A DNA stretch of 64,000 nucleotides from Thermus arciformis (lineage in GTDB: Bacteria; Deinococcota; Deinococci; Deinococcales; Thermaceae). A program made the position numbers and the translations under genes. Below, one piece after another: positions 1 to 64,000 of the stretch (positions are counted from its first letter, which is position 1; each line of letters starts with the position of its first letter). Location: the NCBI RefSeq assembly GCF_900102145.1, contig NZ_FNBC01000008.1:1-64000 (forward strand), given 5' to 3'. A model generated the notes under the pieces. That model had not been told where the DNA came from, did not search any database, and worked only from the letters and a program-made list of their open reading frames with translations.

Positions 1-293
1 AGGGGGAGGAGGCGTGGGTGGTCTTGGACCGGGCGGGGTGGCACGTGTCGGGGCGGGTGGAGGTGCCGGAGGGGGTGCGGCTGGTCTTCCTGCCGCCCTA
101 CAGCCCGGAGCTGCAGCCGGTGGAGCGGGTGTGGCCCTTGGTGAACGAGGCGGTGGCCAACCGGTACTTCCGGGACCTTGAGGAGATGATGGAGGCGGTG
201 GCTGAGCGGTGCCGGGTCCTTGCCCAGGACCCCGAGACCCTCAGGCGGCACACCCTGTTCCACTGGTGGCCTAGGACGAAGGAATTAGCATAA
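1..293 (+). CDS. IS630-family transposase, C-terminal part (partial at window edge)
   Basis: This is the end of a DDE transposase of the IS630/Tc1-mariner superfamily. The frame is already open at base 3, so the gene starts outside the window. Visible family signatures are VVLDRAGWH (the second catalytic Asp block) and LPPYSPELQPVERVW, the PPYSPxLNPxExxW block that carries the final acidic residue. About 30 residues follow, and the stop is TAA at 291-293. The element lies against the 3' end of a cation exchanger gene on the opposite strand and has truncated it. Whether the transposase is intact upstream cannot be judged here. Confidence 0.9.
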   Translation, partial: GEEAWVVLDRAGWHVSGRVEVPEGVRLVFLPPYSPELQPVERVWPLVNEAVANRYFRDLEEMMEAVAERCRVLAQDPETLRRHTLFHWWPRTKELA

Positions 294-312
294 AAGGGTA
301 TTACTCCCCAGG
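1..312 (+). mobile_element. Right end of an IS630-type insertion sequence
   Basis: The element covers the transposase fragment and a short A+T-richer tail after its stop codon. IS630 elements insert at TA and duplicate it. The junction with exchanger DNA must lie near 298-312, where the exchanger reading frame changes from conserved (GNLLGSN) to a few foreign residues and a stop. The exact boundary and the other end are not visible. Confidence 0.6.
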
Positions 313-1043
313 AGGTTCCCCGCCGCCAGGTCAAAGGCCCCTAGGCGGGCCGCGCTTAAGGTCACCACCACCTCGGGCAAGGAGGTCACGGCCCCCACGA
401 AGGCGGTGCCCACGAAGCCCGCCCCAAGCCCCGTTTCCTCGGCCAGCCGCTCCGCCAGGGAGGGGAGGAAGCTGGCCCCCGCCACCACCAGCCCGCCCCA
501 AAGGAGGTACCCCCGCACCACCTGGGCCGCCTCCAGGTGCTCGTAAAGGCGGGCCAGCCGTTCCTCCTGGCCCAAGGAGCGCCGCTTCTCATAGAGGAAG
601 GTGAGGCGGGCGGCGAGCAGGTAGAGGAAGAAGGCCGCGGGCGCATACCAGGAAACGGGCCCCAGGAGGGGGCCACCCCACCAGAGGGCCGCCCCCTGGA
701 GGGCCAGGAAGAGGAGGCTAAAGCCCAGGGCCAGGGCGTGCCCCGGGTGGAGGCGGCCAAGAAGGGGGACTCGGCCGCTCACCGCGTCCAGGAGGGAGAG
801 GATAAAGAGGTTGAACAGGGTGCTTCCCAAGACATCCCCCACGGCGATGTCCACCAGGCCCTGGAAGGCGGCGCTGCTGCCGGTGATGAGCTCGGGCAAG
901 GAGGTGGTGGCGGCCACCAGGATCAGGCCCACCCACGTCCGGCCCCAGCCCCGCTTCTCCGCCAGGGCGTCCCCGTAAAAGGCCACCCGGGACCCCGCCA
1001 ACACCACCAAAAGGGCCACCCCCAGGAAGGCCAAAAGGGTCAT
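285..1043 (-). pseudogene. Sodium/calcium exchanger-type cation antiporter, truncated by an IS
   Basis: The product is a membrane cation/Ca2+ exchanger (CaCA superfamily). It shows both inverted alpha repeats: TTSLPELITGSSAA with GDVLGSTLFNL in the first half, and GAVTSLPEVVVT with GNLLGSN in the second. Each repeat carries the acidic residue that binds cation. The protein stops at about residue 252, directly after the second-repeat GNLLGSN. Intact relatives are about 320-350 residues, so the final two or three membrane helices are missing and are replaced by TLLC read from the insertion sequence. The ATG overlaps the stop of the CBS gene (ATGA), making this the last gene of the ATPase-CBS-exchanger operon. 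It is probably non-functional. Confidence 0.8.
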
Positions 1044-1501
1044 GCCGAGCTGGCGAGAGCTTTGAGGAGGTCAAAGCGGGCAAGGACCCCCAGGGGCTTT
1101 CCCTCCTCGTCCACCACGGGAACGCGGTTGATGTCGTAGGCGAGCATGACCTCCAAGGCCTGCCGCAAGGGGGCCTCCGGCCCCACCGCGTGGACCGGGG
1201 CGGTCATGATCTCCTCCACCCGCGTGGCCCTGGCCTCCTGGAGAATCCTTTCCAGCTGGCCCCCATTGAGGAAGCGGCCCAGGAGAAGGGGCGCGCGGAA
1301 GGTGGAAAAGGGAATGCCCCTTTCCTTGAGGAAATCGCTCTCGGTCACGATGCCCACCAGCTTCCCCTTCTCGTCCACCACCAGGACGCTGCCGATGCGC
1401 TTTTCCAGCATCAGGGCCGCCACCTGGTCCAAGGGGGTCCCCAAGGGGACGCTCACCGCCGGGCTCGTCATGAAGTCTTTGACCTTGATGTCCTCCCTCA
1501 T
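1040..1501 (-). CDS. Tandem CBS-domain protein
   Basis: The 153-residue protein consists almost entirely of a CBS pair. The first domain (about residues 8-60) begins with VKDFMTSPAVSVPLGTPLDQ and ends VGIVTESDFL; the second (about 90-150) contains EEIMTAPVHAVGPEAPLRQ and ends VLARFDLLKAL. CBS pairs usually bind adenine nucleotides and regulate an enzyme or transporter. The start is the ATG at 1501-1499, which overlaps the ATPase stop (ATGA); the longer upstream reading frame is antisense to nothing conserved and lies inside the ATPase gene. Between a Ca2+-type ATPase and a Ca2+ exchanger, it may sense energy status for cation transport, but this is inference. Confidence 0.85.
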   Translation of the reverse strand: MREDIKVKDFMTSPAVSVPLGTPLDQVAALMLEKRIGSVLVVDEKGKLVGIVTESDFLKERGIPFSTFRAPLLLGRFLNGGQLERILQEARATRVEEIMTAPVHAVGPEAPLRQALEVMLAYDINRVPVVDEEGKPLGVLARFDLLKALASSA

Positions 1502-3912
1502 TTGGCCTCCTTTCGCCATACTACCCGGTCCACCGCCTCCGCCAACCCCCAGACCGAAAGGGCGCTGAAGAGCACCAGGCCCCAGGCCCAAAGGGGCAAG
1601 GGGACGGCCTCGAGGAGGCCAGGCCCCAGGGTCCCCAAAGCGAGCTGCAGGAGGAGCCCCAGGGCCACGGCCCCGTGCAGGTAGAGGTTGGGGAGGGGGC
1701 GGAGGTGGGTGTGCCGGGCGGGGTAGGCGAAGAAGAGCTGGCCGATGGCCATGAAGTGGAAGGTGGCGCTCCGGGCGGCCTCGAGGCCCACCACCCCGGG
1801 CAGGAGCCCCAAAAGCCCCAAGGCGACCCCCGCCTTGAGGGTGCCGGTGAGGAGGACGAAGCGGAGGGAAGGCCTGTCCAAAAGAGGGCTGTCCTTAGGC
1901 CTCGGGGGCTGGTCCAGGACCCCGGGGTTCCGGTCCAGGGCCAGGGCCAGGGCGGGAAGGCCGTCGGTGACCAGGTTGATCCAGAGAATCTGCACGGCGG
2001 TGAGGGGGAGGAGGAGGTGCCCTGCCTCGTCGCGGAGGCCCAAGAGGGCGGCGAAGACCATCCCCAAGGCCACCACCAGGACCTCGGAGAGGTTGGTGGA
2101 AAAGAGGAAACGGATGAACTTCTGGATGTTCTCGTAGATGCTCCGCCCCTCCTCCATGGCGGCCACGATGGTGGCGAAGTTGTCGTCCAAAAGCACCAGG
2201 TCCGCCACCTCCCGGGCCACGTCCGAGCCCCGTTGCCCCATGGCCACGCCCACGTCCGCCCGCTTGAGGGCCGGGGCGTCGTTCACCCCGTCCCCGGTCA
2301 TGGCCACCACCTCCCCCGCCTTCTGCAAGGCTTCCACGATGCGGAGCTTGTCCTCGGACCGGACCCGGGCGAAGATGTCCACTTCCAGAAGCTCCTCGTC
2401 GGAAAGCTCGCCGATCTCCTCCCCGGTGGCCACCACCTCCGCGGGGATCCCCACCTGCCTGGCGATGGCGAGGGCGGTAGCCGGGTGGTCCCCGGTGACC
2501 ATCACCACCCGCACCCCCGCCCTCTGGACCCGCTCCACCGCTTCGGGCACCTCGGGGCGGGGCGGGTCCAGGAGGAGGACGAAGCCCAGAAAGCCAAGCC
2601 CCTCCTCCCGCTCCCCTTCCCCGTAGGCCAGGGCCAGGACGCGAAAGCCCCGCCCGGCGTGGGCCTCGGCCTCCTCCAGAAGCCTTCCCTTTTCCTCCTC
2701 GGGAAGGTTCAATCGGGGGATGAGGGCCTCCGGGGCGCCCTTGAGGAAGCTTCCCAAGGGGGTGGTGACCCGCATGAATTTCCAGGCGCTGTCAAAGGGG
2801 CGCTCGGAAAGACGGGGGTAGGCCTGGCGCACCCTTTGCGGGTCCAGGTGGCGGCTGGCGTAGCGGAGGAGGGCGAGTTCCAGGGGGTCCCCGGCCCCGG
2901 TGGCGAGGTCGGCGTCGTTGCAGAGGACCATGGCCAGAAGGGCCTTCTCCCGGTCGGGGCTCAGGAGTTCCTGGACCTCCATGCGGTTTTCCGTGAGGGT
3001 GCCGGTCTTGTCCGTGGCGATGACGGTGACGCTTCCCAGGGCCTCCACCGCCGAGAGGCGCCGCACCACCGCCTTCCGCCGGGCCATCCTTTCCACCCCC
3101 AGGGCCAAGGCCAGGGTGAGGACCGCGGGAAGCCCCTCGGGCACCGCCGCCACCGCCAGGGCCACGGCGAAGAGGACCACCTTGGCGGAGGGGCCCTCCA
3201 CCCCAAACCCGAGGAGGAGGAGCAAAAGGGCGAGGAGCAGGACCCAGCGGGCCACCCGGTGGCCGAAGGCGTGAAGGCGCCGCTCCAGAGGGGTCTTCTC
3301 CTCCTCCATCCCCGCGAGGAGGCCCGCGATGCGCCCCATGGCGCTTTGGGGCCCGGTGCGCACCACCTCCAGGAGGGCCCGGCCCCGGACCAGGAGGGTC
3401 CCGGCGTAGACCTCGTCCCCCACCCCCTTCTCCACGGGGACGCTTTCCCCGGTGAGGACGCTCTCGTCCACCAAGAGGCCCTCTCCCTCCAAAACCCGGC
3501 CGTCCGCGGGGACGCGGTCGCCGGCCTCGAGGCGCACCACGTCCCCGGGGACGAGCTCCCGGGCGGGAAGGCGCTGGAACCTTCCGTCCCTCAAGACCCA
3601 GACGGCAGGCTCGGCCAGGGCCTTGAGGCGCTTTAGGGCCTCCTCGGAGCGCTTTTCCTGCAAAACGCCCAGGGTGGCGTTCAGGAGGAGGATGGCCAGG
3701 ATGGCCAAAGACTCCAGGGGGGCCCCCTTCGCCCCTTCCCCCACCCAGAGGAGGAGGTCCACCGCCAGGGCGAAGAGGAGGACGTAGATGAGGGGGCTTT
3801 GGAACTGGCGGAGGAAGCGCCGGCCAAGGCTTTCCTCAGGTTTCTCAGGAAGGGCGTTGGGCCCGTATTCCTCTAGCCGCCTTTTGGCCTCCTCGGAGGT
3901 AAGCCCTCGCAT
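1498..3912 (-). CDS. P-type Ca2+-transporting ATPase (P2A type)
   Basis: An 804-residue P-type ATPase of the membrane that pumps a cation using ATP. Visible motifs are TGES at 154-157 (actuator domain), DKTGT with the phosphorylated Asp at 301, MVTGD near 471, and TGDGVNDAP near 539. Ca2+-site residues known from SERCA are present: PEGLP at 258-262, N607 and E610 in FSTNLSE (SERCA N768/E771), and N646, T649, D650 in NLVTD (SERCA N796/T799/D800). This argues for Ca2+ over Na+/K+ or heavy metals. It leads an operon with a CBS protein and a cation exchanger. Upstream, TAGGGT lies 6 nt before the ATG, suggesting a leaderless transcript. Confidence 0.9.
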
Positions 3913-3918
3913 AGGCTC

Positions 3919-3924
3919 ACCCTA
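3919..3924 (-). promoter_or_regulatory. -10 element of the Ca2+-ATPase operon (leaderless geometry)
   Basis: On the minus strand TAGGGT is followed by six bases (GAGCCT) and the ATG of the ATPase. This TANNNT-6-ATG spacing places the transcription start at or near the A of the start codon. I see no good -35 hexamer at 16-18 bp. Confidence 0.5.
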
Positions 3925-3944
3925 CCAGAAACCCCCAGAGGCGG

Positions 3945-4546
<602 letters not shown>

Positions 4547-4562
4547 CCCATCTGGTAGACTG

Positions 4563-4589
4563 CCCCCGGGCTTCGGCCCGGGGGGTTTT
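4563..4589 (+). terminator. Rho-independent terminator with UUCG loop, abutting the next start codon
   Basis: A 9-bp G+C stem (4563-4571 with 4576-4584) is closed by a C(TTCG)G tetraloop and followed by GTTTT. The T run ends at 4589 and the ATG of the epimerase gene begins at 4590, leaving no room for a Shine-Dalgarno between them. Confidence 0.85.
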
Positions 4590-5522
4590 ATGCGCGTGTT
4601 GGTGACGGGCGGCGCCGGTTTCATCGGAAGCCACATCGTGGAGGACCTCCTCGCCAAGGGCCTGGAGGTGGCGGTCCTGGACAACCTGGCCACGGGCAAG
4701 CGGGAGAACGTGCCCCAAGGGGTCCCCTTCTTCCAGGTGGACCTGAGGGACAAAGAAGGGGTGGAAGGGGTCTTCCGGGAGTTCCGCCCCACCCACGTCT
4801 CCCACCAGGCGGCCCAGGCCTCGGTGAAGGTGAGCGTGGAGGACCCGGTCCTGGACTTTGAGGTGAACCTCCTGGGGGGGCTTAACCTCCTCGAGGCCTG
4901 CCGCCGCTATGGGGTAGAGAAACTGGTCTTCGCCTCCACGGGCGGGGCCATCTACGGGGAGGTGCCCGAGGGGGAGCGGGCCGAGGAGACCTGGCCCCCC
5001 CGCCCCAAGAGCCCCTACGCCGCAAGCAAAGCGGCCTTTGAGCACTACCTCTCCGCCTACGGGCAAAACTACGGGCTTAGGTGGGCCGCCTTACGCTACG
5101 GCAACGTCTACGGCCCCAGGCAGGACCCCCACGGGGAGGCGGGGGTGGTGGCCATCTTCGCCGAGCGGGTCCTGAAGGGGGAGCCCGTGACCCTCTACGC
5201 CCGGAAGACCCCGGGGGACGAGGGGTGCGTGCGGGACTACGTCTACGTCAAGGACGTGGCCGAGGCCCACGCCCTCGCCCTCTTCTCCCTGGAAGGGGTC
5301 TACAACGTGGGCACCGGGGAAGGGCACACCACGGAGGAGGTCCTAAGAGCCGTGGCCGAGGCGGCCGGGAAGGCCCCCCAGGTCCAGCCCGCCCCCCCGC
5401 GCCCCGGGGACCTGGAGCGAAGCGTCCTTTCCCCCATGAAGCTCATGGCCCACGGCTGGCGGCCCAAGGTGGGGTTTGCGGAAGGCATCCGCCTCACCGT
5501 GGAGCATTTCCGAGGGCGTTGA
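4590..5522 (+). CDS. galE: NAD-dependent epimerase/dehydratase, UDP-glucose 4-epimerase-like
   Basis: A 310-residue extended short-chain dehydrogenase that probably interconverts UDP-sugars for surface polysaccharide or galactose metabolism. The NAD-binding motif is TGGAGFIGSH at residues 7-16; the catalytic Ser/Tyr/Lys are in FASTGGAIYG and the YAASK motif (YxxxK, about residue 143). RYGNVYGPRQ and the C-terminal GDLERSVLS block fit UDP-sugar epimerases. T. thermophilus has a near-identical annotated UDP-glucose 4-epimerase, but the exact sugar specificity cannot be read from sequence. No Shine-Dalgarno is possible in front of the ATG because a terminator hairpin ends there. Confidence 0.85.
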   Translation: MRVLVTGGAGFIGSHIVEDLLAKGLEVAVLDNLATGKRENVPQGVPFFQVDLRDKEGVEGVFREFRPTHVSHQAAQASVKVSVEDPVLDFEVNLLGGLNLLEACRRYGVEKLVFASTGGAIYGEVPEGERAEETWPPRPKSPYAASKAAFEHYLSAYGQNYGLRWAALRYGNVYGPRQDPHGEAGVVAIFAERVLKGEPVTLYARKTPGDEGCVRDYVYVKDVAEAHALALFSLEGVYNVGTGEGHTTEEVLRAVAEAAGKAPQVQPAPPRPGDLERSVLSPMKLMAHGWRPKVGFAEGIRLTVEHFRGR

Positions 5523-5548
5523 CCTACCCCACCCGGGTATCCTAGAAT
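5519..5548 (+). promoter_or_regulatory. Promoter of the TDT transporter gene
   Basis: TTGACC (5519-5524) overlaps the stop codon of the epimerase gene. It is followed 18 bp later by TAGAAT (5543-5548), and the ATG at 5557 comes 8 nt after that. The expected transcription start is within a base or two of the ATG. TATCCT at 5538-5543 is an alternative -10. Confidence 0.7.
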
Positions 5549-5556
5549 AGGGGTTC

Positions 5557-6606
5557 ATGAGCGCTCGGTTTTTCAACCCCGCCTGGTTCGCCGCCGTGAT
5601 GGGGGGAAGCGGGGTGGCCCTGGCCCTAAAGGCCTTCGGCCTCGCCCCCTTGGCCCTTCTGGCCTACGCCCTCACCGGCCTCCTCTTCGCCTTAAGCCTT
5701 GCCTTCTTCCTGGGCAAGCTCCTCCGCCACCCCGGCCAGGTGGGGCAGGAGCTGCACCACCCCCTCCTCTCCCAGCTCTACGCCACCTTCCCCCTGGCCT
5801 TCCTCCTCTTCAGCCTGGCGAGCCTAAGGGTGGCGGGGCTTCCGGGCCTGGCCCTCCCCCTCTTCGCCCTGGGGGCGCCCCTGACCCTCCTCACGAGCCT
5901 CCTCCTCGGCTACCTGGTCTTCACCCGGCTCCGCCTGCCCTTTGAGGCGGCCAACGGCACCTGGTTCATCCCCCCGGTCTCGGCCATCGTGGTGCCCCTG
6001 GTGGGGGGGCCCCTTCTTCCCCTCCTTGGGCCCTGGGCCCGGGAGGTTTACTTCTGGCTCCTCATGTTTTTGGGCCTGGGGTTCGCCCTCTTCCTCTGGG
6101 TAGGAAGCACCCTCTTCGGCCGCCTCTACGTCCACGAGCGCCCGGCCCCCGAGCTGGTGCCCTCCCTCTTCGTGGGCCTCGCCCCCGTGGGGGTGGGGAT
6201 CCTGGCCCCCCTCTCCCTCTTCGGGGGGGCGCGGGAGGCGGGGCTTTACGGGGGAAGCCTCCAGGGCCTCTACCTCTTCGGGGCCGCCCTTTGGGGCCTC
6301 GGAGGCTGGTGGTTCACCCTGGCCATGGCCCTCCTCCTGGAAGACCTCTTCCTCCGCCGGGTGCGCCTCGCCTTCCAGCCGGGGCTTTGGGGGCTGGTCT
6401 TCCCCATGGCCGCCTTCACCCTGGGCACCCGGGCCCTGGCGGAGGGCCTAAAGAGCCAGGTCTTCGTCCTCCTCTCCTGGGGGCTATTCCTGGTGCTCCT
6501 GGCCTTTTACCTGCCCCTCCTCCTCCGCACCCTCCTGGCCTTCTTGCGGCTCGAGGTCCTGAAGCCAGCGGCGGCTCAGGCGCACCCGCGCCCGCAGGGC
6601 GGCTAG
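5557..6606 (+). CDS. TDT/SLAC1-family transporter (tellurite resistance/dicarboxylate type)
   Basis: A 349-residue polytopic membrane protein with about ten hydrophobic helices and an N-terminus [19 protein letters not shown], which resembles the FxPxWFxxVMGTG start of the TehA/Mae1/SLAC1 (TDT) family. Family members move small anions such as malate, sulfite, nitrate or chloride, with a conserved Phe gate; the substrate here is not predictable. It has its own leaderless-type promoter. Its final 123 bp are antisense to the coding 3' end of the convergent lyase gene. Confidence 0.8.
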
Positions 6607-7908
6607 GGCCTCGCGGTGGGCCTTAAGCCGCTTCTTGGCCCCCTTTAAGGCCTCGGCCCGCGCCTTCGGCCCCACCCCGCCCAGCACCTCCCGGCGGGCG
6701 AAGAAGGCCTCGAGGTCCATCCAGGCCAAAAGCTCCTCCCGCTCCACCCCAAGGAGCTCGGGCCTGAGCCCGGGAAGGGCCCCCTTGACCCGGCGGTAGG
6801 CCTCGGGAAGGGGAAGGCCCTTGCGCGCCAGAAGGTCCACCGCCTCCGAGGCCAGGACCTCGGGGGAGAACTCCGCCAAAAGGCCCTCCGGGAGAAACCG
6901 CCCCTCCTCCAGGGCCGCCCGGGTGAGCTCCACCGCGGCCTCGGCCACGAAGAGCATCTCGGCGAGGGGCTCGAGGACCCCGGTGGAGTGGTCGTTGAGG
7001 TCGGTGAAGGGGGTGTTGTGGTTGAGGAAGGCCAGGGGATGGTAGCCCCCAAGGAGCCTCCCGGCGTAGATGCGGGCGTGCTCCAAGACCACGGGGTTCT
7101 GCTTCTGCGGCATGAAGCTGGAGCCCTGGGCCAGGCCCTCCCCCACCTGGAAGGCCCCCTGCCCCGCCCAGAAGAGGAGGTCCGTGAGGAAGCGGCTAAG
7201 GCTTGCCCCCAGGCCCGCCAGGGCCGAGGCGAGCTCCAGGGCGTAATCCCCCGAGGCCACCGCGTCCAAGGTGTTCTCCACGGGGCCCTCAAAGCCCAAA
7301 AGAAGGGCCAGGCGCTTCCGGTCCAAAGGGTAGGGGGCCCCCGCCAAGGCGCTCGCCCCCAAGGGGGAGCGGTTCAGGGTGGAAAGGGCCCGGAAAAGCC
7401 GCTCCGTGTCGCGGGCGAGGAGGGATTCCACCCCCAGGAGGTAGTGGTCCAGGGTGGAGGGCTGGGCCGGGCGGTGGTGGGTGAAGAGGACCACCGCCAC
7501 CCCCCGGTGGCCCTCCGCCTGGCGGAGCACCCCCTGCCGCAGGCGGAGGAGGTCGGCGAGAAGGGCCAAGGCCCGGTCCCGGAGGTAGGCCCGGAAGACG
7601 GTGAGGTCCAGGTCGTTGCGGGAAAGCCCCCGGCGCACCGCCCCCGCCACCTCCTCCCCCCAGTGCTCCGCAAGCTGGGCCTGGATGGAGAAGAACACGT
7701 CCTCCACCTCCCCGGTGAAGCTGGGCAAAGGCAGGGTGCGGAGCTCCCGCAAGGCGGCCACCGCCTCCTTGGCGTAAGGGAGGCCGAGCCGGGAAAGCTC
7801 CAGGGCGTAGGCGGTGAGGGCGTCAAAGAAGTGGGGCACCAAGGCCTCCCGGGCGAAGCGGTAGTGGCGGGCCAGGACGAAGCGGCGAAAGACCCCGTGC
7901 CAGCGCAT
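6484..7908 (-). CDS. Argininosuccinate lyase-like protein (fumarase/aspartase superfamily)
   Basis: A 474-residue member of the fumarase/aspartase/ArgH superfamily. The signature [18 protein letters not shown] (about residues 265-282) is the GSSxMPxKxNP loop that carries the catalytic Ser. [14 protein letters not shown] matches the THxQxAQP region of argininosuccinate lyase. The N-terminal half is divergent, so it is more likely a second, specialised ArgH-like lyase than the arginine-pathway enzyme. No argG or other arginine gene is nearby. The C-terminal 25 residues are Glu/Gln-rich and are encoded antisense to the last membrane helix of the TDT transporter. TAGGAT lies 6 nt before the ATG. 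Confidence 0.75.
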
Positions 7909-7914
7909 ACCCCC

Positions 7915-7920
7915 ATCCTA
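7915..7920 (-). promoter_or_regulatory. -10 element of the ArgH-like gene (leaderless geometry)
   Basis: On the minus strand TAGGAT is followed by GGGGGT and then ATG, a 6-nt gap. No convincing -35 is seen. Confidence 0.5.
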
Positions 7921-7932
7921 CGGGGCCCGGGC

Positions 7933-7960
7933 TTGCCAAAAGGCCGGGGCCGTGTTAGCC
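7933..7960 (+). promoter_or_regulatory. Possible promoter of the first HAAT ABC importer operon
   Basis: TTGCCA (7933-7938) and TTAGCC (7955-7960) are separated by 16 bp, leaving a leader of roughly 25 nt that contains AAGGAGG at 7981-7987. The -10 match is weak, so this is tentative. Confidence 0.35.
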
Positions 7961-7992
7961 TTGGACCAAGCTCAATCCGGAAGGAGGCGAAC

Positions 7993-9177
7993 ATGAAGCG
8001 CAGGGAGTTTCTGCAAAGGCTTGGCGTGGGGTCCTTGGCGGCCTTGGGCTTTTCCCGCTTCGCCCTGGCCCAGGCGAGGCCCGTGAAGCTCGCCACCCTC
8101 CTCCCCCTCACGGGGCCCTTCGCCTTCGCGGGCAACGCCGGGCGGGAGGGGTTCGTGGACGGGGTGGACTACGTGAACGAGGTCCTGGGAGGGATCGCCG
8201 GGCGGAAGCTTGAGCTCATCGTGGAGGACACGGGCTACGACGTGGCCAAGGGCACGGCCGCCTTCAACCGGGTCCTCTCCCGGGAGCGGCCCGAGGAGCT
8301 CCTCTTCGTCTACGGCGACTCCACGGGGCTTTCCAAGGCCCTGGCCCCGGAGATCGCCAGGATCGGCCTCCCCTACTCGGCCACGAGCTTCGCCAGCGAG
8401 CTCGCCGACCCCGAGAAGTACCCCACCATCTTCGTCTTCGGCCCCACCTACAACGACATGATGGAGGCCCTCCTCCGCCAGATCCGCCTGCAGAAGGGCA
8501 AGGCCCGCATCGCCCTCGTCTACTCCAACACCGAGTTCGGCCGCGACCCCATCCCCTACGTCAAGGAGCGGGCCAAGGCCTTGGGGATGGAGGTGGTCCA
8601 CGAGGAGGTGACGCCCCCCGCCTTCACCGACGCCACCCCCGTGGTGCTCAACCTGCGCCGGGCCAACCCCGACTTCGTCCTCCTCCAGGGCTACGCCCTC
8701 TCCGTGGAGCCCCTGATCCTAAGGGCGGCGCGGGAGCAGGGCCTAAGGGCCCAGTTCATGGGCACCTACTACTCGGCGGAGCTCGTCCTCATCCAGCGGG
8801 CAGGCCCCGCCGCCGAGGGCTTCACCGTCACCTACCACAACCCCTACTGGTACGACACCCTGGTGCCCGCGGTGGACGAGATGCGGAAGTTCCGCCAGCG
8901 GAAGGGCCGGGACACCTCCTACCGCCCCACCTACTACATGGGGAGCCTGGCCGTGGCCCTGGGGGTGGCCGAGGCCATGCGCCGGGCGGCCCAGGCAGGG
9001 AAGCTCACCCGGGCCGGGGTGGTGGAGTACCTGGAGAAGATCGGGGACTACACCGCTTTGGGCCTCACCCGGGGCTACCAGTTCGTGAACCACCGTATCC
9101 CCTACACCAAGCTCTACCGGGCGAGCGTCAAGGACGGGCGGTTCAACGCCATCACCGACTGGCTGAAGCTGGCCTAA
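7993..9177 (+). CDS. HAAT-type ABC transporter substrate-binding protein (Tat-exported)
   Basis: A 394-residue type I periplasmic binding protein of the LivJ/LivK class. The N-terminus MKRREFLQRLGVGS followed by a hydrophobic run and ALA-QA is a twin-arginine signal, so the protein is exported folded. The mature part starts VKLATLLPLTGPFAFAGNAG, typical of branched-chain amino acid or carboxylate receptors (Peripla_BP_6). AAGGAGG lies 5 nt before the ATG. It is the first gene of an operon with two permeases, two ATPases and an acyl-CoA synthetase, which suggests the ligand is an organic acid that is CoA-activated on entry, perhaps aromatic, branched or fatty. The ligand is not determined by sequence. 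Confidence 0.88.
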   Translation: MKRREFLQRLGVGSLAALGFSRFALAQARPVKLATLLPLTGPFAFAGNAGREGFVDGVDYVNEVLGGIAGRKLELIVEDTGYDVAKGTAAFNRVLSRERPEELLFVYGDSTGLSKALAPEIARIGLPYSATSFASELADPEKYPTIFVFGPTYNDMMEALLRQIRLQKGKARIALVYSNTEFGRDPIPYVKERAKALGMEVVHEEVTPPAFTDATPVVLNLRRANPDFVLLQGYALSVEPLILRAAREQGLRAQFMGTYYSAELVLIQRAGPAAEGFTVTYHNPYWYDTLVPAVDEMRKFRQRKGRDTSYRPTYYMGSLAVALGVAEAMRRAAQAGKLTRAGVVEYLEKIGDYTALGLTRGYQFVNHRIPYTKLYRASVKDGRFNAITDWLKLA

Positions 9178-9204
9178 GGCCAGGCCCCTTCCCCGGGAGG
9201 AAAC

Positions 9205-10080
9205 GTGGCCGACCTCCTTCCCTACCTCATCGGCGGCCTGGCCAACGGGGCCCTCTACGGCCTCCTGGCCCTAGGGTTCGTGCTGGTCTTCCGCGCCACC
9301 AGCGTGGTGAACTTCGCCATCGGGGAGTTCCTGCTGGTAGGGGCCTACCTCACCTACACCTTCGCCCTCCTCCTTCCCCTCCCCTTGGCCATCCTGGCCG
9401 CCTTGCCCCTCGCCTTTCTCTTCGGGGTCCTGGTGGAGCGGGGCTTCGTGCGGCCCCTCCTGGGGCGGAACGTGGTGGCGGTGATCATGGCCACCGTCGG
9501 CCTCGCCGCCGCCCTGGACGGGGGGGTGCAGCTCCTCTGGGGCCCGGACCTCAAGTACCTGCCGGGAAGCCTCCCCGACCTGGGCTTTGAGGCGGGGGGG
9601 GTCTACGTCTCCTCCCGGGCGGTCTGGAACCTCCTCCTGGCCCTGCCCTTGGGGCTCGGCCTCCTTTGGCTCCTCCGGAAAAGCCGCTACGGGATCCTGG
9701 TCCGGGCCATCTCCGAGCGGGAGGTGGCGGCCTTGGCCCTGGGCATCCCCACGGCCCGGATCCTGGCCGGGGTCTGGGGGCTTTCCGCCCTCCTCGCCAC
9801 CCTGGCGGGGGCCCTCCTCGCCGTGGCGAGCGGGGTGGGGTACAACCTCGTCTTCTTCGGGCTCAAGGTCTTCCCCGTGGCCATCCTGGGGGGGCTTGAC
9901 GCCGTGGGGGGAGCCTTGGTGGCGGGGTTTTTGCTCGGGGTCCTCGAGGCCCTCTCCCAGCGCTACCTGGAGGCCTACCTCCCCGGCTTCACCGAGGCCC
10001 TTCCCTTCGTGGTGGTCCTCCTCGTCCTCCTCGTGAGGCCCTACGGCCTCTTCGGGGAGCGGCAGATTGAGAGGGTGTGA
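9205..10080 (+). CDS. livH: HAAT ABC transporter permease, LivH type
   Basis: A 291-residue inner-membrane permease of the LivH family. GGLANGALYGLLALGFVLVF and VVNFAIGEFLLVGAY at the N-terminus are the family landmarks; FPVAILGGLDAVGGALVAG near residue 225 is the cytoplasmic loop that couples to the ATPase. The GTG start at 9205 is set by GGGAGG four bases upstream. It would pair with the LivM-type permease at the end of the operon. The stop overlaps the next ATG (TGATG). Confidence 0.9.
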   Translation: MADLLPYLIGGLANGALYGLLALGFVLVFRATSVVNFAIGEFLLVGAYLTYTFALLLPLPLAILAALPLAFLFGVLVERGFVRPLLGRNVVAVIMATVGLAAALDGGVQLLWGPDLKYLPGSLPDLGFEAGGVYVSSRAVWNLLLALPLGLGLLWLLRKSRYGILVRAISEREVAALALGIPTARILAGVWGLSALLATLAGALLAVASGVGYNLVFFGLKVFPVAILGGLDAVGGALVAGFLLGVLEALSQRYLEAYLPGFTEALPFVVVLLVLLVRPYGLFGERQIERV

Positions 10081-10856
10081 TGCTTTCCGTGGAGAACCTC
10101 AAGGTGGTCTACCGCGGGGTGATCCTGGCCCTGGACGGGGTCTCCTTGGAGGTGGGCGAAGGGGAGGCCGTGGCCCTCCTGGGCCCGAACGGGGCCGGGA
10201 AGAGCTCCTTGGTGCGGGCCATCGCCGGCCTCCTCCCCAAGTTTGAGGGGCGGGTCCTGGACGGAAGGGTGCGCCTCTTCGGCCAGGAGGCCACCCACCT
10301 GGACCCGGTGGGGATCTCCCGGCTCGGCCTCACCGCCATCCTGGAGGGCCGCCCCCTCTTCCGCTACCTGACCCCGGTGGAGAACCTCATGGCCGCAGGC
10401 CACCGCCTCCCCCCAAAGGCGCTCAAGGAGGGGATGGAGGAGGTCTTCGCCCGCTTCCCCCGCCTTTATGAACGCCGCCACGAGCAGGCGGGCTACCTCT
10501 CCGGGGGGGAGCAGCAGATGCTCCTTTTGGGCATGGCCCTCCTCACGAGGCCGAGGCTTCTGGTGGTGGACGAGCCCTCCTTGGGCCTCGCCCCCAAGCT
10601 GGTGGAGGAGGTGATGCAAACCCTCGCCGCCCTAAGGCGGGAAAAGGGGCTTTCCCTCCTCCTCGTGGAGCAGAACGCCCGGGCCGCCCTCGGCGTCGTG
10701 GACCGGGTGTACGTCCTGGAAAGGGGCCGGGTGGTCTTTGAGGGGAGCGCCAAGGAGGCCACGGAGGACCAGGACGTGATGGAGTTCTACCTGGGCAAGG
10801 AGGAGGTGGGCTTCCGCCAGGCGAGGCGGTACCGGAGGAGGAAGCGGTGGGTGTGA
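10080..10856 (+). CDS. livF: HAAT ABC transporter ATPase, LivF type
   Basis: A 258-residue ABC ATPase. The Walker A is GPNGAGKSS (about residues 37-45), the signature LSGGEQQM and the Walker B LLVVDEPSLGLAP, with the LVEQN switch typical of LivF. The C-terminus carries an Arg-rich tail (RRYRRRKRWV). I take the ATG that overlaps the permease stop (TGATG) as the start; an in-frame GTG three bases earlier is also possible. It acts as one half of the ATPase heterodimer with the following gene. Confidence 0.9.
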   Translation: MLSVENLKVVYRGVILALDGVSLEVGEGEAVALLGPNGAGKSSLVRAIAGLLPKFEGRVLDGRVRLFGQEATHLDPVGISRLGLTAILEGRPLFRYLTPVENLMAAGHRLPPKALKEGMEEVFARFPRLYERRHEQAGYLSGGEQQMLLLGMALLTRPRLLVVDEPSLGLAPKLVEEVMQTLAALRREKGLSLLLVEQNARAALGVVDRVYVLERGRVVFEGSAKEATEDQDVMEFYLGKEEVGFRQARRYRRRKRWV

Positions 10857-11596
10857 TCCTCGAGGTCCAAAACCTCCACCTCTCCTTCAAGGGGGTGAAG
10901 GCCCTCGCGGGGGTGGGGTTCTCCGTGGCGGAGGGGGAGTTCTTCGCCGTCATCGGCCCAAACGGCGCCGGAAAGACCACCCTCTTAAACGTCCTCTCCG
11001 GGGTGTACGAGCCCGAGAAGGGCGAGGTGGTCTTCCTGGGGGAAAGCCTTAGGGGGAAAAGCCCGCAGGCGCGGGCCCGCATGGGCCTCGGGCGCACCTT
11101 CCAGGGCCTGGAGATCTTCCGGGGGATGAGCGTCCTGGAAAACGTCAAGCTGGGGGCAGAGCTCGCCCTCCCCGGCTACCCCATGGCCCTACCCCGGGCG
11201 GAAAGGGAGTGGCGCCTAAGGGCCTGGGCGGAGGAGGTCCTGGACTACCTCCACCTCTCCCCCTTCCGCCACGCCCCGGCGGGGATGCTCCCCTATGGCC
11301 TCCAGAAGCGGGTGGAGGTGGCAAGGGCCCTCGCGGGCCGGCCTAAGCTCCTCCTCCTGGACGAGCCCATGGCGGGGCTTGCCCTGGAGGAGAAGCAGGA
11401 CCTGGCCCGCTTCCTCCTGGACGCCCGGGAGGAGTGGGGGGTGACCCTCCTTTGGGTGGAGCACGACCTTAGGGCCGTCCTGGAGCTTTCCGACCGGGTC
11501 TTGGTCCTCTCCTACGGGGAGGTCCTCTACTACGGCCCCCCCGAAGGGGTGAAGAAGGACCCCAAGGTGGTGGAGGCCTACCTGGGCCAAGGGTGA
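10853..11596 (+). CDS. livG: HAAT ABC transporter ATPase, LivG type
   Basis: A 247-residue ABC ATPase with Walker A GPNGAGKTT, the LivG-type RTFQGLEIF block in the Q-loop region, and Walker B LLLLDEPMAGL. The ABC signature region reads LPYGLQKRVEVARAL, as in LivG proteins (LxYGxQRRLEIARAL), in place of LSGGQ. GTG at 10853 overlaps the TGA of the previous gene (GTGA); a GTG at 10847 is the alternative. It would form the ATPase pair with the LivF-type protein. Confidence 0.9.
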   Translation: MILEVQNLHLSFKGVKALAGVGFSVAEGEFFAVIGPNGAGKTTLLNVLSGVYEPEKGEVVFLGESLRGKSPQARARMGLGRTFQGLEIFRGMSVLENVKLGAELALPGYPMALPRAEREWRLRAWAEEVLDYLHLSPFRHAPAGMLPYGLQKRVEVARALAGRPKLLLLDEPMAGLALEEKQDLARFLLDAREEWGVTLLWVEHDLRAVLELSDRVLVLSYGEVLYYGPPEGVKKDPKVVEAYLGQG

Positions 11597-11602
11597 AGGC
11601 GT

Positions 11603-13456
11603 ATGCAGGGGACCCTCTTGGAACACCTCGTGAGGCACGCCAAGGAGCGCCCCGAGGCCCCAGCCCTAAGGGTGAAGCGGCTTGGCGTCTGGCAGAAGAC
11701 CTCCTGGCGGGGGCTTCTGGACCGGGTCCTAAGCCTCGCCGGGGGGCTTTCCGCCCTGGGCCTTAAGGAGGGCGAGGTCCTCGCCATCCTCGGCCACAAC
11801 GCCCCCGAGTGGGTGGAGGCGGAGCTCGCCGCCCAGGTCCTCGGGGCCCTCCCCATGGGCATCTACGCCGACGCCATGCCCGAGGAGGTGGGCTACTTCC
11901 TGGAGTTCACCGGGGCGAGGGGCCTCGTGGTCTCCGACGAGGAGCAGCTGGACAAGGTCTACCCCCACCTCCACCTGGTGGACTTCGTCCTGGTGTGGGA
12001 GGAGGCGGGGATGAGCCGGCACTTCCGGGGGAAGGTCAGGCGCTTTAGCCAGGCCTTGGGCGACCCCAGGGTGGGGGAGGAGGCCCTAAGGAGGCGGCGC
12101 CCCGAGGAGACCGCCCTCCTCGCCCCCACCTCCGGCACCACGGGGCGGAGCAAGCTCGCCATGCTCTCCCACCAAAACCTCCTCGCCGGGCACGAGGCGT
12201 TGGGCAAGGCCCTGGGCTTCCAAAGGGGAGCCTGGGTCTTCAGCTACCTCCCCCTTCCCTGGATCGGGGAGCAGATGCTCACCGTGGTGCAGAGCCTGGT
12301 GGAGGGCTCCACCGTCCACTTCCCCGAGGACCCCACCACCCTCAGGGAGGACCTCAAGGAGGTCCAGCCCGACTTCTTCCTGGCCCCGCCCAGGCTCTGG
12401 GAGGAGATGGCGAGCCTCATCCAAAGCCGGATGGCGGACGCCGACCCCATCAAGGCCTTCTTCTACCGGGCCGGGATGGGGGCCCTTTTGGAGGGGGCGA
12501 ACCGGGAGTTCCGGGGGGAAAGGGTGGGGGTCTGGCTCAACCTCAAGCGGGCCCTCTTCTACCCCCTCATCGCCAGGCCCCTTAGGGCGAGGCTCGGGCT
12601 TGCCGCCTGCCGCATCGCCGTCACCGGCGGGGCGCCCTTGGGGCCTGAGGTCTTCACCTTCTTCCGCGCCCTGGGCCTGGACATCCGCCAGGTCTACGGC
12701 CAGTCGGAGACCGCCGCCGCCACCACCGCCCACGCCACCGGGGACGCCCCCCCGGAGACCGTGGGCCCCCCGCTTCCGGGCACGGAGGTGCGCATCGGCG
12801 AGGAAGGCGAGATCCAGGTGCGGGGCCCCCAGGTCTTCCAGGGCTACTTCAAGGGGGAAAAGGCCACCCGGGAGAGCTTCACCGAGGACGGCTTCTTCCG
12901 CACGGGGGACGCGGGCTTCTTTGACGAGCGGGGGCACCTGGTGATCCTCGGGCGGGTGAAGGAGGTGGGGGCTTTGGCGGACGGCACCCGCTTCGCCCCC
13001 CAGTTCCTGGAAAACCGCCTCAAGTACTCCCCCTACATCCGGGAGGCCGTGGTGCTCGGCCACGGGAGGCCCTTCGTCACCGCCCTCATAGAGCTTGACC
13101 CGGAAAACGTCCAGAACTGGGCGAGGAGGCGGGGCATCCCCTTCACCACCTACCTCTCCCTCACGGAACGCCCCGAGGTGCAGGCCCTCATCGCCGAGGA
13201 GATCCGCATGGTGAACCAGACCCTTCCCGAAAGGCTCAGGATCCGGCGCTTCGCCCTTTTGCCCAAGGAGCTCCACCCCGACGACGAGGAGATCACCCGC
13301 ACCCGGAAGGTGCGTCGCCAGATCGTGGAGGCCCGCTACGGCCCCGTGATCCAGGCCCTCTACGGCGAGGGCGGCCGCGTGAGCCTCTCCCTGCCCATCC
13401 GCTACCTCGAGGGGGAGGGCAGGCTGGAGGCCACCCTCGAGGTCCAGGAGGTCTGA
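11603..13456 (+). CDS. Long-chain acyl-CoA synthetase (AMP-forming), inside the ABC operon
   Basis: A 617-residue ANL-superfamily ligase that activates a carboxylic acid with ATP and CoA. The phosphate-binding loop is APTSGTTGRSKLAMLSH near residue 180; YGQSETAAATT near 370 is the adenine/acid motif, and FRTGDAGFFDERGHL with GRVKE near 430 the hinge region. The length and layout match the long-chain FadD15-like group (600-660 residues). It lies between the ATPase and the last permease gene of an importer, 6 bp after livG and 1 bp before livM. It therefore probably traps the imported acid as its CoA ester. The acid itself is unknown. Confidence 0.88.
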   Translation: MQGTLLEHLVRHAKERPEAPALRVKRLGVWQKTSWRGLLDRVLSLAGGLSALGLKEGEVLAILGHNAPEWVEAELAAQVLGALPMGIYADAMPEEVGYFLEFTGARGLVVSDEEQLDKVYPHLHLVDFVLVWEEAGMSRHFRGKVRRFSQALGDPRVGEEALRRRRPEETALLAPTSGTTGRSKLAMLSHQNLLAGHEALGKALGFQRGAWVFSYLPLPWIGEQMLTVVQSLVEGSTVHFPEDPTTLREDLKEVQPDFFLAPPRLWEEMASLIQSRMADADPIKAFFYRAGMGALLEGANREFRGERVGVWLNLKRALFYPLIARPLRARLGLAACRIAVTGGAPLGPEVFTFFRALGLDIRQVYGQSETAAATTAHATGDAPPETVGPPLPGTEVRIGEEGEIQVRGPQVFQGYFKGEKATRESFTEDGFFRTGDAGFFDERGHLVILGRVKEVGALADGTRFAPQFLENRLKYSPYIREAVVLGHGRPFVTALIELDPENVQNWARRRGIPFTTYLSLTERPEVQALIAEEIRMVNQTLPERLRIRRFALLPKELHPDDEEITRTRKVRRQIVEARYGPVIQALYGEGGRVSLSLPIRYLEGEGRLEATLEVQEV

Positions 13457-13457
13457 G

Positions 13458-14525
13458 GTGTACGCCCTCTCCAAGCGCCTCACCGACGCCTTCAGCCGCC
13501 GGTTTGCCCGGGCGGTGCGGGAGACCTACCGGGAGGACGAGGCCTACGCCAGCACCCCCTTGGGCCGCCTCGCCCTCTACGCCTTCCTCCTCCTGCTCCT
13601 CCTCCTTCCCCTCCTCCTCGGCCCCTACCCCATGTACGTGGCCACCCTGGTGGCCATCGGGGCCCTCTCCGCCCTGGGCCTCCACCTCCTGGTGGGGGGC
13701 GCGGGGCAGATCTCCTTGGGCCACGCCGCCTTCATGGGGGTGGGGGCCTACACGGCAAGCCACCTCACGGGCCCCCTCGCCCCCTTGGGGGTCCTCCTCG
13801 GGGGCGGGATCGCCGCCTCCTTGGGGCTTCTTTTGGGCCTCCCCTCCCTCCGCATCAAGGGGGTCTACCTGGCCATCGCCACCCTGGCCTTCCAGTTCCT
13901 GGCGGACTACGCCTTCAAGACCTGGGAGGCGGTCACGGGGGGGATCCGGGGCCGAACCCTCCCTCCCCCTGAGGTCCTGGGCCTCGTCCTGGACACCCCG
14001 GAGAGGCTCTGGTACCTGGTCCTCCTCTTCGCCCTCCCCCTCTTCTTCTACGGCAAGCGCCTCCTCATGACCCGCGCCGGGCGGGCCTTCCGGGCGGTGC
14101 GGGACAACGACCTCTCCGCCCGGGTGGCCGGGGTGGACCTCACCCGGGCCAAGCTCCTCGCCTTCGCCCTCTCCGCCTTCTACGCCGGGGTGGCCGGGGG
14201 GCTTCTGGCCCAGCTCTACAAGGCGGTGACCCCGGAGTACTTCCCCCTCTCCGTGAGCATCCAGTACCTGGCCATGGTCATCGTGGGCGGGGCGGGGACG
14301 GTCTTGGGGGCGGTCTTGGGGGCCTTCTTCGTCCTCCTCATCCCCGAGGTGCTAAATGGCTTCGTGGGGGCCCTGGGCCCGGAGTACGCCGCCCAGCTCG
14401 CCGCCTGGCGCAACGTGGCCTTCGGCCTCCTCATCCTGGCCTTCCTCGTCTTGGAGCCCCTGGGCCTGGTGGGGCTTTGGGGGCGGGTGCGGGACTACTT
14501 CCGCACCTGGCCTCTCCCCTACTGA
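13458..14525 (+). CDS. livM: HAAT ABC transporter permease, LivM type
   Basis: A 355-residue permease of the LivM family. It has an unusually long hydrophilic N-terminus (about 45 residues, Arg-rich) before the first helix. GGAGQISLGHAAFMGVGAYTA (family GQxSLGHAxFxGIGAY) and the conserved AVRDNDLSARVAGVDLTRAKLLAFALSA are split by membrane helices; IVGGAGTVLGAVLGA is the coupling loop. GTG at 13458 follows the synthetase stop by 1 bp. It closes the operon; its last 7 bp overlap the convergent plsY-like gene. Confidence 0.9.
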   Translation: MYALSKRLTDAFSRRFARAVRETYREDEAYASTPLGRLALYAFLLLLLLLPLLLGPYPMYVATLVAIGALSALGLHLLVGGAGQISLGHAAFMGVGAYTASHLTGPLAPLGVLLGGGIAASLGLLLGLPSLRIKGVYLAIATLAFQFLADYAFKTWEAVTGGIRGRTLPPPEVLGLVLDTPERLWYLVLLFALPLFFYGKRLLMTRAGRAFRAVRDNDLSARVAGVDLTRAKLLAFALSAFYAGVAGGLLAQLYKAVTPEYFPLSVSIQYLAMVIVGGAGTVLGAVLGAFFVLLIPEVLNGFVGALGPEYAAQLAAWRNVAFGLLILAFLVLEPLGLVGLWGRVRDYFRTWPLPY

Positions 14526-15025
14526 AGGTGGCGCAAGGCCACGGGCAGACCCAGGAGGAGGCCGAAGAGGAGGTGGGAAGGGGTCTGGCCCAAAAGGGCG
14601 GCGAAAAGGGGCAAGGCCAGGGCCACCGCCAAAGCCGCCCGGCGGGGCCTCTGGAAGAGGAGGTGGAGGAGGGCGAAGAGGGCGAGGGAAAGGAGGAGGA
14701 GCCTGGGGTCCACGGCGAGGAGGACCCCCGCGGCCGGGGCCAGGGCCTTCCCGCCCCGGAGGCCGAGCCAGGGGGAAAAGGCGTGGCCCCACACCGCCCC
14801 CGCCCCGCCCCATAGCCCCCCCAAAGGGCCCATCCCCTCCCCCAGGGCCACCGCCAAGACCCCCTTGAAGGCGTCCAGGATGAGGGCGAGAAACCCCGGC
14901 ACCGGGCCTAAGGCCCGGTAGGCGTCCGGGCCCTCCCGCAGAAGGTCCTTGCCCCTGAGGGCCCCGAACCAGAAGGCGACGGGGAGGCTTCCCAGGAAGT
15001 AGCCCAGGAGGAAAGGGAGAAGCAT
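14519..15025 (-). CDS. PlsY-like glycerol-3-phosphate acyltransferase, divergent
   Basis: A 168-residue, five- to six-helix membrane protein of the PlsY family, which uses acyl-phosphate to acylate glycerol-3-phosphate. YFLGSLPVAFWFG matches the N-terminal GSIPxxxxxG motif and GHAFSPWLGLRGGKALAPAAG matches the phosphate-binding loop GHxFPxFxxFxGGKGV. The first cytosolic motif, normally GSGNxGATNxxRxLG, is degenerate (LREGPDAYRALG), with only the Arg and LG retained. It is shorter than typical PlsY (190-220). It may be inactive, or a paralogue with altered substrate. It ends the coaE-SDR-sufE-plsY operon, starting 3 bp after sufE. Confidence 0.7.
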   Translation of the reverse strand: MLLPFLLGYFLGSLPVAFWFGALRGKDLLREGPDAYRALGPVPGFLALILDAFKGVLAVALGEGMGPLGGLWGGAGAVWGHAFSPWLGLRGGKALAPAAGVLLAVDPRLLLLSLALFALLHLLFQRPRRAALAVALALPLFAALLGQTPSHLLFGLLLGLPVALRHLQ

Positions 15026-15028
15026 GGG

Positions 15029-15436
15029 CTAGAGGGCCTTTCGCACCTGGTCCTGCAGGCGGAGGAGGGCGGCCTCGAGGCCCCTAAGCCTCAAGGGGGT
15101 AAAGAGCTCCTCCAGCCCCGCCCCCCGGTAAAACCCCGGGGGGACGGCGAGGACCGCCTCGGGGGGTTCGCCCTCGAGGCCCTCCTTCAGGAGGCCGGCG
15201 AAGGCCTTCACCGTGGGGGCCTCGTCGGGGACCATGAAGTGGAGGCGCACCCTCCCCTCCTCCACCTCCGCCTTCAGGAAGAAGGGGGTCTGGCACTCGG
15301 GCACCCGCTCAAGCTCCACCCCGGGAGGGGGCGGGGGCACCTTCTTGGCGTAGTCCAGGAGGACCTGGGCCTTGAGCTCCTTGGGCAAGGCGCGGAAGAG
15401 GTCCAAAGCGGCTTGCAGGCGTGGGGGCAGGCTCAT
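15029..15436 (-). CDS. sufE: SufE-family cysteine desulfurase activator
   Basis: A 135-residue SufE protein. It accepts persulfide sulfur from a SufS-type cysteine desulfurase through a single Cys, seen here in VPECQTPFFL at about residue 48 (family consensus V.GCqSqvwl). The rest follows the family pattern, with an N-terminal helix ending LLDYAKKVP and a PTVKAFAGLLKEGLEG segment before PPGF. No suf genes are adjacent; it is third in the coaE operon with 3-5 bp gaps to its neighbours. Confidence 0.88.
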   Translation of the reverse strand: MSLPPRLQAALDLFRALPKELKAQVLLDYAKKVPPPPPGVELERVPECQTPFFLKAEVEEGRVRLHFMVPDEAPTVKAFAGLLKEGLEGEPPEAVLAVPPGFYRGAGLEELFTPLRLRGLEAALLRLQDQVRKAL

Positions 15437-15441
15437 CTTCC

Positions 15442-16122
15442 TTAGCTTACCCGGGTGGGGCGGAGCTCCACCTCGCTCACCAAGGCCCGCTCCGGCATCT
15501 CCAGGGCGAAGCGCACCGCCTCGGCCACGTCCTCTGGGGCGAGCTTCCAGGAGGCCCCCGGAACGTTCCCGGCGAAGCCCGTGTCCACCGAGCCCGGCAG
15601 GACGTTCACCACCCGCACCCCCACCTCCCTCAGCTCCAGCATGGCCGCCCCCATGAGGCCCAGAAGGCCGAACTTGCTGGCGTTGTAGGCGGCCCCGCCC
15701 TTGAAGGGGTTCTTCCCGGCGAGGCTTCCGATGTTCACCACCACCCCCCGGGCGCGAAGGAGGGCGGGCAGGGCCGCCTTCAGGCCCAGGAAGGGCCCCA
15801 CCAGGTTCACCTCCAAGACCTCCCGGAACTCGGCCTCGGAAAGCTCGGCGAGGGGCTTCATGACGCCGATTCCGGCGTTGTTCACCAGGGCGTAGAGCCC
15901 GCCGAAGGCCTCCTCCATCCGGGCCACGGCCCTCGCCCAGTCCTCCCCCCGGCGCACGTCCCCGGGGAGGGCCAAGGCCCCTTCCCCAAGCGCCTCCGCC
16001 AGGGCCTGAAGCCGGGCCCCGTCCCGGGCAAAAAGCCCCACCCCATAGCCCCTTCCGTGGAGGAGGCGGGCCGTGGCCTCCCCGATGCCCCGGCTCGCCC
16101 CCGAGATGAGCACGGCGCGCAT
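15442..16122 (-). CDS. Short-chain dehydrogenase/reductase
   Basis: A 226-residue classical SDR. The cofactor motif is [12 protein letters not shown] (TGxxxGIG type) at residues 6-17, the structural motif is NNAGIG (about 82-87), and the active site is Ser in IGSLAGKN with YNASKFG (YxxxK). Arg-rather than Asp-containing sequence after beta-2 (LFARDGAR) suggests NADP(H). The start is ATG at 16122; an upstream in-frame start would run into coaE. It follows the coaE stop by 4 bp. The substrate is unknown; 3-oxoacyl reductase annotations for such proteins are generic. Confidence 0.85.
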
Positions 16123-16126
16123 GGCC

Positions 16127-16732
16127 TCAGGATAGCCCAAAGCGGGCCCGGATTTCCCCGAGGAGGGCCCGGGTCCTTTCCTCAAGCTCCTTAAGGGTCC
16201 CGGTGTTCTCCAAGACCCAGGTGGCCCGCCTGCGCTTCTCCTCCTCGGGCATCTGGGCCCGCTCCCGGGCCAGGACCTCCTCCCGGGAAAGCCCCGAGCG
16301 CGCCATCACCCGCCTCACCCGCGCCTCCAAGGGGGCCGCCACCAAGAGGGTTCCGTGGAGCCTCCCCTCCCACCCCTTCTCAAAGAGGAGGGGGATCTCC
16401 AGAAAGACGAGGGGGGCCTCGAGGCGGGAAAGCTCCTCCCCAAGAAGCCGGCCCACCTCCGGGTGGACCACGGCCTCGAGGGCCTTAAGCTTCTCCGGGT
16501 CGGAGAAGACGAGCCGGGCGAGGGCCCTCCGGTCCAACCTCCCCCCCACCACCGCCTCGGGGAAGAGGCGCCTAAGCTCCGCCTCCTTGTTCTCCCGGGC
16601 CCGGGCGGCGAGGGCGTCCAGGTCCAAGACGGGGTAGCCCCAGGACCTGAGGAGGGCGGCCACGGTGCTCTTGCCGCTGCCGATGTTCCCGGTGATGCCG
16701 ATAATGATGGGGTGCTCCGGCTGATCCGCCAT
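16127..16732 (-). CDS. coaE: Dephospho-CoA kinase
   Basis: A 201-residue P-loop kinase that catalyses the last step of CoA synthesis. [11 protein letters not shown] (residues about 13-23) is the Walker [11 protein letters not shown] the start of the CoA-binding region, and VVHPEV with [14 protein letters not shown] the substrate and Walker B segments. The family length is about 200. ATG at 16732-16730 directly abuts the ATG of the divergent cca gene (CATATG). A TATAAA box at 16751-16746 lies inside the cca coding sequence, with GGGGA between. It heads the coaE-SDR-sufE-plsY operon. Confidence 0.93.
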
Positions 16733-18028
16733 ATGGACTTCCCCTTTTATACCCCCAAGGACGCCTTCCCCGTGGGCGGGGCGGTGCGGGACCTCCTCCT
16801 GGGAAGGCGCCCCAAGGACCTGGACTACGCCGCCTTGGACCCGCAAAAGGCGGCCGAGGAGGCGCAAAGGCGCCTCGGGGGAAGCCTCTTCCCCCTGGAC
16901 CCCGAGCGGGGCCACTTCCGCCTGGTGGTGGGGGAAAGGACCCTGGACTTCACCCCCTTGGAGGGGAGGCCGGAAGAAGACCTCCTCCGGCGGGACTACC
17001 GCCTAAACGCCCTCCTCTGGAGGCGGGGCGCGGTCTTTGGCCTAGAGGGGGTGGAGGAGGACCTGAGGCGGCGCCTCCTCGTCCCCGTGCGGGAGGAAAA
17101 CCTCTACCAGGACCACCTGCGGAGCCTCCGGGGGGTGCGCCTTTCCGCCACCTTGGGCTTCGGGCTTCCCCGGAGGACCCGGGAGGCCCTTGGCCGCCAC
17201 GCCCGGTTCCTCCAGGCCCACCCCGAGGCCATTCCCGCGCGGGAAAGGGTGAGGGAGGAGCTTGCGCGGCTCCTCCTCTCCCCAAAGGCGGCCTACGGCC
17301 TCCGCCTTCTGGAGAGGGTAGGGCTCCTTGGGGTCTACCTCCCCGAGCTCGCCCTCCTCGTGGGCCTCCATCAAGGCGGGGTGCACCACCTCCCCGCTTG
17401 GGAGCACACCTTGAGCGTGGTCTTCCACCTCCTCTGGCTCTGGCCCGAGGCCCCCCTCGAGGCCCGCCTCGCCGCCCTCTTCCACGACGTGGGCAAGCCC
17501 CTCACCCGCCGCTTTGACCCCGAGGTGGGCCGCTTCCGCTTCCTGGGCCACGCCGAGGTGGGGGCGGAGATCGCCCGGGCAAGCCTCCTTTGGCTCCGCT
17601 TCCCCAAGGAGGGGGTGGAGCGGGTGGCGGGCCTCGTGCGCCGCCACATGGACCGCCCCCCCGAGGAGAGGAAGGCCCTCCGCCGCTTCCTCCTGAAGCG
17701 TCAGGACCTCCTCCCCGACCTCGTCTACCTCATGGCGGCGGACCGCCTGGCGGCGAAGGGCGTGGAGGCCGAGGCCTGGGAGGTGCTCGGGCGCTACGGG
17801 GAGGCCCTGAAAGACCCCCTGCCGCAAAGGCCCCTCCTCTCCGGGGAGGAGGTGATGGCCCTTCTGGGCCTGCGGGAAGGCCCCGAGGTGGGAAGGGCCC
17901 TGAAGGCCCTCCTCGAGGCCCAGGCGGAGGGCCGGGTGGGGACCGAGGAGGAGGCCCGGGCCTTTCTCCTATATTGGAAGGGTGGAAGGGAGGCTCAGGC
18001 TTCGGGAACCCCAGATCACCCCCGTTGA
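16733..18028 (+). CDS. cca: tRNA nucleotidyltransferase / poly(A) polymerase family with HD domain
   Basis: A 431-residue class II nucleotidyltransferase. The head has GGAVRDLLLGRRPKDLDYA (GG-R-DLLL-DxD, residues about 14-32), followed by FTPLEGRPEEDLLRRDYRLNALL and the nucleotide-recognition helices. A C-terminal HD domain is marked by HHLPAWEHTL and FHDVGKP (about residues 255-275). It repairs or adds the tRNA 3' CCA end, or part of it. The conserved head begins a few residues after the ATG at 16733, so this start is credible even though it touches the coaE ATG. The 3' end overlaps the MEMO-family gene by 47 bp. Confidence 0.88.
   Translation: MDFPFYTPKDAFPVGGAVRDLLLGRRPKDLDYAALDPQKAAEEAQRRLGGSLFPLDPERGHFRLVVGERTLDFTPLEGRPEEDLLRRDYRLNALLWRRGAVFGLEGVEEDLRRRLLVPVREENLYQDHLRSLRGVRLSATLGFGLPRRTREALGRHARFLQAHPEAIPARERVREELARLLLSPKAAYGLRLLERVGLLGVYLPELALLVGLHQGGVHHLPAWEHTLSVVFHLLWLWPEAPLEARLAALFHDVGKPLTRRFDPEVGRFRFLGHAEVGAEIARASLLWLRFPKEGVERVAGLVRRHMDRPPEERKALRRFLLKRQDLLPDLVYLMAADRLAAKGVEAEAWEVLGRYGEALKDPLPQRPLLSGEEVMALLGLREGPEVGRALKALLEAQAEGRVGTEEEARAFLLYWKGGREAQASGTPDHPR
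16746..16751 (-). promoter_or_regulatory. -10 element of the coaE operon, inside the cca coding sequence
   Basis: TATAAA on the minus strand is followed after 13 nt by the coaE ATG, with GGGGA between them. The divergent cca gene starts at 16733, so this promoter lies within its first codons. Confidence 0.5.
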
Positions 18029-19094
18029 GGGGGGCTTTCTGGTCTCCGACCCCTACGGGGTCTACGAGAAGCCCCTGGCCCTCACCGAGGGCGGGCTTTT
18101 CCTCCTCTCCCTCATGGAGGGGAGGACCCTGGAGGAGGTGCAGGAGGAGGTGTTCAAGCGCCACGGGGTCCTGGTGCCGAGGAAGGAGCTGGAAGAGCTG
18201 GCGAAGGCCCTGGAGGAGGCGGGCCTCCTCCTCACGGAAAGGGTGGAGGCGAGGCTTAGGGAGGAGGAAGAGAGGCTCAGGCGGGAGCGGCCCATGCGCC
18301 TCGCCGGGCTTTCCTACCCCCAAGGGGAGCGGGAGGCCCGGGCCTTCCTCGAGGCCTTCCGGGCGAGCTACCCCGGGGAAGGAAGGGAAGCGGAGGTCCT
18401 CCTCATGCCCCACCTGGAGCCAAGCCGGGTCCCCGAGGTCTACGGGGCGGCCCTCGCCGCCTTGGAGAAGACCCCGCCCCCTGAGCGCGTCTACCTGGTG
18501 GGGGTCGCCCACAGGCCGCTTAAGGAGAGGGCCGCCGCCCTCCCCGTGCCCTTCCAGACCCCCTTCGGCCCCGCCCTGCCGGACCTCCCCGCCCTCCAGG
18601 CCCTGGACGCCCTCCTTCCCTTTGAGCTCTTTAACACGCCCCTCGCCTTCCGGGAGGAGCACAGCCTGGAGCTTCCCCTCTTCTTCCTGAAGGGGCGGTT
18701 CCCCGAGGCCCGCGTCCTTCCCCTCCTCGTGGGGCGGCGAAGCCCGGAGCTCGGGGAGGCCCTCAAGGTGGTCCTGCGGGACTTCCCGGGGCTTCTCGTC
18801 CTCGCTGTGGACCTCTCCCACGTGGGGCCCCGCTTCGGGGACCCTCCCCTCACCCGCCCCCTGGCGGAGGAGGCGAGGCGGCGGGACCTGGGCTTCCTGG
18901 AACGGATCGCGGAAGGGGCGCCGGAGGCCGCCCTCGCCCTCCTCGGGGAAAACCCCACCCGCATAGACGGGGTGGAGGTGGTGGCAAGCCTCCTCCCCCT
19001 CCTCCGGGGAAGGAGGGGCGAAGTCCTGGCCCACCGCCTGGACCTCGAGGCCCCCACCCTAAGCGCCGTGGGGGCGGGGACCCTGGTCCTCTAA
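17982..19094 (+). CDS. MEMO-family protein with N-terminal PqqD/winged-helix-like domain
   Basis: A 370-residue protein in two parts. Residues about 105-370 are a MEMO (AmmeMemoRadiSam protein B) domain, a fold related to non-haem-iron dioxygenases: RLAGLSYP (AGxFYP), MPHLEPSR (PHAGY), EEHSLELPLFFL (EHSLExQLPFL) and VDLSHVGPRFG (DLSHYG) are all recognisable. The Tyr and Gly of the PHAGY motif are changed. Residues 1-100 (TEGGLFLLSLMEGRTLEEVQ and onward) look like the small PqqD/RRE winged-helix domain that binds peptides in RiPP pathways. Start is GTG 17982 with weak ribosome-binding signal. Function is unknown; no radical SAM or AMMECR1 partner is adjacent. Confidence 0.75.
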   Translation: MEGRLRLREPQITPVEGGFLVSDPYGVYEKPLALTEGGLFLLSLMEGRTLEEVQEEVFKRHGVLVPRKELEELAKALEEAGLLLTERVEARLREEEERLRRERPMRLAGLSYPQGEREARAFLEAFRASYPGEGREAEVLLMPHLEPSRVPEVYGAALAALEKTPPPERVYLVGVAHRPLKERAAALPVPFQTPFGPALPDLPALQALDALLPFELFNTPLAFREEHSLELPLFFLKGRFPEARVLPLLVGRRSPELGEALKVVLRDFPGLLVLAVDLSHVGPRFGDPPLTRPLAEEARRRDLGFLERIAEGAPEAALALLGENPTRIDGVEVVASLLPLLRGRRGEVLAHRLDLEAPTLSAVGAGTLVL

Positions 19095-19123
19095 CCAGGA
19101 CCCCAGATTTGGAACCGCGCGAA

Positions 19124-19155
19124 GGCCCGGGCGCCGAACCGCCCGGGCCCCTTTT
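19124..19155 (+). terminator. Terminator after the MEMO-family gene
   Basis: A perfect 10-bp G+C stem (19124-19133 with 19140-19149) with a 6-nt loop is followed by CCTTTT. It ends the cca-MEMO transcript and insulates the CRISPR locus. The next 100 bp (19156-19255) hold nothing I can recognise. Confidence 0.85.
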
Positions 19156-19255
19156 CTGGAAGCGCTCCTTTGGGAAAGGGCCCGGAAGGTGGGTGGAAAG
19201 GCGCGCCGGGGCCTGCGTGGAAGCCTCCTAGCGCGAGGGGCACAGACCTTCACCC

Positions 19256-19365
19256 ACGACAATCCCCTTACGGGGCTCAATTCCTCGCAACGAGAAGAAG
19301 GACGCCCAAACCCTCCGCCGCGAGCTTCTGTCGCAATCTCCTTACGGGGCTCAATCTCTTGCAAT
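19256..19365 (-). CRISPR. Distal, degenerate CRISPR remnant (2 repeats, 1 spacer)
   Basis: Two 36-bp repeats (19256-19291 and 19330-19365) flank a 38-bp spacer. In the transcribed (minus) orientation the inner one reads AAGAGATTGAGCCCCG and ends GGATTGCGAC, differing from the leader-proximal repeats at a few positions. The outer one has decayed at both ends, as is usual for the trailer end of an array. The remnant is separated from the main array by 398 bp that carry a lipoprotein gene. Confidence 0.85.
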
Positions 19366-19391
19366 TCTCCTGGGGGAGCGTTTGCGGGCCA

Positions 19392-19748
19392 TCAGAGCCG
19401 TTCAAAACGCTTGTCTATGAGTCCATAGAGGCTATCTGTGAACTCGCCATAACATGTGATGATGGCCCCCTGGCCCTGATTGAGAGCGCTACAGGTAGCT
19501 TTAGCCGGACTTGTAGCTCCGAGGGCGCGGAACGCGATGAGGGGATACGTGATGAGCTCCACCGTGGTTTCGGACGCTCGGACCACTTGCCAGCGCTCAA
19601 ACCATTGGTGGGGCTGAATGGAAGGAGCTTCGGCCATCAGATAGGCGATCAGCTCCTGGGCCGTTGCCTTGTAGACGGGACGGGGTTGAGTTACTGAAGG
19701 TGCGCAAGCGCTCAGGGCCAACACGAACAAAAGCCATATCCGCCGCAT
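19392..19748 (-). CDS. Small lipoprotein of low G+C, located inside the CRISPR locus
   Basis: A 118-residue predicted lipoprotein: MRRIWLLFVLALSAC is a signal peptide ending in a lipobox with the modified Cys at about residue 15. The mature part has no domain I recognise; it has two further Cys residues (ATCSALNQ and IITCYG), which might form a disulfide. AGGAGG lies 5 nt before the ATG at 19748, which decides this start over the GTG at 19754. The gene has clearly lower G+C and less biased codons than all neighbours, suggesting recent transfer. It is bounded by CRISPR repeats (19365 and 19764) and reads in the same direction as the array. Only 15 bp separate its ATG from the repeat upstream. 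Confidence 0.75.
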   Translation of the reverse strand: MRRIWLLFVLALSACAPSVTQPRPVYKATAQELIAYLMAEAPSIQPHQWFERWQVVRASETTVELITYPLIAFRALGATSPAKATCSALNQGQGAIITCYGEFTDSLYGLIDKRFERL

Positions 19749-19763
19749 ATTCACCTCCTACAT

Positions 19764-20027
19764 GTCGCAATCCCCTTACGGGGCTCAAGCTCTTGCAACG
19801 GGAGAGGATTGGGTACACCAATACCTACCGCCTCAACCTGTCGCAATCCCCTTACGGGACTCAAGCTCTTGCAACCCGTGGAGGAGTCGCTTAGTTCCGC
19901 GGGCCTCGACCCCGTCGCAATCCCCTTACGGGGCTCAAGCTCTTGCAACGGTGGAGGTGATGGAGATGCGGCGGTGGCAAATGGTGTCTGAGTCGCAATC
20001 CCCTTACGGGGCTCAAGCTCTTGCAAC
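19764..20027 (-). CRISPR. CRISPR array, leader-proximal part (4 repeats, 3 spacers)
   Basis: Four 36-bp repeats lie at 19764-19799, 19840-19875 (one mismatch), 19914-19949 and 19992-20027, with spacers of 40, 38 and 42 bp. On the minus strand each repeat begins GTTGCAAGAGCTTGAGCCCC and ends GTAAGGGGATTGCGAC, with the internal palindrome CCCC-TTAC-GGGG. This is a variant of a repeat widespread in Thermus. Transcription from the right is inferred from repeat decay at the left end and from the ATTGCGAC-type 3' terminus that becomes the crRNA 5' handle. No cas gene is in the window. Confidence 0.95.
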
Positions 20028-20263
20028 TCTACCCCCCTCAGAACCCCGTCCTGGACGGCACCGCTAGAGGGGGGGGTTTGTGAGAAAGATGAAGCTTGGA
20101 ATATGCACACGGCGAATAACGGGGTTTTTCGGGGGTTTGGGCCGATGGCAAGCCACAGGAGGAAGGGGCGATGAGAAGGGGAAAGCGCATATTCGCCTTC
20201 GGCAAGAGGAAAACTGGCTTTCAAGGTCCCCACCCGGAGGTCCGGGTTAGGGGGAGTATAGCA
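20028..20263 (-). promoter_or_regulatory. Putative CRISPR leader with an extended -10 promoter
   Basis: The segment adjoining the first repeat is richer in A+T than its surroundings and has no convincing gene. On the minus strand TGC-TATACT (20263-20255) is an extended -10 element that would start transcription near 20248, about 220 nt before the first repeat. TTGACC further upstream is spaced too widely (23 bp) to be its -35. Leader status is inferred from position and array polarity. Confidence 0.45.
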
Positions 20264-20501
20264 CACACCGCAACGTTGGGCCAGGTCAAAATTTCGGTGA
20301 AGAAAGGGCTCCTGCACTGAGCTTTACTTTTCAAAGTCCAAAGAAAGCCGGTTGCATCGTAATTTTGCTGACAAGTATAGCCAAGGCCCGCCCTATCGCC
20401 AGAGGTAAAAGGGCGTGTACTCCCCCCGTCCCAAAAGGGCCGCCTTCAGCCGCTGGGCCTGCACTCCCCCAGGGGGTTGCAGAACCCCAGGGGGTGGGCA
20501 C
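20264..20501. other. Non-coding stretch between CRISPR leader and rnr
   Basis: No credible gene is seen. Near the end of rnr, 20466-20497 forms an imperfect hairpin (CCCCC...GGGGTT/AACCCC...GGGGG) that could help end the rnr transcript, but no T run follows on the minus strand. Confidence 0.4.
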
Positions 20502-22739
20502 TTAGCGGCGCCGCTTCCTGCGGGCCCGGGTCCTCGCCGGGCGGGACTCTTGGGACTCCTTAGGGGTCCACTCGCCGAAGTAGATGGTGTTCACCGTGGC
20601 CCGTTCGGGACGGGTGTCCCGGGTCCTGTCCTTGGGGGGTCCTACCACTTTGCGCATATCCTCCTCCTTTTCCTTCTTCCTTTTGCCTGGGGTCTTGACC
20701 TCCCCTTGGGCTTCCACGTAGGGCACCAGGTCCACCTGGCGAAGCCTGGGGTTGGCGGCGGCGATGACCACCTCCATCTCGTCCCCCAGGCGGATCCTCT
20801 TCCCCTTGGGGCCAAGGAGGGCCATGGCCTCCTCGCTGTAGGTGTAAGGCCCCAGGGCCTCGAGGCGCACCAGGCCCTCCACCCCGTTGGGCAGGGTCAC
20901 GAAGGCCCCGAAGTTCGCCACCCCCGTGACCTTCCCCAAAAAGCGCTCCCCCACGTGGAGCTCGGCCCACTTGGCCATGTAGTACTTGGTGAGCTCCCGC
21001 TCGGCGGCCTCGGCCTTCCGCTCCATCTCCGAAGCGTGGTCGGCGACGGCGGGGAAGGCCGTAAGCCACCTGGCCTTCCGCCCCTGGGTGAGGGTGCGGC
21101 GCAAGGCCGCCTTCAGCACCCGGTGGACCACCAGGTCCGGGTAGCGGCGGATGGGGCTCGTGAAGTGCAGGTAGTGCTCCATGGCGAGGCCGAAGTGGCC
21201 CAGGTTCTCCGCGGCGTAGCGGGCGAGGCGCAAGGAGCGGAGGACGAGGGAGGCCACCACGGGCTCCTCCGGGCGGCCCTTGGCCTCCAGGAGGACCCGC
21301 TGCAACGCCTTGGAGGAGACCTCCTCGGGAAGACTGTAGCCGAGGCGGGCCAGGGCCAGCCGTAGCTTGCCGTAGGCCTCCTCCAAGGGCTCCTCGTGCA
21401 CCCGGTAGAGGCCGGGAAGGCCCTTTTGCACCAGGTGCTCGGCCACGAGCCGGTTGGCGAGGAGCATGAGCTCCTCAATGAGGCTTCTGGCCTTGGGCTC
21501 CGCCTGGGGGATGAGGTGGAGCACCCCTTCCTCCACCTCCACCTTCACCTCGGGGAAGCTGAAGTCCAAGGCGCCCTCCTCCAGGCGCTTCTCCCGCATC
21601 CTCTGCGTGAGGTCCAGAAGGAGGCGCAGGTCCTCCGCCAGGAAGGCGTGCTCCTCGGGAAGGCCGAACCCCTCGGCGAAGGCCTCCACCTCGGTGTAGG
21701 TGAGGCGGGCCACGCTCCGGATGACCCCTTCCCGGAAGCGGACCCGCTTGACCTTTAGGTCCTCCGTGAGGTCCACGAGGACGGAGAGGACCAGGCGGTC
21801 CTCCCCCGGCCTCAAGGAGCAAACCCCGTTGGAAAGCCTTTCGGGAAGCATGGGGAGGACCCGCCCCGGGAGGTAGACGCTGGTGCCCCTTAGGAAGGCC
21901 TCCTGGTCCAGGGGGCTTCCCTCCTTCACGTAGTGGGAGACGTCGGCGATGTGGACCCCGATGCGGTAGCCCCCGGGCAGGCGCTCCACGTGGATGGCGT
22001 CGTCAAAGTCCTTGGCGTCCACCCCGTCTATGGTGAAGACGCGAAGGCCCCTGAAGTCCTCCCGCCTCGCAAGCTCCGCCTCGGGGATCTCCAGGGGGAT
22101 GGCCTCGGCCTCCCTCAGCACCTCCTCGGGGAACTCGGCGCGAAGGCCGTACTTGGCGATGACGGCCTCCGTCTCCGTCTCGGGGGCCTCCCCCTCCCCC
22201 AGGTACGCCAGGAAGGTCCCGTAGGGGCGCTTGCCGTAGTGGACCTGGACCACGATGCGGCTTCCCCGCTTCAGGCCCTCGAGGCCCTCGGGGGAAAGCC
22301 TGAGCTCGGGAAGCCCGGGCTCGTCGGGGAGGAGGAGGGCGTACCCCTTGCGGAAGTCCAGCCTCCCCACCACCCGCTCCCGCGCCCGCTTGAGGACCCG
22401 CTCCACCACCCCCCAGGGCCTCCCGTCCCGCCCCGGGGGCATGAGGCGGGCCTCCACCAGGTCGCCCGGCCAGGCGTCCTGGGTGTACCCCGGGGGGATG
22501 AAGAGGTCCCCCTCGGGGAGGCGGACGAAGCCGTACCCGTCCCGGTGGAGGCTTAGGGGCCCCTGGACCTTCTGGGGGAGGGCGTAGCGGCTTCCCCGCT
22601 TCTCCAGGAGGCCTTCCCGCACCAAGGCCCCGAGGTAGGCCTTGGCCTCCCGCTTGGAGAGGCCGAAGCGGTGGAGGATCTCCTCCAGCCGGTGGGGCCT
22701 CCCGGTTTTCTTGAAAAACTCTAGAAGGGTTTCCTGCAT
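20502..22739 (-). CDS. rnr: Ribonuclease R
   Basis: A 745-residue 3'-5' exoribonuclease of the RNase II/R family. The N-terminus is a winged-helix domain (residues 1-60), followed by cold-shock domains (LSLHRDGYGFVRLP at about 65), the RNB catalytic domain with FTIDGVDAKDFDDAIH (the four metal-binding Asp residues, about 240-255) and HYLHFTSPIRRYPDLVVHR, an S1 domain (FLGKVTGVANFGAFVTLPNG), and a Lys/Arg-rich tail. The basic tail and helix-turn-helix-like start favour RNase R over RNase II. ATG at 22739 is preceded by AGGA and comes 1 bp after the aminotransferase stop. Confidence 0.95.
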   Translation of the reverse strand: MQETLLEFFKKTGRPHRLEEILHRFGLSKREAKAYLGALVREGLLEKRGSRYALPQKVQGPLSLHRDGYGFVRLPEGDLFIPPGYTQDAWPGDLVEARLMPPGRDGRPWGVVERVLKRARERVVGRLDFRKGYALLLPDEPGLPELRLSPEGLEGLKRGSRIVVQVHYGKRPYGTFLAYLGEGEAPETETEAVIAKYGLRAEFPEEVLREAEAIPLEIPEAELARREDFRGLRVFTIDGVDAKDFDDAIHVERLPGGYRIGVHIADVSHYVKEGSPLDQEAFLRGTSVYLPGRVLPMLPERLSNGVCSLRPGEDRLVLSVLVDLTEDLKVKRVRFREGVIRSVARLTYTEVEAFAEGFGLPEEHAFLAEDLRLLLDLTQRMREKRLEEGALDFSFPEVKVEVEEGVLHLIPQAEPKARSLIEELMLLANRLVAEHLVQKGLPGLYRVHEEPLEEAYGKLRLALARLGYSLPEEVSSKALQRVLLEAKGRPEEPVVASLVLRSLRLARYAAENLGHFGLAMEHYLHFTSPIRRYPDLVVHRVLKAALRRTLTQGRKARWLTAFPAVADHASEMERKAEAAERELTKYYMAKWAELHVGERFLGKVTGVANFGAFVTLPNGVEGLVRLEALGPYTYSEEAMALLGPKGKRIRLGDEMEVVIAAANPRLRQVDLVPYVEAQGEVKTPGKRKKEKEEDMRKVVGPPKDRTRDTRPERATVNTIYFGEWTPKESQESRPARTRARRKRRR

Positions 22740-22740
22740 T

Positions 22741-23985
22741 CTATCCTAGAAGGCCCTCGAGGGTCCTTTCCGTGGCCATAAGGGCCTCGGAGAAGGCGGC
22801 GAGGGCCTCGTCCGCGTGCTCCTTGCCGATGATGAGGGGGGGCTCGAGGCGCACCACCTTGGGGTTATTCAGGCCGAAGGCGGTGAGGACCCCCCTCTCC
22901 GCCAGCTCCGCCACCACCAGGGCGCCGATGTCGGCGTCCGTGAACTCCACGCCCAGCATGAGCCCCCGCCCCCGCACCTCCTCAATGAGGTGGGGGTGCC
23001 GCGCCTTCAGGGCCTTCAGGCCCTCCATCAGGTACCCGCCCACCTCCAGGGCCCGGCCCGGAAGGTCCTCCTCCAGGGTGACCTGGATGGCCGCAAGGGC
23101 CGCGGCCGCGGCCAGGGGGTTCCCCCCGAAGGTGGAGGAGTGGAAGAGGGGGTTAGTCTTGAAGACCTCAAAGACCTCCCGCCGCCCCACGCAGGCCCCG
23201 ATGGGCATCACCCCGCCCCCCAGGGCCTTGGCCAGGGTCATGAGGTCCGGGGAGACCCCCTCCCAGTCCACCCCGAAGAGCCTACCCGTGCGCCCGAGGC
23301 CCGTCTGCACCTCGTCGGCGATCATGAGGACGCCCTTTTCCCGGGTGAGCTCCCGCACGCCCCTCAGGTACCCCTCGGGGGGCACCCGGATCCCCCCTTC
23401 GCCCTGGATGGGCTCCACGATCACGGCGGCGGTGTCCTCGTCTATGGCCGCCTCCAGGGCCTTCAGGTCCCCGTAGGGCACCACCTTGACCCCGGGGAGG
23501 AGGGGCCTTGCGGGGTCTTGGTACTCGGGCTTGGGGGTGAGGGAGAGCGCCCCCATGGTCTTGCCGTGGAACCCCCCCTGGGTGGTGACGATGCCGGGCT
23601 TGCCGGTGTAGGCCCGGGCGAGCTTGATGGCCGCCTCCACCGCCTCGGCCCCGGAGTTGCCGAAGAAGACCATCTCCAGGCCCTCGGGGGTGATCTCGGC
23701 GAGCCTTGCGGCGAGCCTGGCCGTGGGCTCCGAGACCAGGACCCGCACGGACATGGGCATGCGGTCAAGCTGCCGCTTCACCGCCTCCACCACCTTGGGG
23801 TGGCGGTGGCCCAGGTTCAGGGTGCCGTAGAGGCCTAGGAAGTCCAGGTAGCGCTTGCCCTGGGTGTCCCAAACGTAAGGGCCTTCGGCGTGGGACTCCA
23901 CCCGGTCTAGCCCGGTGAAGCGGAGAAGCCCGGCGAGGCCTGGGTTGATGTGCCGCTCAAAGAGGGTGAAGGCGTCCAAGTCCAT
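22741..23985 (-). CDS. Class-III PLP aminotransferase (ornithine/putrescine/4-aminobutyrate type)
   Basis: A 414-residue fold-type I aminotransferase. FFGNSGAEAVEAAIKLARAYTG is the phosphate-binding and cofactor region, IADEVQTGLGRTG holds the Asp that contacts the pyridine nitrogen, TLAKALGGG the Schiff-base Lys (about residue 255), and HSSTFGGNPLA the dimer loop. It moves a terminal amino group from an omega-amino donor to a 2-oxo acid. The N-terminal extension resembles putrescine aminotransferase more than ArgD, but substrate is uncertain. TAGCAT lies 6 nt before the ATG; rnr follows in the same transcript. Confidence 0.85.
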   Translation of the reverse strand: MDLDAFTLFERHINPGLAGLLRFTGLDRVESHAEGPYVWDTQGKRYLDFLGLYGTLNLGHRHPKVVEAVKRQLDRMPMSVRVLVSEPTARLAARLAEITPEGLEMVFFGNSGAEAVEAAIKLARAYTGKPGIVTTQGGFHGKTMGALSLTPKPEYQDPARPLLPGVKVVPYGDLKALEAAIDEDTAAVIVEPIQGEGGIRVPPEGYLRGVRELTREKGVLMIADEVQTGLGRTGRLFGVDWEGVSPDLMTLAKALGGGVMPIGACVGRREVFEVFKTNPLFHSSTFGGNPLAAAAALAAIQVTLEEDLPGRALEVGGYLMEGLKALKARHPHLIEEVRGRGLMLGVEFTDADIGALVVAELAERGVLTAFGLNNPKVVRLEPPLIIGKEHADEALAAFSEALMATERTLEGLLG

Positions 23986-23991
23986 GCCCCA

Positions 23992-24018
23992 ATGCTACCT
24001 TAAGTGTAGCACGCTCAA
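23992..24018 (-). promoter_or_regulatory. Promoter of the aminotransferase-rnr unit (leaderless)
   Basis: On the minus strand TTGAGC (24018-24013) is followed after 15 bp by TAGCAT (23997-23992), then 6 nt and the ATG at 23985. It overlaps the end of the thioesterase gene. Confidence 0.6.
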
Positions 24019-24393
24019 GGCCCGGTAGAGGTCCTCCGGGATGCGGGCCGCCCTTCCCCCCACCTGGCAGAGGTGGCGGGTGAAGCCCTCGGCCAAAAGG
24101 ACCCCCTCCCGCTCCACCCGGTAGCGGAAGAGGAGGGCCCGGGAGGAAAGCTCCGCGAGGCGGGTCCGGACCTCCACCTCCTCCCCGAAGCGCGCCGGGG
24201 CGCGGAAGGTGAGGCCGAGCTCCACCACGGGGAAGAAGACCCCCCTGGCCTCCACCCGGTGGTAGGGAAGCCCCGCCCGCTCCAGGAAGTCCACCCGGGC
24301 GGCCTCGAGGTAGACGGCGTAGACCGCGTGGTGGACCACGCCCATCTGGTCCGTCTCGGCGTAGCGGACCTTTATGCGGGTGACGCTCTCCAC
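23995..24393 (-). CDS. YbgC/4HBT-family acyl-CoA thioesterase
   Basis: A 132-residue hotdog-fold protein. VRYAETDQMGVVHHAVY (residues about 9-25) is the YbgC/4-hydroxybenzoyl-CoA thioesterase motif, with the catalytic Asp in ETDQMG. Such enzymes hydrolyse short or aromatic acyl-CoA. The start is GTG at 24393, which overlaps the rbfA 3' end by 22 bp, so the two are translated in a coupled way. It is last in glmM-rbfA-ybgC. Confidence 0.88.
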   Translation of the reverse strand: MESVTRIKVRYAETDQMGVVHHAVYAVYLEAARVDFLERAGLPYHRVEARGVFFPVVELGLTFRAPARFGEEVEVRTRLAELSSRALLFRYRVEREGVLLAEGFTRHLCQVGGRAARIPEDLYRALSVLHLR

Positions 24394-24656
24394 GGCAGAA
24401 ACTCCAACCGGGGCAAGCGGCGCAGGCGCACCCGCCGGGCGAGGGCGGAAAGAAGCCTCCCCTGGGCGTGGCGCAGGGCCTCCAAGGCCCTCTCCTCCTC
24501 CTGAAAGGCCTCCACGTAGACGGAGAGCACCCGGCCGTCCGGGGAAAGGCGCACCGACTCCACCGTGAGGAGGAAGAGCCTGGGGTCCTCCAGCTCCCTG
24601 ATGGCCTCGGCCAGGGCCCTTAGGAGCTTCTCCTCGAGGTGGGCCTTCCCGTACAC
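24372..24656 (-). CDS. rbfA: Ribosome-binding factor A
   Basis: A 94-residue KH-domain protein that helps mature the 5' end of 16S rRNA in the 30S subunit. YGKAHLEEKLLRALAEAI, LEDPRLFLLTVESVRLSPDGRVLSVYVE and RLPRLEFLPW follow the family pattern (DPR...tVt.V.vS.Dl..A.Vyv). It is short, as in Thermus, without the C-terminal tail of the E. coli protein. GTG at 24656 is 4 bp after the glmM stop. Confidence 0.9.
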   Translation of the reverse strand: MYGKAHLEEKLLRALAEAIRELEDPRLFLLTVESVRLSPDGRVLSVYVEAFQEEERALEALRHAQGRLLSALARRVRLRRLPRLEFLPWRASPA

Positions 24657-24660
24657 GCCC

Positions 24661-25968
24661 TTAGCTTACCCCCTGGTCCAGGGAGGCCACCAGGTGGGCG
24701 AGCTCCCGCGCCACCTCCTCCGCCCCCTCCTCCGCCTCCACCATGACCCGGACCACGGGCTCCGTGCCCGAGGGGCGGACGTTCACCCGGCCCCTCCCCC
24801 CTAGCCGGGCCTCGGCCTCGCGGACGGCCTCCCCAAGCCTCGGGTCGGCCATCACCTTGGCCTTGTCGGAGACCCGCACGTTGAGGAGCACCTGGGGGTA
24901 GAGGGGAAGCGCCTCGTACCAGTCGGCGAGGTCCCCGCCCAGAGCCTTGAGGGCCTTCAGGGTGAGGAGGGCGGTGAGGAGGCCGTCCCCCGTGGTGTGG
25001 TGGCGGAGGAAGATCACGTGCCCCGAGGGCTCGCCTCCCAGGGCGAGGCCCGTCTCCTTGAGCTTCTCCAGGACGTACCGGTCCCCCACCGCCGCCCGGT
25101 GGAAGGCGAGGCCCCTTTCCTTGAGGGCCACCTCCAAGGCCATGTTGCTCATCACCGTTCCCACCACGCCCTTCTCCCCAAAGGCTAAGGCGGCGAGGTA
25201 GAGGACGTGGTCCCCGTGGAAGAGGCGCCCCTTGCGGTCTATGAACTGCACCCGGTCCCCGTCCCCGTCAAAGGCGAGGCCCAGGTCCAGCCCGAGCTCC
25301 ACCACGAAGCGGCTCAAGGCCTCGGGGTGGGTGGAGCCGCACCCCCGGTTGATGTTCCGGCCGTCCGGGGTGTTGAAGAAGGCCATGACCTCGGCCCCCG
25401 CCCTCTGGAAGAGCTTGGGCCCGATGCGGTAGGTGGCCCCGTGGGCGAGGTCCAGGCCCACCTTGAGCCCCGTGAGGTCCGGGGCGTGGGCGAGGAGGAA
25501 GTCCAGGTACATCCTCTCCGCCTCCCGGAAGTCCCCCACGGTGCCGATGCCCCGGGTAGGGTGGTCTTCCGAAAGAAGCCGCTCAATCTCATCCTCGGCC
25601 TCGTCGGGAAGCTTCTCCCCCGTGGGCCCGAAGAACTTGATGCCGTTGTCCTGGTAGGGGTTGTGGCTCGCGGAGATCATGGCCCCCGCCGTGGCCTTCA
25701 GGGCCTTGGTGAGGTGGGCCACCCCGGGGGTGGGGAGGACCCCCAGGTGCTCCACCCGCACCCCCTGGCTCATGAGCCCCGCGGCCAGGGCGGCCTCCAG
25801 GAGGTCCGAGGACTCCCGGGTGTCCTTGGCCAGGAGGACCACGGGCCTCTTCTCCTGAGCAAGGAAGTAGGCCCCCGCCGCCTGGCCGAGCTTTAGGACA
25901 AAGTCCGGGGTCAAGGGGGGCTTTCCCGCCTCCCCCCGCACCCCGTCGGTGCCGAAGTAGCGCCTCAT
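24661..25968 (-). CDS. glmM: Phosphoglucosamine mutase
   Basis: A 435-residue alpha-D-phosphohexomutase that converts glucosamine-6-phosphate to glucosamine-1-phosphate for cell-wall synthesis. FGTDGVRGEAG is the N-terminal motif, ISASHNPYQDNGIKFFG contains the phosphorylated Ser (about residue 97), DGDGDR binds Mg2+, GEPSGH is the sugar-binding loop and NVRPSGTEP the phosphate-binding loop. The ATG at 25968 is preferred to a GTG at 25977 because a TATAGT box (25981-25976) ends 7 nt before it and overlaps the GTG, and the family starts with the MRRYFGTDGVRG block. Confidence 0.95.
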   Translation of the reverse strand: MRRYFGTDGVRGEAGKPPLTPDFVLKLGQAAGAYFLAQEKRPVVLLAKDTRESSDLLEAALAAGLMSQGVRVEHLGVLPTPGVAHLTKALKATAGAMISASHNPYQDNGIKFFGPTGEKLPDEAEDEIERLLSEDHPTRGIGTVGDFREAERMYLDFLLAHAPDLTGLKVGLDLAHGATYRIGPKLFQRAGAEVMAFFNTPDGRNINRGCGSTHPEALSRFVVELGLDLGLAFDGDGDRVQFIDRKGRLFHGDHVLYLAALAFGEKGVVGTVMSNMALEVALKERGLAFHRAAVGDRYVLEKLKETGLALGGEPSGHVIFLRHHTTGDGLLTALLTLKALKALGGDLADWYEALPLYPQVLLNVRVSDKAKVMADPRLGEAVREAEARLGGRGRVNVRPSGTEPVVRVMVEAEEGAEEVARELAHLVASLDQGVS

Positions 25969-25975
25969 GGCGGCC

Positions 25976-25981
25976 ACTATA
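25976..25981 (-). promoter_or_regulatory. -10 element of glmM (leaderless geometry)
   Basis: TATAGT on the minus strand is followed by 7 nt and the ATG at 25968. It lies in the 24-bp gap after polA, so glmM-rbfA-ybgC can be transcribed apart from polA. Confidence 0.55.
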
Positions 25982-25992
25982 CCAGGGCTCCT

Positions 25993-28494
25993 TCAGCCCT
26001 TGGCGGAAAGCCAGTCCTCCCCCATCCCCACCTCCACCTCCAGGGGCACCGCCAGGGGGTAGACCCCCTCCATCACCTCCTTGGCCAGGGCGGCCACCTC
26101 CTGGGCCCGGTCTTTAGGCGCCTCGAGGACCAGCTCGTCGTGGACCTGGAGGAGCATGCGGGCCCCCGTCCCCTGGAGGCGGGGGAAGAGCTTCACCATG
26201 GCGAGCTTCATGAGGTCGGCGGCGGTGCCCTGGACGGGCATGTTGAAGGCCATGCGCTCGGCGGCCTCCCGGACGCTCTTCACCCGGGCGTTGAGGTCGG
26301 GCACGTAGCGCCTTCTTCCGAAGAGGGTCTCCACGTAGCCCCGCGCCCTCCCCTCCTCCAGGGTCTTCTCTATCCAGGCCTTCACCTTGGGGAAGCTCTG
26401 GAAGTAGCGCTCAATGAAGGCCACCGCCTCCTCGTAGGGGATGGAAAGCTCCTGGGAAAGCCTGTGGGCGGACATGCCGTAGAGGACGCCGAAGTTCACC
26501 GTCTTGGCCGCCCGGCGCATCAGGGAGTCTATGGCCTCCGGGGGGACGCCGAACATCCAGCTTGCGGTCTGGGTGTGGATGTCCTTCCCCTCCTGGAAGA
26601 CCCTTATCAGGTTCTCGTCCCCCGAGAGGTGGGCGAGGACCCGGAGCTCTATTTGGCTATAGTCCAGGGCCAAAAGGAGGTGGCCCTCCTCGGCCACGAA
26701 GGCCCGGCGGATCCTCTGGCCCAAGGGGGTGCGGATGGGGATGTTTTGCAGGTTGGGGTCGGAGCTAGAAAGCCTTCCCGTGGCCGTGGCCGTCTGGTTG
26801 AAGCGGGTGTGGAGGCGGCCCGTCTTGGGGTGGACGAGGCCCGGGAGGGGGTCTATGTAGGTGCTCTTGAGCTTGGTGAGCTCCCGGTACTCCAGGATCT
26901 TCCCCACGATGGGGTGGGCCTCCCGGAGGGCTTCCAGCACGGCGGCGCTGGTGGAGCGCTTGCCCGTCTTCTCCGTCTTGCCGATGGCGGGAAGCCCGAG
27001 CTCGTCAAAGAGGACCCTTTCCAGCTGGTCCCGGGAGTTCAGGTTGAAGGGGTGGCCCGCCAGGCGGAAGACCTCCTCCTCTATCCTCCCTATCTCCGCC
27101 TCCACCTCCAGGGAGAGGGCCTTTAGGTAGGCCACGTCCAGCCGGACCCCGGTGGCCTCCATGTGGGCCAGGACCCGGGAGAGGGGCTTTTCCACCTCGT
27201 GATAGAGCCAAAGGAGCCTCTCCTCCCCCTGGAGGCGCCCGAGGAGGTTCTGCTGGAGCCTCTCCGAGAGAAGGGCCCGCTGGGCGGCGTCCTCCGTCCA
27301 CTCCCCCCCGTAGCGCCGCGCCACCCCCTCGGGGGTGGTGTTGGAGGGGTCCAGGAGGTAGGCGAGGAGCATGGGGTCGTCCCCTGGGGCCAGGTCCAGC
27401 CCCTCCCTCGAGGCCAAGACGGCGAGGTCCTTGGCCAAAAGCCCCCGGGCCTCCTTCAGGTCCTTTAGCCCCGCCAAGGGGTCCTCCGCCCGGTGCACCC
27501 GGCCCTCCTTGGAGGCGGCGAGGGCCTTGAGCTCGGCCCACATGGGCTCGGGCCGGGAGAGGACGAAGCCCACGAAGGCCCCTTCCGGCGGGGGCCAGGG
27601 GGCCTCCTCCGCCGCCACGGGGCCTTCCAGCAGGCCGAACTCGTGGAGGAGGCTTCCGAACTCAAGCCGCTCCAGAAAGGCCCGAAGCCCCTCCCAATCG
27701 GGCTCCCTCCGCCTTTGGAAGTCCACCTCCAGGGGGAGGTCGGTGCGCACCCGGGAGAGCTCCAAGGAGAGCCTGAGGTCTTCCAGGTGGGCTTGGATCT
27801 TCTCCCGGACGCTTTCCGGCTTCACCCGGTCCAGGTTCTTGAGGAGGTTTTCCAGGCTTCCCCACTCCTTGAGGAGCTTGAGGGCCGTCTTCTCCCCTAT
27901 TCCCTTCACTCCAGGGAGGTTGTCGGAGGGGTCCCCCACCAGGGCGCGGAAGTCCACCCACTGCTCGGGCCTGAGGCCGTACCTCTCCCAAAGCCACTCC
28001 GGGGTGATGAGGTGGCCCTCGGGGTGGAGGATGTGGACGCGCTCGGAAAGGAGCTGGTAGAGGTCGCGGTCGGCGGTGAGGATGCGCACCTCGTACCCCT
28101 CCCCTTCCGCCTTCTTGGCCAAGGTGGCGAGGACGTCGTCCGCCTCGTAGCCGGGGACCTCGAGGCGGACTAGCCCCAGGAGGTCCACGAGCTCCTTGAT
28201 GAGGGCGAGTTGCCGGGGGAAGTCCTCGGGGGTGGGGGCCCTCCCCGCCTTGTAGGCCTCGTAGGCCTCGTGGCGGAAGGAGGGGGCCTTGGCGTCAAAG
28301 ACCACGATGACCGCGTCCCCGTCCTCTTTTAGGGCCTTGAGGAGGCTTTTGGCGAAGCCGTAGACCGCCTGCACGGGCTCGCCCCGGCTCGTGGTGAGGC
28401 CTTTGAGGGCGAAGAAGGTGCGGTAGGCCAGGTGGTGGCCGTCCACCAGGAGGACCCGGCCCTTGGGCTCAAAGAGGGGCAGCATCGGCTCCAT
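25993..28494 (-). CDS. polA: DNA polymerase I (Taq/Tth type)
   Basis: An 833-residue thermophilic polymerase I. Residues 1-290 are the 5' nuclease (LLVDGHHLAYRTFFALKGL, YEADDVLATLA, TADRDLYQL, VGDPSDNLPGVKGIGEKTA). Residues about 291-423 are the degenerate 3'-5' exonuclease domain without its catalytic acids, as in Taq. The polymerase domain has motif A LDYSQIELR, motif B RRAAKTVNFGVLYG and motif C VHDELVLE. Taq has 832 and Tth 834 residues. The sequence blends Taq-like blocks (EDGDAVIVVFDAK) with Tth-like ones, and the position before motif A reads EEGHLLLALDYS where Taq has EEGWLLVALDYS. It starts 1 bp after the yigZ stop, at the end of vapB-vapC-yigZ-polA. Confidence 0.99.
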   Translation of the reverse strand: MEPMLPLFEPKGRVLLVDGHHLAYRTFFALKGLTTSRGEPVQAVYGFAKSLLKALKEDGDAVIVVFDAKAPSFRHEAYEAYKAGRAPTPEDFPRQLALIKELVDLLGLVRLEVPGYEADDVLATLAKKAEGEGYEVRILTADRDLYQLLSERVHILHPEGHLITPEWLWERYGLRPEQWVDFRALVGDPSDNLPGVKGIGEKTALKLLKEWGSLENLLKNLDRVKPESVREKIQAHLEDLRLSLELSRVRTDLPLEVDFQRRREPDWEGLRAFLERLEFGSLLHEFGLLEGPVAAEEAPWPPPEGAFVGFVLSRPEPMWAELKALAASKEGRVHRAEDPLAGLKDLKEARGLLAKDLAVLASREGLDLAPGDDPMLLAYLLDPSNTTPEGVARRYGGEWTEDAAQRALLSERLQQNLLGRLQGEERLLWLYHEVEKPLSRVLAHMEATGVRLDVAYLKALSLEVEAEIGRIEEEVFRLAGHPFNLNSRDQLERVLFDELGLPAIGKTEKTGKRSTSAAVLEALREAHPIVGKILEYRELTKLKSTYIDPLPGLVHPKTGRLHTRFNQTATATGRLSSSDPNLQNIPIRTPLGQRIRRAFVAEEGHLLLALDYSQIELRVLAHLSGDENLIRVFQEGKDIHTQTASWMFGVPPEAIDSLMRRAAKTVNFGVLYGMSAHRLSQELSIPYEEAVAFIERYFQSFPKVKAWIEKTLEEGRARGYVETLFGRRRYVPDLNARVKSVREAAERMAFNMPVQGTAADLMKLAMVKLFPRLQGTGARMLLQVHDELVLEAPKDRAQEVAALAKEVMEGVYPLAVPLEVEVGMGEDWLSAKG

Positions 28495-28495
28495 G

Positions 28496-29071
28496 CTACA
28501 GGAGGACCGCCCGCCCCCGGGTGGCGTCCCGGAGGGCCTTGAGGAACCCTTCCCGCTCGGGCCTCGGGAGGAGGAGGGCGAAGCGCACGCCCTCCGGGGT
28601 GTAGGCCTCCTCGGCCTCGAGGCCAAGGCCCCGGAGGAGGGCGTGGACCCGGCCCACCTCGGCGAAGGGCACGAGGAAGGCGAGCCCCACCCGCTCCACC
28701 AGGGGGACCTTGGGCGCCCGCCTTAAGGCCTCCGCCGCCACCCCCCCGTAGGCCCGCACCAGCCCCCCGGCCCCGAGCTTCACCCCGCCGAAGTAGCGCA
28801 CCACCAGCACCGCCACCCGGTCCAGGCCTTGGGCCTCTATGGCGTGGAGGATGGGCTTCCCCGCGGTGCCCGAGGGCTCCCCGTCGTCAGAGAAGCGGTA
28901 GAGGGGGCCGATCTTGTAGGCGTAGCTGTTGTGGGTGGCCTCCGGTTCCCGGTTCTCGGCCAAAAACGCCAAGGCCTCCTCCTCCGAGGCCACGGGGGCG
29001 GCCTTGGCGATGAAGCGGCTCTTCCGGACCTCCTCCTCGTAGACCACCTTGTCCGCCAGGGTGAGGCTCAT
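28496..29071 (-). CDS. YigZ/IMPACT-family protein
   Basis: A 191-residue member of UPF0029. The N-terminal domain (residues 1-115) carries KSRFIAKAAPV, ATHNSYAYKIG, FSDDGEPSGTAGKPIL and the IMPACT signature RYFGGVKLGAGGLVRAYG; the C-terminal domain (about 120-191) is the EF-G domain V-like DUF1949. Eukaryotic IMPACT regulates GCN2; the bacterial role is not settled but involves translation. ATG overlaps the vapC stop (ATGA), and polA starts 1 bp after its stop. Confidence 0.92.
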   Translation of the reverse strand: MSLTLADKVVYEEEVRKSRFIAKAAPVASEEEALAFLAENREPEATHNSYAYKIGPLYRFSDDGEPSGTAGKPILHAIEAQGLDRVAVLVVRYFGGVKLGAGGLVRAYGGVAAEALRRAPKVPLVERVGLAFLVPFAEVGRVHALLRGLGLEAEEAYTPEGVRFALLLPRPEREGFLKALRDATRGRAVLL

Positions 29072-29502
29072 GCTTCCTCTAGACCTTTGACCCCGGGGAA
29101 GCCCAACGCCCTTAGGCCTTGGACCAAACGGGCATCGGCCGTCCAGAGGAGGGCCCTCTTCCTCTCGGCCAGGGCCACATAGAAGGCATCGTAGGCCCGC
29201 GCCTGGCCCAGCTTAGATGCCCAGCGCAGGGCGGGGAGGGCGAGTTCCTCGTCTTTGGCATAGATCCAGGGGAGTTTGAGAAGCAGGTCCAAGGCCCTTT
29301 CCGCGGCCTCCTGGGTCAAGGCGCCGTGGAAGGAGGCCCGCCGAAGGGCCGAGGCCACCTCGGCGGCGAAGAGCCGGGGGACGAAGAGGGGCCTCTCCTC
29401 CACCACGGCCCGCCGGAGGAGCCTCTGGGCATGTTCCCGCAAGGGATGGCCCGTGGCCGCGGCCACGGCCACGGAAGCGTCAAGGACCCAGGCGCTCGTC
29501 AT
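29068..29502 (-). CDS. vapC: PIN-domain toxin, VapC type
   Basis: A 144-residue PIN-domain ribonuclease. The four acidic positions are present: D8 in VLDASVAV, E in FAAEVASALRRA (about 48), D in YDAFYVALAE (about 104) and D in WTADARLV (about 122). VapC toxins cleave tRNA or rRNA and are held inactive by their VapB partner. The gene overlaps the RHH antitoxin gene by 23 bp and yigZ by 4 bp. No frameshift is seen, so it appears functional. Confidence 0.9.
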   Translation of the reverse strand: MTSAWVLDASVAVAAATGHPLREHAQRLLRRAVVEERPLFVPRLFAAEVASALRRASFHGALTQEAAERALDLLLKLPWIYAKDEELALPALRWASKLGQARAYDAFYVALAERKRALLWTADARLVQGLRALGFPGVKGLEEA

Positions 29503-29755
29503 GGGCCCGCCTGTCCTCTTCCATGAGGTCTTGCCCCACGGGGGCTTCCCCGCCGAGGTGGCTTAGCTCCTCCAGAAGGGCGAGGTAGTCTTCCTTTCGC
29601 TTGGCCTCCTCGGCGAGGCCTCGGGCCACGAGCTCCTTCAAGGCCTCGCTGGCGCTCACCCGTCGTCCACGGATGAGGGCGAGCCTTCGCGCCAGGCGCT
29701 GGACCTCGGCCCACTGGTCCTCCTCCAGCACCACCTGAACCCGGTGAAGCTTCAT
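29480..29755 (-). CDS. vapB: Ribbon-helix-helix antitoxin, VapB type
   Basis: A 91-residue protein whose N-terminal half (KLHRVQVVLEEDQWAEVQRL and on to SASEALKELVARGL) has the ribbon-helix-helix pattern of CopG/Arc antitoxins: a polar strand followed by two helices. The acidic C-terminal part would wrap VapC. ATG at 29755 is chosen over the GTGs at 29764/29761: AAGGTGG is 5 nt upstream. TATAAG at 29770-29765 could be the -10. It probably represses its own promoter, which also serves vapC, yigZ and polA. Confidence 0.8.
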   Translation of the reverse strand: MKLHRVQVVLEEDQWAEVQRLARRLALIRGRRVSASEALKELVARGLAEEAKRKEDYLALLEELSHLGGEAPVGQDLMEEDRRAHDERLGP

Positions 29756-29764
29756 CCTCACCAC

Positions 29765-29770
29765 CTTATA
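29765..29770 (-). promoter_or_regulatory. Putative -10 of the vapBC-yigZ-polA operon
   Basis: TATAAG on the minus strand lies 9 nt before the vapB ATG. No clear -35 is visible. The RHH antitoxin would be expected to bind here. Confidence 0.4.
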
Positions 29771-29811
29771 CCCTTTCTCCGCCTTCCTTCGCTCGGCTAA
29801 CCCGAGGACCC

Positions 29812-29936
29812 TTTGCCGGGGCCCCCATGCTGGCCCTAAGTGCCCGCACTTGATTTCGCCACATGGAACGCCGGAGGTAGGGCTCTGCGAAGCCTCTTTT
29901 GGGGCCCCCGCTCTGGCGCAAGCCAGCGCGGGGTAC
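29812..29936. repeat. Intergenic palindromic element region downstream of aroE
   Basis: The gap between aroE and vapB contains TTTGCCGGGGCCCCC at 29812-29826 and TTTTGGGGCCCCCGC near 29897-29911. The second runs into a 12-bp near-perfect hairpin (29906-29917 with 29922-29933, one mismatch, GCAA loop), followed by GGGGTA. A similar arrangement recurs at 44946-44986 after ribBA. On the minus strand the hairpin follows the aroE stop directly and may act in termination or 3'-end stability, although no T run follows. Confidence 0.55.
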
Positions 29937-30728
29937 TTAAACCCCCAAGGCCCTAAGGGCCGCCTCCTCCATGCCCGAGGGGTCCGGGAGGAGGCCCGTC
30001 CAGATGCGGAAGGCCAAAGCCCCCTGCCAGGCGAGCATGGGAAGGCCGGTCTGGACCTTTAGGCCCCGCTCCTTGGCCTCCCGCAGAAACCGGGTCCAGA
30101 GGGGGCGGTAGACGAGGTCCACCGCCGCCCCCTCCTCCGGGAGGAGTTCCGGCGGCAAGGGGGTGGCCCCAGGGTCGCCGAGCCCCACGCTGGTGGCGTT
30201 CACGAGGAGCCGGGCCTCCTTCGCCTTCTCCAGGGGGACAGCCCTTAGGCCGAACTCCTCCGCCAGGGCGAGGGCCCGCTTTGGGGTGCGGTTCCAGACC
30301 CAGACCTCGAGCCCCGCCTCCTTCAGGGCGAAGGCCACGGCCCGGCCCGCCCCCCCGGCCCCCAGGACCAAGGCGGGGCCTTTTAGGGGGATGCCCCCCG
30401 CCTTGAGGGCCTCGAGGAAGCCCGGGGCGTCGGTGTTAAAGCCGAAAAGCCTTCCCTCCACCTGGAGGGCGGTGTTCACCGCCCCGATCCTCTGGGCCTC
30501 GGGGGAGGCCCAGTCCAGGTGGGCCAGGGCCGCCTCCTTCAGGGGGAGGGTGAGGTTGACCCCCCGGAAGGCCCGACGCACCTCCTTTAGGCGCCCGGGC
30601 AAGGCCTCCAAGGGGGTTTCCCAGGCCTCGTACCTGCCCTCAAGCCCCAGGCTTTCCAGGGCGAAGGCGTGCATGGCGGGGGAGAGGGAGTGGGCCACGG
30701 GGTGGCCCAGCACGGCGAAGCGCAGCAT
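29937..30728 (-). CDS. aroE: Shikimate dehydrogenase
   Basis: A 263-residue NADP-dependent enzyme of the shikimate pathway that reduces 3-dehydroshikimate. HPVAHSLSPAMHAFAL (shikimate-binding Ser pair), GVNLTLPLKE with the catalytic Lys (about residue 64), GFNTDAPGF with the catalytic Asp region, VLGAGGAGRAVAFAL and WNRTPKRA (NADP binding) are all present. TATCCT lies 7 nt before the ATG, and AGGAGG touches the ATG too closely to serve as Shine-Dalgarno, so the transcript is probably leaderless. It diverges from nfeD. Confidence 0.95.
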   Translation of the reverse strand: MLRFAVLGHPVAHSLSPAMHAFALESLGLEGRYEAWETPLEALPGRLKEVRRAFRGVNLTLPLKEAALAHLDWASPEAQRIGAVNTALQVEGRLFGFNTDAPGFLEALKAGGIPLKGPALVLGAGGAGRAVAFALKEAGLEVWVWNRTPKRALALAEEFGLRAVPLEKAKEARLLVNATSVGLGDPGATPLPPELLPEEGAAVDLVYRPLWTRFLREAKERGLKVQTGLPMLAWQGALAFRIWTGLLPDPSGMEEAALRALGV

Positions 30729-30735
30729 CCTCCTA

Positions 30736-30741
30736 AGGATA
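30736..30741 (-). promoter_or_regulatory. -10 element of aroE (leaderless geometry)
   Basis: TATCCT on the minus strand ends 7 nt before the aroE ATG at 30728. Confidence 0.55.
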
Positions 30742-30776
30742 GCGGGGAGGAACCCTCTCTTGCTTCCGAAAGCGTA

Positions 30777-30782
30777 TAGAAT
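30777..30782 (+). promoter_or_regulatory. -10 element of the nfeD operon, overlapping an upstream ATG
   Basis: TAGAAT is followed by 7 nt and the in-frame GTG at 30790. It overlaps the ATG at 30781, so that ATG would not be transcribed if this is the -10. Confidence 0.5.
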
Positions 30783-30789
30783 GGAGGCG

Positions 30790-32049
30790 GTGAAAAGGCT
30801 TCTGGCCCTCGCCTTCCTCCTCCCCTTGGCCCTGGGGAAGACCTTCCTCGTCCCCATCCAGGGGGAGATTGACCCCGCCTTGGCCGTCTTCGTGGAGCAG
30901 GCCCTGGCCCGGGCGGAGCGGGAAGGGGCGAGCGGGGTGGCCTTCCTCATAGACACCCCGGGGGGGCGGGTGGACGCGGCCATCCGCATCTCCGACCGCA
31001 TCCTCCAGACCCCCCTCCCCACCCTGGCCGTGGTGCAAAACGCCTTCTCCGCCGGGGCCCTCGTCGCCCTCTCCTGCCGCCAGATCGCCATGCTCCCGGG
31101 CTCGGAGATCGGGGCCGCCCTCCCCGTGGTGGCCCTTCCCCTCCAGGAGCCCCAGGCCGCCGACCAAAAGGTGATCTCCGCCCTCAAGGGGAAGTTCCGG
31201 GCCGTGGCCGAGGCCCGGGGGCGGCCCGTGGAGCTCGCCGAGGCCATGGTGGACCCGAACCTCGAGGTCCCCGGCCTCTCCGCCAAGGGGGAGCCCCTGA
31301 CCCTCTCCGCCGACAAGGCCGTGGAGCTCAAGGTGGCCGACTTCAAGGCGGCAAGCCTCCCCGAGGCCCTGCGCCAGGCAGGTTTCAACCCGGAAACCGA
31401 AAGGCTCCAGCCGGGCCCCAGGGTCCAGGTGGCCCGTTTTCTCACCAGCTCGGGCGTGGCCGGCCTTCTCCTGGCCCTGGGGCTTTTGCTCCTCCTCCTG
31501 GAGCTTTTCACCCCCGGGTTTGGCCTCCTGGGGGCTCTGGGGCTTTCCTTCCTCGCCCTCTACTTCGCCGGGGGGTGGCTCGCGGGGCTTTCCGGGGCCT
31601 TTGAGCTCCTCCTCTTCTTCCTGGGCGTGGGCCTTCTTTTGGCCGAGGCCTTCCTCTTCCCCGGCTTCGGCGTGGCTGGGGCCTTGGGGGTGGGAAGCAT
31701 CTTGGCCTCGGTCTACTTCACCTTCGGCGAGAACGCCCTCACGGTGATCGCCATCGCGGTGATCGCCCTTGGCCTTGGCCTCCTCTTGGTCTTCCGCTAC
31801 CTTCCCAGGACCCGCCCCGCCCGGGCCCTGGTCTTGGAAAGCGCCATTGAGGCCCACGCCACCCCGGAGGAGGTGGAGGTGGGCATGGTGGGCACCGCCC
31901 TCACAGACCTGAGGCCCGGGGGCGTGGCCCGTTTCGGGGCCAAGCGCGTGGACGTGGTGGCCAACCGGGGCTTCATCCCCAAGGGCACCGCCATCCGGGT
32001 GGTGGAGGTGCGGGGGCCCACGGTGGTGGTGGAACCCATGGAGGCGTGA
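30790..32049 (+). CDS. nfeD: NfeD-like membrane serine protease (ClpP-class)
   Basis: A 419-residue membrane protein in three parts: a signal peptide ([16 protein letters not shown]), an extracytoplasmic ClpP/SppA-like serine protease domain with [13 protein letters not shown] and the nucleophile region [13 protein letters not shown] (about residue 100), four to five membrane helices, and a cytoplasmic OB-fold NfeD domain ([36 protein letters not shown], in two pieces). GTG at 30790 fits a leaderless start and a normal signal peptide; ATG at 30781 is the alternative. It precedes the flotillin-like floA, its usual partner in membrane microdomain quality control. Confidence 0.88.
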
Positions 32050-32051
32050 AT

Positions 32052-33029
32052 ATGGAAGGACTCGGCGTGCTCTTTCTGGCTTTTGTCGTCCTCATCCTGG
32101 TTTTCCTCTTCTTCAGCTTCATCCCGGTGGGGCTTTGGATCTCGGCCTGGGCGGCGGGGGTCAGGGTCCCTCTCCTCACCCTGGTGGCCATGCGCCTAAG
32201 GCGCGTCCCCCCGGCCAAGATCATCTACCCCCTCATCAAGGCCACCAAGGCGGGGCTGGACGTGAGGCTGGACCGCCTCGAGGCCCACTACCTGGCCGGG
32301 GGGAACGTGGACCGGGTGGTGGACGCCCTCATCGCCGCCGACAAGGCGGGGATCAAGCTCACCTTTGACCGGGCGGCGGCCATAGACCTCGCGGGCCGGG
32401 ACGTCCTCGAGGCGGTGCGGGTCAGCGTGAACCCCAAGGTCATCCAGACCCCCATGGTGGCCGCGGTGGCCAAGGACGGGATCCAGCTCCTCGCCACCGC
32501 CCGGGTCACGGTGCGGGCCAACATTGACCGCCTGGTGGGCGGGGCCGGGGAGGAAACGATCATCGCCCGGGTGGGGGAAGGCATCGTCACCACCATCGGC
32601 AGCGCCAACTCCCACAAGGAGGTCCTAGAGAACCCCGACCGCATCTCCAAGACCGTGCTGGAAAAGGGCCTGGACGCAGGCACCGCCTTTGAGATCCTCT
32701 CCGTGGACATCGCCGACGTGGACGTGGGCAAGAACATCGGCGCCCAGCTCCAGATTGACCAGGCGGAAGCCGACAAGAAGATCGCCCAGGCCAAGGCCGA
32801 GGAGCGCCGGGCCATGGCCGTGGCCGCCGAGCAGGAAAACCGCGCCTTGGTGGAGGCCATGCGGGCCAAGCTGGTGGAGGCCCAGGCCCAGGTGCCCCTG
32901 GCCCTGGCGGAGGCCTTGCGAAAGGGGAACCTCGGGGTCATGGACTACTACCGCCTGAAGAACATTGAGGCCGACACGGACATGCGGGAGTCCATCAGCC
33001 GGGCGGCCAAGCCCGAGGGTGAGGAATGA
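32052..33029 (+). CDS. floA: Flotillin-like protein FloA
   Basis: A 325-residue membrane-anchored SPFH-type protein of the FloA/YqfA family. An N-terminal hairpin helix (residues 6-40) anchors it; [56 protein letters not shown] (split) and the long Ala/Glu-rich helix ([20 protein letters not shown]) are family landmarks. It scaffolds membrane microdomains. ATG at 32052 is chosen because GGAGG lies 7 nt upstream; GTG at 32046 overlaps the nfeD stop. The stop overlaps the next start (ATGA). Confidence 0.92.
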
Positions 33030-33418
33030 GCCTGGACGACCTTCTGGGCCTCCTCTTCCTCCTCCTCTTCGTGGTCCTGCCCGCCCTGCAGGGGCTTTCC
33101 CGCCGGGGCCAGCCCCCAACGCCCCCGGGCTTCCCCGAGGACCTGCCCGCCCCCGAACCCCTCCCCCGGCCCAGGCCCAAGGCCCGCCCCAGGCCCAAAG
33201 CCCCACCCCCTCCTCCTCCGGAAGCCCGGCGGGAGGAGGCCTTTAGCGCCGAACGCCTTCCCTCCTTGGAGCGCACCCCCCTGGAGGTGCGCTTCCGGGA
33301 GGAGGCCCCGGAGGAAGCGCCCAAGGCGCCAAGGAAAAGGCTCCTGGCCACCGACCCGCAAAGCCTGCTCAAAGGGGTGATATGGCACGAGATCCTGAAG
33401 AAGCCCAAAGGGTGGTGA
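33026..33418 (+). CDS. Small membrane-anchored hypothetical protein, Pro-rich
   Basis: A 130-residue protein of no family I recognise. Residues 4-24 are one hydrophobic helix ([20 protein letters not shown]), followed by a long Pro/Arg/Glu-rich linker (about 28-75) and a charged region ending [17 protein letters not shown]. It sits between floA and phoH, overlapping both (4 bp and 37 bp). Its ATGA coupling to floA suggests it works with the NfeD-FloA system, for instance as a tether, but nothing proves this. Confidence 0.75.
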
Positions 33419-34398
33419 TCCCCCTAAGGCCCGAGGAGACCCTGGCCTTCCTGGGCCAGGCGGACCGGAACCTGAAAAAGCTCCGGGCCCTCTTCAAGGA
33501 GGCCTTCGGAGAGCGCCTGCGGCTCGTGGCCCGGGGGGAGCAGGTGGAGCTTTTAGGAGACCAGGAGGCGGTGGGGGCGGCGGAGCGGGCCGTGCGCGAC
33601 CTCCTCGCCCTCCTCCGCCAGGGGGCGGAGCTGGACGAGCCCACCTTGGAGCAGGCGGTGGCCCTGGCCCTGGAGGGAGAGGGCCTCTACCAGGCCACCA
33701 CCCCGGAGACCGAGCTCGCCCTCCCGGGCCGCCTCCGCCCCAAGACCCCGGGGCAGAGGCGGTACGTGGAGGCCATCGCCCGGCACGACATCACCTTCGG
33801 CATCGGCCCCGCGGGCACCGGGAAGACCTATCTGGCCGTGGCCATGGCGGTGAGCCATCTCCGGGCCAGGAAGGTGAAGCGCATCGTCCTCACCCGCCCG
33901 GCGGTGGAGGCGGGGGAGAAGCTGGGCTTTCTGCCGGGGGACATCCAGGCCAAGGTGGACCCCTACCTCAGGCCCCTCTACGACGCCCTCTTTGACATGA
34001 TTGACGCCGAGCGGTTTGAGCAGTACCTGCAGTCGGGGATCATTGAGGTGGCGCCTTTGGCCTTTATGCGTGGAAGAACTTTGAATGATGCCTTCATCAT
34101 CCTGGACGAGGCCCAGAACACCACCCCGGAGCAGATGAAGATGTTCCTCACCCGCATGGGCTTCTCCTCCAAGATGGTCATCACCGGGGACGTGACCCAG
34201 ATTGACCTGCCCAAGCAGCAGAAGTCGGGCCTCGTGGAGGCCACCCGCATCCTCAAGGGGATTGAGGGGATCGCCTTTATCTACTTCAAGGAATCCGATG
34301 TGGTGCGCCACCCCCTGGTGGCCCGCATCATCAAGGCCTACGAGGAGGCGGAGCGTGGTGGAACTCGTGAGCAACAAAAAGCCCCCGAGGGGGCTTAG
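33382..34398 (+). CDS. phoH: PhoH-like P-loop ATPase
   Basis: A 338-residue protein with an N-terminal KH-like segment (about 20-75) and a PhoH ATPase domain from about 120. Walker A is [12 protein letters not shown], Walker [23 protein letters not shown], with [12 protein letters not shown] as sensor. PhoH proteins are linked to RNA metabolism and are almost always next to ybeY, as here. The ATG is preceded by AAAGGGGTGAT within the previous gene; ybeY starts inside its last codons. Confidence 0.92.
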
Positions 34399-34774
34399 GC
34401 CAAGGCTCCGCCGGGCCCTCCAGAGGCTCATGGAGGAGCTTGGGGTGGGGGACAAGGCGGTCACGGTGATCCTCACCGGGGACCGGAGGACGCGGGCCCT
34501 CAAGCGGGCGTGGTGGGGGGAGGACGAGGCCACGGACGTCCTCTCCTTCCCCCACTACGAGCCCGGGGACCCCTTCGTGCCCCCCCACCTCGGGGACATC
34601 TGGATCAGCCTGGACACCGCGAGGAGGCAGGCCGAGGCCCGGGGGGCCCCCCTGGAGGAAGAGGTCCTGGTCCTCGCCGCCCACGGGCTTTGGCACCTCC
34701 TGGGCCACGACCACCAGAAGGAGGAGGATTGGGAAGGGTTCCGCCGCGTCCAAGAGAGGATCCTCGCCCTCTGA
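34355..34774 (+). CDS. ybeY: Endoribonuclease YbeY (16S rRNA maturation)
   Basis: A 139-residue metal-dependent endoribonuclease. The signature VLAAHGLWHLLGHDH (HGxLHLxGHDH, about residues 111-122) provides the three His zinc ligands; WWGEDEATDVLSFP and GDIWIS are the other conserved segments. GTG at 34355 has GAGGAGG 6 nt upstream; a second in-frame GTG follows at 34358. It overlaps phoH by 44 bp and dgkA by 4 bp. Confidence 0.92.
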   Translation: MVELVSNKKPPRGLRPRLRRALQRLMEELGVGDKAVTVILTGDRRTRALKRAWWGEDEATDVLSFPHYEPGDPFVPPHLGDIWISLDTARRQAEARGAPLEEEVLVLAAHGLWHLLGHDHQKEEDWEGFRRVQERILAL

Positions 34775-35127
34775 AAGGGGTCCTCCGGTCCTTCGGCTAC
34801 GCCTGGGAGGGCCTGGCCCACGCCTGGCGGGTCCAGCGGAACTTCCGGGTGGAGGTGGCCTTGGGCCTCCTCGCCTTGGGGCTCGGCCTTTGGCTTAGGG
34901 TGGACCTCGTGCCCATCCTCCTCGTGGCTGCCCTGGTCCTCTCCCTGGAGCTCCTGAACACCGCCCTCGAGGCCCTCACCGACCTGGCGAGCCCCGTCTA
35001 CCACCCCCTGGCCAAGCGGGCCAAGGACACCGCCGCGGCGGCGGTCCTGGTGGCGAGCCTCCTCGCCCTCCTCCTGGGCCTTTACCTCTTCCTCCCGCCC
35101 CTTTTCGCCCGGTTTGGACTAAGCTAG
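34771..35127 (+). CDS. dgkA: Diacylglycerol/undecaprenol kinase, DgkA type, with apparent CTG start
   Basis: An integral membrane lipid kinase of about 118 residues with three helices. The catalytic motif ELLNTALEALTDLASPVYHPLAKRAKDTAAAAVL (read in two pieces; family ELxNTAIExxxDxxxxxxHxxxKxAKDxAAAAV) is intact. The conserved N-terminus KGVLRSFGYAWEGLAHAW has no ATG, GTG or TTG in reach: the codon before it is CTG at 34771, overlapping the ybeY stop as CTGA. Other start codons upstream lie deep inside ybeY. I take CTG as the start; a sequence error is the alternative. Confidence 0.82.
   Translation: MKGVLRSFGYAWEGLAHAWRVQRNFRVEVALGLLALGLGLWLRVDLVPILLVAALVLSLELLNTALEALTDLASPVYHPLAKRAKDTAAAAVLVASLLALLLGLYLFLPPLFARFGLS
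35120..35125 (+). promoter_or_regulatory. -10 element of the possible zinc-finger gene (leaderless geometry)
   Basis: TAAGCT overlaps the dgkA stop codon and is followed by 6 nt and the ATG at 35132. Confidence 0.5.
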
Positions 35128-35131
35128 GGGC

Positions 35132-35494
35132 ATGGACTACGAAGAACGGGAGCTGATCCTGGAGCTCTTTCCAGGCACCTCCCCCGACCTCCTCCCCTTA
35201 GGGGAGATCCTCTACTACCGGAATGAGGAAGGCCAGGTGGTGATCGCAGAGAAAGGCCCCCCCGAGCTCCGCCTGGTCCTCGAGGCCCTCCCCGGCCACG
35301 TGGGCGGCCCCCAGGTGTGCGAGGCCTGCCGCCGCCACCTCTCGGGAAGCGCCCTGGGCTTCTTCCGCCACCCAGTGGGGGGCAAGGAAACCCACCTCCG
35401 CTACCTGGTCCTCTGCCAGGACACCGCCTCCTGCGCCAGCCACGCGGAGCCCGAGCGTTTGAGGGAAATCCTCCTTCGGGGTATACTCACTTGA
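35132..35494 (+). CDS. Hypothetical protein with possible treble-clef zinc site
   Basis: A 120-residue protein. The N-terminal half (residues 1-55) is acidic and has no recognisable motif. The C-terminal half has VCEACRRHLSGS and LVLCQDTASCASH, that is CxxC about 30 residues before CxxxxxC-x2-H. This resembles the treble-clef zinc finger of FusB/FBP-type proteins that bind elongation factor G, but similarity is slight. It has its own leaderless-type promoter. The gfh1 promoter lies within its last codons. Confidence 0.65.
   Translation: MDYEERELILELFPGTSPDLLPLGEILYYRNEEGQVVIAEKGPPELRLVLEALPGHVGGPQVCEACRRHLSGSALGFFRHPVGGKETHLRYLVLCQDTASCASHAEPERLREILLRGILT
35459..35487 (+). promoter_or_regulatory. 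Promoter of gfh1-lysS
   Basis: TTGAGG (35459-35464) and TATACT (35482-35487) are separated by exactly 17 bp, the best sigma-A match in the window. Transcription would start near 35494, giving a structured leader of about 63 nt. Confidence 0.75.
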
Positions 35495-35500
35495 GAAAGG

Positions 35501-35538
35501 GGCCCTTGGGCCAAGGAGGTCGGCTTTGGCCGGCCTCC
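35501..35538 (+). promoter_or_regulatory. Structured 5' leader of gfh1
   Basis: Two hairpins lie in the leader: a 5-bp one at 35501-35512 (GGCCC-TT-GGGCC) and a 10-bp one at 35515-35538 (GGAGGTCGGC-TTTG-GCCGGCCTCC) that hides a GGAGG. Directly after the second is an ATG (35539) in another frame. The gfh1 ATG at 35558 uses GAGG six bases upstream, outside the hairpins. Confidence 0.5.
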
Positions 35539-35557
35539 ATGACTTACGAGGTGAGCT

Positions 35558-36028
35558 ATGGCGCGCGAGGTGAAGCTGACCAAGGCCGGCTACGAGCGGC
35601 TCATGCAACAGCTGGAGCTGGAGAGGAAGCGCCTGCAGGAGGCCACCCAGATCCTGCAGGAGCTCATGGAGTCCTCCGACGACTACGACGACTCGGGGCT
35701 GGAGGCGGCCAAGCAGGAGAAGGCTCGCATTGAGGCCCGCATTGACTCCCTGGAGGACGTCCTCTCCCGGGCGGTGATCATTGAGGAGGCGGCCTCCGAG
35801 ACCATCGGCCTAGGCTCGGTGGTGGAGCTGGAAGACCCCGCCACGGGGGAGCGCCTGGAGGTGCAGGTGGTCTCCCCGGCGGAGGCCAGCGTCCTGGAAA
35901 CCCCCATGAAGATCTCCGACGCCTCCCCCATGGGCCGGGCCCTCCTGGGCCACCGGGTGGGGGACGTCCTGACCCTGGAGACGCCCAAGGGCAAGAAGGA
36001 GTTCCGCGTGGTGGCGGTCCACGGCTAA
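35558..36028 (+). CDS. gfh1: Gfh1, Gre-factor homologue that inhibits RNA polymerase
   Basis: A 156-residue GreA-like protein. The N-terminal coiled coil (residues 1-75) enters the RNA polymerase secondary channel; its tip is SSDDYDDSG with four acidic residues (D41, D42, D44, D45), where GreA has GDLRENA. This tip is the hallmark of Thermus Gfh1, which inhibits catalysis and does not stimulate RNA cleavage. The C-terminal domain (ISDASPMGRALLGHRVGDVL) is the usual Gre FKBP-like fold. It is followed 12 bp later by lysS. Confidence 0.95.
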   Translation: MAREVKLTKAGYERLMQQLELERKRLQEATQILQELMESSDDYDDSGLEAAKQEKARIEARIDSLEDVLSRAVIIEEAASETIGLGSVVELEDPATGERLEVQVVSPAEASVLETPMKISDASPMGRALLGHRVGDVLTLETPKGKKEFRVVAVHG

Positions 36029-37527
<1,499 letters not shown>

Positions 37528-37528
<1 letters not shown>

Positions 37529-38394
37529 TGGCCGAGCGCGCCGCCCGCCTAAGCCTCCTCGTGGCCCTTTTGGTCCTGGGCCTGAAGGCCCTGGCCTACG
37601 GGCTCACGGGGTCCGTGGCCCTCCTCTCCGACGCCTTGGAGTCCATCGTCAACGTGGCCGCCGCCCTCCTCGCCCTCTTCGCCATCCGCCTGGCCCAAAA
37701 GCCCCCGGACGCCACCCACCCCTTCGGCCACACCAAGGCGGAGTACTTCTCGGCGGTTTTGGAAGGGGTCCTGGTGGTCCTGGCCGCCCTCCTCATCGCC
37801 AAGGAGGCCCTTCCCCGCCTCTTCCATCCCGTGCCCCTGGAGGGCCTTGGCCCGGGGCTTTTGGTGAGCCTTCTCGCCTCCTCGGCCAACGGCCTGCTGG
37901 CCTACCACCTCATCCGCCAGGGAAGGCTTCACCGCTCCCCGGCCCTGGTGGCCGACGGCTACCACGTCCTCTCCGACGTCCTCACCTCCGGGGGGGTCCT
38001 CCTGGGGGTGGGCCTGGCCTGGCTCACGGGGTTTTGGATCCTGGACCCCCTCCTCGCCCTCCTGGTGGCGGGGAACATCCTCCTCATGGGCTTCCGCCTG
38101 GTGCGGGACTCCGTGGGGGGGCTGATGGACGCCTCCCTTTCCCCCGAGGAGGTGGCCCGCATCCAGGAAGTGATCGCCCGGGAGCTTGGGGGGAAGGCCT
38201 TAGAGGTCCACGACCTCAAGACCCGGAAGGCAGGGCACCGGGCCTTCTTGGAGTTCCACCTGGTGGTGCCGGGGGAAACCCCCGTGGCCGAGGCCCACCG
38301 GCTTTGCGACCGGCTGGAAAAGGCCCTGGAGGAGGAGATTCCGGGGCTTAGCGTCACCATCCACGTGGAGCCGGAAAGCGAGCGGCGGGGCTAA
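37528..38394 (+). CDS. Cation diffusion facilitator (zinc/divalent metal exporter)
   Basis: A 288-residue CDF transporter with six helices and a cytoplasmic C-terminal domain. The transport site is formed by GSVALLSDALES in helix 2 and DGYHVLSDVLTS in helix 5; the Asp/Asp-His/Asp set (HxxxD) is that of Zn2+-type CDFs. HPFGHTKAEYFSAVLEG is the conserved loop after helix 2. The C-terminal domain contains VHDLKTRKAGHRAFLEFHL, with metal-binding His residues. T. thermophilus CzrB is a related protein, but orthology cannot be shown here. GTG overlaps the lysS stop. Confidence 0.88.
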
Positions 38395-38415
38395 AGGGCG
38401 GAGGGCATAACGCTC

Positions 38416-38444
38416 TTTTCCTCGGGCGTAAAAAAGCGTAGACT
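38416..38444 (+). promoter_or_regulatory. Possible promoter of the acyl-CoA mutase operon
   Basis: TAGACT (38439-38444) has only a weak -35 (TTTTCC at 17 bp). A leader of about 14 nt would include AAAGGGGAGG before the ATG at 38466. GCGTA occurs twice around the A run just before the -10. Upstream, a short hairpin followed by TTTTCC may end the lysS-CDF transcript. Confidence 0.4.
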
Positions 38445-38465
38445 GGGGGGCAAAGGGGAGGGTCC

Positions 38466-40121
<1,656 letters not shown>

Positions 40122-40147
40122 GGAGCCCCAAGAGGACATCCACGCCC

Positions 40148-40555
40148 ATGAACCAGGAAGAGCTTTCACGGGTGTTCACGGCGCCTTTTGTGAACCACCT
40201 GGGGATCAGGCTCGTGGAAGCCGGGGAGGGGTGGTGCCTCACGGAAATGCCCGTGGGCCCAGTCCACCTGCAGCAGGACGGCTTCGTCCACGCCGGGGTG
40301 CAGGCCACCTTGGCCGACCACACCGCAGGGGCGGCGGCCACCACCCTGGTGGCCCCGGGGGAAGCCGTCCTCACCGTGGAGTTCAAGCTCAACCTGCTCC
40401 GGCCAGCCCAAGGGGAACGCCTTCGGTGCCGGGCCCAGGTGTTGCGGGGAGGGCGGACCTTGAGCGTGGTGGAGTCCGAGGTGCACACGGACCGCCTGGT
40501 GGCCAAGGCCACGGTGACCCTGGCCATCGTGAGAAGCCTGGGAAGGGAGGGGTAG
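40148..40555 (+). CDS. PaaI-like hotdog thioesterase
   Basis: A 135-residue hotdog-fold protein of the PaaI/YigI group. [27 protein letters not shown] (in two pieces) is the HGG-like motif with Asp on the central helix; [22 protein letters not shown] is the following strand pair. PaaI-type enzymes hydrolyse acyl-CoA esters. It lies between the large and small subunit genes of the mutase, so it may clear stalled CoA esters in that pathway. The ribosome-binding site is weak. Confidence 0.82.
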
Positions 40556-40556
40556 A

Positions 40557-40985
40557 ATGGCAGACGTGGACAGGCGGATACGGGTCCTCATCGCTAAGCC
40601 GGGCCTGGACGGGCACGACCGGGGGGCCAAGGTGGTGGCCCGGGCCCTCAGGGACGCGGGGATGGAGGTCATCTATACGGGGCTAAGGCAGACCCCGGAG
40701 ATGATCGTCTCCGCCGCCATCCAGGAGGACGTGGACGCCATCGGGCTTTCCATCCTCTCCGGGGCCCACATGCACTACTTCCGCGAGGTGAAGCGCCTTC
40801 TGGAGGAGCAGGGGGCCTCGGACATCCTCCTCTTCGGCGGGGGGATCATCCCCGACGAGGACGTGCCCAAGCTGAAGGCGCTGGGCGTGGCCGCCGTCTT
40901 CGGCCCTGGCACCAGCACCCAGGAGATCGTGGACTTCCTGAAAAAGGCGGTGCCGGAGCGCTGGAAGGCCCAGGGGCTCGCATGA
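40557..40985 (+). CDS. icmB: B12-binding small subunit of the acyl-CoA mutase
   Basis: A 142-residue cobalamin-binding domain. [11 protein letters not shown] is the DxHxxG motif with the His that ligates cobalt (about residue 21), followed by [10 protein letters not shown] and [12 protein letters not shown], the SxL and GG loops that hold the nucleotide tail. Stand-alone small subunits of this size are typical of isobutyryl-CoA mutase and archaeal MCM. ATG follows the thioesterase stop by 1 bp; the stop overlaps the next ATG (ATGA). Confidence 0.92.
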
Positions 40986-41467
40986 AGGCCATCCAGCTCT
41001 ACTACCCCCCGGAGTGGGCCCACTGCTACGGGTGCGGCTACCTGAACGCCCACGGGCTCCACATCAAAACCTACTGGGACGCGGAAAGGGGGCTTAGCGA
41101 GACCCGGTTCACCCCCTCGCCCCACCACACCGCCATCCCCGGCTTCGTCTACGGGGGGCTTTTGGCCTCCCTGGTGGACTGCCACTCCACCGCCACCGCC
41201 GCGGCGGCCAAGGCGGAAGCCGAGGGGGTTTCCCTGGAGGCCACCCCTCTTCGCTTCGTCACCGCGAGCCTCAAGGTGGACTTCCTCAAGCCCACCCCCT
41301 TGGGCCCAGAACTCCTCCTCCTGGGCAGGCCCAGGGAGGTGAAGGGGAAGAAGGTGGTGGTGGACACCGAGCTCTACGCCGAGGGGGTCCTCACGGTGCG
41401 GGGGGAGGCGGTTTTGGTGCAGATCACCGAGGGTTTTGGGAAAGAAGGCGCTCCACCGCCTGGATGA
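40982..41467 (+). CDS. Hotdog-fold thioesterase with N-terminal CxxC
   Basis: A 161-residue protein of the 4HBT/PaaI-like hotdog group. [15 protein letters not shown] near the N-terminus is a CxxC-containing motif common in a subgroup of these thioesterases, and [23 protein letters not shown] is the G-G-x-D/E active-site helix. [16 protein letters not shown] and [14 protein letters not shown] complete the fold. It is coupled to icmB by ATGA and overlaps the convergent coiled-coil gene by 44 bp. Confidence 0.82.
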
Positions 41468-41771
41468 GGGCCTCGAGGCGGGAGGCCTGGGGCGAGGCGT
41501 GGAGGACGAGCTCCAACCAGGCCGCTTCCAAAATCTCCCTCACTTGGGCAAGCTCCCCGCCCAAGGCCCGGCCCAGGAGGGCGGCCTTCACCTCCTCCCG
41601 CAAGCGGCGGTTTTCCTCCTCCGCCTGCCGCAGGTAGCCGCGGAAGAGGAGGAGCTCAAAGGAGACCCGGGCCAGCTTCTCTTCCAGCTCGGCGATCTTG
41701 CGGTTTTCCTCCTCCCGCTTGGCCCTTAAGGGGGCCATGCGGCGCTCCAGCTCGTCGTCCCAGTGGAGCAT
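41424..41771 (-). CDS. Small coiled-coil hypothetical protein
   Basis: A 115-residue, mostly helical and highly charged protein. Residues about 8-70 form a likely coiled coil (PLRAKREEENRKIAELEEKL then RQAEEENRRLREEV). No family is recognised. TAGCCT lies 6 nt before the ATG, the leaderless geometry, so it is probably expressed. Its 3' end is antisense to the thioesterase. Confidence 0.7.
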   Translation of the reverse strand: MLHWDDELERRMAPLRAKREEENRKIAELEEKLARVSFELLLFRGYLRQAEEENRRLREEVKAALLGRALGGELAQVREILEAAWLELVLHASPQASRLEALIQAVERLLSQNPR

Positions 41772-41777
41772 GGCCTT

Positions 41778-41783
41778 AGGCTA
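41778..41783 (-). promoter_or_regulatory. -10 element of the coiled-coil gene (leaderless geometry)
   Basis: TAGCCT on the minus strand, then AAGGCC and the ATG at 41771. Confidence 0.5.
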
Positions 41784-41828
41784 GGACCCCTTCCCCACCT
41801 TCTGGGCCAAAAAAGAACATGAGAAACC

Positions 41829-42743
41829 TTAGAACTCAAAGAAGGCGGGGACGAACTCGTACCCCTCCCCCGCCCGGCGGATGTACCCCAGGGCCGGCCA
41901 GGGAAAGTGGTAGGCGGTCACCAGGCTTCGCTCCTCCGAGACCTTCTGGAAGAGGCGGGCCCGGGTGCGGACCACCTCCGCCTTGTCCATGTCAAAGCCC
42001 AGGTAGGCCTGAGGAAAGCGCAGGGAGAGGAGGTGGTGGCCCGCGGCGTCCCCGAAGACGAAGAGCCTTTTACCCTGGGAAAGGACCTCGAGGCTCATGT
42101 GCCCCGGGGTGTGGCCGAAGGAGGCCACCGCCCGCACCCCCGGGAGGATCTCCTCCCCGTCCCTCACGGGGCGGATGCGGTCCTTTAGGGGCACGAGGGC
42201 CCGGGAGACCGCCTGGTTGGGGTTTTTGAGCCAGTAGTCCAGGTCCACCTCGCCCATGAGGTGGACCGCCTTTCCAAAAACCGGCCTCCCCCCCTCGTCC
42301 ACCAAGCCCCCGATGTGGTCGGGGTGGCCGTGGGTGAGGAAGACGTGGGTGATGTCCTCGGGGGCGTAGCCGGCAAGCTCCAGGTGGGCAAGAAGCCTTC
42401 CCCCCGAGGCCCCTCCCCTCCCCGTGTCCACCAGAAGCCGCGCCTCCCCCAGGTCCAGGAGCACCGGGTTGAAGTTGTTGCGGGTGGCCTGGGGGTCCAG
42501 GAAGTTTTCCGCCAGGACCCTGCGGAAGTCCTCCTGGAGCTCGGGGTTCGCCCCCCAGTTGGGGAGGAGGGGCCCCGGGGCCGACTGGCCGTCGGAAAGG
42601 ACCACCGCCCCTACCTCCCCCACCCGAAAGCGGTAGAACCCGCCCCCGTTCACCCCCTTGGGCGCGCGCCCCTGGGCCAGGCTGGAGACCTTGGCCCAGG
42701 CCAAAAGAAGACCCGCTCCCTGGACGAACCGCCTCCGGTCCAT
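41829..42743 (-). CDS. Metallo-beta-lactamase-fold hydrolase with Tat signal
   Basis: A 304-residue MBL-fold protein. MDRRRFVQGAGLLLAWAKVS is a twin-arginine signal, so it is exported folded. Metal ligands are in FLTHGHPDHIGGLV (HxHxDH, about residue 125), FGHTPGHMSLEV and VFGDAAGHHLL, with a late His in TAYHFPWPALGYI. It resembles the lactonase/PqsE-like group. ATG at 42743 is set by AGGGAGG; upstream in-frame starts lie inside the VWA gene. It is the second gene after the VWA membrane protein. Confidence 0.85.
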   Translation of the reverse strand: MDRRRFVQGAGLLLAWAKVSSLAQGRAPKGVNGGGFYRFRVGEVGAVVLSDGQSAPGPLLPNWGANPELQEDFRRVLAENFLDPQATRNNFNPVLLDLGEARLLVDTGRGGASGGRLLAHLELAGYAPEDITHVFLTHGHPDHIGGLVDEGGRPVFGKAVHLMGEVDLDYWLKNPNQAVSRALVPLKDRIRPVRDGEEILPGVRAVASFGHTPGHMSLEVLSQGKRLFVFGDAAGHHLLSLRFPQAYLGFDMDKAEVVRTRARLFQKVSEERSLVTAYHFPWPALGYIRRAGEGYEFVPAFFEF

Positions 42744-42766
42744 GTTGACCTCCCTAGGGGCCCAGG

Positions 42767-44896
42767 CTAGCCCAAAGGCCTCTCCCCGATTGTGCCCTGG
42801 CTCCGCCGGGCCTCGAGAAGCCGCTCCCCGAGGAAAAGGAGGAGGGCAAGCCCCAGGAGGTAGGGCCTCAGGGGAAGGGGGGCCTCGGCCCCTATGGGCA
42901 GCGCCTCCGGGGAAAGGAGCCTCCCCCCGCTTCCCTCGGCCAAGGCCTGGAGGAGGGCCTGGCCGTCCCGGGGCGTCCACTCCCCGGGAAGGGGAAGGGG
43001 GAGGGGCAGGCGGCGCTTCCCGTCCAGGAGAACCCCTTCCTCCTTCAGGCGAGCCTCGTGCCGCAAAGGCCCCACGGGAACCGGGGCCACCTCCTTCCCC
43101 CCGGCGAGGATTAGGGGGCGCTCCAGCCGCCCCAGGAGGACGAGGCGCACCCCTTCCCCCTCGGGGTAGGCGTAGAGGGCGAGGGCCCGCCTCGCCCCCG
43201 CGAGCCAGCGGGCAAGCCCCCCGAGGAAGGCGGAGGCCCCTTCCCAGCCCCGCCAGGAGCGGGAGAGGTCCGTGGCGAGGGCCGCAACCCTCCCCTCCCC
43301 CCGCTCCCCCACGGCGAGGACGGCCCGCCCGCCGCTCGTGAGGAGGACCTCGGCCCAGGGCTCGGCCCTCGCGGGGAGGAGGACGGAAAGGGGGGGAAAG
43401 CGGAAGCCCTCGGTGAGGGGGTGGGGCCTGGCCTCCACGGGGAACCTTCCCTCCAGGGCCTCTCCCCGGAAGACCTCCTGCCCCTCCCGCAGGAAGAGGC
43501 GGGGAAGCTCCTTGGGGGAGGCCGCCCGGTAGAACCGCCCCCCGCCCCTCCGGGCCAGCTCCTCCAGGAAGGGCGCATCCGCGTCCGGCCCCAGCGCCAG
43601 GGCGCTCACCTCCACCCCCGAGGCTGCCGCCAGGGAGAGAATGGGCTCCTTGGGGTCGGAGAGGAGGCCGTCCGTGAGGACCAGGACCGCCTTCCGCTCC
43701 ACGGGGACCCCCTTGAGGAGGCGCAGGGCCTCCCGGAAGGCCCCCCCGAGGACCGTCCCGCCCCCCGCCTCCAGGGAGAGGAGGAGGCTTCTCGCCTCCT
43801 TCTTGGCCTGCTCCGTCATGGGCCTCGGGGGGAAGAGGACCCGGTGGCCCGAGGAGAAGACCACCACCCCCAGGCGGTCCTCGGGGGTGGCGGTTTCCAC
43901 CAGGGCCAAGGCCCCGGCCACCGCCATGGCAAGCTTCTCCCCCTCCATGCTTCCCGAAACGTCCAGGACAAGGACCAAGGCCGCCCCCTCCCGCCCCAAG
44001 GGCTTTAAGGGGAGCTCCTCAGGCAAAGCCCGGTCCCAGCCCCCGAAGAAGAGGCCCTTGGGGGTGGCGGTGAAGAGGAGGCCGCCCCCCTGGCGGAGGA
44101 AGGCCCTAAGGGCCTCGGGCGCCCCCTCGGGGAGGTCCAAAACCCCCGCGCCCACGGCCACCAGGTCCGCCTCCAGAGGAAGCGTAAAGCCCTCCTCCAC
44201 CTGGAAGCCCTGGGCCTCGAGGTAGCGGGCGAGGGCCGCATCCCCGAGGACCAAGGCCTTGGCCCGGTCCGCGGGGGCCACCTCCACCGCCGCCTCGCTC
44301 CGCCCCCAGGGGCCCTCGGCCACCGCCTGCACCCTGGCCTTCTCCGTGAGGGGAAAGGGGTAGACGAGGGCCCTCCTCCCCTCCACCCTCAAGGCCCTCT
44401 CCAAAACCCCCCCAGGCCCCTCCACCCTAAGCCTCGCCTCCGCGGGCGCGGGGGCCTCCAGCACCACCCCCACCCCCACGGTCTCCCCGTAGAGGGGGTA
44501 GGCCGGGGGGACGAGCCGCACCGCCACGTAAGGCCTTGGAGGGACGTAAAGGGCGTCCAGGGGAAAGGGCGGAGGGATGGGCTCCAAAAGCCCGTCGGAG
44601 ACCAGGACCGCCCGGCTTGGCCGGTGGCGGAGGGCCTCCTTGTAGGCCTCCCGGAGGTCCGTCCCCTCCCCGAGGTCCAGCCTTCTCGCCGTGGGCGAGG
44701 GCAGGGTGGCGGCCCGCTCGGCGAAGGCCACGTAGACCCCGTCTTTGGGAAGCCTCGCGGCCAGGGCGAAGACGCCCTCCCGGGCCGAGGGGGAGAAGTC
44801 CAGGAGGTAGACCACCCGGCCCGGCAAGGACCCCTTGGGATCCAAAAAGGCCAGAACCAAGAGGAGGAGCACCGCTCCCCGCAGGAGGCGGAGCAT
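42767..44896 (-). CDS. Membrane protein with VWA domain and amidotransferase-like fold
   Basis: A 709-residue protein. An N-terminal helix (RGAVLLLLVLAFLDP) is followed by a first, degenerate VWA-like region (VVYLLDFSPSA and AVLVSDGLLEP), then a GATase-like segment (KALVLGDAALARYLEAQGF to FLRQGGGLLFTA), a true VWA domain with the MIDAS motif VLDVSGSMEGEKLAMA (about residue 315) and VLVLTDGLL, and a C-terminal helix (RPYLLGLALLLFLGERLLEA). Such proteins resemble BatA/BatB-linked or aerotolerance-type VWA proteins. It is co-transcribed with the exported MBL protein. Function is unknown. Confidence 0.8.
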   Translation of the reverse strand: MLRLLRGAVLLLLVLAFLDPKGSLPGRVVYLLDFSPSAREGVFALAARLPKDGVYVAFAERAATLPSPTARRLDLGEGTDLREAYKEALRHRPSRAVLVSDGLLEPIPPPFPLDALYVPPRPYVAVRLVPPAYPLYGETVGVGVVLEAPAPAEARLRVEGPGGVLERALRVEGRRALVYPFPLTEKARVQAVAEGPWGRSEAAVEVAPADRAKALVLGDAALARYLEAQGFQVEEGFTLPLEADLVAVGAGVLDLPEGAPEALRAFLRQGGGLLFTATPKGLFFGGWDRALPEELPLKPLGREGAALVLVLDVSGSMEGEKLAMAVAGALALVETATPEDRLGVVVFSSGHRVLFPPRPMTEQAKKEARSLLLSLEAGGGTVLGGAFREALRLLKGVPVERKAVLVLTDGLLSDPKEPILSLAAASGVEVSALALGPDADAPFLEELARRGGGRFYRAASPKELPRLFLREGQEVFRGEALEGRFPVEARPHPLTEGFRFPPLSVLLPARAEPWAEVLLTSGGRAVLAVGERGEGRVAALATDLSRSWRGWEGASAFLGGLARWLAGARRALALYAYPEGEGVRLVLLGRLERPLILAGGKEVAPVPVGPLRHEARLKEEGVLLDGKRRLPLPLPLPGEWTPRDGQALLQALAEGSGGRLLSPEALPIGAEAPLPLRPYLLGLALLLFLGERLLEARRSQGTIGERPLG

Positions 44897-44910
44897 GGCC
44901 CCATGCTACC
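44890..44910 (-). promoter_or_regulatory. -10/start-codon palindrome of the VWA gene
   Basis: On the minus strand TAGCAT (44908-44903) is followed by 6 nt and ATG. The 21 bp from 44910 to 44890 are identical to 3966-3986 in front of the thioredoxin-like gene, and contain the inverted repeat AGCATGG-GG-CCATGCT across the -10 and the start codon. Confidence 0.6.
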
Positions 44911-44945
44911 CGGGTCTCGGGCCCCGGCGGGGGCGCTCATGCCCT

Positions 44946-44986
44946 TTTGCCGGGGCCCCCAGGCCGGCTTGTGCCGGCCTGGGGTA
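44946..44986. terminator. Long hairpin after ribBA (palindromic element)
   Basis: A perfect 12-bp stem (44957-44968 with 44973-44984, TTGT loop) follows the ribBA stop on the minus strand by about 5 bp. TTTGCCGGGGCCCCC at 44946-44960 adjoins it, as in the element near 29812-29911. There is no T run on the minus strand after the stem, so it may block RNA decay rather than terminate. Confidence 0.6.
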
Positions 44987-44989
44987 GGA

Positions 44990-46189
44990 TCAGTCCATCC
45001 AGTGCCCGAGCTTCTCCTTCTTGGCCTGGAGGTAGCGCTCGTTGTGGGGGTTGTCCCCGGCCCTCAAGGGGATGCGCTCCACGATCTCTATGCCGAAGCC
45101 GGAAAGGGCCTTCACCTTGCGCGGGTTGTTGGTGAGGAGGCGCATCTTCCGCACCCCGAGGTCGTAGAGGATCTGGGCCCCCACGCCGTAGTCCCGGAGG
45201 TCGGGGGGAAAGCCCAGGGCCAGGTTGGCCTCCACCGTGTCCAGGCCCTGGTCCTGGAGGTGGTAGGCCTTGATCTTGTTCACGAGGCCGATCCCCCGCC
45301 CCTCCTGCCTCAGGTAGACCAGGACCCCCTTTCCCTCCTCGGCGATCCGCTGCAGGGCCAAATCCCTCTGGAAGCCGCAGTCGCACCGCAGGGAGTGGAG
45401 GGCGTCCCCGGTGAGGCACTCGGAGTGCATGCGCACCAAGACGGGCTCCTCCGGGTCCCACGCCCCCATGACCAAGGCGGCGTGCTCCTCCCCCGTGAGG
45501 GTGTCGCGGTAGCCCAGGATGCGGAACTCCCCGAAGCGGGTGGGGAGCAGGGCCTCCGCCTCCCGCCGCACGTAGAGGTCCCCCTTCTCCAGGCGGTAGC
45601 GGATGAGGTCGGCGATGGTGCCCACCTTGAGGCCGTGCTTTTTGGCGAACTCCATGAGGTCGGGCAGGCGGGCCATGGTGCCGTCCTCCTTGAGGATCTC
45701 AATGAGGCTGCCCACCGGGGTGAGGCCGGCGAGGCGCAACAGGTCCACCGTGGCCTCGGTGTGCCCGGCGCGGCGCAAGACCCCCCCGGGCCTCGCCACC
45801 AAGGGGAAGACGTGCCCCGGGCGGCGGAAGTCCTGGGCCACAGCCTCAGGGTCGGCGAGGAGCCTGATGGTGGCCGCCCGCTCAAAGGCGCTGATCCCCG
45901 TGGTCGTCCCCCGGGCGTCCACGCTCACGGTGAAGCGGGTGCCCTGGGGGTCCTGGTTCCTCTCCACCATGAGGGGGAGGTCCAGGGCCTTGGCCCTCTC
46001 CTCCGTGAGGGCCACGCAGAGGAGGCCCCGGCACTCCTTGAGCATGAAGTTCACCCACTCCGGGGTCACGTGCTCCGCCGCCATGATGAGGTCGCCCTCG
46101 TTCTCCCGGTCCTCGTCGTCCACCAGGATCACGGGGCGGCCCGCCTTGAGCTCCTCCAGGAGTTCCTTGACGCTGGCGATGCCTTCCAT
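44990..46189 (-). CDS. ribBA: Bifunctional DHBP synthase / GTP cyclohydrolase II
   Basis: A 399-residue fusion. The RibB part (about 1-200) has VDDEDRENEGDLIMAAEHVT, TRFTVSVDARGTTTGISAFE and RRPGHVFPLVARPGGVLRR, and makes dihydroxybutanone phosphate from ribulose-5-phosphate. The RibA part (about 205-399) opens the GTP ring: SECLTGDALHSLRCDCGFQ holds the three zinc Cys residues, with LRQEGRGIGL and LTNNPRKV. Both active sites look intact. ATG at 46189 overlaps the ribE stop (TGATG). The larger upstream frame is a shadow of ribE and ribD. Confidence 0.96.
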   Translation of the reverse strand: MEGIASVKELLEELKAGRPVILVDDEDRENEGDLIMAAEHVTPEWVNFMLKECRGLLCVALTEERAKALDLPLMVERNQDPQGTRFTVSVDARGTTTGISAFERAATIRLLADPEAVAQDFRRPGHVFPLVARPGGVLRRAGHTEATVDLLRLAGLTPVGSLIEILKEDGTMARLPDLMEFAKKHGLKVGTIADLIRYRLEKGDLYVRREAEALLPTRFGEFRILGYRDTLTGEEHAALVMGAWDPEEPVLVRMHSECLTGDALHSLRCDCGFQRDLALQRIAEEGKGVLVYLRQEGRGIGLVNKIKAYHLQDQGLDTVEANLALGFPPDLRDYGVGAQILYDLGVRKMRLLTNNPRKVKALSGFGIEIVERIPLRAGDNPHNERYLQAKKEKLGHWMD

Positions 46190-46773
46190 CACGCTCTCCC
46201 CAAAAGCCGCGCCACGTAACGGGCGATGAGGTCCACCTCGAGGTTCACCCCGTCCCCCACGCGAAGCCTCCCCAGGTTGGTCACCTCGAGGGTGTGGGGG
46301 ATGAGGGTGACCCAGAAGGCCCCTCCCGCAAGCCCCGCCACCGTGAGGGAGACCCCGTTCAGGGCCACGCTCCCCTTCTCGGCGATGTAGCGGGCAAGCC
46401 CCTTGGGCGGGCGGAAGAAGTAGTTCCTGGCCCCCGGGGCCTCCTCCACGGCCACAAGCTCCGCCACCCCGTCCACGTGCCCGGTGACGAAGTGCCCCCC
46501 AAGCCTGTCCCCCACCTTCAGGGCCCGCTCCAGGTTGGGCCTGTGCCCCACCCGCCAGGTGGGGGCGGTGCGGCGCAGGGTCTCCTGGGCGAGCTCCACC
46601 CAAAACCCCCCCGCCTCCACCGCCACCGCGGTGAGGCAGGCCCCGTCCACGGCCACGGAGTCCCCCACCTTGAGGTCCTCCAGCACCCTCCGGGCGGCGA
46701 TATGAACCCGGAGGAAGGGCCCTTCCTCCACCTTCAGGATCTCCCCCGTTTCCTCCACGAGTCCCGTGAACAT
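46189..46773 (-). CDS. ribE: Riboflavin synthase, alpha subunit
   Basis: A 194-residue enzyme with two internal repeats, each a lumazine-binding barrel: MFTGLVEETGEIL with DSVAVDGACLTAV in the first, and GHFVTGHVDGVAEL with GSVALNGVSLTV in the second. It dismutates two lumazines to riboflavin. It follows ribD directly (stop 46774) and overlaps ribBA. ribH (lumazine synthase) is not in this cluster. Confidence 0.95.
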   Translation of the reverse strand: MFTGLVEETGEILKVEEGPFLRVHIAARRVLEDLKVGDSVAVDGACLTAVAVEAGGFWVELAQETLRRTAPTWRVGHRPNLERALKVGDRLGGHFVTGHVDGVAELVAVEEAPGARNYFFRPPKGLARYIAEKGSVALNGVSLTVAGLAGGAFWVTLIPHTLEVTNLGRLRVGDGVNLEVDLIARYVARLLGRA

Positions 46774-47907
46774 CTATCCCTCCGGGTAGGCCTCGAGCCA
46801 GAGGTCCTCCCCCAGCCACTCCCTGCGGGCAAGGCGAAGGCGGAGGGCCTCCGCCACCCGCTCCACCCCAAAGCCCTCGGCAAGCCCCCTCCCCTCCCCC
46901 AGGAGCTTGGGGGCGAGGAAGAGGGCGAGCTTGTCCACAAGGCCCCTTTCCAGAAAGGCCCCGGCAAGCCTCGGCCCCCCCTCCAGGAGCACCCCGTCCA
47001 CCCCCTCCTCCAGGAGGAAGGCGAGGGCCCTTTCCGGGTCCACCCGCCCCCCTTCCCGGGACAGGGCCACCACCCGGGCCCCCGCCTCCTCCAGGGCCGA
47101 AACCCGCGCCCTCGGGGCCCCCTCCCCCACGAAGACCAGAACCCGGGCGGGCTCGCCCCTGGGGCCCTTCCGGAAGAGGCGGGCCGTGGGGGGGGTGCGG
47201 GCCTCGGTGTCCAGGACCACCTTGAGGGGGTCGCGGAGGGGCGGGGGCTCCACCATGAGGGGAAAGGGGCGGAAGTCGGGCTCCCGCACGGTGAGGGCGG
47301 GGTCGTCCTTTAGGACGGTCCCCACCCCCACCATCACCGCGGGAAGCCACTGCCGGTAGGCGTGGGCCACGCGGCGGCTCGCCTCGGAGGAGATCCAGCG
47401 GGCGTCCCCCGAAGGGGCGGCCGCCTTCCCGTCCAGGGTGAGGGCCGCCTTGAGGAGGACGAAGGGAAGGCCCTTCCTCTGCACGGCGAAGAAGACCTCG
47501 TTCTGGGCCCGGGCCTCGGCCTCCAAAAGGCCCGCCTCCACCTGGACCCCCCCCGCCCGCAGGCGCTCAAGCCCCCCCTTGGCCACGGGGTTTTCCTCCC
47601 GGGCCGCCACCACCACCCGGGAAACCCCCGCCTGGAGGAGGGCTAAGGAGCAGGGCGGGGTGCGGCCATGGTGGTCGCAGGGCTCGAGGGTCACGTAGGC
47701 CGTGGCCCCCCGGGCCTCCTCCCCCGCCTGCCGGAGGGCGAAAACCTCGGCGTGGGGCTCCCCCGCCTTGGGGTGGAACCCTTCCCCCACGATCCGCCCC
47801 TCCTTCACCAGCACCGCCCCCACCAGGGGGTTTGGGCTCGTGTGGCCCCGGGCGCGCTCGGCCAGCTGCAAGGCTCTTCGCAGAAAGCGCTCGTCTAGCT
47901 CCCGCAA
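46774..47907 (-). CDS. ribD: Bifunctional riboflavin deaminase/reductase
   Basis: A 377-residue enzyme. The N-terminal deaminase (1-145) has the zinc site GEPHAEVFAL and EPCDHHGRTPPC; the C-terminal reductase (about 150-377) has LLKAALTLDGKAA, RWISSEASR and GVDGVLLEGGPRLAGAFL. The start is TTG at 47907: GGAGG lies 5 nt upstream and no ATG or GTG is in frame. That GGAGG is part of the riboswitch P1 stem, so translation is predicted to be shut off by FMN. Confidence 0.95.
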   Translation of the reverse strand: MRELDERFLRRALQLAERARGHTSPNPLVGAVLVKEGRIVGEGFHPKAGEPHAEVFALRQAGEEARGATAYVTLEPCDHHGRTPPCSLALLQAGVSRVVVAAREENPVAKGGLERLRAGGVQVEAGLLEAEARAQNEVFFAVQRKGLPFVLLKAALTLDGKAAAPSGDARWISSEASRRVAHAYRQWLPAVMVGVGTVLKDDPALTVREPDFRPFPLMVEPPPLRDPLKVVLDTEARTPPTARLFRKGPRGEPARVLVFVGEGAPRARVSALEEAGARVVALSREGGRVDPERALAFLLEEGVDGVLLEGGPRLAGAFLERGLVDKLALFLAPKLLGEGRGLAEGFGVERVAEALRLRLARREWLGEDLWLEAYPEG

Positions 47908-47912
47908 ACACC

Positions 47913-48030
47913 CCTCCTTCTCCCATCCGGACTTTCACCGTCGGCCCCGGAATTCCACCGGGTCGGGCCCCTTTAGGGGCTTCGCGGGCTTTCACCGCCG
48001 GTGGGGACTTCCACCCCGCCCCGAAGGAGG
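47913..48030 (-). promoter_or_regulatory. FMN riboswitch (RFN element) of the rib operon
   Basis: On the minus strand the segment shows the conserved RFN blocks in order: TTCGGGGCGGGGTGGAAGTC, CCCACCGGCGGTGAAAGCCC, GACCCGGTGGAATTCCGGGG and CCGACGGTGAAAGTCCGGAT, ending GGGAGAAGGAGG. P1 is an 8-bp helix of 48030-48023 with 47920-47913. The 3' strand of P1 contains the GGAGG that serves ribD, whose TTG start is at 47907. FMN binding stabilises P1 and should therefore hide the ribosome-binding site directly. There is no terminator between aptamer and gene. Confidence 0.97.
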
Positions 48031-48049
48031 TGCTCAAGGCACCAGCCCC

Positions 48050-48058
48050 ACTTTAGCA
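48050..48058 (-). promoter_or_regulatory. Probable promoter of the rib operon (extended -10)
   Basis: TGC-TAAAGT on the minus strand would start transcription near 48043, just before the aptamer. No -35 hexamer is clear. Confidence 0.5.
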
Positions 48059-48110
48059 GGCCCGGCGGAGGAAGGTTGTCCCTAGGCCACGCTTCCGGGC
48101 CAAAAGGATC

Positions 48111-48134
48111 GGGGCGCCTTCCGGCGCCCCTTTT
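48111..48134 (-). terminator. Terminator after ssrA
   Basis: A perfect 8-bp stem (48111-48118 with 48123-48130) lies directly past the tmRNA 3' CCA. On the minus strand it is followed by GATCCTTTT. It is also flanked by TTTT on the plus strand and could work both ways. Confidence 0.75.
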
Positions 48135-48507
48135 GGTGGAGGTGGGGGGAGTTGAACCCCCGTCCGAAGGTCCCTACGGCGGGCTTCTACGCGCGTAGTC
48201 CGCGTTTTGGGAGTCCCCCTGGCTTGGCCCGCGGACGGGCGGCCAGGGGCAAGCCCTCTTTGGGTTTCGCCCGGGGCTAGAGGGCGTGGCCTCGGGCTAG
48301 CCGGGTTTGTGTCCCCGCTTCCGGTGAGCCCCCGGCAGGGCTACCGGGCGGGGTCGCGGTCATTAAGCCGCGAGAGCGTAGTTGGTGTTGGCAGTTATGC
48401 CGTTGCGGGTTTTTACGGTCACGCCCTTTTGGGCGTACCTACGAGGCCACCCGCACCTCGGCGCGCCACCACGCCTTCGGCGACCCCCGTCGAGACCGTT
48501 CACCCCC
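48134..48507 (-). ncRNA. ssrA: tmRNA (transfer-messenger RNA)
   Basis: A 374-nt tmRNA that rescues stalled ribosomes. The 5' end begins GGGGGTG-AACGGTCTCGACG and the 3' end is a T arm (GGGGG-TTCAACT-CCCCC) followed by CACCTCC-ACCA. The acceptor stem pairs over 7 bp with a G-U at position 3, as in alanine tRNA and other tmRNAs. The tag frame at 48392-48363 encodes ANTNYALAA and a TAA stop. CCA is encoded. The promoter lies upstream at 48541-48570, and a terminator follows. Confidence 0.98.
48363..48392 (-). CDS. tmRNA proteolysis tag ANTNYALAA
   Basis: The open frame inside tmRNA, GCC resume codon to TAA, encodes the nine-residue tag ANTNYALAA. The C-terminal ALAA is the usual protease degron. 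This is a coding segment of ssrA, not a free gene. Confidence 0.95.
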   Translation of the reverse strand, partial: ANTNYALAA

Positions 48508-48540
48508 GTGTGCTCGGCCGGGCTCGGACCGGCAACCTTG

Positions 48541-48570
48541 AGTGTATCAGACTAAAGGGGTTGTAGTCAA
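48541..48570 (-). promoter_or_regulatory. Promoter of ssrA
   Basis: On the minus strand TTGACT (48570-48565) and TACACT (48546-48541) are 18 bp apart. The transcript would start near 48535, giving about 28 nt of precursor 5' of the mature tmRNA, to be removed by RNase P. The -35 overlaps the -35 of the divergent rimP promoter by 2 bp. Confidence 0.75.
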
Positions 48571-48590
48571 GGGGTCCTTGGGTGTAAACT
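48561..48590 (+). promoter_or_regulatory. Promoter of the rimP-nusA-ylxR-infB operon
   Basis: TTGTAG (48561-48566) and TAAACT (48585-48590) are 18 bp apart. The start would be near 48597, leaving a 63-nt leader before the rimP GTG. Confidence 0.65.
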
Positions 48591-48611
48591 GGCGGCAGTG
48601 CTCCCAAGGGA

Positions 48612-48652
48612 GGGGGGTGGGTGGAAGCCCACCCTTCCTTTGTGAAGGGAGG
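48612..48652 (+). promoter_or_regulatory. rimP leader with two alternative hairpins
   Basis: Hairpin 1 pairs GGGTGGG (48615-48621) with CCCACCC (48628-48634). Hairpin 2 pairs CCCTTC (48632-48637) with GAAGGG (48644-48649) and would cover part of the GGGAGG ribosome-binding site (48647-48652). The two share three bases and exclude one another. This may be a control element for the nusA operon; no protein or ligand is implied by the sequence. Confidence 0.4.
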
Positions 48653-48659
48653 TGGGGAG

Positions 48660-49091
48660 GTGCCTGTGGAGCTTTGGCGGCTGGTGGAAGAGGCGGTGGA
48701 GCCTTTGGACCTCGAGGTCTTAGAGGTCAAGGAGGCCCCCGGGGAGGTCTTGGTGCGGCTTGAGCGCAAGGACGAGCGGCCCATCACCGTGGCGGACCTG
48801 GAACGGGCGAGCCGCGCCATAGAGGCGGTCCTGGACCGGGAAGACCCCATCCCGGGAAGCTACCGCCTCCTGGTGGAGTCCCCCGGCCCCAAAAGGCCCC
48901 TCTTCACCCGCCGCCACTTCCAGCGCTTCCAGGGCCTCAAGGCCAAGGTGCCGGGGCCCGAGGGGTTCGTGGGGCGCATCCTCAGGGTGGAGGAGGAGGA
49001 AGTGGTCTTCCAGGTGGGGAAGGAGGAGCGGCGCCTCAAGATCGGCACCTTCCGCGCCCACCTCGCCGAGTGGCCCGAGGAGCCAAGATAG
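48660..49091 (+). CDS. rimP: Ribosome maturation factor RimP
   Basis: A 143-residue protein needed for 30S assembly. VEEAVEPLDLEVLEVKEA (N-terminal domain), the ASRAIEAVLDREDPIPGSYRL (in two pieces) and VESPGPKRPLFTRRHFQRF are the RimP landmarks, followed by the C-terminal SH3-like barrel. GTG at 48660 is supported by GGAGG 7 nt upstream; the longer frame upstream has no conservation pattern. It leads rimP-nusA-ylxR-infB, the usual bacterial order. Confidence 0.92.
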   Translation: MPVELWRLVEEAVEPLDLEVLEVKEAPGEVLVRLERKDERPITVADLERASRAIEAVLDREDPIPGSYRLLVESPGPKRPLFTRRHFQRFQGLKAKVPGPEGFVGRILRVEEEEVVFQVGKEERRLKIGTFRAHLAEWPEEPR

Positions 49092-49099
49092 GAGGAGGG

Positions 49100-50260
49100 A
49101 TGAACCGGGATTTCGTGCAAGCCATGCAGCAGCTGGCCCTGGAACGGGGCGTGTCCACCGAGGAGATCCTCGAGGCCTTCAAGGAAGCCCTGCGCAAGGC
49201 CTACATCAAAAGACAAAAGGGCTACAGGAAAGAGGAGATTGACGCCGGCAAGGGGCCCGAGGTGGACGTCTACATTGACCCCCAGACCGGGCGCATAGAG
49301 ATGGTGGAGGTCCGCCGGGTGGTGGAGAAGGTGGAGGACCCCGACAAGGAGATCTCCTTGGCCGAGGCCCTCCAGTACGACCCCGAGGTCCAGGTGGGGG
49401 ACGAGATGGAGTTCCCCATTGACCCCGAGGGCCTCTCCCGCATGGCCATCCAGGACCTTAGGCAGATCCTCACCCAGCGCCTCAAGGAGTCGGAGCGCAA
49501 CCGGATCTACAACGAGTACAAGGACAAGGAGGGCCAGGTCCTCACCGGGGTGGTGACCCGGGTGGACAACCGGGGGAACGTCTTCGTGGACCTGGGCCGC
49601 GGGGAGGCCTACCTTCCCAAGAGCGAGCAGATCCCCACGGAGCGCTACTACCCCGGCCAGCGCCTCAAGGTCTACCTGAAGAAGGTGGACCGCTCCGCCA
49701 AGGGCCCCTCCCTCATCGTGAGCCGGGCCCACGAGGAGCTCCTGAAGCACCTCCTGAAGCAGGAGGTGCCGGAGATCGCCGAGGGCATCGTGGAGATCAA
49801 GGCCATCGCCCGGGAGCCCGGAAGGCGGAGCAAGGTGGCGGTCATGAGCCACAACCCCAACGTGGACCCCATCGGGGCCTGCATCGGGCACAAGGGGCAG
49901 CGCATCCAGGCGGTCTCCGCCGAGCTCGGCCGGGAGAAGGTGGACATCATCCTCTGGTCCAAAGACCCCAAGGAGTTCATCCGAAACGCCCTCTCCCCGG
50001 CCCAGGTGGGCTCCATTGAGCTGGACCCCGAGGCCAAGAAGGCCAAGGTGAAGGTGACCAAGGACCAGCACTCCCTGGCCATCGGCACCGGGGGCCAGAA
50101 CGTCCGCCTGGCCTCCAAGCTCACCGGCTACGACATCCACTTTGAGGAGGCGGAGATCTCCGACCTGGACGAGGCCATCCGCAAGGCCGCCCAGGAGGAG
50201 GCGGAGGCCTCAAGCCGGGCCAAGGAGGAGTTTGAGAAGCTCTTCCGGGACCTTTCCTAA
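49100..50260 (+). CDS. nusA: Transcription termination/antitermination factor NusA
   Basis: A 386-residue protein. The N-terminal domain that contacts RNA polymerase covers 1-125 (ERGVSTEEILEAFKEALRKA), S1 is about 130-200 (GQVLTGVVTRVDNRGNVFVD), KH1 about 210-275 with VDPIGACIGHKGQRIQAV, and KH2 about 285-345 with SLAIGTGGQNVRLASKLTGY. The acidic C-terminal repeats of the E. coli protein are absent, as in most non-proteobacteria. ATG at 49100 follows GGAGGAGGG. Confidence 0.96.
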   Translation: MNRDFVQAMQQLALERGVSTEEILEAFKEALRKAYIKRQKGYRKEEIDAGKGPEVDVYIDPQTGRIEMVEVRRVVEKVEDPDKEISLAEALQYDPEVQVGDEMEFPIDPEGLSRMAIQDLRQILTQRLKESERNRIYNEYKDKEGQVLTGVVTRVDNRGNVFVDLGRGEAYLPKSEQIPTERYYPGQRLKVYLKKVDRSAKGPSLIVSRAHEELLKHLLKQEVPEIAEGIVEIKAIAREPGRRSKVAVMSHNPNVDPIGACIGHKGQRIQAVSAELGREKVDIILWSKDPKEFIRNALSPAQVGSIELDPEAKKAKVKVTKDQHSLAIGTGGQNVRLASKLTGYDIHFEEAEISDLDEAIRKAAQEEAEASSRAKEEFEKLFRDLS

Positions 50261-50262
50261 GC

Positions 50263-50538
50263 ATGAAGCACGTCCCCTGGCGCATGTGCGTGGCCTGCCG
50301 CAGGAGGCGGCCCAAGGGGGAGCTTCTTCGCATCCTGCTCACGGAAAGCGGCTTCCAGTTGGACCCAAGCGGCAAGCTTCCGGGCCGGGGGGCCTACGTC
50401 TGCCCCGACAACCCGGAGTGCTGGACGGAAAAGAGGCTCCGGCGCTTCGCCGGAGGCCGGGCCAAGGCGCTTTCCGAAGCGCTTTCGGCCTTCCTAGGAG
50501 GTAAGGATGGCCAAAATACGCATCTACCAGCTGGCTAA
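50263..50538 (+). CDS. ylxR: YlxR-family (DUF448) RNA-binding protein
   Basis: A 91-residue basic protein. RMCVACRRRRPKGELLRI and GRGAYVCPDNPECW are the conserved DUF448 motifs. YlxR is a small nucleic-acid-binding protein almost always encoded between nusA and infB, as here. It overlaps infB by 32 bp, and the infB ribosome-binding site AGGAGG lies inside it. Confidence 0.92.
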   Translation: MKHVPWRMCVACRRRRPKGELLRILLTESGFQLDPSGKLPGRGAYVCPDNPECWTEKRLRRFAGGRAKALSEALSAFLGGKDGQNTHLPAG

Positions 50539-52222
50539 AGAGCTGGGCATGACCAACGAGGAGCTTTTGGAGCTCCTGGACCAGATGGGGGTGGCCTACA
50601 AGTCCCACGCCTCCACCCTCAGCGAGGAGGACGCGGAGGCGGTGCGGGAGCTCGTCAAGGAGCAACGGGGGCTCCAGGAGAAGCTCGCCGAGGAGGAGCG
50701 CCGCAAGAGCCTCCCCCGGCGCCCCCCCGTGGTGGTCATCATGGGCCACGTGGACCACGGGAAGACCACCCTCCTGGACTACCTGCGCAAGAGCCGCATC
50801 GCCGAGAAGGAGGCGGGGGGGATCACCCAGCACGTGGGCGCCTTTGAGGTGAAGACCCCCGGGGGGACCGTGGTCTTCATAGACACCCCCGGGCACGAGG
50901 CCTTCACCACCATCAGGCAGCGGGGGGCCAAGGTGGCGGACATCGCCGTCATCGTCATCGCCGCGGACGACGGCATCATGCCCCAGACGGAGGAGGCCAT
51001 CGCCCACGCCAAGGCCGCGGGGGCCAAGCTCATCTTCGCCATCAACAAGATTGACCTCCCCCAGGCGGACCCCGAGAAGGTGAAGCGCCAGCTCATGGAG
51101 CGGGGCTTCGTGCCCGAGGAGTACGGCGGCGACGCCATCGTCATCCCCATCAGCGCCAAGACGGGCCAGGGGGTGCAGGACCTCTTGGAGATGATCCTCC
51201 TCCTCGCCGAGCTTGAGGACTACCGGGCCGACCCCAACGCCGAGCCCCGGGGGGTGATCCTGGAGTCCAGGCTGGACAAGCAGGCGGGGGTCATCGCCAA
51301 CATGCTGGTCCAGGAAGGGACCTTCCACGTGGGGGATTACGTGGTGGCGGGGGAGGTCTTTGGCCGCATCCGCGCCCTGACGGATGCGGACGGGAACCAG
51401 CGCAAGGAGGCGGGGCCGGGAAGCGCCGTCCAGGTCCTGGGCTTCCAGGAGCTTCCCCACGCCGGGGACGTGGTGGAGTGGGTGCCGGACCTCGAGGCCG
51501 CCAAGGAGATCGCCGAGGAGCGGAAGGAGGAGAGGCGGGCCAGGGAGGAGGCGGAGAAGGAGCGCCGCCCCAGGACCATGGCCGACCTCCTCCGGGCCAT
51601 GCAGGAGGAGGGGAAGAAGGAGGTCAACCTCATCCTCCGGGCCGACACCCAGGGCTCCTTAGAGGCCATCCAGCACATCCTGGCCCGGGAGAGCACCGAG
51701 GACGTGAAGATCAACCTCCTCCTGGCCCAGGTGGGCGCCCCCACGGAGTCGGACGTCCTCCTGGCCCAGACGGCGAACGCGGCCATCCTGGCCTTCGGGG
51801 TCAACCCCCCGGGCTCGGTGAAGAAGAAGGCCGAGGAAAAGGGCGTCCTCCTCAAGACCTTCCGCATCATCTACGACCTCATTGACGAGGTCCGCAACAT
51901 GGTGAAGGGGCAGAAGGAGCCAAAGTACAAGGAGGAGGTCCTGGGCCGGGCCGAGGTGCGGGCCGTCTTCCGCCTGCCCACGGGCAAGCAGGTGGCGGGG
52001 TGCATGGTCACCCAGGGCCGGATCCCCCGGAACGCCGAGGTGCGGGTCCTGCGCAAGGGGCAGGAGATCTGGAAAGGCCGCATCGCTAGCCTCAAGCGCT
52101 TCAAGGAGGACGTGCGGGAGGTGGCCCAGGGGTACGAGTGCGGCATGGGCCTCGAGGGCTTTGACGACTTCCAGGAAGGCGACATCATAGAAGCCTTCCA
52201 GATGGTAGAGGTGCCCGCCTAG
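50507..52222 (+). CDS. infB: Translation initiation factor IF-2
   Basis: A 571-residue IF-2 with the very short N-terminus of the Thermus protein (571 residues there as well). An IF2-N module is at 1-50 (IRIYQLAKELGMTNEELLEL). The G domain has IMGHVDHGKTTLLDYL (G1), DTPGHEAF (G3) and NKIDLP (G4); domains II-IV follow, with the C-terminal fMet-tRNA-binding barrel near 480-571. AGGAGG precedes the ATG by 6 nt. Confidence 0.97.
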   Translation: MAKIRIYQLAKELGMTNEELLELLDQMGVAYKSHASTLSEEDAEAVRELVKEQRGLQEKLAEEERRKSLPRRPPVVVIMGHVDHGKTTLLDYLRKSRIAEKEAGGITQHVGAFEVKTPGGTVVFIDTPGHEAFTTIRQRGAKVADIAVIVIAADDGIMPQTEEAIAHAKAAGAKLIFAINKIDLPQADPEKVKRQLMERGFVPEEYGGDAIVIPISAKTGQGVQDLLEMILLLAELEDYRADPNAEPRGVILESRLDKQAGVIANMLVQEGTFHVGDYVVAGEVFGRIRALTDADGNQRKEAGPGSAVQVLGFQELPHAGDVVEWVPDLEAAKEIAEERKEERRAREEAEKERRPRTMADLLRAMQEEGKKEVNLILRADTQGSLEAIQHILARESTEDVKINLLLAQVGAPTESDVLLAQTANAAILAFGVNPPGSVKKKAEEKGVLLKTFRIIYDLIDEVRNMVKGQKEPKYKEEVLGRAEVRAVFRLPTGKQVAGCMVTQGRIPRNAEVRVLRKGQEIWKGRIASLKRFKEDVREVAQGYECGMGLEGFDDFQEGDIIEAFQMVEVPA

Positions 52223-52230
52223 GGGGAAGC

Positions 52231-52524
52231 GTGCTCCGGCGTGGTGCGGCCTTCCTGGGCGTCTTGGCCCTCCTCCTCCAGGGGAGCCTCCTCCCCTCCC
52301 CCCGGGGAAAAGGGGAGGCGGGGCTTTCCGCGGGGGGGCCGGTCCTGGTCCTCAAGGAGGACCGCACCCTTCCCCTATCCTTCCCTCCCCTTTCTCCAAA
52401 GGCCTGGCGGAAAGGGGTCAGCCTCCAGAGGGGAAGGCCCCTCCCGCCCCTCCCCTCCCTCCGCCCCCTTCCGGGGCGTCCCCTCTACCTCGTCTTCCGG
52501 CGCCTGCAGCTGGAGGGGGGCTAG
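52231..52524 (+). CDS. Small secreted hypothetical protein
   Basis: A 97-residue open frame with a GTG start at 52231 and AGGGGGAAGC before it, 8 bp after infB. The N-terminus (MLRRGAAFLGVLALLLQGSL) looks like a signal peptide or a single membrane helix; the rest is Pro/Leu/Arg-rich with no motif I know. The position and a plausible start support a real gene, but composition alone could produce it. Confidence 0.5.
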   Translation: MLRRGAAFLGVLALLLQGSLLPSPRGKGEAGLSAGGPVLVLKEDRTLPLSFPPLSPKAWRKGVSLQRGRPLPPLPSLRPLPGRPLYLVFRRLQLEGG

Positions 52525-52538
52525 CTCCAGGCCCCAAA

Positions 52539-52571
52539 GCCCTGCGCCCTTTGGGAAGGGGGGCGCGGGGC
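52539..52571 (+). promoter_or_regulatory. Hairpin between the infB operon and secDF
   Basis: GCCCTGCGCC (52539-52548) can pair with GGCGCGGGGC (52562-52571), 10 bp with one G-U. No T run follows, so it is a weak terminator at best or a leader structure of secDF. No clear promoter is seen in 52525-52629. Confidence 0.3.
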
Positions 52572-52629
52572 AGGGGCTAAGGGCGGCTTCCCCGGCACAA
52601 GGAACCCGACCTTCGTGAAGGAGCGCGTT

Positions 52630-54837
52630 ATGAACCGCAAGTGGACCACCGGACTTTTCCTCCTCGCCCTCTTCCTTTTGGCCCTCCTCCTGGTGTGGAA
52701 GCCCTGGGCCCCCCAGGAGCCCAAGATCAAGCTCGGCCTGGACCTCAAGGGGGGGTTGCGCATCGTCCTCGAGGCCGACGTGGAAAACCCCACCCCCGAC
52801 GACCTGGAAAAGGCCCGGACCGTCTTGGAAAACCGGATCAACGCCCTCGGCGTGGCCGAGCCCCTCATCCAGATCCAGGGACAGAAGCGCATCGTGGTGG
52901 AGCTCCCCGGCCTCTCCCAGGCCGACCAGGACCGGGCCCTCAAGCTCATCGGCCAGCGGGCGGTGCTGGAGTTCCGCATCCTCAAGGAGGGGGCCACGGG
53001 CACCACCGTGGCCCAGATCAACCAGGCCCTCCGGGAGAACCCCAGGCTCAACCGGGAGGAGCTGGAGAAGGACCTCATCAAGCCGGAGGACCTCGGCCCG
53101 CCCCTCCTCACCGGGGCGGACCTGGCCGACGCCCGGGCGGTCTTTGACCAGTTCGGCCGCCCCCAGGTCTCCCTCACCTTCACCCCGGAAGGGGCGAAGA
53201 AGTTCGCCGAGATCACCCGGCAGAACGTCGGCAAGCGGCTCGCCATCGTCCTGGACGGCAAGGTCTACACCGCCCCCGTGATCCGCCAGGCCATCACCGG
53301 GGGGCAGGCGGTCATAGAGGGGCTTTCCGGCCTCGAGGAGGCGAGCGAGATCGCCCTCGTCCTGCGCTCCGGGGCCCTCCCCGTCCCCCTCAAGGTGGTG
53401 GAGATCCGGGCCATCGGGCCCACCCTGGGCCAGGACGCCATCCAGGCGGGGATCCGCTCCGCCCTCATTGGCACGTTGGCCATCTTCCTCCTCATCTTCG
53501 CCTACTACGGCCCCCACCTGGGGCTCGTGGCCTCCTTGGGCCTCGTCTACACCTCGGCCCTCATCCTGGGCCTCCTCTCGGGCCTTGGGGCCACCCTGAC
53601 CCTCCCCGGCATCGCCGGCCTCGTCCTCACCCTGGGCGCGGCGGTGGACGGGAACGTCCTCTCCTTTGAGCGGATCAAGGAGGAGCTCAGGGCGGGCAAG
53701 CGCTTCCGCCAGGCCATCCCCGAGGGCTTCCGCCACTCCACCCTCACCATCCTGGACGTGAACGCCGCCCACCTCCTGGCGGCGGCGGCCCTCTACCAGT
53801 ACGCCACCGGCCCCGTGCGGGGCTTCGCCGTGGCCCTGGCCATCGGGGTGGTGGCCAGCGTCTTCTCCAACCTCGTCTTCAGCCGCTACCTCCTGGACTG
53901 GATGGGGGAGAAGCGGGAGGTGCGCCCCCCCATGTGGCTCGTGGAGCCCCGGATCAACTTCATGGGGCCCGCCCGCTACATCACCCTGGCCTCCCTCCTC
54001 CTGGCCCTGCTTGCGGGGAGCCTGGTCTTCACCAAGGGGTTCAACTACTCCATTGACTTCACCGGGGGGACCGCCTTCACCCTGAGGGCCTCCCCGGAAA
54101 CGGGGGTGGACACCCTGAGGCGCTTCCTGCAGGCGAAGGGCTTTCCCGCCCAGGAGGCCGTCATCACCGAGGTCCAGGCCCCCACGGCCAGCTACAAGGA
54201 GTTCGCCCTCAAGCTCCCTCCCCTATCCGACGAAAAGCGCCTGGAGCTGGAGCGGCTTTTCGCCCAGGAGCTCAAGGCCCAGGTGCTCACCTCCGAGACC
54301 GTGGGCCCGGCGGTGGGGCAGGAGCTGAGGCGGAACGCCGTCATGGCCGTGCTGGTGGGGCTTGGCCTCATCCTCCTCTACGTGGCCTTCCGCTTTGACT
54401 GGACCTTCGGCGTGGCCAGCGTTTTGGCCGTGGCCCACGACGTGGCCATCGTGGCCGGGATGTATAGCCTCCTGAACCTGGAGTTCTCCATCTCCACCAT
54501 CGCCGCCCTCCTCACCGTGGTGGGCTACTCCATCAACGACTCCATCGTGGTCTCGGACCGCATCCGGGAGAACCAGAAGCTCCTCCGGGGGCTTCCCTAC
54601 CTCGAGCTCGTCAACCGCTCCATCAACCAGACCCTTTCCCGCACGGTGATGACGAGCCTCACCACCCTCCTCCCCATCCTCGCCCTCCTCTTCCTGGGGG
54701 GAAACGTCCTCCGGGACTTCGCCCTGGCCATCTTCGTGGGCATCTTCGTGGGCACCTACAGCTCCATCTACGTGGTGAGCGCCCTGGTGGTTTTCTGGAA
54801 GAGCCTCATGAAGAGGCGGGAACAAAAGGCGGCCTAA
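52630..54837 (+). CDS. secDF: Protein translocase subunit SecDF (single chain)
   Basis: A 735-residue fusion of SecD and SecF with 12 predicted helices and a large periplasmic P1 domain (about 35-265). It uses the proton gradient to pull proteins out of SecYEG. Residues shown to be essential in the T. thermophilus protein are at the same numbers: D340 in GAAVDGN, D637 in YSINDS, and R671 in TLSRTVMTS. ATG at 52630 is set by AGGAG six bases upstream; GTG at 52615 is the alternative. A strong terminator follows. Confidence 0.97.
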   Translation: MNRKWTTGLFLLALFLLALLLVWKPWAPQEPKIKLGLDLKGGLRIVLEADVENPTPDDLEKARTVLENRINALGVAEPLIQIQGQKRIVVELPGLSQADQDRALKLIGQRAVLEFRILKEGATGTTVAQINQALRENPRLNREELEKDLIKPEDLGPPLLTGADLADARAVFDQFGRPQVSLTFTPEGAKKFAEITRQNVGKRLAIVLDGKVYTAPVIRQAITGGQAVIEGLSGLEEASEIALVLRSGALPVPLKVVEIRAIGPTLGQDAIQAGIRSALIGTLAIFLLIFAYYGPHLGLVASLGLVYTSALILGLLSGLGATLTLPGIAGLVLTLGAAVDGNVLSFERIKEELRAGKRFRQAIPEGFRHSTLTILDVNAAHLLAAAALYQYATGPVRGFAVALAIGVVASVFSNLVFSRYLLDWMGEKREVRPPMWLVEPRINFMGPARYITLASLLLALLAGSLVFTKGFNYSIDFTGGTAFTLRASPETGVDTLRRFLQAKGFPAQEAVITEVQAPTASYKEFALKLPPLSDEKRLELERLFAQELKAQVLTSETVGPAVGQELRRNAVMAVLVGLGLILLYVAFRFDWTFGVASVLAVAHDVAIVAGMYSLLNLEFSISTIAALLTVVGYSINDSIVVSDRIRENQKLLRGLPYLELVNRSINQTLSRTVMTSLTTLLPILALLFLGGNVLRDFALAIFVGIFVGTYSSIYVVSALVVFWKSLMKRREQKAA

Positions 54838-54844
54838 GGCCCAA

Positions 54845-54881
54845 CACCCCCAGGCCTCAGGCGGGCCTGGGGGTGGCGTTT
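54845..54881 (+). terminator. Terminator after secDF, overlapping the regulator 3' end
   Basis: A perfect 12-bp stem (54845-54856 with 54864-54875) with a 7-nt loop is followed by GCGTTTT. The right half encodes the last residues of the convergent regulator, so this DNA is both terminator and coding sequence. Confidence 0.88.
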
Positions 54882-57484
54882 TCCCCCGGATCCCCGGGGC
54901 GGAGGCCAAGCTCCTCCAAGGCCTTTTGGTGAAGGCGAAGGCCCTCCTCGTAAAGGGGCGTGCCCTTTAGACGCAGGAGGGCCCTCTCGTCCAGGGGGTC
55001 CAGGCGCAGGGCCAGAAGCCAGTCCCCGGGGTGGGGACTAAAGAGGAGGGCCCGCCGCCGCTCCTCCAGCCAGGCCCGGGACGCCTCCTCTAGAAAGGGG
55101 TGGTCTAGGTCGGCGTAGGGGGGCGCGAGGGGCGCCTTTGGGTCGGCAAGGTCCAGGTAGAGCTCGGGGGCCTCCCGGTTGAGCCCCAAAGGACGGGTGC
55201 GGAGAAAGTAGGGGGCGGCCCCCTTGGGGCGGCCCGGCTCCAGGGCGTTCACCACCTCCCACCAGAGGACCCTAAACTCCCCCGGGGTGGCCTCCAGGGC
55301 CTCCAGGAGGTCCTCCTTCTCCCAGTCCTTGGCGGTGAGGAGGGCGAGGAGGAGCCGGGCCTTCTCCCGCCGGAAGCGGACGGGCCTGCCCTCCACCCGC
55401 ACCTCCAGCCCCCCAAGGACCCGGACCTCCAGCCGCACCCCCGGGTGGTAGGGCACCGGAAGGCGGCCGAGCCGCCAAAGGGCCCGCCGGAGCCGGGCGA
55501 GGGGCGGGGCGAAGAGGGTCTTCCCCGCGAGGAAGGGGTAGCGCTCAAGCACCTCCTCCCACCCGTCCCGGAAGGGGTAGGCCCGGGCCAGGGCCTCGAG
55601 GAAGGGGTCGGGGGCGGGGAAGGCGCCCAAGGGGAACTCCTCCCCAAGGCGGAGCCGGGCCAAGGCCACCACCAGGGTGAGGAACCCCTCCACCCAGAGG
55701 TCCCCCGAGGCTCGGGAGAGCCGGACCATTTCCCGGTAGGCCCCGTCGTCGCCCAAGGCGGCAAGGCCCCCCAAGGCCTCCACCCGCAGGCGGGCCGGGC
55801 CCCCCTCGCTCAGGGCGAGGGCGGCGCGGTAACTGGCCTCGGCCTCCCCCAGGCGGCCCAAGGCGAGGAGGGCGTGCCCCTTGCGGGCCTCGGCCAGGCT
55901 CAGGCCGAAGGGGCTTCCCAGGGCCTCCGCCTCAAACCGGCCCCGCTCCGCAAAGCGAAGCCCCTCCTCCGCGTCCCCGGCCACGCACTCCAAAAGGGCC
56001 CGGAGGAGGCTTCCCTCCCGGTGGTTCTGGGGCGGACGGCTTAGGCCGGGGTCCTCCGCCCGCTTGAGAAGCTCCAGGGCCTCCGCGGGCCTCCCCTGGC
56101 GGAGGAGGAGCCTCGGCCCCGAAAAGCCCAAGGCCTCCGCCTCCCCCGCCCGGCCCTCGTTGAGGAGGTTCTCCGCCAAAAGGGGCCGGGCCAGGCCGGG
56201 GAAGCGGCGGAGGGCCTCCTCCAGGAAGGGCTTGGCCCGGGCGGGCTCCACCGTGTCCAGGAAGAGGCGGGCAAGGCCGAGGTAGGCCCGCTCCTCCCCC
56301 GCCTCGAGGGCCTCCCGGTAGAGGGCCTCCGCCTCCCGGTACCGCCCCGCCTGGCGCAGGGCCTCGGCCTCGAGGAGGCGAAGCCCCGCCCGCCCCCGGC
56401 GCACCCCCTCCGGCAGGTGGCCGAGGAGGCGGAGCACGGTGTAGGTGAGCCCCCGGGCCAGCCAGCCCTCCCCCTCCTTGAGGAGGAGGTCGGCGGCGTG
56501 GCCGAAGCGCCCGGCCTCCAGGAGGAACTCCGCCGCCCGCACCCCTTCGCCCCGGGCCAAGGCCGCCTCCGCCGCCCGGGCGAGGAGGCCCCGGGCCTCC
56601 GCTTGGGGAAGGAGGGCCTTGAGGGCGCTCCGCACCAGGGGGTGGAAGCAGAGGCGCCCCTCCCGCCTCTCCAGAAGCAGGTCCTCGGCGTAAGGGAGGA
56701 GGAAGGCCCCTTCCTCCTCGTCCACCTCCCCGAGGAGGGCGAGCCGGGAGGCCCGGTCCAGGACCTCCTTGGGCAGGGCCTGCCCCAGGTAGGCGAGAAG
56801 CCCCTCGGCGCTCTCCAGGGCGAGCTCGGGCCTCAGGCCCTTGCGCATGGCGAGGAGGACGAGCCTCATCCCCAAGGGCCAGCCCCGGACGAGGCTTAGC
56901 GCCCTTTCCACCTCAAAGGCGGGGAGCTCCGGGGCCAGGGCCTTGGCCAGCTGGCAGGCCTCCTCGGGGTCAAAGGCGAGCTCCCGCTCGGAAAGCACGG
57001 TGAGGAAGGCGAAGGGGGCCGCCTTCCGGGAGAGGACGAGGAGGCGGAGGCCCGGGAGGCGGAGGAGGCCCTGGAGGACCCGGACCACCCCCGGGCTTTC
57101 CGCCCGGTGGGCCTCGTCCAGGACCAGGTAGTGGGCCCCTAGGGGGGCGAGGGCCTCGAGGAGGGCCTCCAGGGCCTTGGGCCAGGCCCCGGCCTCCAGA
57201 AGGGCCCCCACCGGGGCGAGCTCCGCCCGCCCCTCGTAGGCGGCGAGGAGGTGCCAGAGGAAGACCGCCGGGTCCTTGGCCTCCTCGGCGAGGGAGACGT
57301 AGACCGCGGGAAGCTCCGCGGCGAGGCTCGTCTTGCCGTACCCCGCCCCCGCGGCCAGGACCACCCCGGGGCTTTTGCGGAAGGCCTCCTCCAAAAGGCG
57401 CAAGGGGCGGACGCGGGAGACCTCCCGGGCGGTGCGGGGCGGGTAGAGCCGGGACGGGGGAACGGGGTAGGGCATCCCCTCCAT
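54857..57484 (-). CDS. STAND ATPase regulator with TPR repeats and SARP-type domain
   Basis: An 875-residue transcriptional regulator. The N-terminal STAND/MalT-like NTPase has Walker A AAGAGYGKTSLA (about 45) and Walker B HYLVLDEAHRAE (about 120), with WPLGMRLVLLA as the GxP-type helix. Residues about 290-640 are Leu/Ala-rich helical repeats of TPR type. Near 700, RLEVRVLGGLEVRVEGRPVR followed by KARLLLALL is the winged-helix start of SARP/BTAD regulators. The C-terminal 100 residues resemble the BTAD helical domain. It diverges from the KAS-ligase operon, whose promoter carries 11-bp-period direct repeats typical of SARP targets. Inducer unknown. Confidence 0.8.
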   Translation of the reverse strand: MEGMPYPVPPSRLYPPRTAREVSRVRPLRLLEEAFRKSPGVVLAAGAGYGKTSLAAELPAVYVSLAEEAKDPAVFLWHLLAAYEGRAELAPVGALLEAGAWPKALEALLEALAPLGAHYLVLDEAHRAESPGVVRVLQGLLRLPGLRLLVLSRKAAPFAFLTVLSERELAFDPEEACQLAKALAPELPAFEVERALSLVRGWPLGMRLVLLAMRKGLRPELALESAEGLLAYLGQALPKEVLDRASRLALLGEVDEEEGAFLLPYAEDLLLERREGRLCFHPLVRSALKALLPQAEARGLLARAAEAALARGEGVRAAEFLLEAGRFGHAADLLLKEGEGWLARGLTYTVLRLLGHLPEGVRRGRAGLRLLEAEALRQAGRYREAEALYREALEAGEERAYLGLARLFLDTVEPARAKPFLEEALRRFPGLARPLLAENLLNEGRAGEAEALGFSGPRLLLRQGRPAEALELLKRAEDPGLSRPPQNHREGSLLRALLECVAGDAEEGLRFAERGRFEAEALGSPFGLSLAEARKGHALLALGRLGEAEASYRAALALSEGGPARLRVEALGGLAALGDDGAYREMVRLSRASGDLWVEGFLTLVVALARLRLGEEFPLGAFPAPDPFLEALARAYPFRDGWEEVLERYPFLAGKTLFAPPLARLRRALWRLGRLPVPYHPGVRLEVRVLGGLEVRVEGRPVRFRREKARLLLALLTAKDWEKEDLLEALEATPGEFRVLWWEVVNALEPGRPKGAAPYFLRTRPLGLNREAPELYLDLADPKAPLAPPYADLDHPFLEEASRAWLEERRRALLFSPHPGDWLLALRLDPLDERALLRLKGTPLYEEGLRLHQKALEELGLRPGDPGENATPRPA

Positions 57485-57510
57485 TATCCTCCAGGGCCCG
57501 GACCCCCTTC

Positions 57511-57530
57511 CGTGTAACGGGCGTGTAACG
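57511..57530 (+). promoter_or_regulatory. Putative SARP operator: direct repeats with 11-bp period
   Basis: CGTGTAACG occurs at 57511-57519 and again at 57522-57530, an 11-bp period. SARP activators bind tandem heptamers with this period a few bp upstream of the -10. Here the -10 (TACCCT, 57540-57545) begins 10 bp after the second copy ends. Assignment to the adjacent regulator is inference. Confidence 0.55.
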
Positions 57531-57539
57531 CCCTTCCCC

Positions 57540-57545
57540 TACCCT
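57540..57545 (+). promoter_or_regulatory. -10 element of the KAS-ligase-ABC operon
   Basis: TACCCT is followed by 8 nt and the ATG at 57554. No -35 is seen, as expected for a promoter that needs an activator. Confidence 0.5.
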
Positions 57546-57553
57546 GAGGGCGG

Positions 57554-58561
57554 ATGTACCTGAGAAGCCTTGGGGTCTACCTGCCCAAAGGGCGCATGGA
57601 CGCCCAGGAGATCGCCCGGCGCTCGGGCCTCGCGCCGGAGGTGGTGCGGGAAAAGCTCGGCCTCCTGGAAAAGCCCATCCCCGGCCCCGAAGACCACCCG
57701 GCGGAGATGGCCGCCTGGGCCGCGAGGGAGGCCCTGGCCAAGGCGGGGCTACCGGGAGCGGCGGTGGACTGGGTGGTCTCCATCGTGGAGGAGCACAAGG
57801 ACTACCCCGTCTGGGCCACGGCCCCCTACCTGGCCCGGAAGGTGGGGGCCTCCCGGGCCAAGGGGCTGGACCTGAACCAGAAGTGCGCCTCCCTCATGGG
57901 GGCCCTGGAGGTGGCCCGGGGCCTCTTCGCCACCCGGAAGGAGGTGGGGGTGGTCCTGGTGGCGGGGGGCTACCGCAACGGCGACCTCGTGGACTACCAA
58001 GACCCCCACACCCGCTTCCTCTACGACCTGGCCGCGGGAGGGGCGGCGGCGGTCCTCACCCGGGAAGGGCCGGGCCTAAGGCTTCTCGGCCTCGCCCACC
58101 GCATGGACCCCGAGCTGGCCCTCTCCGTCAAGGTCCCCGTGGGGGGGACCCGGGCTCCCCTCACCCCGGAGAACCTCTCCCAGTACCGCCTGAGGGTGGA
58201 GGACCCCGAGGGGATGAAGCGGAGGCTGGACGCCACCTCCATCCCGAGCTTCCTCGCGGTGATCCGGGAGGCCCTGGAGGAAGCGGGGTACACGGAGGCC
58301 GACCTGGACTACCTCGCCCTCCTCCACATGAAGCGCTCCGCCCACCGGGCGGTGCTCGCGGGGCTCGGCCTCTCGGAGGAGCGCTCCATCTACCTGGAGC
58401 GCTTCGGCCACCTGGGGCAGCTGGACCCCCTCCTCTCCCTGAGGCTCGCCCGGGAGAAGGGGCTTCTCAAGGAGGGGAGCCTCGTGGCCCTGGCGGCGGC
58501 CGGGGTCGGGTACTTCTACGGGGCCGCGGTGCTGCGCCTGGAAGGAGGGCTGGATGCTTAA
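57554..58561 (+). CDS. Beta-ketoacyl synthase III-like (thiolase fold) protein
   Basis: A 335-residue thiolase-superfamily protein of the FabH/KAS III class. The nucleophile is C111 in LDLNQKCASLMGALEVA. A His in LLHMKRSAHRAVL fits the catalytic His. The usual Asn of the GNTSAAS motif is replaced by His (FGHLGQLDPLLSL), so the triad would be C-H-H. The housekeeping fab genes are absent here, and the context (ligase, hydrolases, MaoC, importer) points to a catabolic condensing or thiolytic step. The acyl groups are unknown. Confidence 0.82.
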   Translation: MYLRSLGVYLPKGRMDAQEIARRSGLAPEVVREKLGLLEKPIPGPEDHPAEMAAWAAREALAKAGLPGAAVDWVVSIVEEHKDYPVWATAPYLARKVGASRAKGLDLNQKCASLMGALEVARGLFATRKEVGVVLVAGGYRNGDLVDYQDPHTRFLYDLAAGGAAAVLTREGPGLRLLGLAHRMDPELALSVKVPVGGTRAPLTPENLSQYRLRVEDPEGMKRRLDATSIPSFLAVIREALEEAGYTEADLDYLALLHMKRSAHRAVLAGLGLSEERSIYLERFGHLGQLDPLLSLRLAREKGLLKEGSLVALAAAGVGYFYGAAVLRLEGGLDA

Positions 58562-60032
58562 CCCCAACTGGCTCGGCCGCCTGGCCGCCTATCACCCCGA
58601 AAGGCCCGCCCTCTGCTTCCGGAACACCTGGCTCACCTACGGGGAGCTCTACCTGAGGGCCAGGAAGGCGGCGGGGGCCCTGAGGGCCCTCGGAGTGGCC
58701 AAGGGGGACCGGGTGGGGCTTCTCGCCTGGAACCACCCCGCCTACCTGGACCTCCTCTTCGCCGGGCCCCTCCTCGGCCACATCCTCACCCCCTTCAACC
58801 ACCGCCTAAGCCCCCCCGAGCTCCAGGCCCTCCACGCCTACACCGAGCCCAAGGTGCTCTTCTATGGGGAAGGGTTCCAGGAGGTGGCCCAGGCCCTGGA
58901 CCCCAAGGCCCTTCCCCTCGAGGCCCTCCTGGAAGGAGAGGAGGCCCCCGAGGAGGTGCGGGTGGACCTGGAGGACCCCGCCCTCCTCCTCTTCACCGGG
59001 GGGACCACGGGGCTACCCAAGGGGGCCCTCCTCCCCTACCGCCAGCTCCTGGTGAACGCCCTGGAAACCGCCTTCGCCTGGGGCCTTTCCCGGGAGGACC
59101 GGTACATCCTCGCCACCCCCATGTTCCACGCCGCCCTCAACGCCCTCGCCACCCCCCTCCTCTACCTGGGGGGCCAGGTGGTGGTGGAGGAGCGCTTCCA
59201 CGCCGAGGAGTACCTAGAACTCGTGCGCCTCCACCGCCCCACCCTCCTCTTTCTGGTGCCCACCATGTACCAGATGCTCCTCGAGGCCCAGGCCTTCGCG
59301 GAGACGGACCTCTCCTCGGTGCGCTTCGCCATCTCCGGCGGGGCCCCCTGCCCCGCCCCCGTGCGGGAGGCCTTCCGCGAGCGGGGGGTGCGCTTCAAGC
59401 AGGGGTACGGCCTCACGGAGTGCGGCGTGAACTGCTTCACCTTTGAGCTGGAAGAGGCCGAGCGCTACCCGGAGAGCGTGGGCCGGCCCATGCCCCACCT
59501 CTGGGCCCGGCTTTTGCGGGAGGACGGGAAGGAGGCGGGGGTGGGGGAGGCCGGGGAGCTTTGGCTCTCGGGGAGCGTGGTGATGAAGGGCTACTTCCGC
59601 CGCCCGGAGGAGAACGAGAAGGTCTTCGTCTGGGACGGGGAGAGGCTTTGGCTTAGGACCGGGGACCTGGCCTACCGGGACGAGGGGGGGAGGTTCTACA
59701 TCGTGGGCCGGAGGAAGGAGATGTTCATCTCCGGGGGGGAGAACGTCTACCCCGTGGAGGTGGAGCGGGTCCTCTACGACCACCCGGCGGTGAAGGAGGC
59801 GGCGGTGGTGGGGGTGCCCGACCTCCGGTGGGGCGAGGTGGGGGCGGCCTTCGTGGTGCTCCGCGAGCCCGTCCCGGCCGAGGCCTTAAGGGCCTTTCTC
59901 AAGGCGCGCCTCGCCGGGTACAAGGTGCCCAAGCACCTGATCTTCCTGGAGGAGCTCCCCAAGACGGGGCCGGGCAAGGTGCAGAAGGAGGCCTTGAAGA
60001 GGCTTTGGGAGGAACGGTATGGCCAAGCTTAG
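58554..60032 (+). CDS. AMP-forming acyl-CoA ligase
   Basis: A 492-residue ANL ligase. FTGGTTGLPKGALLPY (about residues 148-163) is the P-loop, FKQGYGLTECGVNCF (about 280) the A5 motif, WLRTGDLAYRDEGGRFYIVGRRKEM (A7-A8, in two pieces) and PKTGPGKVQKEAL the final Lys motif. Length fits medium/short-chain or aromatic acyl-CoA ligases rather than the 617-residue synthetase near 12 kb. It overlaps the KAS gene by 8 bp and the hydrolase gene by 14 bp. Confidence 0.92.
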   Translation: MLNPNWLGRLAAYHPERPALCFRNTWLTYGELYLRARKAAGALRALGVAKGDRVGLLAWNHPAYLDLLFAGPLLGHILTPFNHRLSPPELQALHAYTEPKVLFYGEGFQEVAQALDPKALPLEALLEGEEAPEEVRVDLEDPALLLFTGGTTGLPKGALLPYRQLLVNALETAFAWGLSREDRYILATPMFHAALNALATPLLYLGGQVVVEERFHAEEYLELVRLHRPTLLFLVPTMYQMLLEAQAFAETDLSSVRFAISGGAPCPAPVREAFRERGVRFKQGYGLTECGVNCFTFELEEAERYPESVGRPMPHLWARLLREDGKEAGVGEAGELWLSGSVVMKGYFRRPEENEKVFVWDGERLWLRTGDLAYRDEGGRFYIVGRRKEMFISGGENVYPVEVERVLYDHPAVKEAAVVGVPDLRWGEVGAAFVVLREPVPAEALRAFLKARLAGYKVPKHLIFLEELPKTGPGKVQKEALKRLWEERYGQA

Positions 60033-60792
60033 GTACCGCCTCGAGGGGGAAGGCCCCCCCGTGGTCCTCCTAAACGGGATCTTCCAGCGCCTGGAGAGCT
60101 GGGACCCCGTCCTTCCCCACCTCACGGGGTTCACCCTCCTCCGCTACGACATGCGGGGCCAGGGGGAAAGCGAGGCCCCGGAAGGCCCCTACCCTCCCCG
60201 GGCCCACGCGGAAGACCTCCTCGCCCTTTTGGACGAGGCCAAGCTTTCCCGGCCCGCCCTGGTGGGCCTTTCCAACGGGGGCATCGTGGCCATGGAAGCG
60301 GCCCTCCTGGCCCCGGAGCGCTTCTTTGCCTTGGTGCTCTGCTGCACCACCCCCTACCTGGACGCCGCCCTCCGGGCCAAGGTGGAAAGCTGGCTCCACG
60401 CCCTGAAAGCCGGGGGCACGGCCTTGCGCCTTCGGGTGGCCCTCCCCTGGGTCTTTGGCAGGAGCTTCCTGGAGGCCCACCCCGAGCTTCTCGCCGAGGA
60501 GGGGCTAAGGGGCCTCGCCGCCCAGGCCCCCACGGAAGCCGCCCAGGAAAGGCTCCTCCTGGGCTTCCTCACCCTGGAGGACCTCCGCCCGAGGCTTTCG
60601 GGCCTCCGCCTTCCCACCCTGGTCCTTTACGGGGAGGAGGACCTCCTCTTCCCCAAGGCCTACGCCAGGGACCTGGCCGAGGCCCTAGGGGCGAGGCTAG
60701 AGGCCCTCCCCGCGGGGCACGCCGCCCCCCTCGAGGCCCCCCTAGCCTTCGCCCAGGCCGTGCGCACGTTTTTGGAGGAAGTGTATGCTTAG
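60019..60792 (+). CDS. Alpha/beta hydrolase (first of two)
   Basis: A 257-residue alpha/beta hydrolase. The nucleophile elbow is VGLSNGGIVAM (GxSxG-like, about residue 95), the acid is probably the Asp in YGEEDLLFP (about 207), and the His is in LPAGHAAPLEAP (about 235). VLLNGIFQRLESW is the oxyanion region, and DMRGQGES the strand-4 turn. It resembles 3-oxoadipate enol-lactonase and ester or C-C bond hydrolases. All catalytic residues are present. Substrate unknown. Confidence 0.85.
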   Translation: MAKLRYRLEGEGPPVVLLNGIFQRLESWDPVLPHLTGFTLLRYDMRGQGESEAPEGPYPPRAHAEDLLALLDEAKLSRPALVGLSNGGIVAMEAALLAPERFFALVLCCTTPYLDAALRAKVESWLHALKAGGTALRLRVALPWVFGRSFLEAHPELLAEEGLRGLAAQAPTEAAQERLLLGFLTLEDLRPRLSGLRLPTLVLYGEEDLLFPKAYARDLAEALGARLEALPAGHAAPLEAPLAFAQAVRTFLEEVYA

Positions 60793-61516
60793 GTATCTGG
60801 AAGCGGGAAGCGGCACGCCCGTGGTGCTCGTCCACGGCAACTTCGCCTGCAAGGAGTGGTGGCGGGGCCTCCTCGAGGACCCCCCGAAAGGGGCAAGGCT
60901 CCTCGCCCCGGACCTCCCGGGCTTCGGGGAAAGCCCCGCCCCCGAGGGCTTCGCCCCCTCCATCCCCGCCTACGCCCAGGCCCTCCGGGACTTCCTCAAG
61001 GAGGTGGGAGCGGAGGAGGCCCTCCTCGTGGGCCACTCCCTCGGGGGCGCGGTGGCCATGGAGGCGGCGGAGGAAAAGACGAAGGGGCTCGTCCTCCTCA
61101 ACTCCGCCCCCCCTTCGGGCCTCCTGACCCCGGAGGCCTACTACCCCGTCCTCGAGTCCTACCGGCAGGACCGGAAGGCCTTGGAGGTGGCCCTCCAGGC
61201 CATGGCCCCCACCCAAAGGCCCCCTTGGTTTCCCGAACTCGTGGACTGCGCCCAGAGGATGCACCCGGCCCACTACCAGGGGAACGCCCGGGCCCTCGCC
61301 CTTTGGCGGGCAAGCCGGGCCTACGGCGGGCCGGTCCTCGTCCTCTACGGGGCCCTGGACCCCCTGATCTCCCGGGAGATGGCCGAGGCCACGGCGGCCT
61401 TCTTCCCCAAGGCCAGGCTTCAGGTCCTGGAGGGGGTGGGCCACTCCTTGAACCTGGAAAACCCCGGGCTTCTCAAGGCCATCCTGGAAGGTTTCCTCGA
61501 GGAGGTGGCGGGATGA
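60785..61516 (+). CDS. Alpha/beta hydrolase (second of two)
   Basis: A 243-residue alpha/beta hydrolase with VLVHGNFACKEWW (oxyanion), LLAPDLPGFGESPAP, nucleophile elbow LVGHSLGGAVAM (about residue 86), acid in LYGALDPLIS (about 190) and His in EGVGHSLNLENP (about 217). It is only distantly similar to the preceding hydrolase, so this is not a recent duplication. Overlaps (8 bp upstream, 4 bp downstream) show tight co-translation in the operon. Confidence 0.85.
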   Translation: MLRYLEAGSGTPVVLVHGNFACKEWWRGLLEDPPKGARLLAPDLPGFGESPAPEGFAPSIPAYAQALRDFLKEVGAEEALLVGHSLGGAVAMEAAEEKTKGLVLLNSAPPSGLLTPEAYYPVLESYRQDRKALEVALQAMAPTQRPPWFPELVDCAQRMHPAHYQGNARALALWRASRAYGGPVLVLYGALDPLISREMAEATAAFFPKARLQVLEGVGHSLNLENPGLLKAILEGFLEEVAG

Positions 61517-61938
61517 GGTTCCAAGTCGGCGACCGGGCGAGCTACACCCAGACCCTCTCCGAGGCCCACGTGGCCCTCTTCGTGGGGGCCGTGGGGGACA
61601 CCAACCCCTTGCACGTGGACGAGGCCTACGCCAAGCGAAGCCGCTTCGGGGGGAGGATCGCCCAGGGGATCCTGGTGGCGGGCCTCATCTCCACGGTGAT
61701 CGGCACCAAGCTCCCCGGGGTGGGGGCCATCTACCTCTCCCAGACCCTCCGCTTCCTGAAGCCCACCTACCTGGGGGACACCATCACCGCCACCGCCGTC
61801 GTCAAGGCGGTGCGGGAGCGGGAGAAGGGTGGGTGCGTCCTCACCCTGGAGACCTTCTGCGAGAACCAGCGCGGGGAGAGGGTTATAGAGGGCGAGGCGG
61901 CGGTGCTCTACGAGGAACCTCAGGGCGGCACGCCCTAG
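61513..61938 (+). CDS. MaoC-like (R)-specific enoyl-CoA hydratase
   Basis: A 141-residue hotdog protein of the MaoC/PhaJ group. SEAHVALFVGAVGDTNPLHVDEAYAKRSRFGGRIAQGILV (seen in pieces) carries the catalytic Asp and His in DTNPLHVDE and the GRIAQG helix. It hydrates 2-enoyl-CoA to (R)-3-hydroxyacyl-CoA or the reverse. ATG overlaps the hydrolase stop (ATGA). Together with the ligase it suggests beta-oxidation-like handling of a CoA ester. Confidence 0.88.
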   Translation: MRFQVGDRASYTQTLSEAHVALFVGAVGDTNPLHVDEAYAKRSRFGGRIAQGILVAGLISTVIGTKLPGVGAIYLSQTLRFLKPTYLGDTITATAVVKAVREREKGGCVLTLETFCENQRGERVIEGEAAVLYEEPQGGTP

Positions 61939-61955
61939 GGGAAAAGGAGGCAGCG

Positions 61956-63131
61956 ATGCGTAAAGGGTTGGGACTCTTGGTTCTCTTGGCGGGGCTCGCC
62001 TGGGCCCAGACCTCCCTGAAGGTGGGGGTCATCCTACCCCTCTCGGGGGCTTCGGCCGTGGCGGGGAAGGCGGCCCTAAACGGCATCCAGCTCGCCGCCG
62101 AGGAGGCGAACGCGGGGGGCAAGGTGCGGCTGGAGCTCGTGGTGGTGGACGACGGCACCGACCCCAGCAAGGCCGTCCCCGCCTTCACCAAGCTCATGAC
62201 CGTGGACAAGGTGGACATCGTCATCGGGGGCCTGGCGAGCGGGGTCACCTTCGCCCTCTCCGGCCCGGTGAAGCAGTACGGGCCCCTTTTCCTGGTCATC
62301 GGGGCCGCCTCCTCCGTGGTGGAGCAGGCCTTTGAGGGCTACCCCCTCTTCTTCCACTACCACCCCTGGGACTACCACAACGTGGCCGCCGCCCTGCAGT
62401 TCTTCCAGTACCTGAACCGGGAGCAGGGGGCGAAGAAGGTGGCCATCCTCTACGAGGACGGCCCCTTCGGCTCGGCGGGGATCGGGGTCTACAAGCAGCA
62501 GCTGGAAAAGCTGGGTTACCAGGTGCAGGCCGAACCCTACAAGACGGGAAGCGGCCAGTTCACCCCCATCCTCACCCGCTTCCGGGCCTTCCAGCCCGAC
62601 ATCCTCTACTGGATCGGCTACGACGTGGACGCCCTGCCCATCGCCGCCCAGACCCGGCAGGTGGGCCTGAGGCCTAAGCTCATCTACGGGGCCCCACCCT
62701 CCTGGCCCATCGGCTTTGAGAAGAACCCCCTCTCCCAGGACGTGGCCGGGATGACCGCCTGGCTTCCCACCCTCTCCAACCTCGAGTCCCGCCGCTTCGT
62801 GGAGGCCTACCGGAAGAAGTACGGGGAGGTGACGGAGGAGTACATGGCCCCCATGGGCTACGTCATCGTCAAGAGCCTGGCCTTGGCGGCGGAGCGGGCG
62901 GGAAGCCCCGACAAGAACCGCATCGCCGAGGCCCTGGCGGGGCTTCGCCTCAACACCCCCTTTGGGCCCCTCAGCTTCAAGCCCTCGGACACGGGGAAGA
63001 CCCGGTACCAGGGCTTCGGCCCCGAGATCTGGTTCCAGTTCCAGTACATCCAGGGGACCCGGAGGCCGGTCTTCCCCAAGGAGAAGGCCAGCGTACCCCT
63101 TCGCTACCCCGGCGAGTACTACCTGCGCTAA
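61956..63131 (+). CDS. HAAT-type ABC transporter substrate-binding protein (Sec-exported)
   Basis: A 391-residue type I binding protein. MRKGLGLLVLLAGLAWAQ is a Sec signal peptide, unlike the Tat signal of the paralogue at 7993. The mature part begins TSLKVGVILPLSGASAVAGK, the LivJ/AmiC-like pattern, with RLELVVVDDGTDPSKAV following. AAAAGGAGG lies 6 nt before the ATG. It is probably the receptor for the acid that the upstream ligase activates. The ligand cannot be inferred from sequence. Confidence 0.9.
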   Translation: MRKGLGLLVLLAGLAWAQTSLKVGVILPLSGASAVAGKAALNGIQLAAEEANAGGKVRLELVVVDDGTDPSKAVPAFTKLMTVDKVDIVIGGLASGVTFALSGPVKQYGPLFLVIGAASSVVEQAFEGYPLFFHYHPWDYHNVAAALQFFQYLNREQGAKKVAILYEDGPFGSAGIGVYKQQLEKLGYQVQAEPYKTGSGQFTPILTRFRAFQPDILYWIGYDVDALPIAAQTRQVGLRPKLIYGAPPSWPIGFEKNPLSQDVAGMTAWLPTLSNLESRRFVEAYRKKYGEVTEEYMAPMGYVIVKSLALAAERAGSPDKNRIAEALAGLRLNTPFGPLSFKPSDTGKTRYQGFGPEIWFQFQYIQGTRRPVFPKEKASVPLRYPGEYYLR

Positions 63132-63155
63132 AGGCCCTGGCCCAGGGAAAGGACC

Positions 63156-64000
63156 ATGGAGCTTCTCCTGCAAACCTTCCTGAATGGCGTGCTGATGGCC
63201 GGGGTCTACGCCCTGGTGGCCACGGGCCTCGCCCTCTCCCTGGGGGTGGTGGGCATCGTCAACTTCGCCCACGGAGAATTCCTCATGCTCGGGGCCTACC
63301 TCTCTTACCTCCTCTTCGCCTTCTGCGGCGTGGACCCCCTCCTCTCCCTGGGCCTCGCCTTTTTGGCCGCCTTCCTGGTGGGCGGGCTGACCTACCGCGG
63401 CCTGATCCGCCCGGTGCTCAGGGCCCCGGAGCTCAACCAGATGCTCCTCACCTTCGGCCTCTCCGTATTCCTGCAGAACCTGGCCCTCCTCCTCTTCGGG
63501 GCGGACACCCGGGTGGTGGCCCCGCCCTACCAGGCGGCCACCCTCGCCCTGGGCCCCTTCTTCCTGGGGGCGGTGCCCCTTGGGGCCTTCCTCCTCTCCT
63601 TGGCCCTCCTCCTCGCCCTCCACGCCTTCCTCACCCGTGCGCCCCTGGGGCTTGCCATGCGGGCCGTGGCCCAAAACCGCCTCGCCTCAGGCCTTCTGGG
63701 CATTGAGGCCGAAGGGGTCTACCTCCTCACCTTCGGCCTCTCGGCCGCCCTGGCCGGGGTCGCGGGGGTGATGCTCTCGGTGATGCTCTACGCCAGCCCC
63801 ACGGTGGGCTTCCTCTTCACCCTGAAGTCCTTCGCCATCGTGGCCCTGGCGGGGCTTGGGAACCTGAAGGGGGTGCTCCCGGCGGCTTTGGTCCTGGCCC
63901 TGGCCGAGGCCCTGGTGAGCACCTACGTCCCCGGGGGCGGGGGGCTGGTGGAGGCCGTCTTCTTCCTGGTGCTCTTCCTGGCCCTGGTGGGCCGGGCCTG
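63156..64000 (+). CDS. livH: HAAT ABC transporter permease, LivH type (partial at window edge)
   Basis: An open frame of 281 codons that runs off the end without a stop; full-length LivH is about 290 residues, so only a few residues are missing. TFLNGVLMAGVYALVATGLA, GIVNFAHGEFLMLGAYLSY and FAIVALAGLGNLKGVLPAAL are LivH landmarks. AGGGAAAGG lies before the ATG at 63156. LivM and two ATPases are expected beyond the window. Confidence 0.9.
   Translation, partial: MELLLQTFLNGVLMAGVYALVATGLALSLGVVGIVNFAHGEFLMLGAYLSYLLFAFCGVDPLLSLGLAFLAAFLVGGLTYRGLIRPVLRAPELNQMLLTFGLSVFLQNLALLLFGADTRVVAPPYQAATLALGPFFLGAVPLGAFLLSLALLLALHAFLTRAPLGLAMRAVAQNRLASGLLGIEAEGVYLLTFGLSAALAGVAGVMLSVMLYASPTVGFLFTLKSFAIVALAGLGNLKGVLPAALVLALAEALVSTYVPGGGGLVEAVFFLVLFLALVGRA

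Follow-up and report, generated by a model that had tools for sequence, protein, structure and literature searches.

In Thermus arciformis a gene for a small lipoprotein lies between two repeats of a CRISPR array, in the place of a spacer. The foreign coding DNA found in arrays is usually a transposon; here a complete gene that is not a transposon fits exactly between two repeats. We consider it fairly probable that a foreign gene was captured once, at the old end of a type III array that is an orphan, and that it is a passenger there, with read-through from the leader providing its transcript. The array is in the window, by which we mean the whole stretch of 64,000 nucleotides that was analysed, on contig C46 of a draft assembly (2.44 Mb in 88 contigs). 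Positions 19256 to 20027 contain six repeats of 36 bp with the type sequence GTTGCAAGAGCTTGAGCCCCGTAAGGGGATTGCGAC; each is on the minus strand and scores above the gathering score of the Rfam model CRISPR-DR36 (RF01346). Their start-to-start distances are 74, 434, 76, 74 and 78, and the spacers are 38-42 bp, with the exception of the 398-bp interval in the fourth spacer's place. The features, listed from right to left, are:

20028-20290, minus strand: CRISPR leader, upstream of R1 (outer limit approximate)
20255-20263, minus strand: extended -10 sequence TGCTATACT, in the leader, conserved
19992-20027, minus strand: repeat R1, leader-proximal, 0 mismatches, sequence GTTGCAAGAGCTTGAGCCCCGTAAGGGGATTGCGAC, RF01346 at 53.4 bits
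19914-19949, minus strand: repeat R2, 0 mismatches, RF01346
19840-19875, minus strand: repeat R3, 1 mismatch, RF01346
19800-19839, minus strand: spacer S3, 40 nt, ordinary and phage-derived, directly upstream of R4
19764-19799, minus strand: repeat R4, upstream bound of the insert, perfect (0 mismatches), RF01346 at 53.4 bits
19366-19763, minus strand: insert replacing a spacer, 398 bp, between R4 and R5
19754-19759, minus strand: Shine-Dalgarno sequence AGGAGG, recognised from sequence, 4 nt past R4 and 5 nt ahead of the ATG
19392-19748, minus strand: small lipoprotein gene, 118 aa and stop, lipobox LSAC, a member of the family described below
19330-19365, minus strand: repeat R5, downstream bound of the insert, 3 mismatches to the consensus, predicted hairpin lost
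19292-19329, minus strand: spacer S5, 38 nt, between R5 and R6
19256-19291, minus strand: repeat R6, terminal, 8 mismatches to the consensus

The array is an orphan type III array. The features expected of a type III array in Thermus, namely regular repeats, the 3' tag ATTGCGAC and a leader, are all present. Hits for Cas1 are on C81 and C18 and those for Cas6 and Csm on C68, with none on contig C46; some other arrays are orphans too. Spacers S1 to S3 are ordinary, and one of them, S3, matches the Thermus phages Lalka8, 27a and 27b (92.5% identity, E=5e-8, blastn), which indicates that the array once worked. The target of S3 in the Lalka phages is a stretch without an annotated gene, with a cluster of replication genes on one side and a small hypothetical gene on the other. 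No match to phages was found for S5. The decay of the repeats jumps across the insert, from 0-1 mismatches in R1-R4 to 3 in R5 and 8 in R6.

The first-pass annotation had described a coding insert between two repeats, with an AGGAGG and a lipobox reading frame, in the orientation of the array and 15 nt from the upstream repeat. The repeat matches and the reading frame at 19392-19748 confirm this description. On the minus strand R4 is followed by ATGT, AGGAGG, TGAAT and then the ATG at 19748 (15 nt past the repeat), and the encoded N-terminus, MRRIWLLFVLALSAC-APS..., is a signal peptide with a lipobox (LSAC). The automatic open reading frame call starts two codons earlier, at a GTG at 19754 that falls within the Shine-Dalgarno sequence. 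The stop codon ends at 19392 and is followed by just 26 bp before R5, on which ground a second leader within the insert was rejected. With the Shine-Dalgarno sequence 4 nt past one repeat and the stop 26 nt before the next, the placement looks less random than a passenger would predict. An insertion sequence or MITE was also rejected as the identity of the insert: both bounding repeats are complete, there is no transposase, and the 118-aa lipoprotein is the sole gene. The insert had further been said to have much lower G+C than all its neighbours. This holds against the flanking genes (0.571 versus 0.69-0.71, with a GC3 of 0.63 versus 0.90 and 0.93) but not against the leader side, where the G+C of 20100-20399 is equally low (0.540).

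No family model in Pfam, PHROGs or NCBIfam matched the protein. In a first whole-genome search, three other genomes of the family had weak matches that covered almost the full length, and a profile made from these matches found relatives in 25 of the 111 genomes of the phylum search, the window's genome included, the weakest of them covering little beyond the signal peptide. On an HMM built without the query, the full query scored 53.0 bits, whereas 2000 shuffles in which the signal peptide was retained reached 21.9 at most. The mature part alone scored 38.8 bits, and thus also groups with the family. Because this HMM separates the query from the shuffles, we regard the gene as a real lipoprotein gene that is conserved at the family level. 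In the family alignment (A2) the signal peptide and lipobox are followed by Ala-Pro (LSAC-AP), the C and P columns are invariant, and the query fits. A single-sequence AlphaFold model of the protein was poor (mean pLDDT 55), and a fold search from it was therefore of little use; it gave no match at E <=0.001, with Flpp3 among the weak ones.

Among 27 Thermus genomes the gene was found only in that of the window; one weak match elsewhere in this set is to the signal peptide of a longer, unrelated protein. The low GC3 of the gene and its absence from the other 26 Thermus genomes point to horizontal acquisition. A donor was not found in plasmids, phages, viral contigs or GTDB contigs. Neither blastn of the insert nor tblastn of the protein against plasmids and phages gave anything useful (the blastn search gave nothing, and the tblastn result was the same for the homologue from genome G008), and there was no match when viral contigs were searched with the protein and with the family alignment or when GTDB contigs were scanned with the protein. 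The homologues in G001, G002, G008 and more distant genomes share with the window's protein its length, lipobox and a profile match over the whole length, but their sites are ordinary chromosomal ones or belong to mobile elements, whereas the window's gene is within an array. Those of G001 and G002 each follow a cytochrome c gene. The nearest mobile-element homologue is that of G008 (L078:7857-8249), which is found among genes for ArdC, DUF6788, a DnaN-like protein and an IstB/DnaC-like ATPase, on a contig that also has TrbC, a TraG/VirB4-type ATPase, a T4SS coupling protein and a serine recombinase. Our best guess is that the product is an accessory envelope lipoprotein, perhaps one borne by a mobile element.

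We found no sign of a link between this gene and CRISPR elsewhere. The surroundings of the homologues are free of CRISPR-like repeats in a test that does detect the array in the window. The pattern of a repeat end followed by a Shine-Dalgarno sequence and an ATG was found in the 27 Thermus genomes only at the window's gene. A looser pattern of a repeat plus Shine-Dalgarno sequence had no match in viral contigs and two in GTDB contigs with the same repeat core, both of which are chance Shine-Dalgarno sequences in ordinary spacers. In a list of 126 Thermus array intervals, compiled solely from repeats scoring above the Rfam cut-off, 122 are unremarkable, a 148-bp one probably reflects a missed repeat, two, from different genomes, contain the same IS1000-like insertion, and the last is the interval with the window's gene; the only intervals longer than 150 bp are thus the window's insert and those with an IS element. 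The idea of a recurrent CRISPR cargo found no support in these searches, with one case in 27 Thermus genomes, homologues away from repeats, no second repeat-adjacent gene and no second genome with a similar gene bounded by repeats. Nor were homologues found in Thermus phages, plasmids or other CRISPR loci, where they had been suggested as worth seeking, although one shares its contig with conjugation genes. The first-pass annotation had named homologues regularly found at non-CRISPR sites, with the flanks seen here, as evidence against its reading. They are indeed at such sites, but with flanks that differ from the window's. Nothing here supports a system of 'CRISPR cargo', and as there is neither a CRISPR link nor a second case elsewhere, a one-off capture is the best reading.

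How the capture occurred can be suggested from the repeats and from the same site in relatives. A small lipoprotein gene would have reached the Thermus chromosome through horizontal transfer and come to lie in the leader-distal, old part of the array, between the perfect R4 and the decaying R5. Most likely, recombination rather than normal spacer acquisition brought the gene together with a relic array, R5-R6, on one side and an array with a leader, R1-R4, on the other. We favour recombination because of the sharp step in repeat decay and because the array site is reused in relatives; this route and the function of the product are both inferred. In the nearest relative, G048, there is an array with the same repeats at the same chromosomal site, and in G041, another Thermus species, a separate array with the repeat GTTGCAAAAGTGGCTTCCCCGTAAGGGGATTGCGAC (L028:2675-3610) is at the same site after the same gene. 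The site therefore seems to be a recurrent home for arrays. G048 was rejected as an example of the empty site, as the array there runs out in a remnant of an IS1000-like element that is fused to the left flank, and part of the array is lost; because of this loss, its lack of the gene gives no date for the insertion.

A specific version of this recombination is that no insertion of the gene into an array took place as such, but that the gene had the relic R5-R6 downstream of it when the array with the leader, R1-R4, arrived later just upstream. The contrast between decayed R5-R6 and intact R1-R4 would be expected in this case, R4 is perfect though terminal repeats are often degenerate in the arrays here, and both G048 and G041 have arrays at the same site, that of G041 with another repeat type. 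The distance of only 4 nt from R4 to the Shine-Dalgarno sequence, however, would mean that the native promoter was removed exactly at the gene, and R5-R6 have no leader of their own, and we think this version unlikely, if worth keeping in mind. An outsize acquisition, in which Cas1-Cas2 took a 398-bp fragment as a spacer and the repeat was duplicated, is somewhat less probable still. Known Cas1-Cas2 complexes measure spacer length, and the other spacers here are just 38-42 bp. The complete repeats that flank the insert are what integration at a repeat would produce, and a cas1 gene does exist next to a type III array in another part of the genome, but R4 and R5 differ at 3 positions. In addition, a fragment taken at random would seldom contain a whole gene: a complete GGAGG with an open reading frame of at least 100 aa, on either strand and with spurious frames counted, occurs in about 1% of this window's 398-bp stretches.

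The captured gene is probably read from the CRISPR leader promoter. The leader to the right of R1 is identical at 99 of 101 aligned positions to that at the same site in G048 and at 95 of 102 to that of the genome's own array on C81, and it also matches one beside cas1 on pTT27 of T. thermophilus HB8. Transcription therefore runs from right to left. At the place corresponding to its extended -10, the C81 leader has TGCTATAAT. A search of 18900-20600 for sigma70-type promoters found none, and so none between the leader and the gene, which bears out the earlier remark that the gene has no visible promoter of its own. Comparable transcription has been described for the type III arrays of T. thermophilus HB27c, with the exception of one without a leader (PMC7515739). 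From the lack of an own promoter, the -10 in the leader and the transcription of type III arrays in HB27c we infer that the gene would be part of the pre-crRNA, transcribed by read-through from a leader promoter about 500 nt upstream. The product would be exported and lipid-anchored, with an accessory role in the envelope.

Processing of this transcript could affect the gene on one side. The same genome encodes Cas6 and a Csm (III-A) operon on C68 and Cas1 beside a type III array. A Cas6 cut in R4 would leave 5'-AUUGCGAC-AUGU-AGGAGG-UGAAU-AUG, with AUUGCGAC, the 8-nt tag that type III crRNAs of Thermus carry, ahead of the Shine-Dalgarno sequence. The proposal that crRNA processing releases the mRNA is plausible on this 5' side; release on the 3' side is unlikely because R5 has lost its predicted hairpin (-3.8 versus -11.7 kcal/mol). 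An RNA fold of the 5' end of the mRNA, made with 37 C parameters to assess access to the Shine-Dalgarno sequence, points neither way. We think it quite improbable that the gene is expressed within the pre-crRNA with a tagged 5' end freed by Cas6 in such a way that the lipoprotein is made in step with the crRNAs.

A related form of such coupling would be a cargo whose expression is controlled by leader transcription and Cas6 processing, for example a surface lipoprotein for phage exclusion alongside crRNA immunity. The sense orientation, the exact fit between repeats, the gene's own Shine-Dalgarno sequence, the lack of its own promoter and the conserved leader promoter would all suit this, as would the match of the neighbouring spacer S3 to the Thermus phages Lalka. 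A role in superinfection exclusion has been proposed for lipoproteins of IN93-like Thermus prophages (PMC11437467). The lipoproteins of this IN93/Tsatsa group are, like the window's protein, small, exported and foreign in Thermus, but they have a prophage context, whereas the window's protein is in an array and has no match in any phage record. That there is a single case in 27 Thermus genomes, that no such gene with this repeat core is found in GTDB or viral contigs, that the homologues are independent of CRISPR, and that R5 without its predicted hairpin would leave the 3' side unprocessed all weigh against a cargo, which we consider quite improbable. The known CreTA system (PMC9458426) is also a genetic element by CRISPR repeats that may depend on CRISPR processing, but it consists of CreT, a small RNA that is toxic, and CreA, a guide that resembles a crRNA and comes from ectopic repeats, whereas here a lipoprotein gene is within the array. 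An assembly artefact, with collapsed repeats and the gene misjoined, for example at R4, a perfect 36-bp repeat, is very improbable: contigs C70, C79 and C81 do begin or end exactly at a repeat, but the variant R5 has no second copy among the genome's listed repeats, the R4 side would remain a CRISPR repeat even if the join used R4, and both the leader side and the left flank match the array site of G048.

Foreign coding DNA also interrupts arrays in the form of insertion sequences, as with IS1000 (IS110 family) in T. thermophilus; IS1000 splits the repeat and carries a transposase, whereas both repeats are complete and transposase is absent at the window's insert. IS1000-like elements enter type III repeats at a fixed point, after nt 32 of 36, and the junction reads ...GGGGATTG / IS / GCGAC + spacer, with the remainder of the repeat and the spacer beyond where that end survives. 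Such entries are seen in about five arrays: L047:3222-4100 (C81:45221-46100), L051:6319-6354 (C43), the 3' end of L095 (C68), L018 (at the window's site in G048) and L107:3087-4360 (HB8 pTT27). The type III repeat thus looks like a preferred target of these elements. The 32 bp that IS1000 and the repeats have in common have been explained as IS1000 segments recruited as CRISPR (PMC6352166). The junctions suggest the reverse, as they would be simpler to explain by an element that inserts into repeats.

The observation of a gene in the place of a spacer is right and unusual, and the gene is most likely a one-off passenger that is probably expressed from the leader. If it is a mere passenger, it would be a curiosity of array decay. 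It nevertheless provides a natural test of two questions, whether an mRNA can be supplied by a pre-crRNA and whether processing by Cas6 affects its translation, and it shows that acquired genes can be present in the decaying ends of arrays.

What the first reader, a model, noticed from the sequence alone, without database searches (positions are those of the whole stretch)
19256..20027. A low-G+C lipoprotein gene sits inside a CRISPR locus, bounded by repeats
The 398 bp from 19366 to 19763 replace a spacer between two CRISPR repeats. They hold one compact gene with its own AGGAGG, a lipobox signal peptide and much lower G+C than all neighbours. It is in the same orientation as the array, only 15 bp from the upstream repeat. 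With no visible promoter of its own, it may be transcribed from the CRISPR leader, so crRNA processing would release its mRNA. Possible origins are homologous recombination between repeats carrying phage or plasmid DNA, or an abnormally large acquisition. A surface lipoprotein could act in superinfection exclusion. I know of no described CRISPR cargo lipoprotein.
Basis: partly seen in the sequence, partly recalled or inferred. Interest (0 to 1): 0.78.

Follow-up and report, generated by a model that had tools for sequence, protein, structure and literature searches.

The report
Stray lipoprotein gene inside CRISPR array
In one Thermus genome a small foreign-looking lipoprotein gene sits where a CRISPR spacer should be; its relatives live at ordinary chromosomal sites in other bacteria of the phylum, so it is most likely an accidental passenger rather than a new part of CRISPR immunity.

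Summary
Six type III-like CRISPR repeats lie on the minus strand at 19256-20027, and between the fourth and the decayed fifth lies a 398-bp insert instead of a ~40-bp spacer. It encodes a 118-aa lipoprotein (19748-19392, ribosome-binding site, lipobox LSAC). No close homologue was found in 26 other Thermus species, phages, plasmids, IMG/VR or GTDB contigs. The protein does belong to an unnamed family of small Deinococcota lipoproteins (leave-one-out E 9e-10 on the mature part). None of 22 family-like loci examined lies next to CRISPR-like repeats, and there is no phage or defence-family link. The closest species and a second one have an array at the same site without the insert.

Best explanation: a horizontally acquired gene captured once in the old, leader-distal end of the array, probably carried along in the pre-crRNA. 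Cas6 cleavage at the intact upstream repeat could free its ribosome-binding site; the downstream repeat has lost its predicted hairpin. Transcription and function are untested; superinfection exclusion is unsupported.

A possibly stronger by-product: IS1000-like IS110 elements repeatedly insert inside Thermus CRISPR repeats (11 of 20 left ends), with a bridge-RNA-like loop that changes with the target.

The parts
17982..19094 (+). left neighbour gene, conserved in all 27 Thermus genomes (looks MEMO1-like; name from memory)
19124..19149 (+). terminator-like hairpin of the left neighbour
19256..19291 (-). CRISPR repeat 6 (R''), decayed, terminal
19292..19329 (-). spacer, 38 bp
19330..19365 (-). 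CRISPR repeat 5 (R'), 3 changes, one breaking the CCCC/GGGG stem
19366..19763 (-). 398-bp insert in place of a spacer
19392..19748 (-). lipoprotein gene, 118 aa plus stop
19754..19759 (-). Shine-Dalgarno AGGAGG
19764..19799 (-). CRISPR repeat 4, perfect
19800..19839 (-). spacer matching Thermus phages Lalka8/27a/27b (92.9% over 42 nt)
19840..19875 (-). CRISPR repeat 3 (1 change)
19876..19913 (-). spacer, 38 bp
19914..19949 (-). CRISPR repeat 2, perfect
19950..19991 (-). spacer, 42 bp
19992..20027 (-). CRISPR repeat 1, leader-proximal, perfect
20028..20330 (-). leader, conserved with three other arrays
20502..22739 (-). right neighbour gene, conserved across the genus (looks RNase R-like; name from memory)

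Best explanation
A complete small lipoprotein gene of a patchy Deinococcota family was acquired horizontally and captured once in the old, leader-distal part of a type III-like CRISPR array. The likely route is recombination or end-joining of incoming DNA in the array; the exact event is not resolved. It is a passenger, not a CRISPR component. It lies in array orientation close behind an intact repeat (15 bp, ribosome-binding site included), so it is probably transcribed weakly with the pre-crRNA. Cas6 cleavage 8 nt before the repeat end would leave a 23-nt 5' UTR with a free ribosome-binding site. The downstream repeat R' has lost its hairpin, so the RNA would run on to R''. The product would be a lipid-anchored envelope protein. 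Shown: location, orientation, gene structure, family membership, absence at the same locus in relatives, presence of Cas1, Cas6 and type III genes. Inferred: route of entry, transcription, processing, translation.
For: Array at the same site without the insert in G026 (neighbour protein 99% identical) and G019; no array at the junction in the other species whose two flanks were compared. Insert absent from 26 other Thermus genomes. GC3 63% against 90-93% in neighbours. Family membership: a profile built without the query finds its mature part at 8.9e-10, best of 2000 shuffles 0.6; the family profile finds further members in genomes not used to build it, at 2e-28, 4e-27 and 1e-16. 22 such loci show no CRISPR-like repeats and the four contexts read differ. 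Position between good repeats and decayed terminal repeats. Cas1 next to an array with the identical repeat, Cas10/RAMP genes, Cas6. Repeat hairpin -11.7 kcal/mol against -3.8 for R'. Thermus type III crRNAs share an 8-nt 5' tag and are thought to be cut by Cas6 (PMC5256923).
Against: No donor sequence is known, so horizontal origin rests on composition and absence elsewhere. The gene is intact with little flank on either side (15 bp before the start, 26 bp after the stop), tighter than a random captured fragment would be; this hints at selection or a more specific event. No expression data.
Confidence: 0.62

Rival explanations
1. Functional array-borne cargo: the gene is kept because it is expressed from the CRISPR leader and protects the cell at its surface (for example superinfection exclusion), with crRNA processing trimming its mRNA.
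For: Array orientation, ribosome-binding site right behind an intact repeat, intact frame, tight flanks. Lipoproteins are proposed as exclusion factors in IN93-like Thermus proviruses (PMC11437467).
Against: No PHROG, PADLOC, phage or viral-contig relative; IN93 has no match to the family profile; the family is not CRISPR-linked elsewhere; one occurrence only.
Confidence: 0.1
2. Dead passenger: the insert is neither transcribed usefully nor translated and is only a recent relic.
For: Old end of the array; single occurrence. The promoter scan found nothing, but it found none for the leader either, so it is uninformative.
Against: Frame, ribosome-binding site and lipobox are all intact.
Confidence: 0.15
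3. Oversized spacer: Cas1-Cas2 integrated a ~398-bp piece at the leader and later spacers pushed it inwards.
For: Insert lies exactly between repeats; Cas1 present.
Against: Other spacers in the examined arrays of this repeat family are 33-43 bp; such a length is far from what the integrase measures (general knowledge); a complete gene with its ribosome-binding site would be a coincidence.
Confidence: 0.06
4. IS110-type or other transposition placed the gene there.
For: IS1000-like elements insert in these same repeats, including this locus in G026.
Against: Those insertions split the repeat at a TG core; both repeats beside the lipoprotein gene are complete and no element end is present.
Confidence: 0.04
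5. Assembly chimera at a 36-bp repeat.
For: 88-contig draft; several contigs end exactly in this repeat.
Against: Left repeat R' is unique in the genome and ties the gene to the left flank; right repeats and leader tie to the right flank of the same locus in G026.
Confidence: 0.03

Closest known systems
Type III CRISPR arrays of Thermus (PMC6452258; Rfam CRISPR-DR36)
   Same: Repeat type, leader, ~40-bp spacers, cas genes elsewhere in the genome
   Different: One spacer position holds a 398-bp protein gene
Unnamed small Deinococcota lipoprotein family (members in two other Thermaceae genera and in a Trueperaceae-like family)
   Same: Lipobox CAP, length about 120-130 aa, conserved pattern through to the C-terminal F-x-R-L/V
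   Different: Only 20-24% identity; the other members examined are not at CRISPR loci
CRISPR arrays interrupted by insertion sequences (here the IS110 relics in G000:C81 and G026)
   Same: Non-spacer DNA inside an array
   Different: The lipoprotein insert carries no transposase, splits no repeat and has no element ends
BamC N-terminal domain, Flpp3 and KA1-like folds (fold comparison only)
   Same: Similar two-helix, four-strand arrangement; BamC and Flpp3 are also envelope lipoproteins (general knowledge)
   Different: Z 6.5-8.6, in the range of common arrangements; no sequence relation found

Membership tests
Type III-like Thermus CRISPR array | 36-bp repeats of the known class at regular spacing | tested here: met
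   repeat class in PMC6452258
Type III-like Thermus CRISPR array | Leader at one end, shared with other arrays | tested here: met
Type III-like Thermus CRISPR array | Spacers from phages | tested here: met
   one spacer matches Lalka phages at 92.9%
Type III-like Thermus CRISPR array | All spacers of uniform length (usual, not strictly defining) | tested here: not met
   398-bp insert in one position
Small Deinococcota lipoprotein family | Profile match of the mature part, signal peptide left out | tested here: met
   E 8.9e-10 leave-one-out
Small Deinococcota lipoprotein family | Lipobox and lipidation | tested here: inconclusive
   lipobox LSAC present; lipidation itself needs the bench
Phage superinfection-exclusion lipoproteins | Homology to or location in phage/prophage | tested here: not met
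Known anti-phage defence genes (PADLOC) | Profile match | tested here: not met
IS110 insertion | Target split at a core dinucleotide, element ends present | tested here: not met
   both bounding repeats complete, no element ends

The most novel reading that the evidence does not exclude
A protein gene that has taken a spacer's place and lives off the array: driven by the CRISPR leader, its mRNA freed by Cas6 at the repeat in front, making CRISPR arrays expression sites for captured genes.
Probability: 0.08. Interest if true: 0.75.

Novelty: new variant of a known kind. Interest (0 to 1): 0.36.

Why it matters
If expressed, it would show that an array can carry and process a protein-coding message, and it offers a simple natural test of what Cas6 does to an mRNA placed between repeats. 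If it is a passenger, as seems likelier, it still documents that arrays pick up non-spacer genes. The by-product may matter more: IS110 elements guided to CRISPR repeats would be a way for mobile elements to use the immune locus as a landing pad, and would reverse a published reading of the shared 32-bp sequence.

Tried and rejected
Close homologues: tblastn in phages and plasmids, blastn of the insert, IMG/VR and GTDB peptide scans, 26 Thermus genomes: none. The single Thermus protein hit, in G019, aligns with the signal peptide region of an unrelated 393-aa protein and was dropped. A 24-of-25-bp match of the insert start in two Thermus genomes (23 of 25 in a third) is the start of an unrelated gene sharing a ribosome-binding site and MRR codons; set aside. 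Pfam, NCBIfam, PHROGs, PADLOC and PDB sequence searches: nothing usable. Structure prediction worked (pLDDT 86, three-sequence alignment), but the fold matches are in the common range and name no function. The alignment of all ten family members was too diverged for a viral scan. Promoter scan: no site on either strand, not even in the leader, so uninformative. Literature: searches for genes inside arrays and for interrupted arrays showed no precedent among the listed titles; the papers were not read through and subscription journals are not covered.

Full report
What is there. The window lies in a Thermus draft genome (G000, contig C46). Between two conserved convergent genes (17982-19094 plus strand, 20502-22739 minus strand) lies a CRISPR array read on the minus strand, with a leader at 20028-20330. 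All six repeats pass Rfam's CRISPR-DR36 threshold. From the leader end there are four good repeats with spacers of 42, 38 and 40 bp, then a 398-bp insert, then two decayed repeats with a 38-bp spacer. The leader matches that of another array in the same genome (C81, beside cas1 and type III genes, same repeat) and of arrays at the same site in G026 and G019. One spacer matches Lalka phages of Thermus at 92.9%.

The gene. The insert holds a 118-aa frame starting 15 bp from the repeat with AGGAGG at the right distance and an LSAC lipobox. The frame length alone would be weak evidence (139 of 2000 shuffles reach it). The gene is believed because distant relatives exist. A search of 111 genomes of the phylum gave weak matches; aligned, they share CAP at the lipobox and a C-terminal F-x-R-L/V pattern. 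A profile built without the query and without the signal peptide finds it at 8.9e-10, best shuffle 0.6. The matches were collected with the query, so this figure is somewhat flattered. But the profile also finds members in genomes that did not go into it, at 2e-28, 4e-27 and 1e-16, so the family is coherent. None of 22 such loci has CRISPR-like repeats nearby, and four neighbourhoods read by eye share nothing obvious.

Where it came from. No other Thermus species genome has the gene (the genus matches there are confined to signal-peptide regions). The closest species, G026, has the same array site with six repeats and no insert; its array ends in a truncated IS110 element. GC3 is 63%, far from 90-93% of the neighbours. 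Phages, plasmids, viral contigs and GTDB contigs gave no close relative. Horizontal origin is therefore inferred from composition and distribution; the donor is unknown. The bounding repeats are complete, so an IS110-like insertion, which splits the repeat at TG, is not the route. Recombination through repeats or end-joining is left; an oversized Cas1 acquisition is possible but would need an extreme length and the luck of taking a whole gene.

How it would work. Cas6 and type III effector genes are in the genome. In T. thermophilus, type III crRNAs carry an 8-nt 5' tag and are thought to be made by Cas6 (PMC5256923). Cleavage at repeat 4, whose hairpin is intact (-11.7 kcal/mol), would give a 23-nt 5' UTR with a free ribosome-binding site. 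In R' a G-to-A change breaks the stem (-3.8 kcal/mol), while R'' keeps it (-9.8), so a trimmed message would end at R''. This is inference from sequence; no expression data exist. The protein is predicted as two main helices and four strands with weak fold resemblance to KA1, Flpp3 and BamC-type domains, which names no function.

Assembly. The draft breaks at this repeat in several places, so a chimera was considered. R' is unique in the genome and both outer flanks are those of one locus in G026, which makes a misplaced gene unlikely; missing spacers at perfect repeats remain possible.

By-product. The 765-bp gap in the C81 array is a 728-bp IS110-family relic whose ends sit inside a repeat at a TG core, followed by the rest of the repeat and a 39-bp spacer. 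In 8 Thermus genomes 11 of 20 left ends of this element lie in CRISPR repeats, of several repeat sequences. The non-coding right end carries a loop reading CAATCCC in CRISPR-targeted copies (target GGGATTG) and CAAAGTC in G005 copies (target GCTTTG), and CAACATAGG where the target has CAACATAGG, as expected of an IS110 bridge RNA (PMC11208160). A 2019 survey saw 32 bp shared between IS1000 and CRISPR repeats and read it as recruitment by CRISPR (PMC6352166); 32 nt is the repeat up to and including TG, so the element's published end probably contains part of a repeat. That the elements here are IS1000 itself was not tested against the IS1000 sequence; the name rests on family, genus and the shared repeat half.

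Verdict. Real, rare and probably a passenger. Interest is moderate; the regulatory reading is testable but unsupported so far.

Noticed in passing
L139:1450-2240 (G000:C81 array), L138/L146 (G026), L137/L151 (G016), L142/L149/L152 (G021), L143 (G011), L148 (G000:C43), L156 (G005): IS1000-like IS110 elements inserted inside CRISPR repeats at a TG core (GGGGAT-TG-ATAC...ACA-TG-CGAC); 11 of 20 left ends found in 8 Thermus genomes. The published 32-bp identity between IS1000 and CRISPR repeats (PMC6352166) is probably the target part of the repeat.
   Followed up: partly
L139/L146/L149/L152 against L140 and L147 (alignment A5): A bridge-RNA-like loop in the element's non-coding right end changes with the target: CAATCCC for GGGATTG (CRISPR repeat), CAAAGTC and CAACATAGG for the G005 target GCTTTG-CAACATAGG.
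   Followed up: partly
window 19800-19839: Spacer matches an unannotated stretch of Thermus phages Lalka8, Lalka27a and Lalka27b at 92.9% over 42 nt.
   Followed up: yes
G000:C81, L094:18-15372: Type III genes with Cas1, Csm6-type HEPN, Cas10/Cmr2 and a protein with a weak Card1 CARF match; the array there contains the same 39-bp spacer twice.
   Followed up: no
L057/L059 (G006:C1:217922-219023): The left neighbour gene appears interrupted (a TAG and a split match) in one Thermus genome.
   Followed up: no
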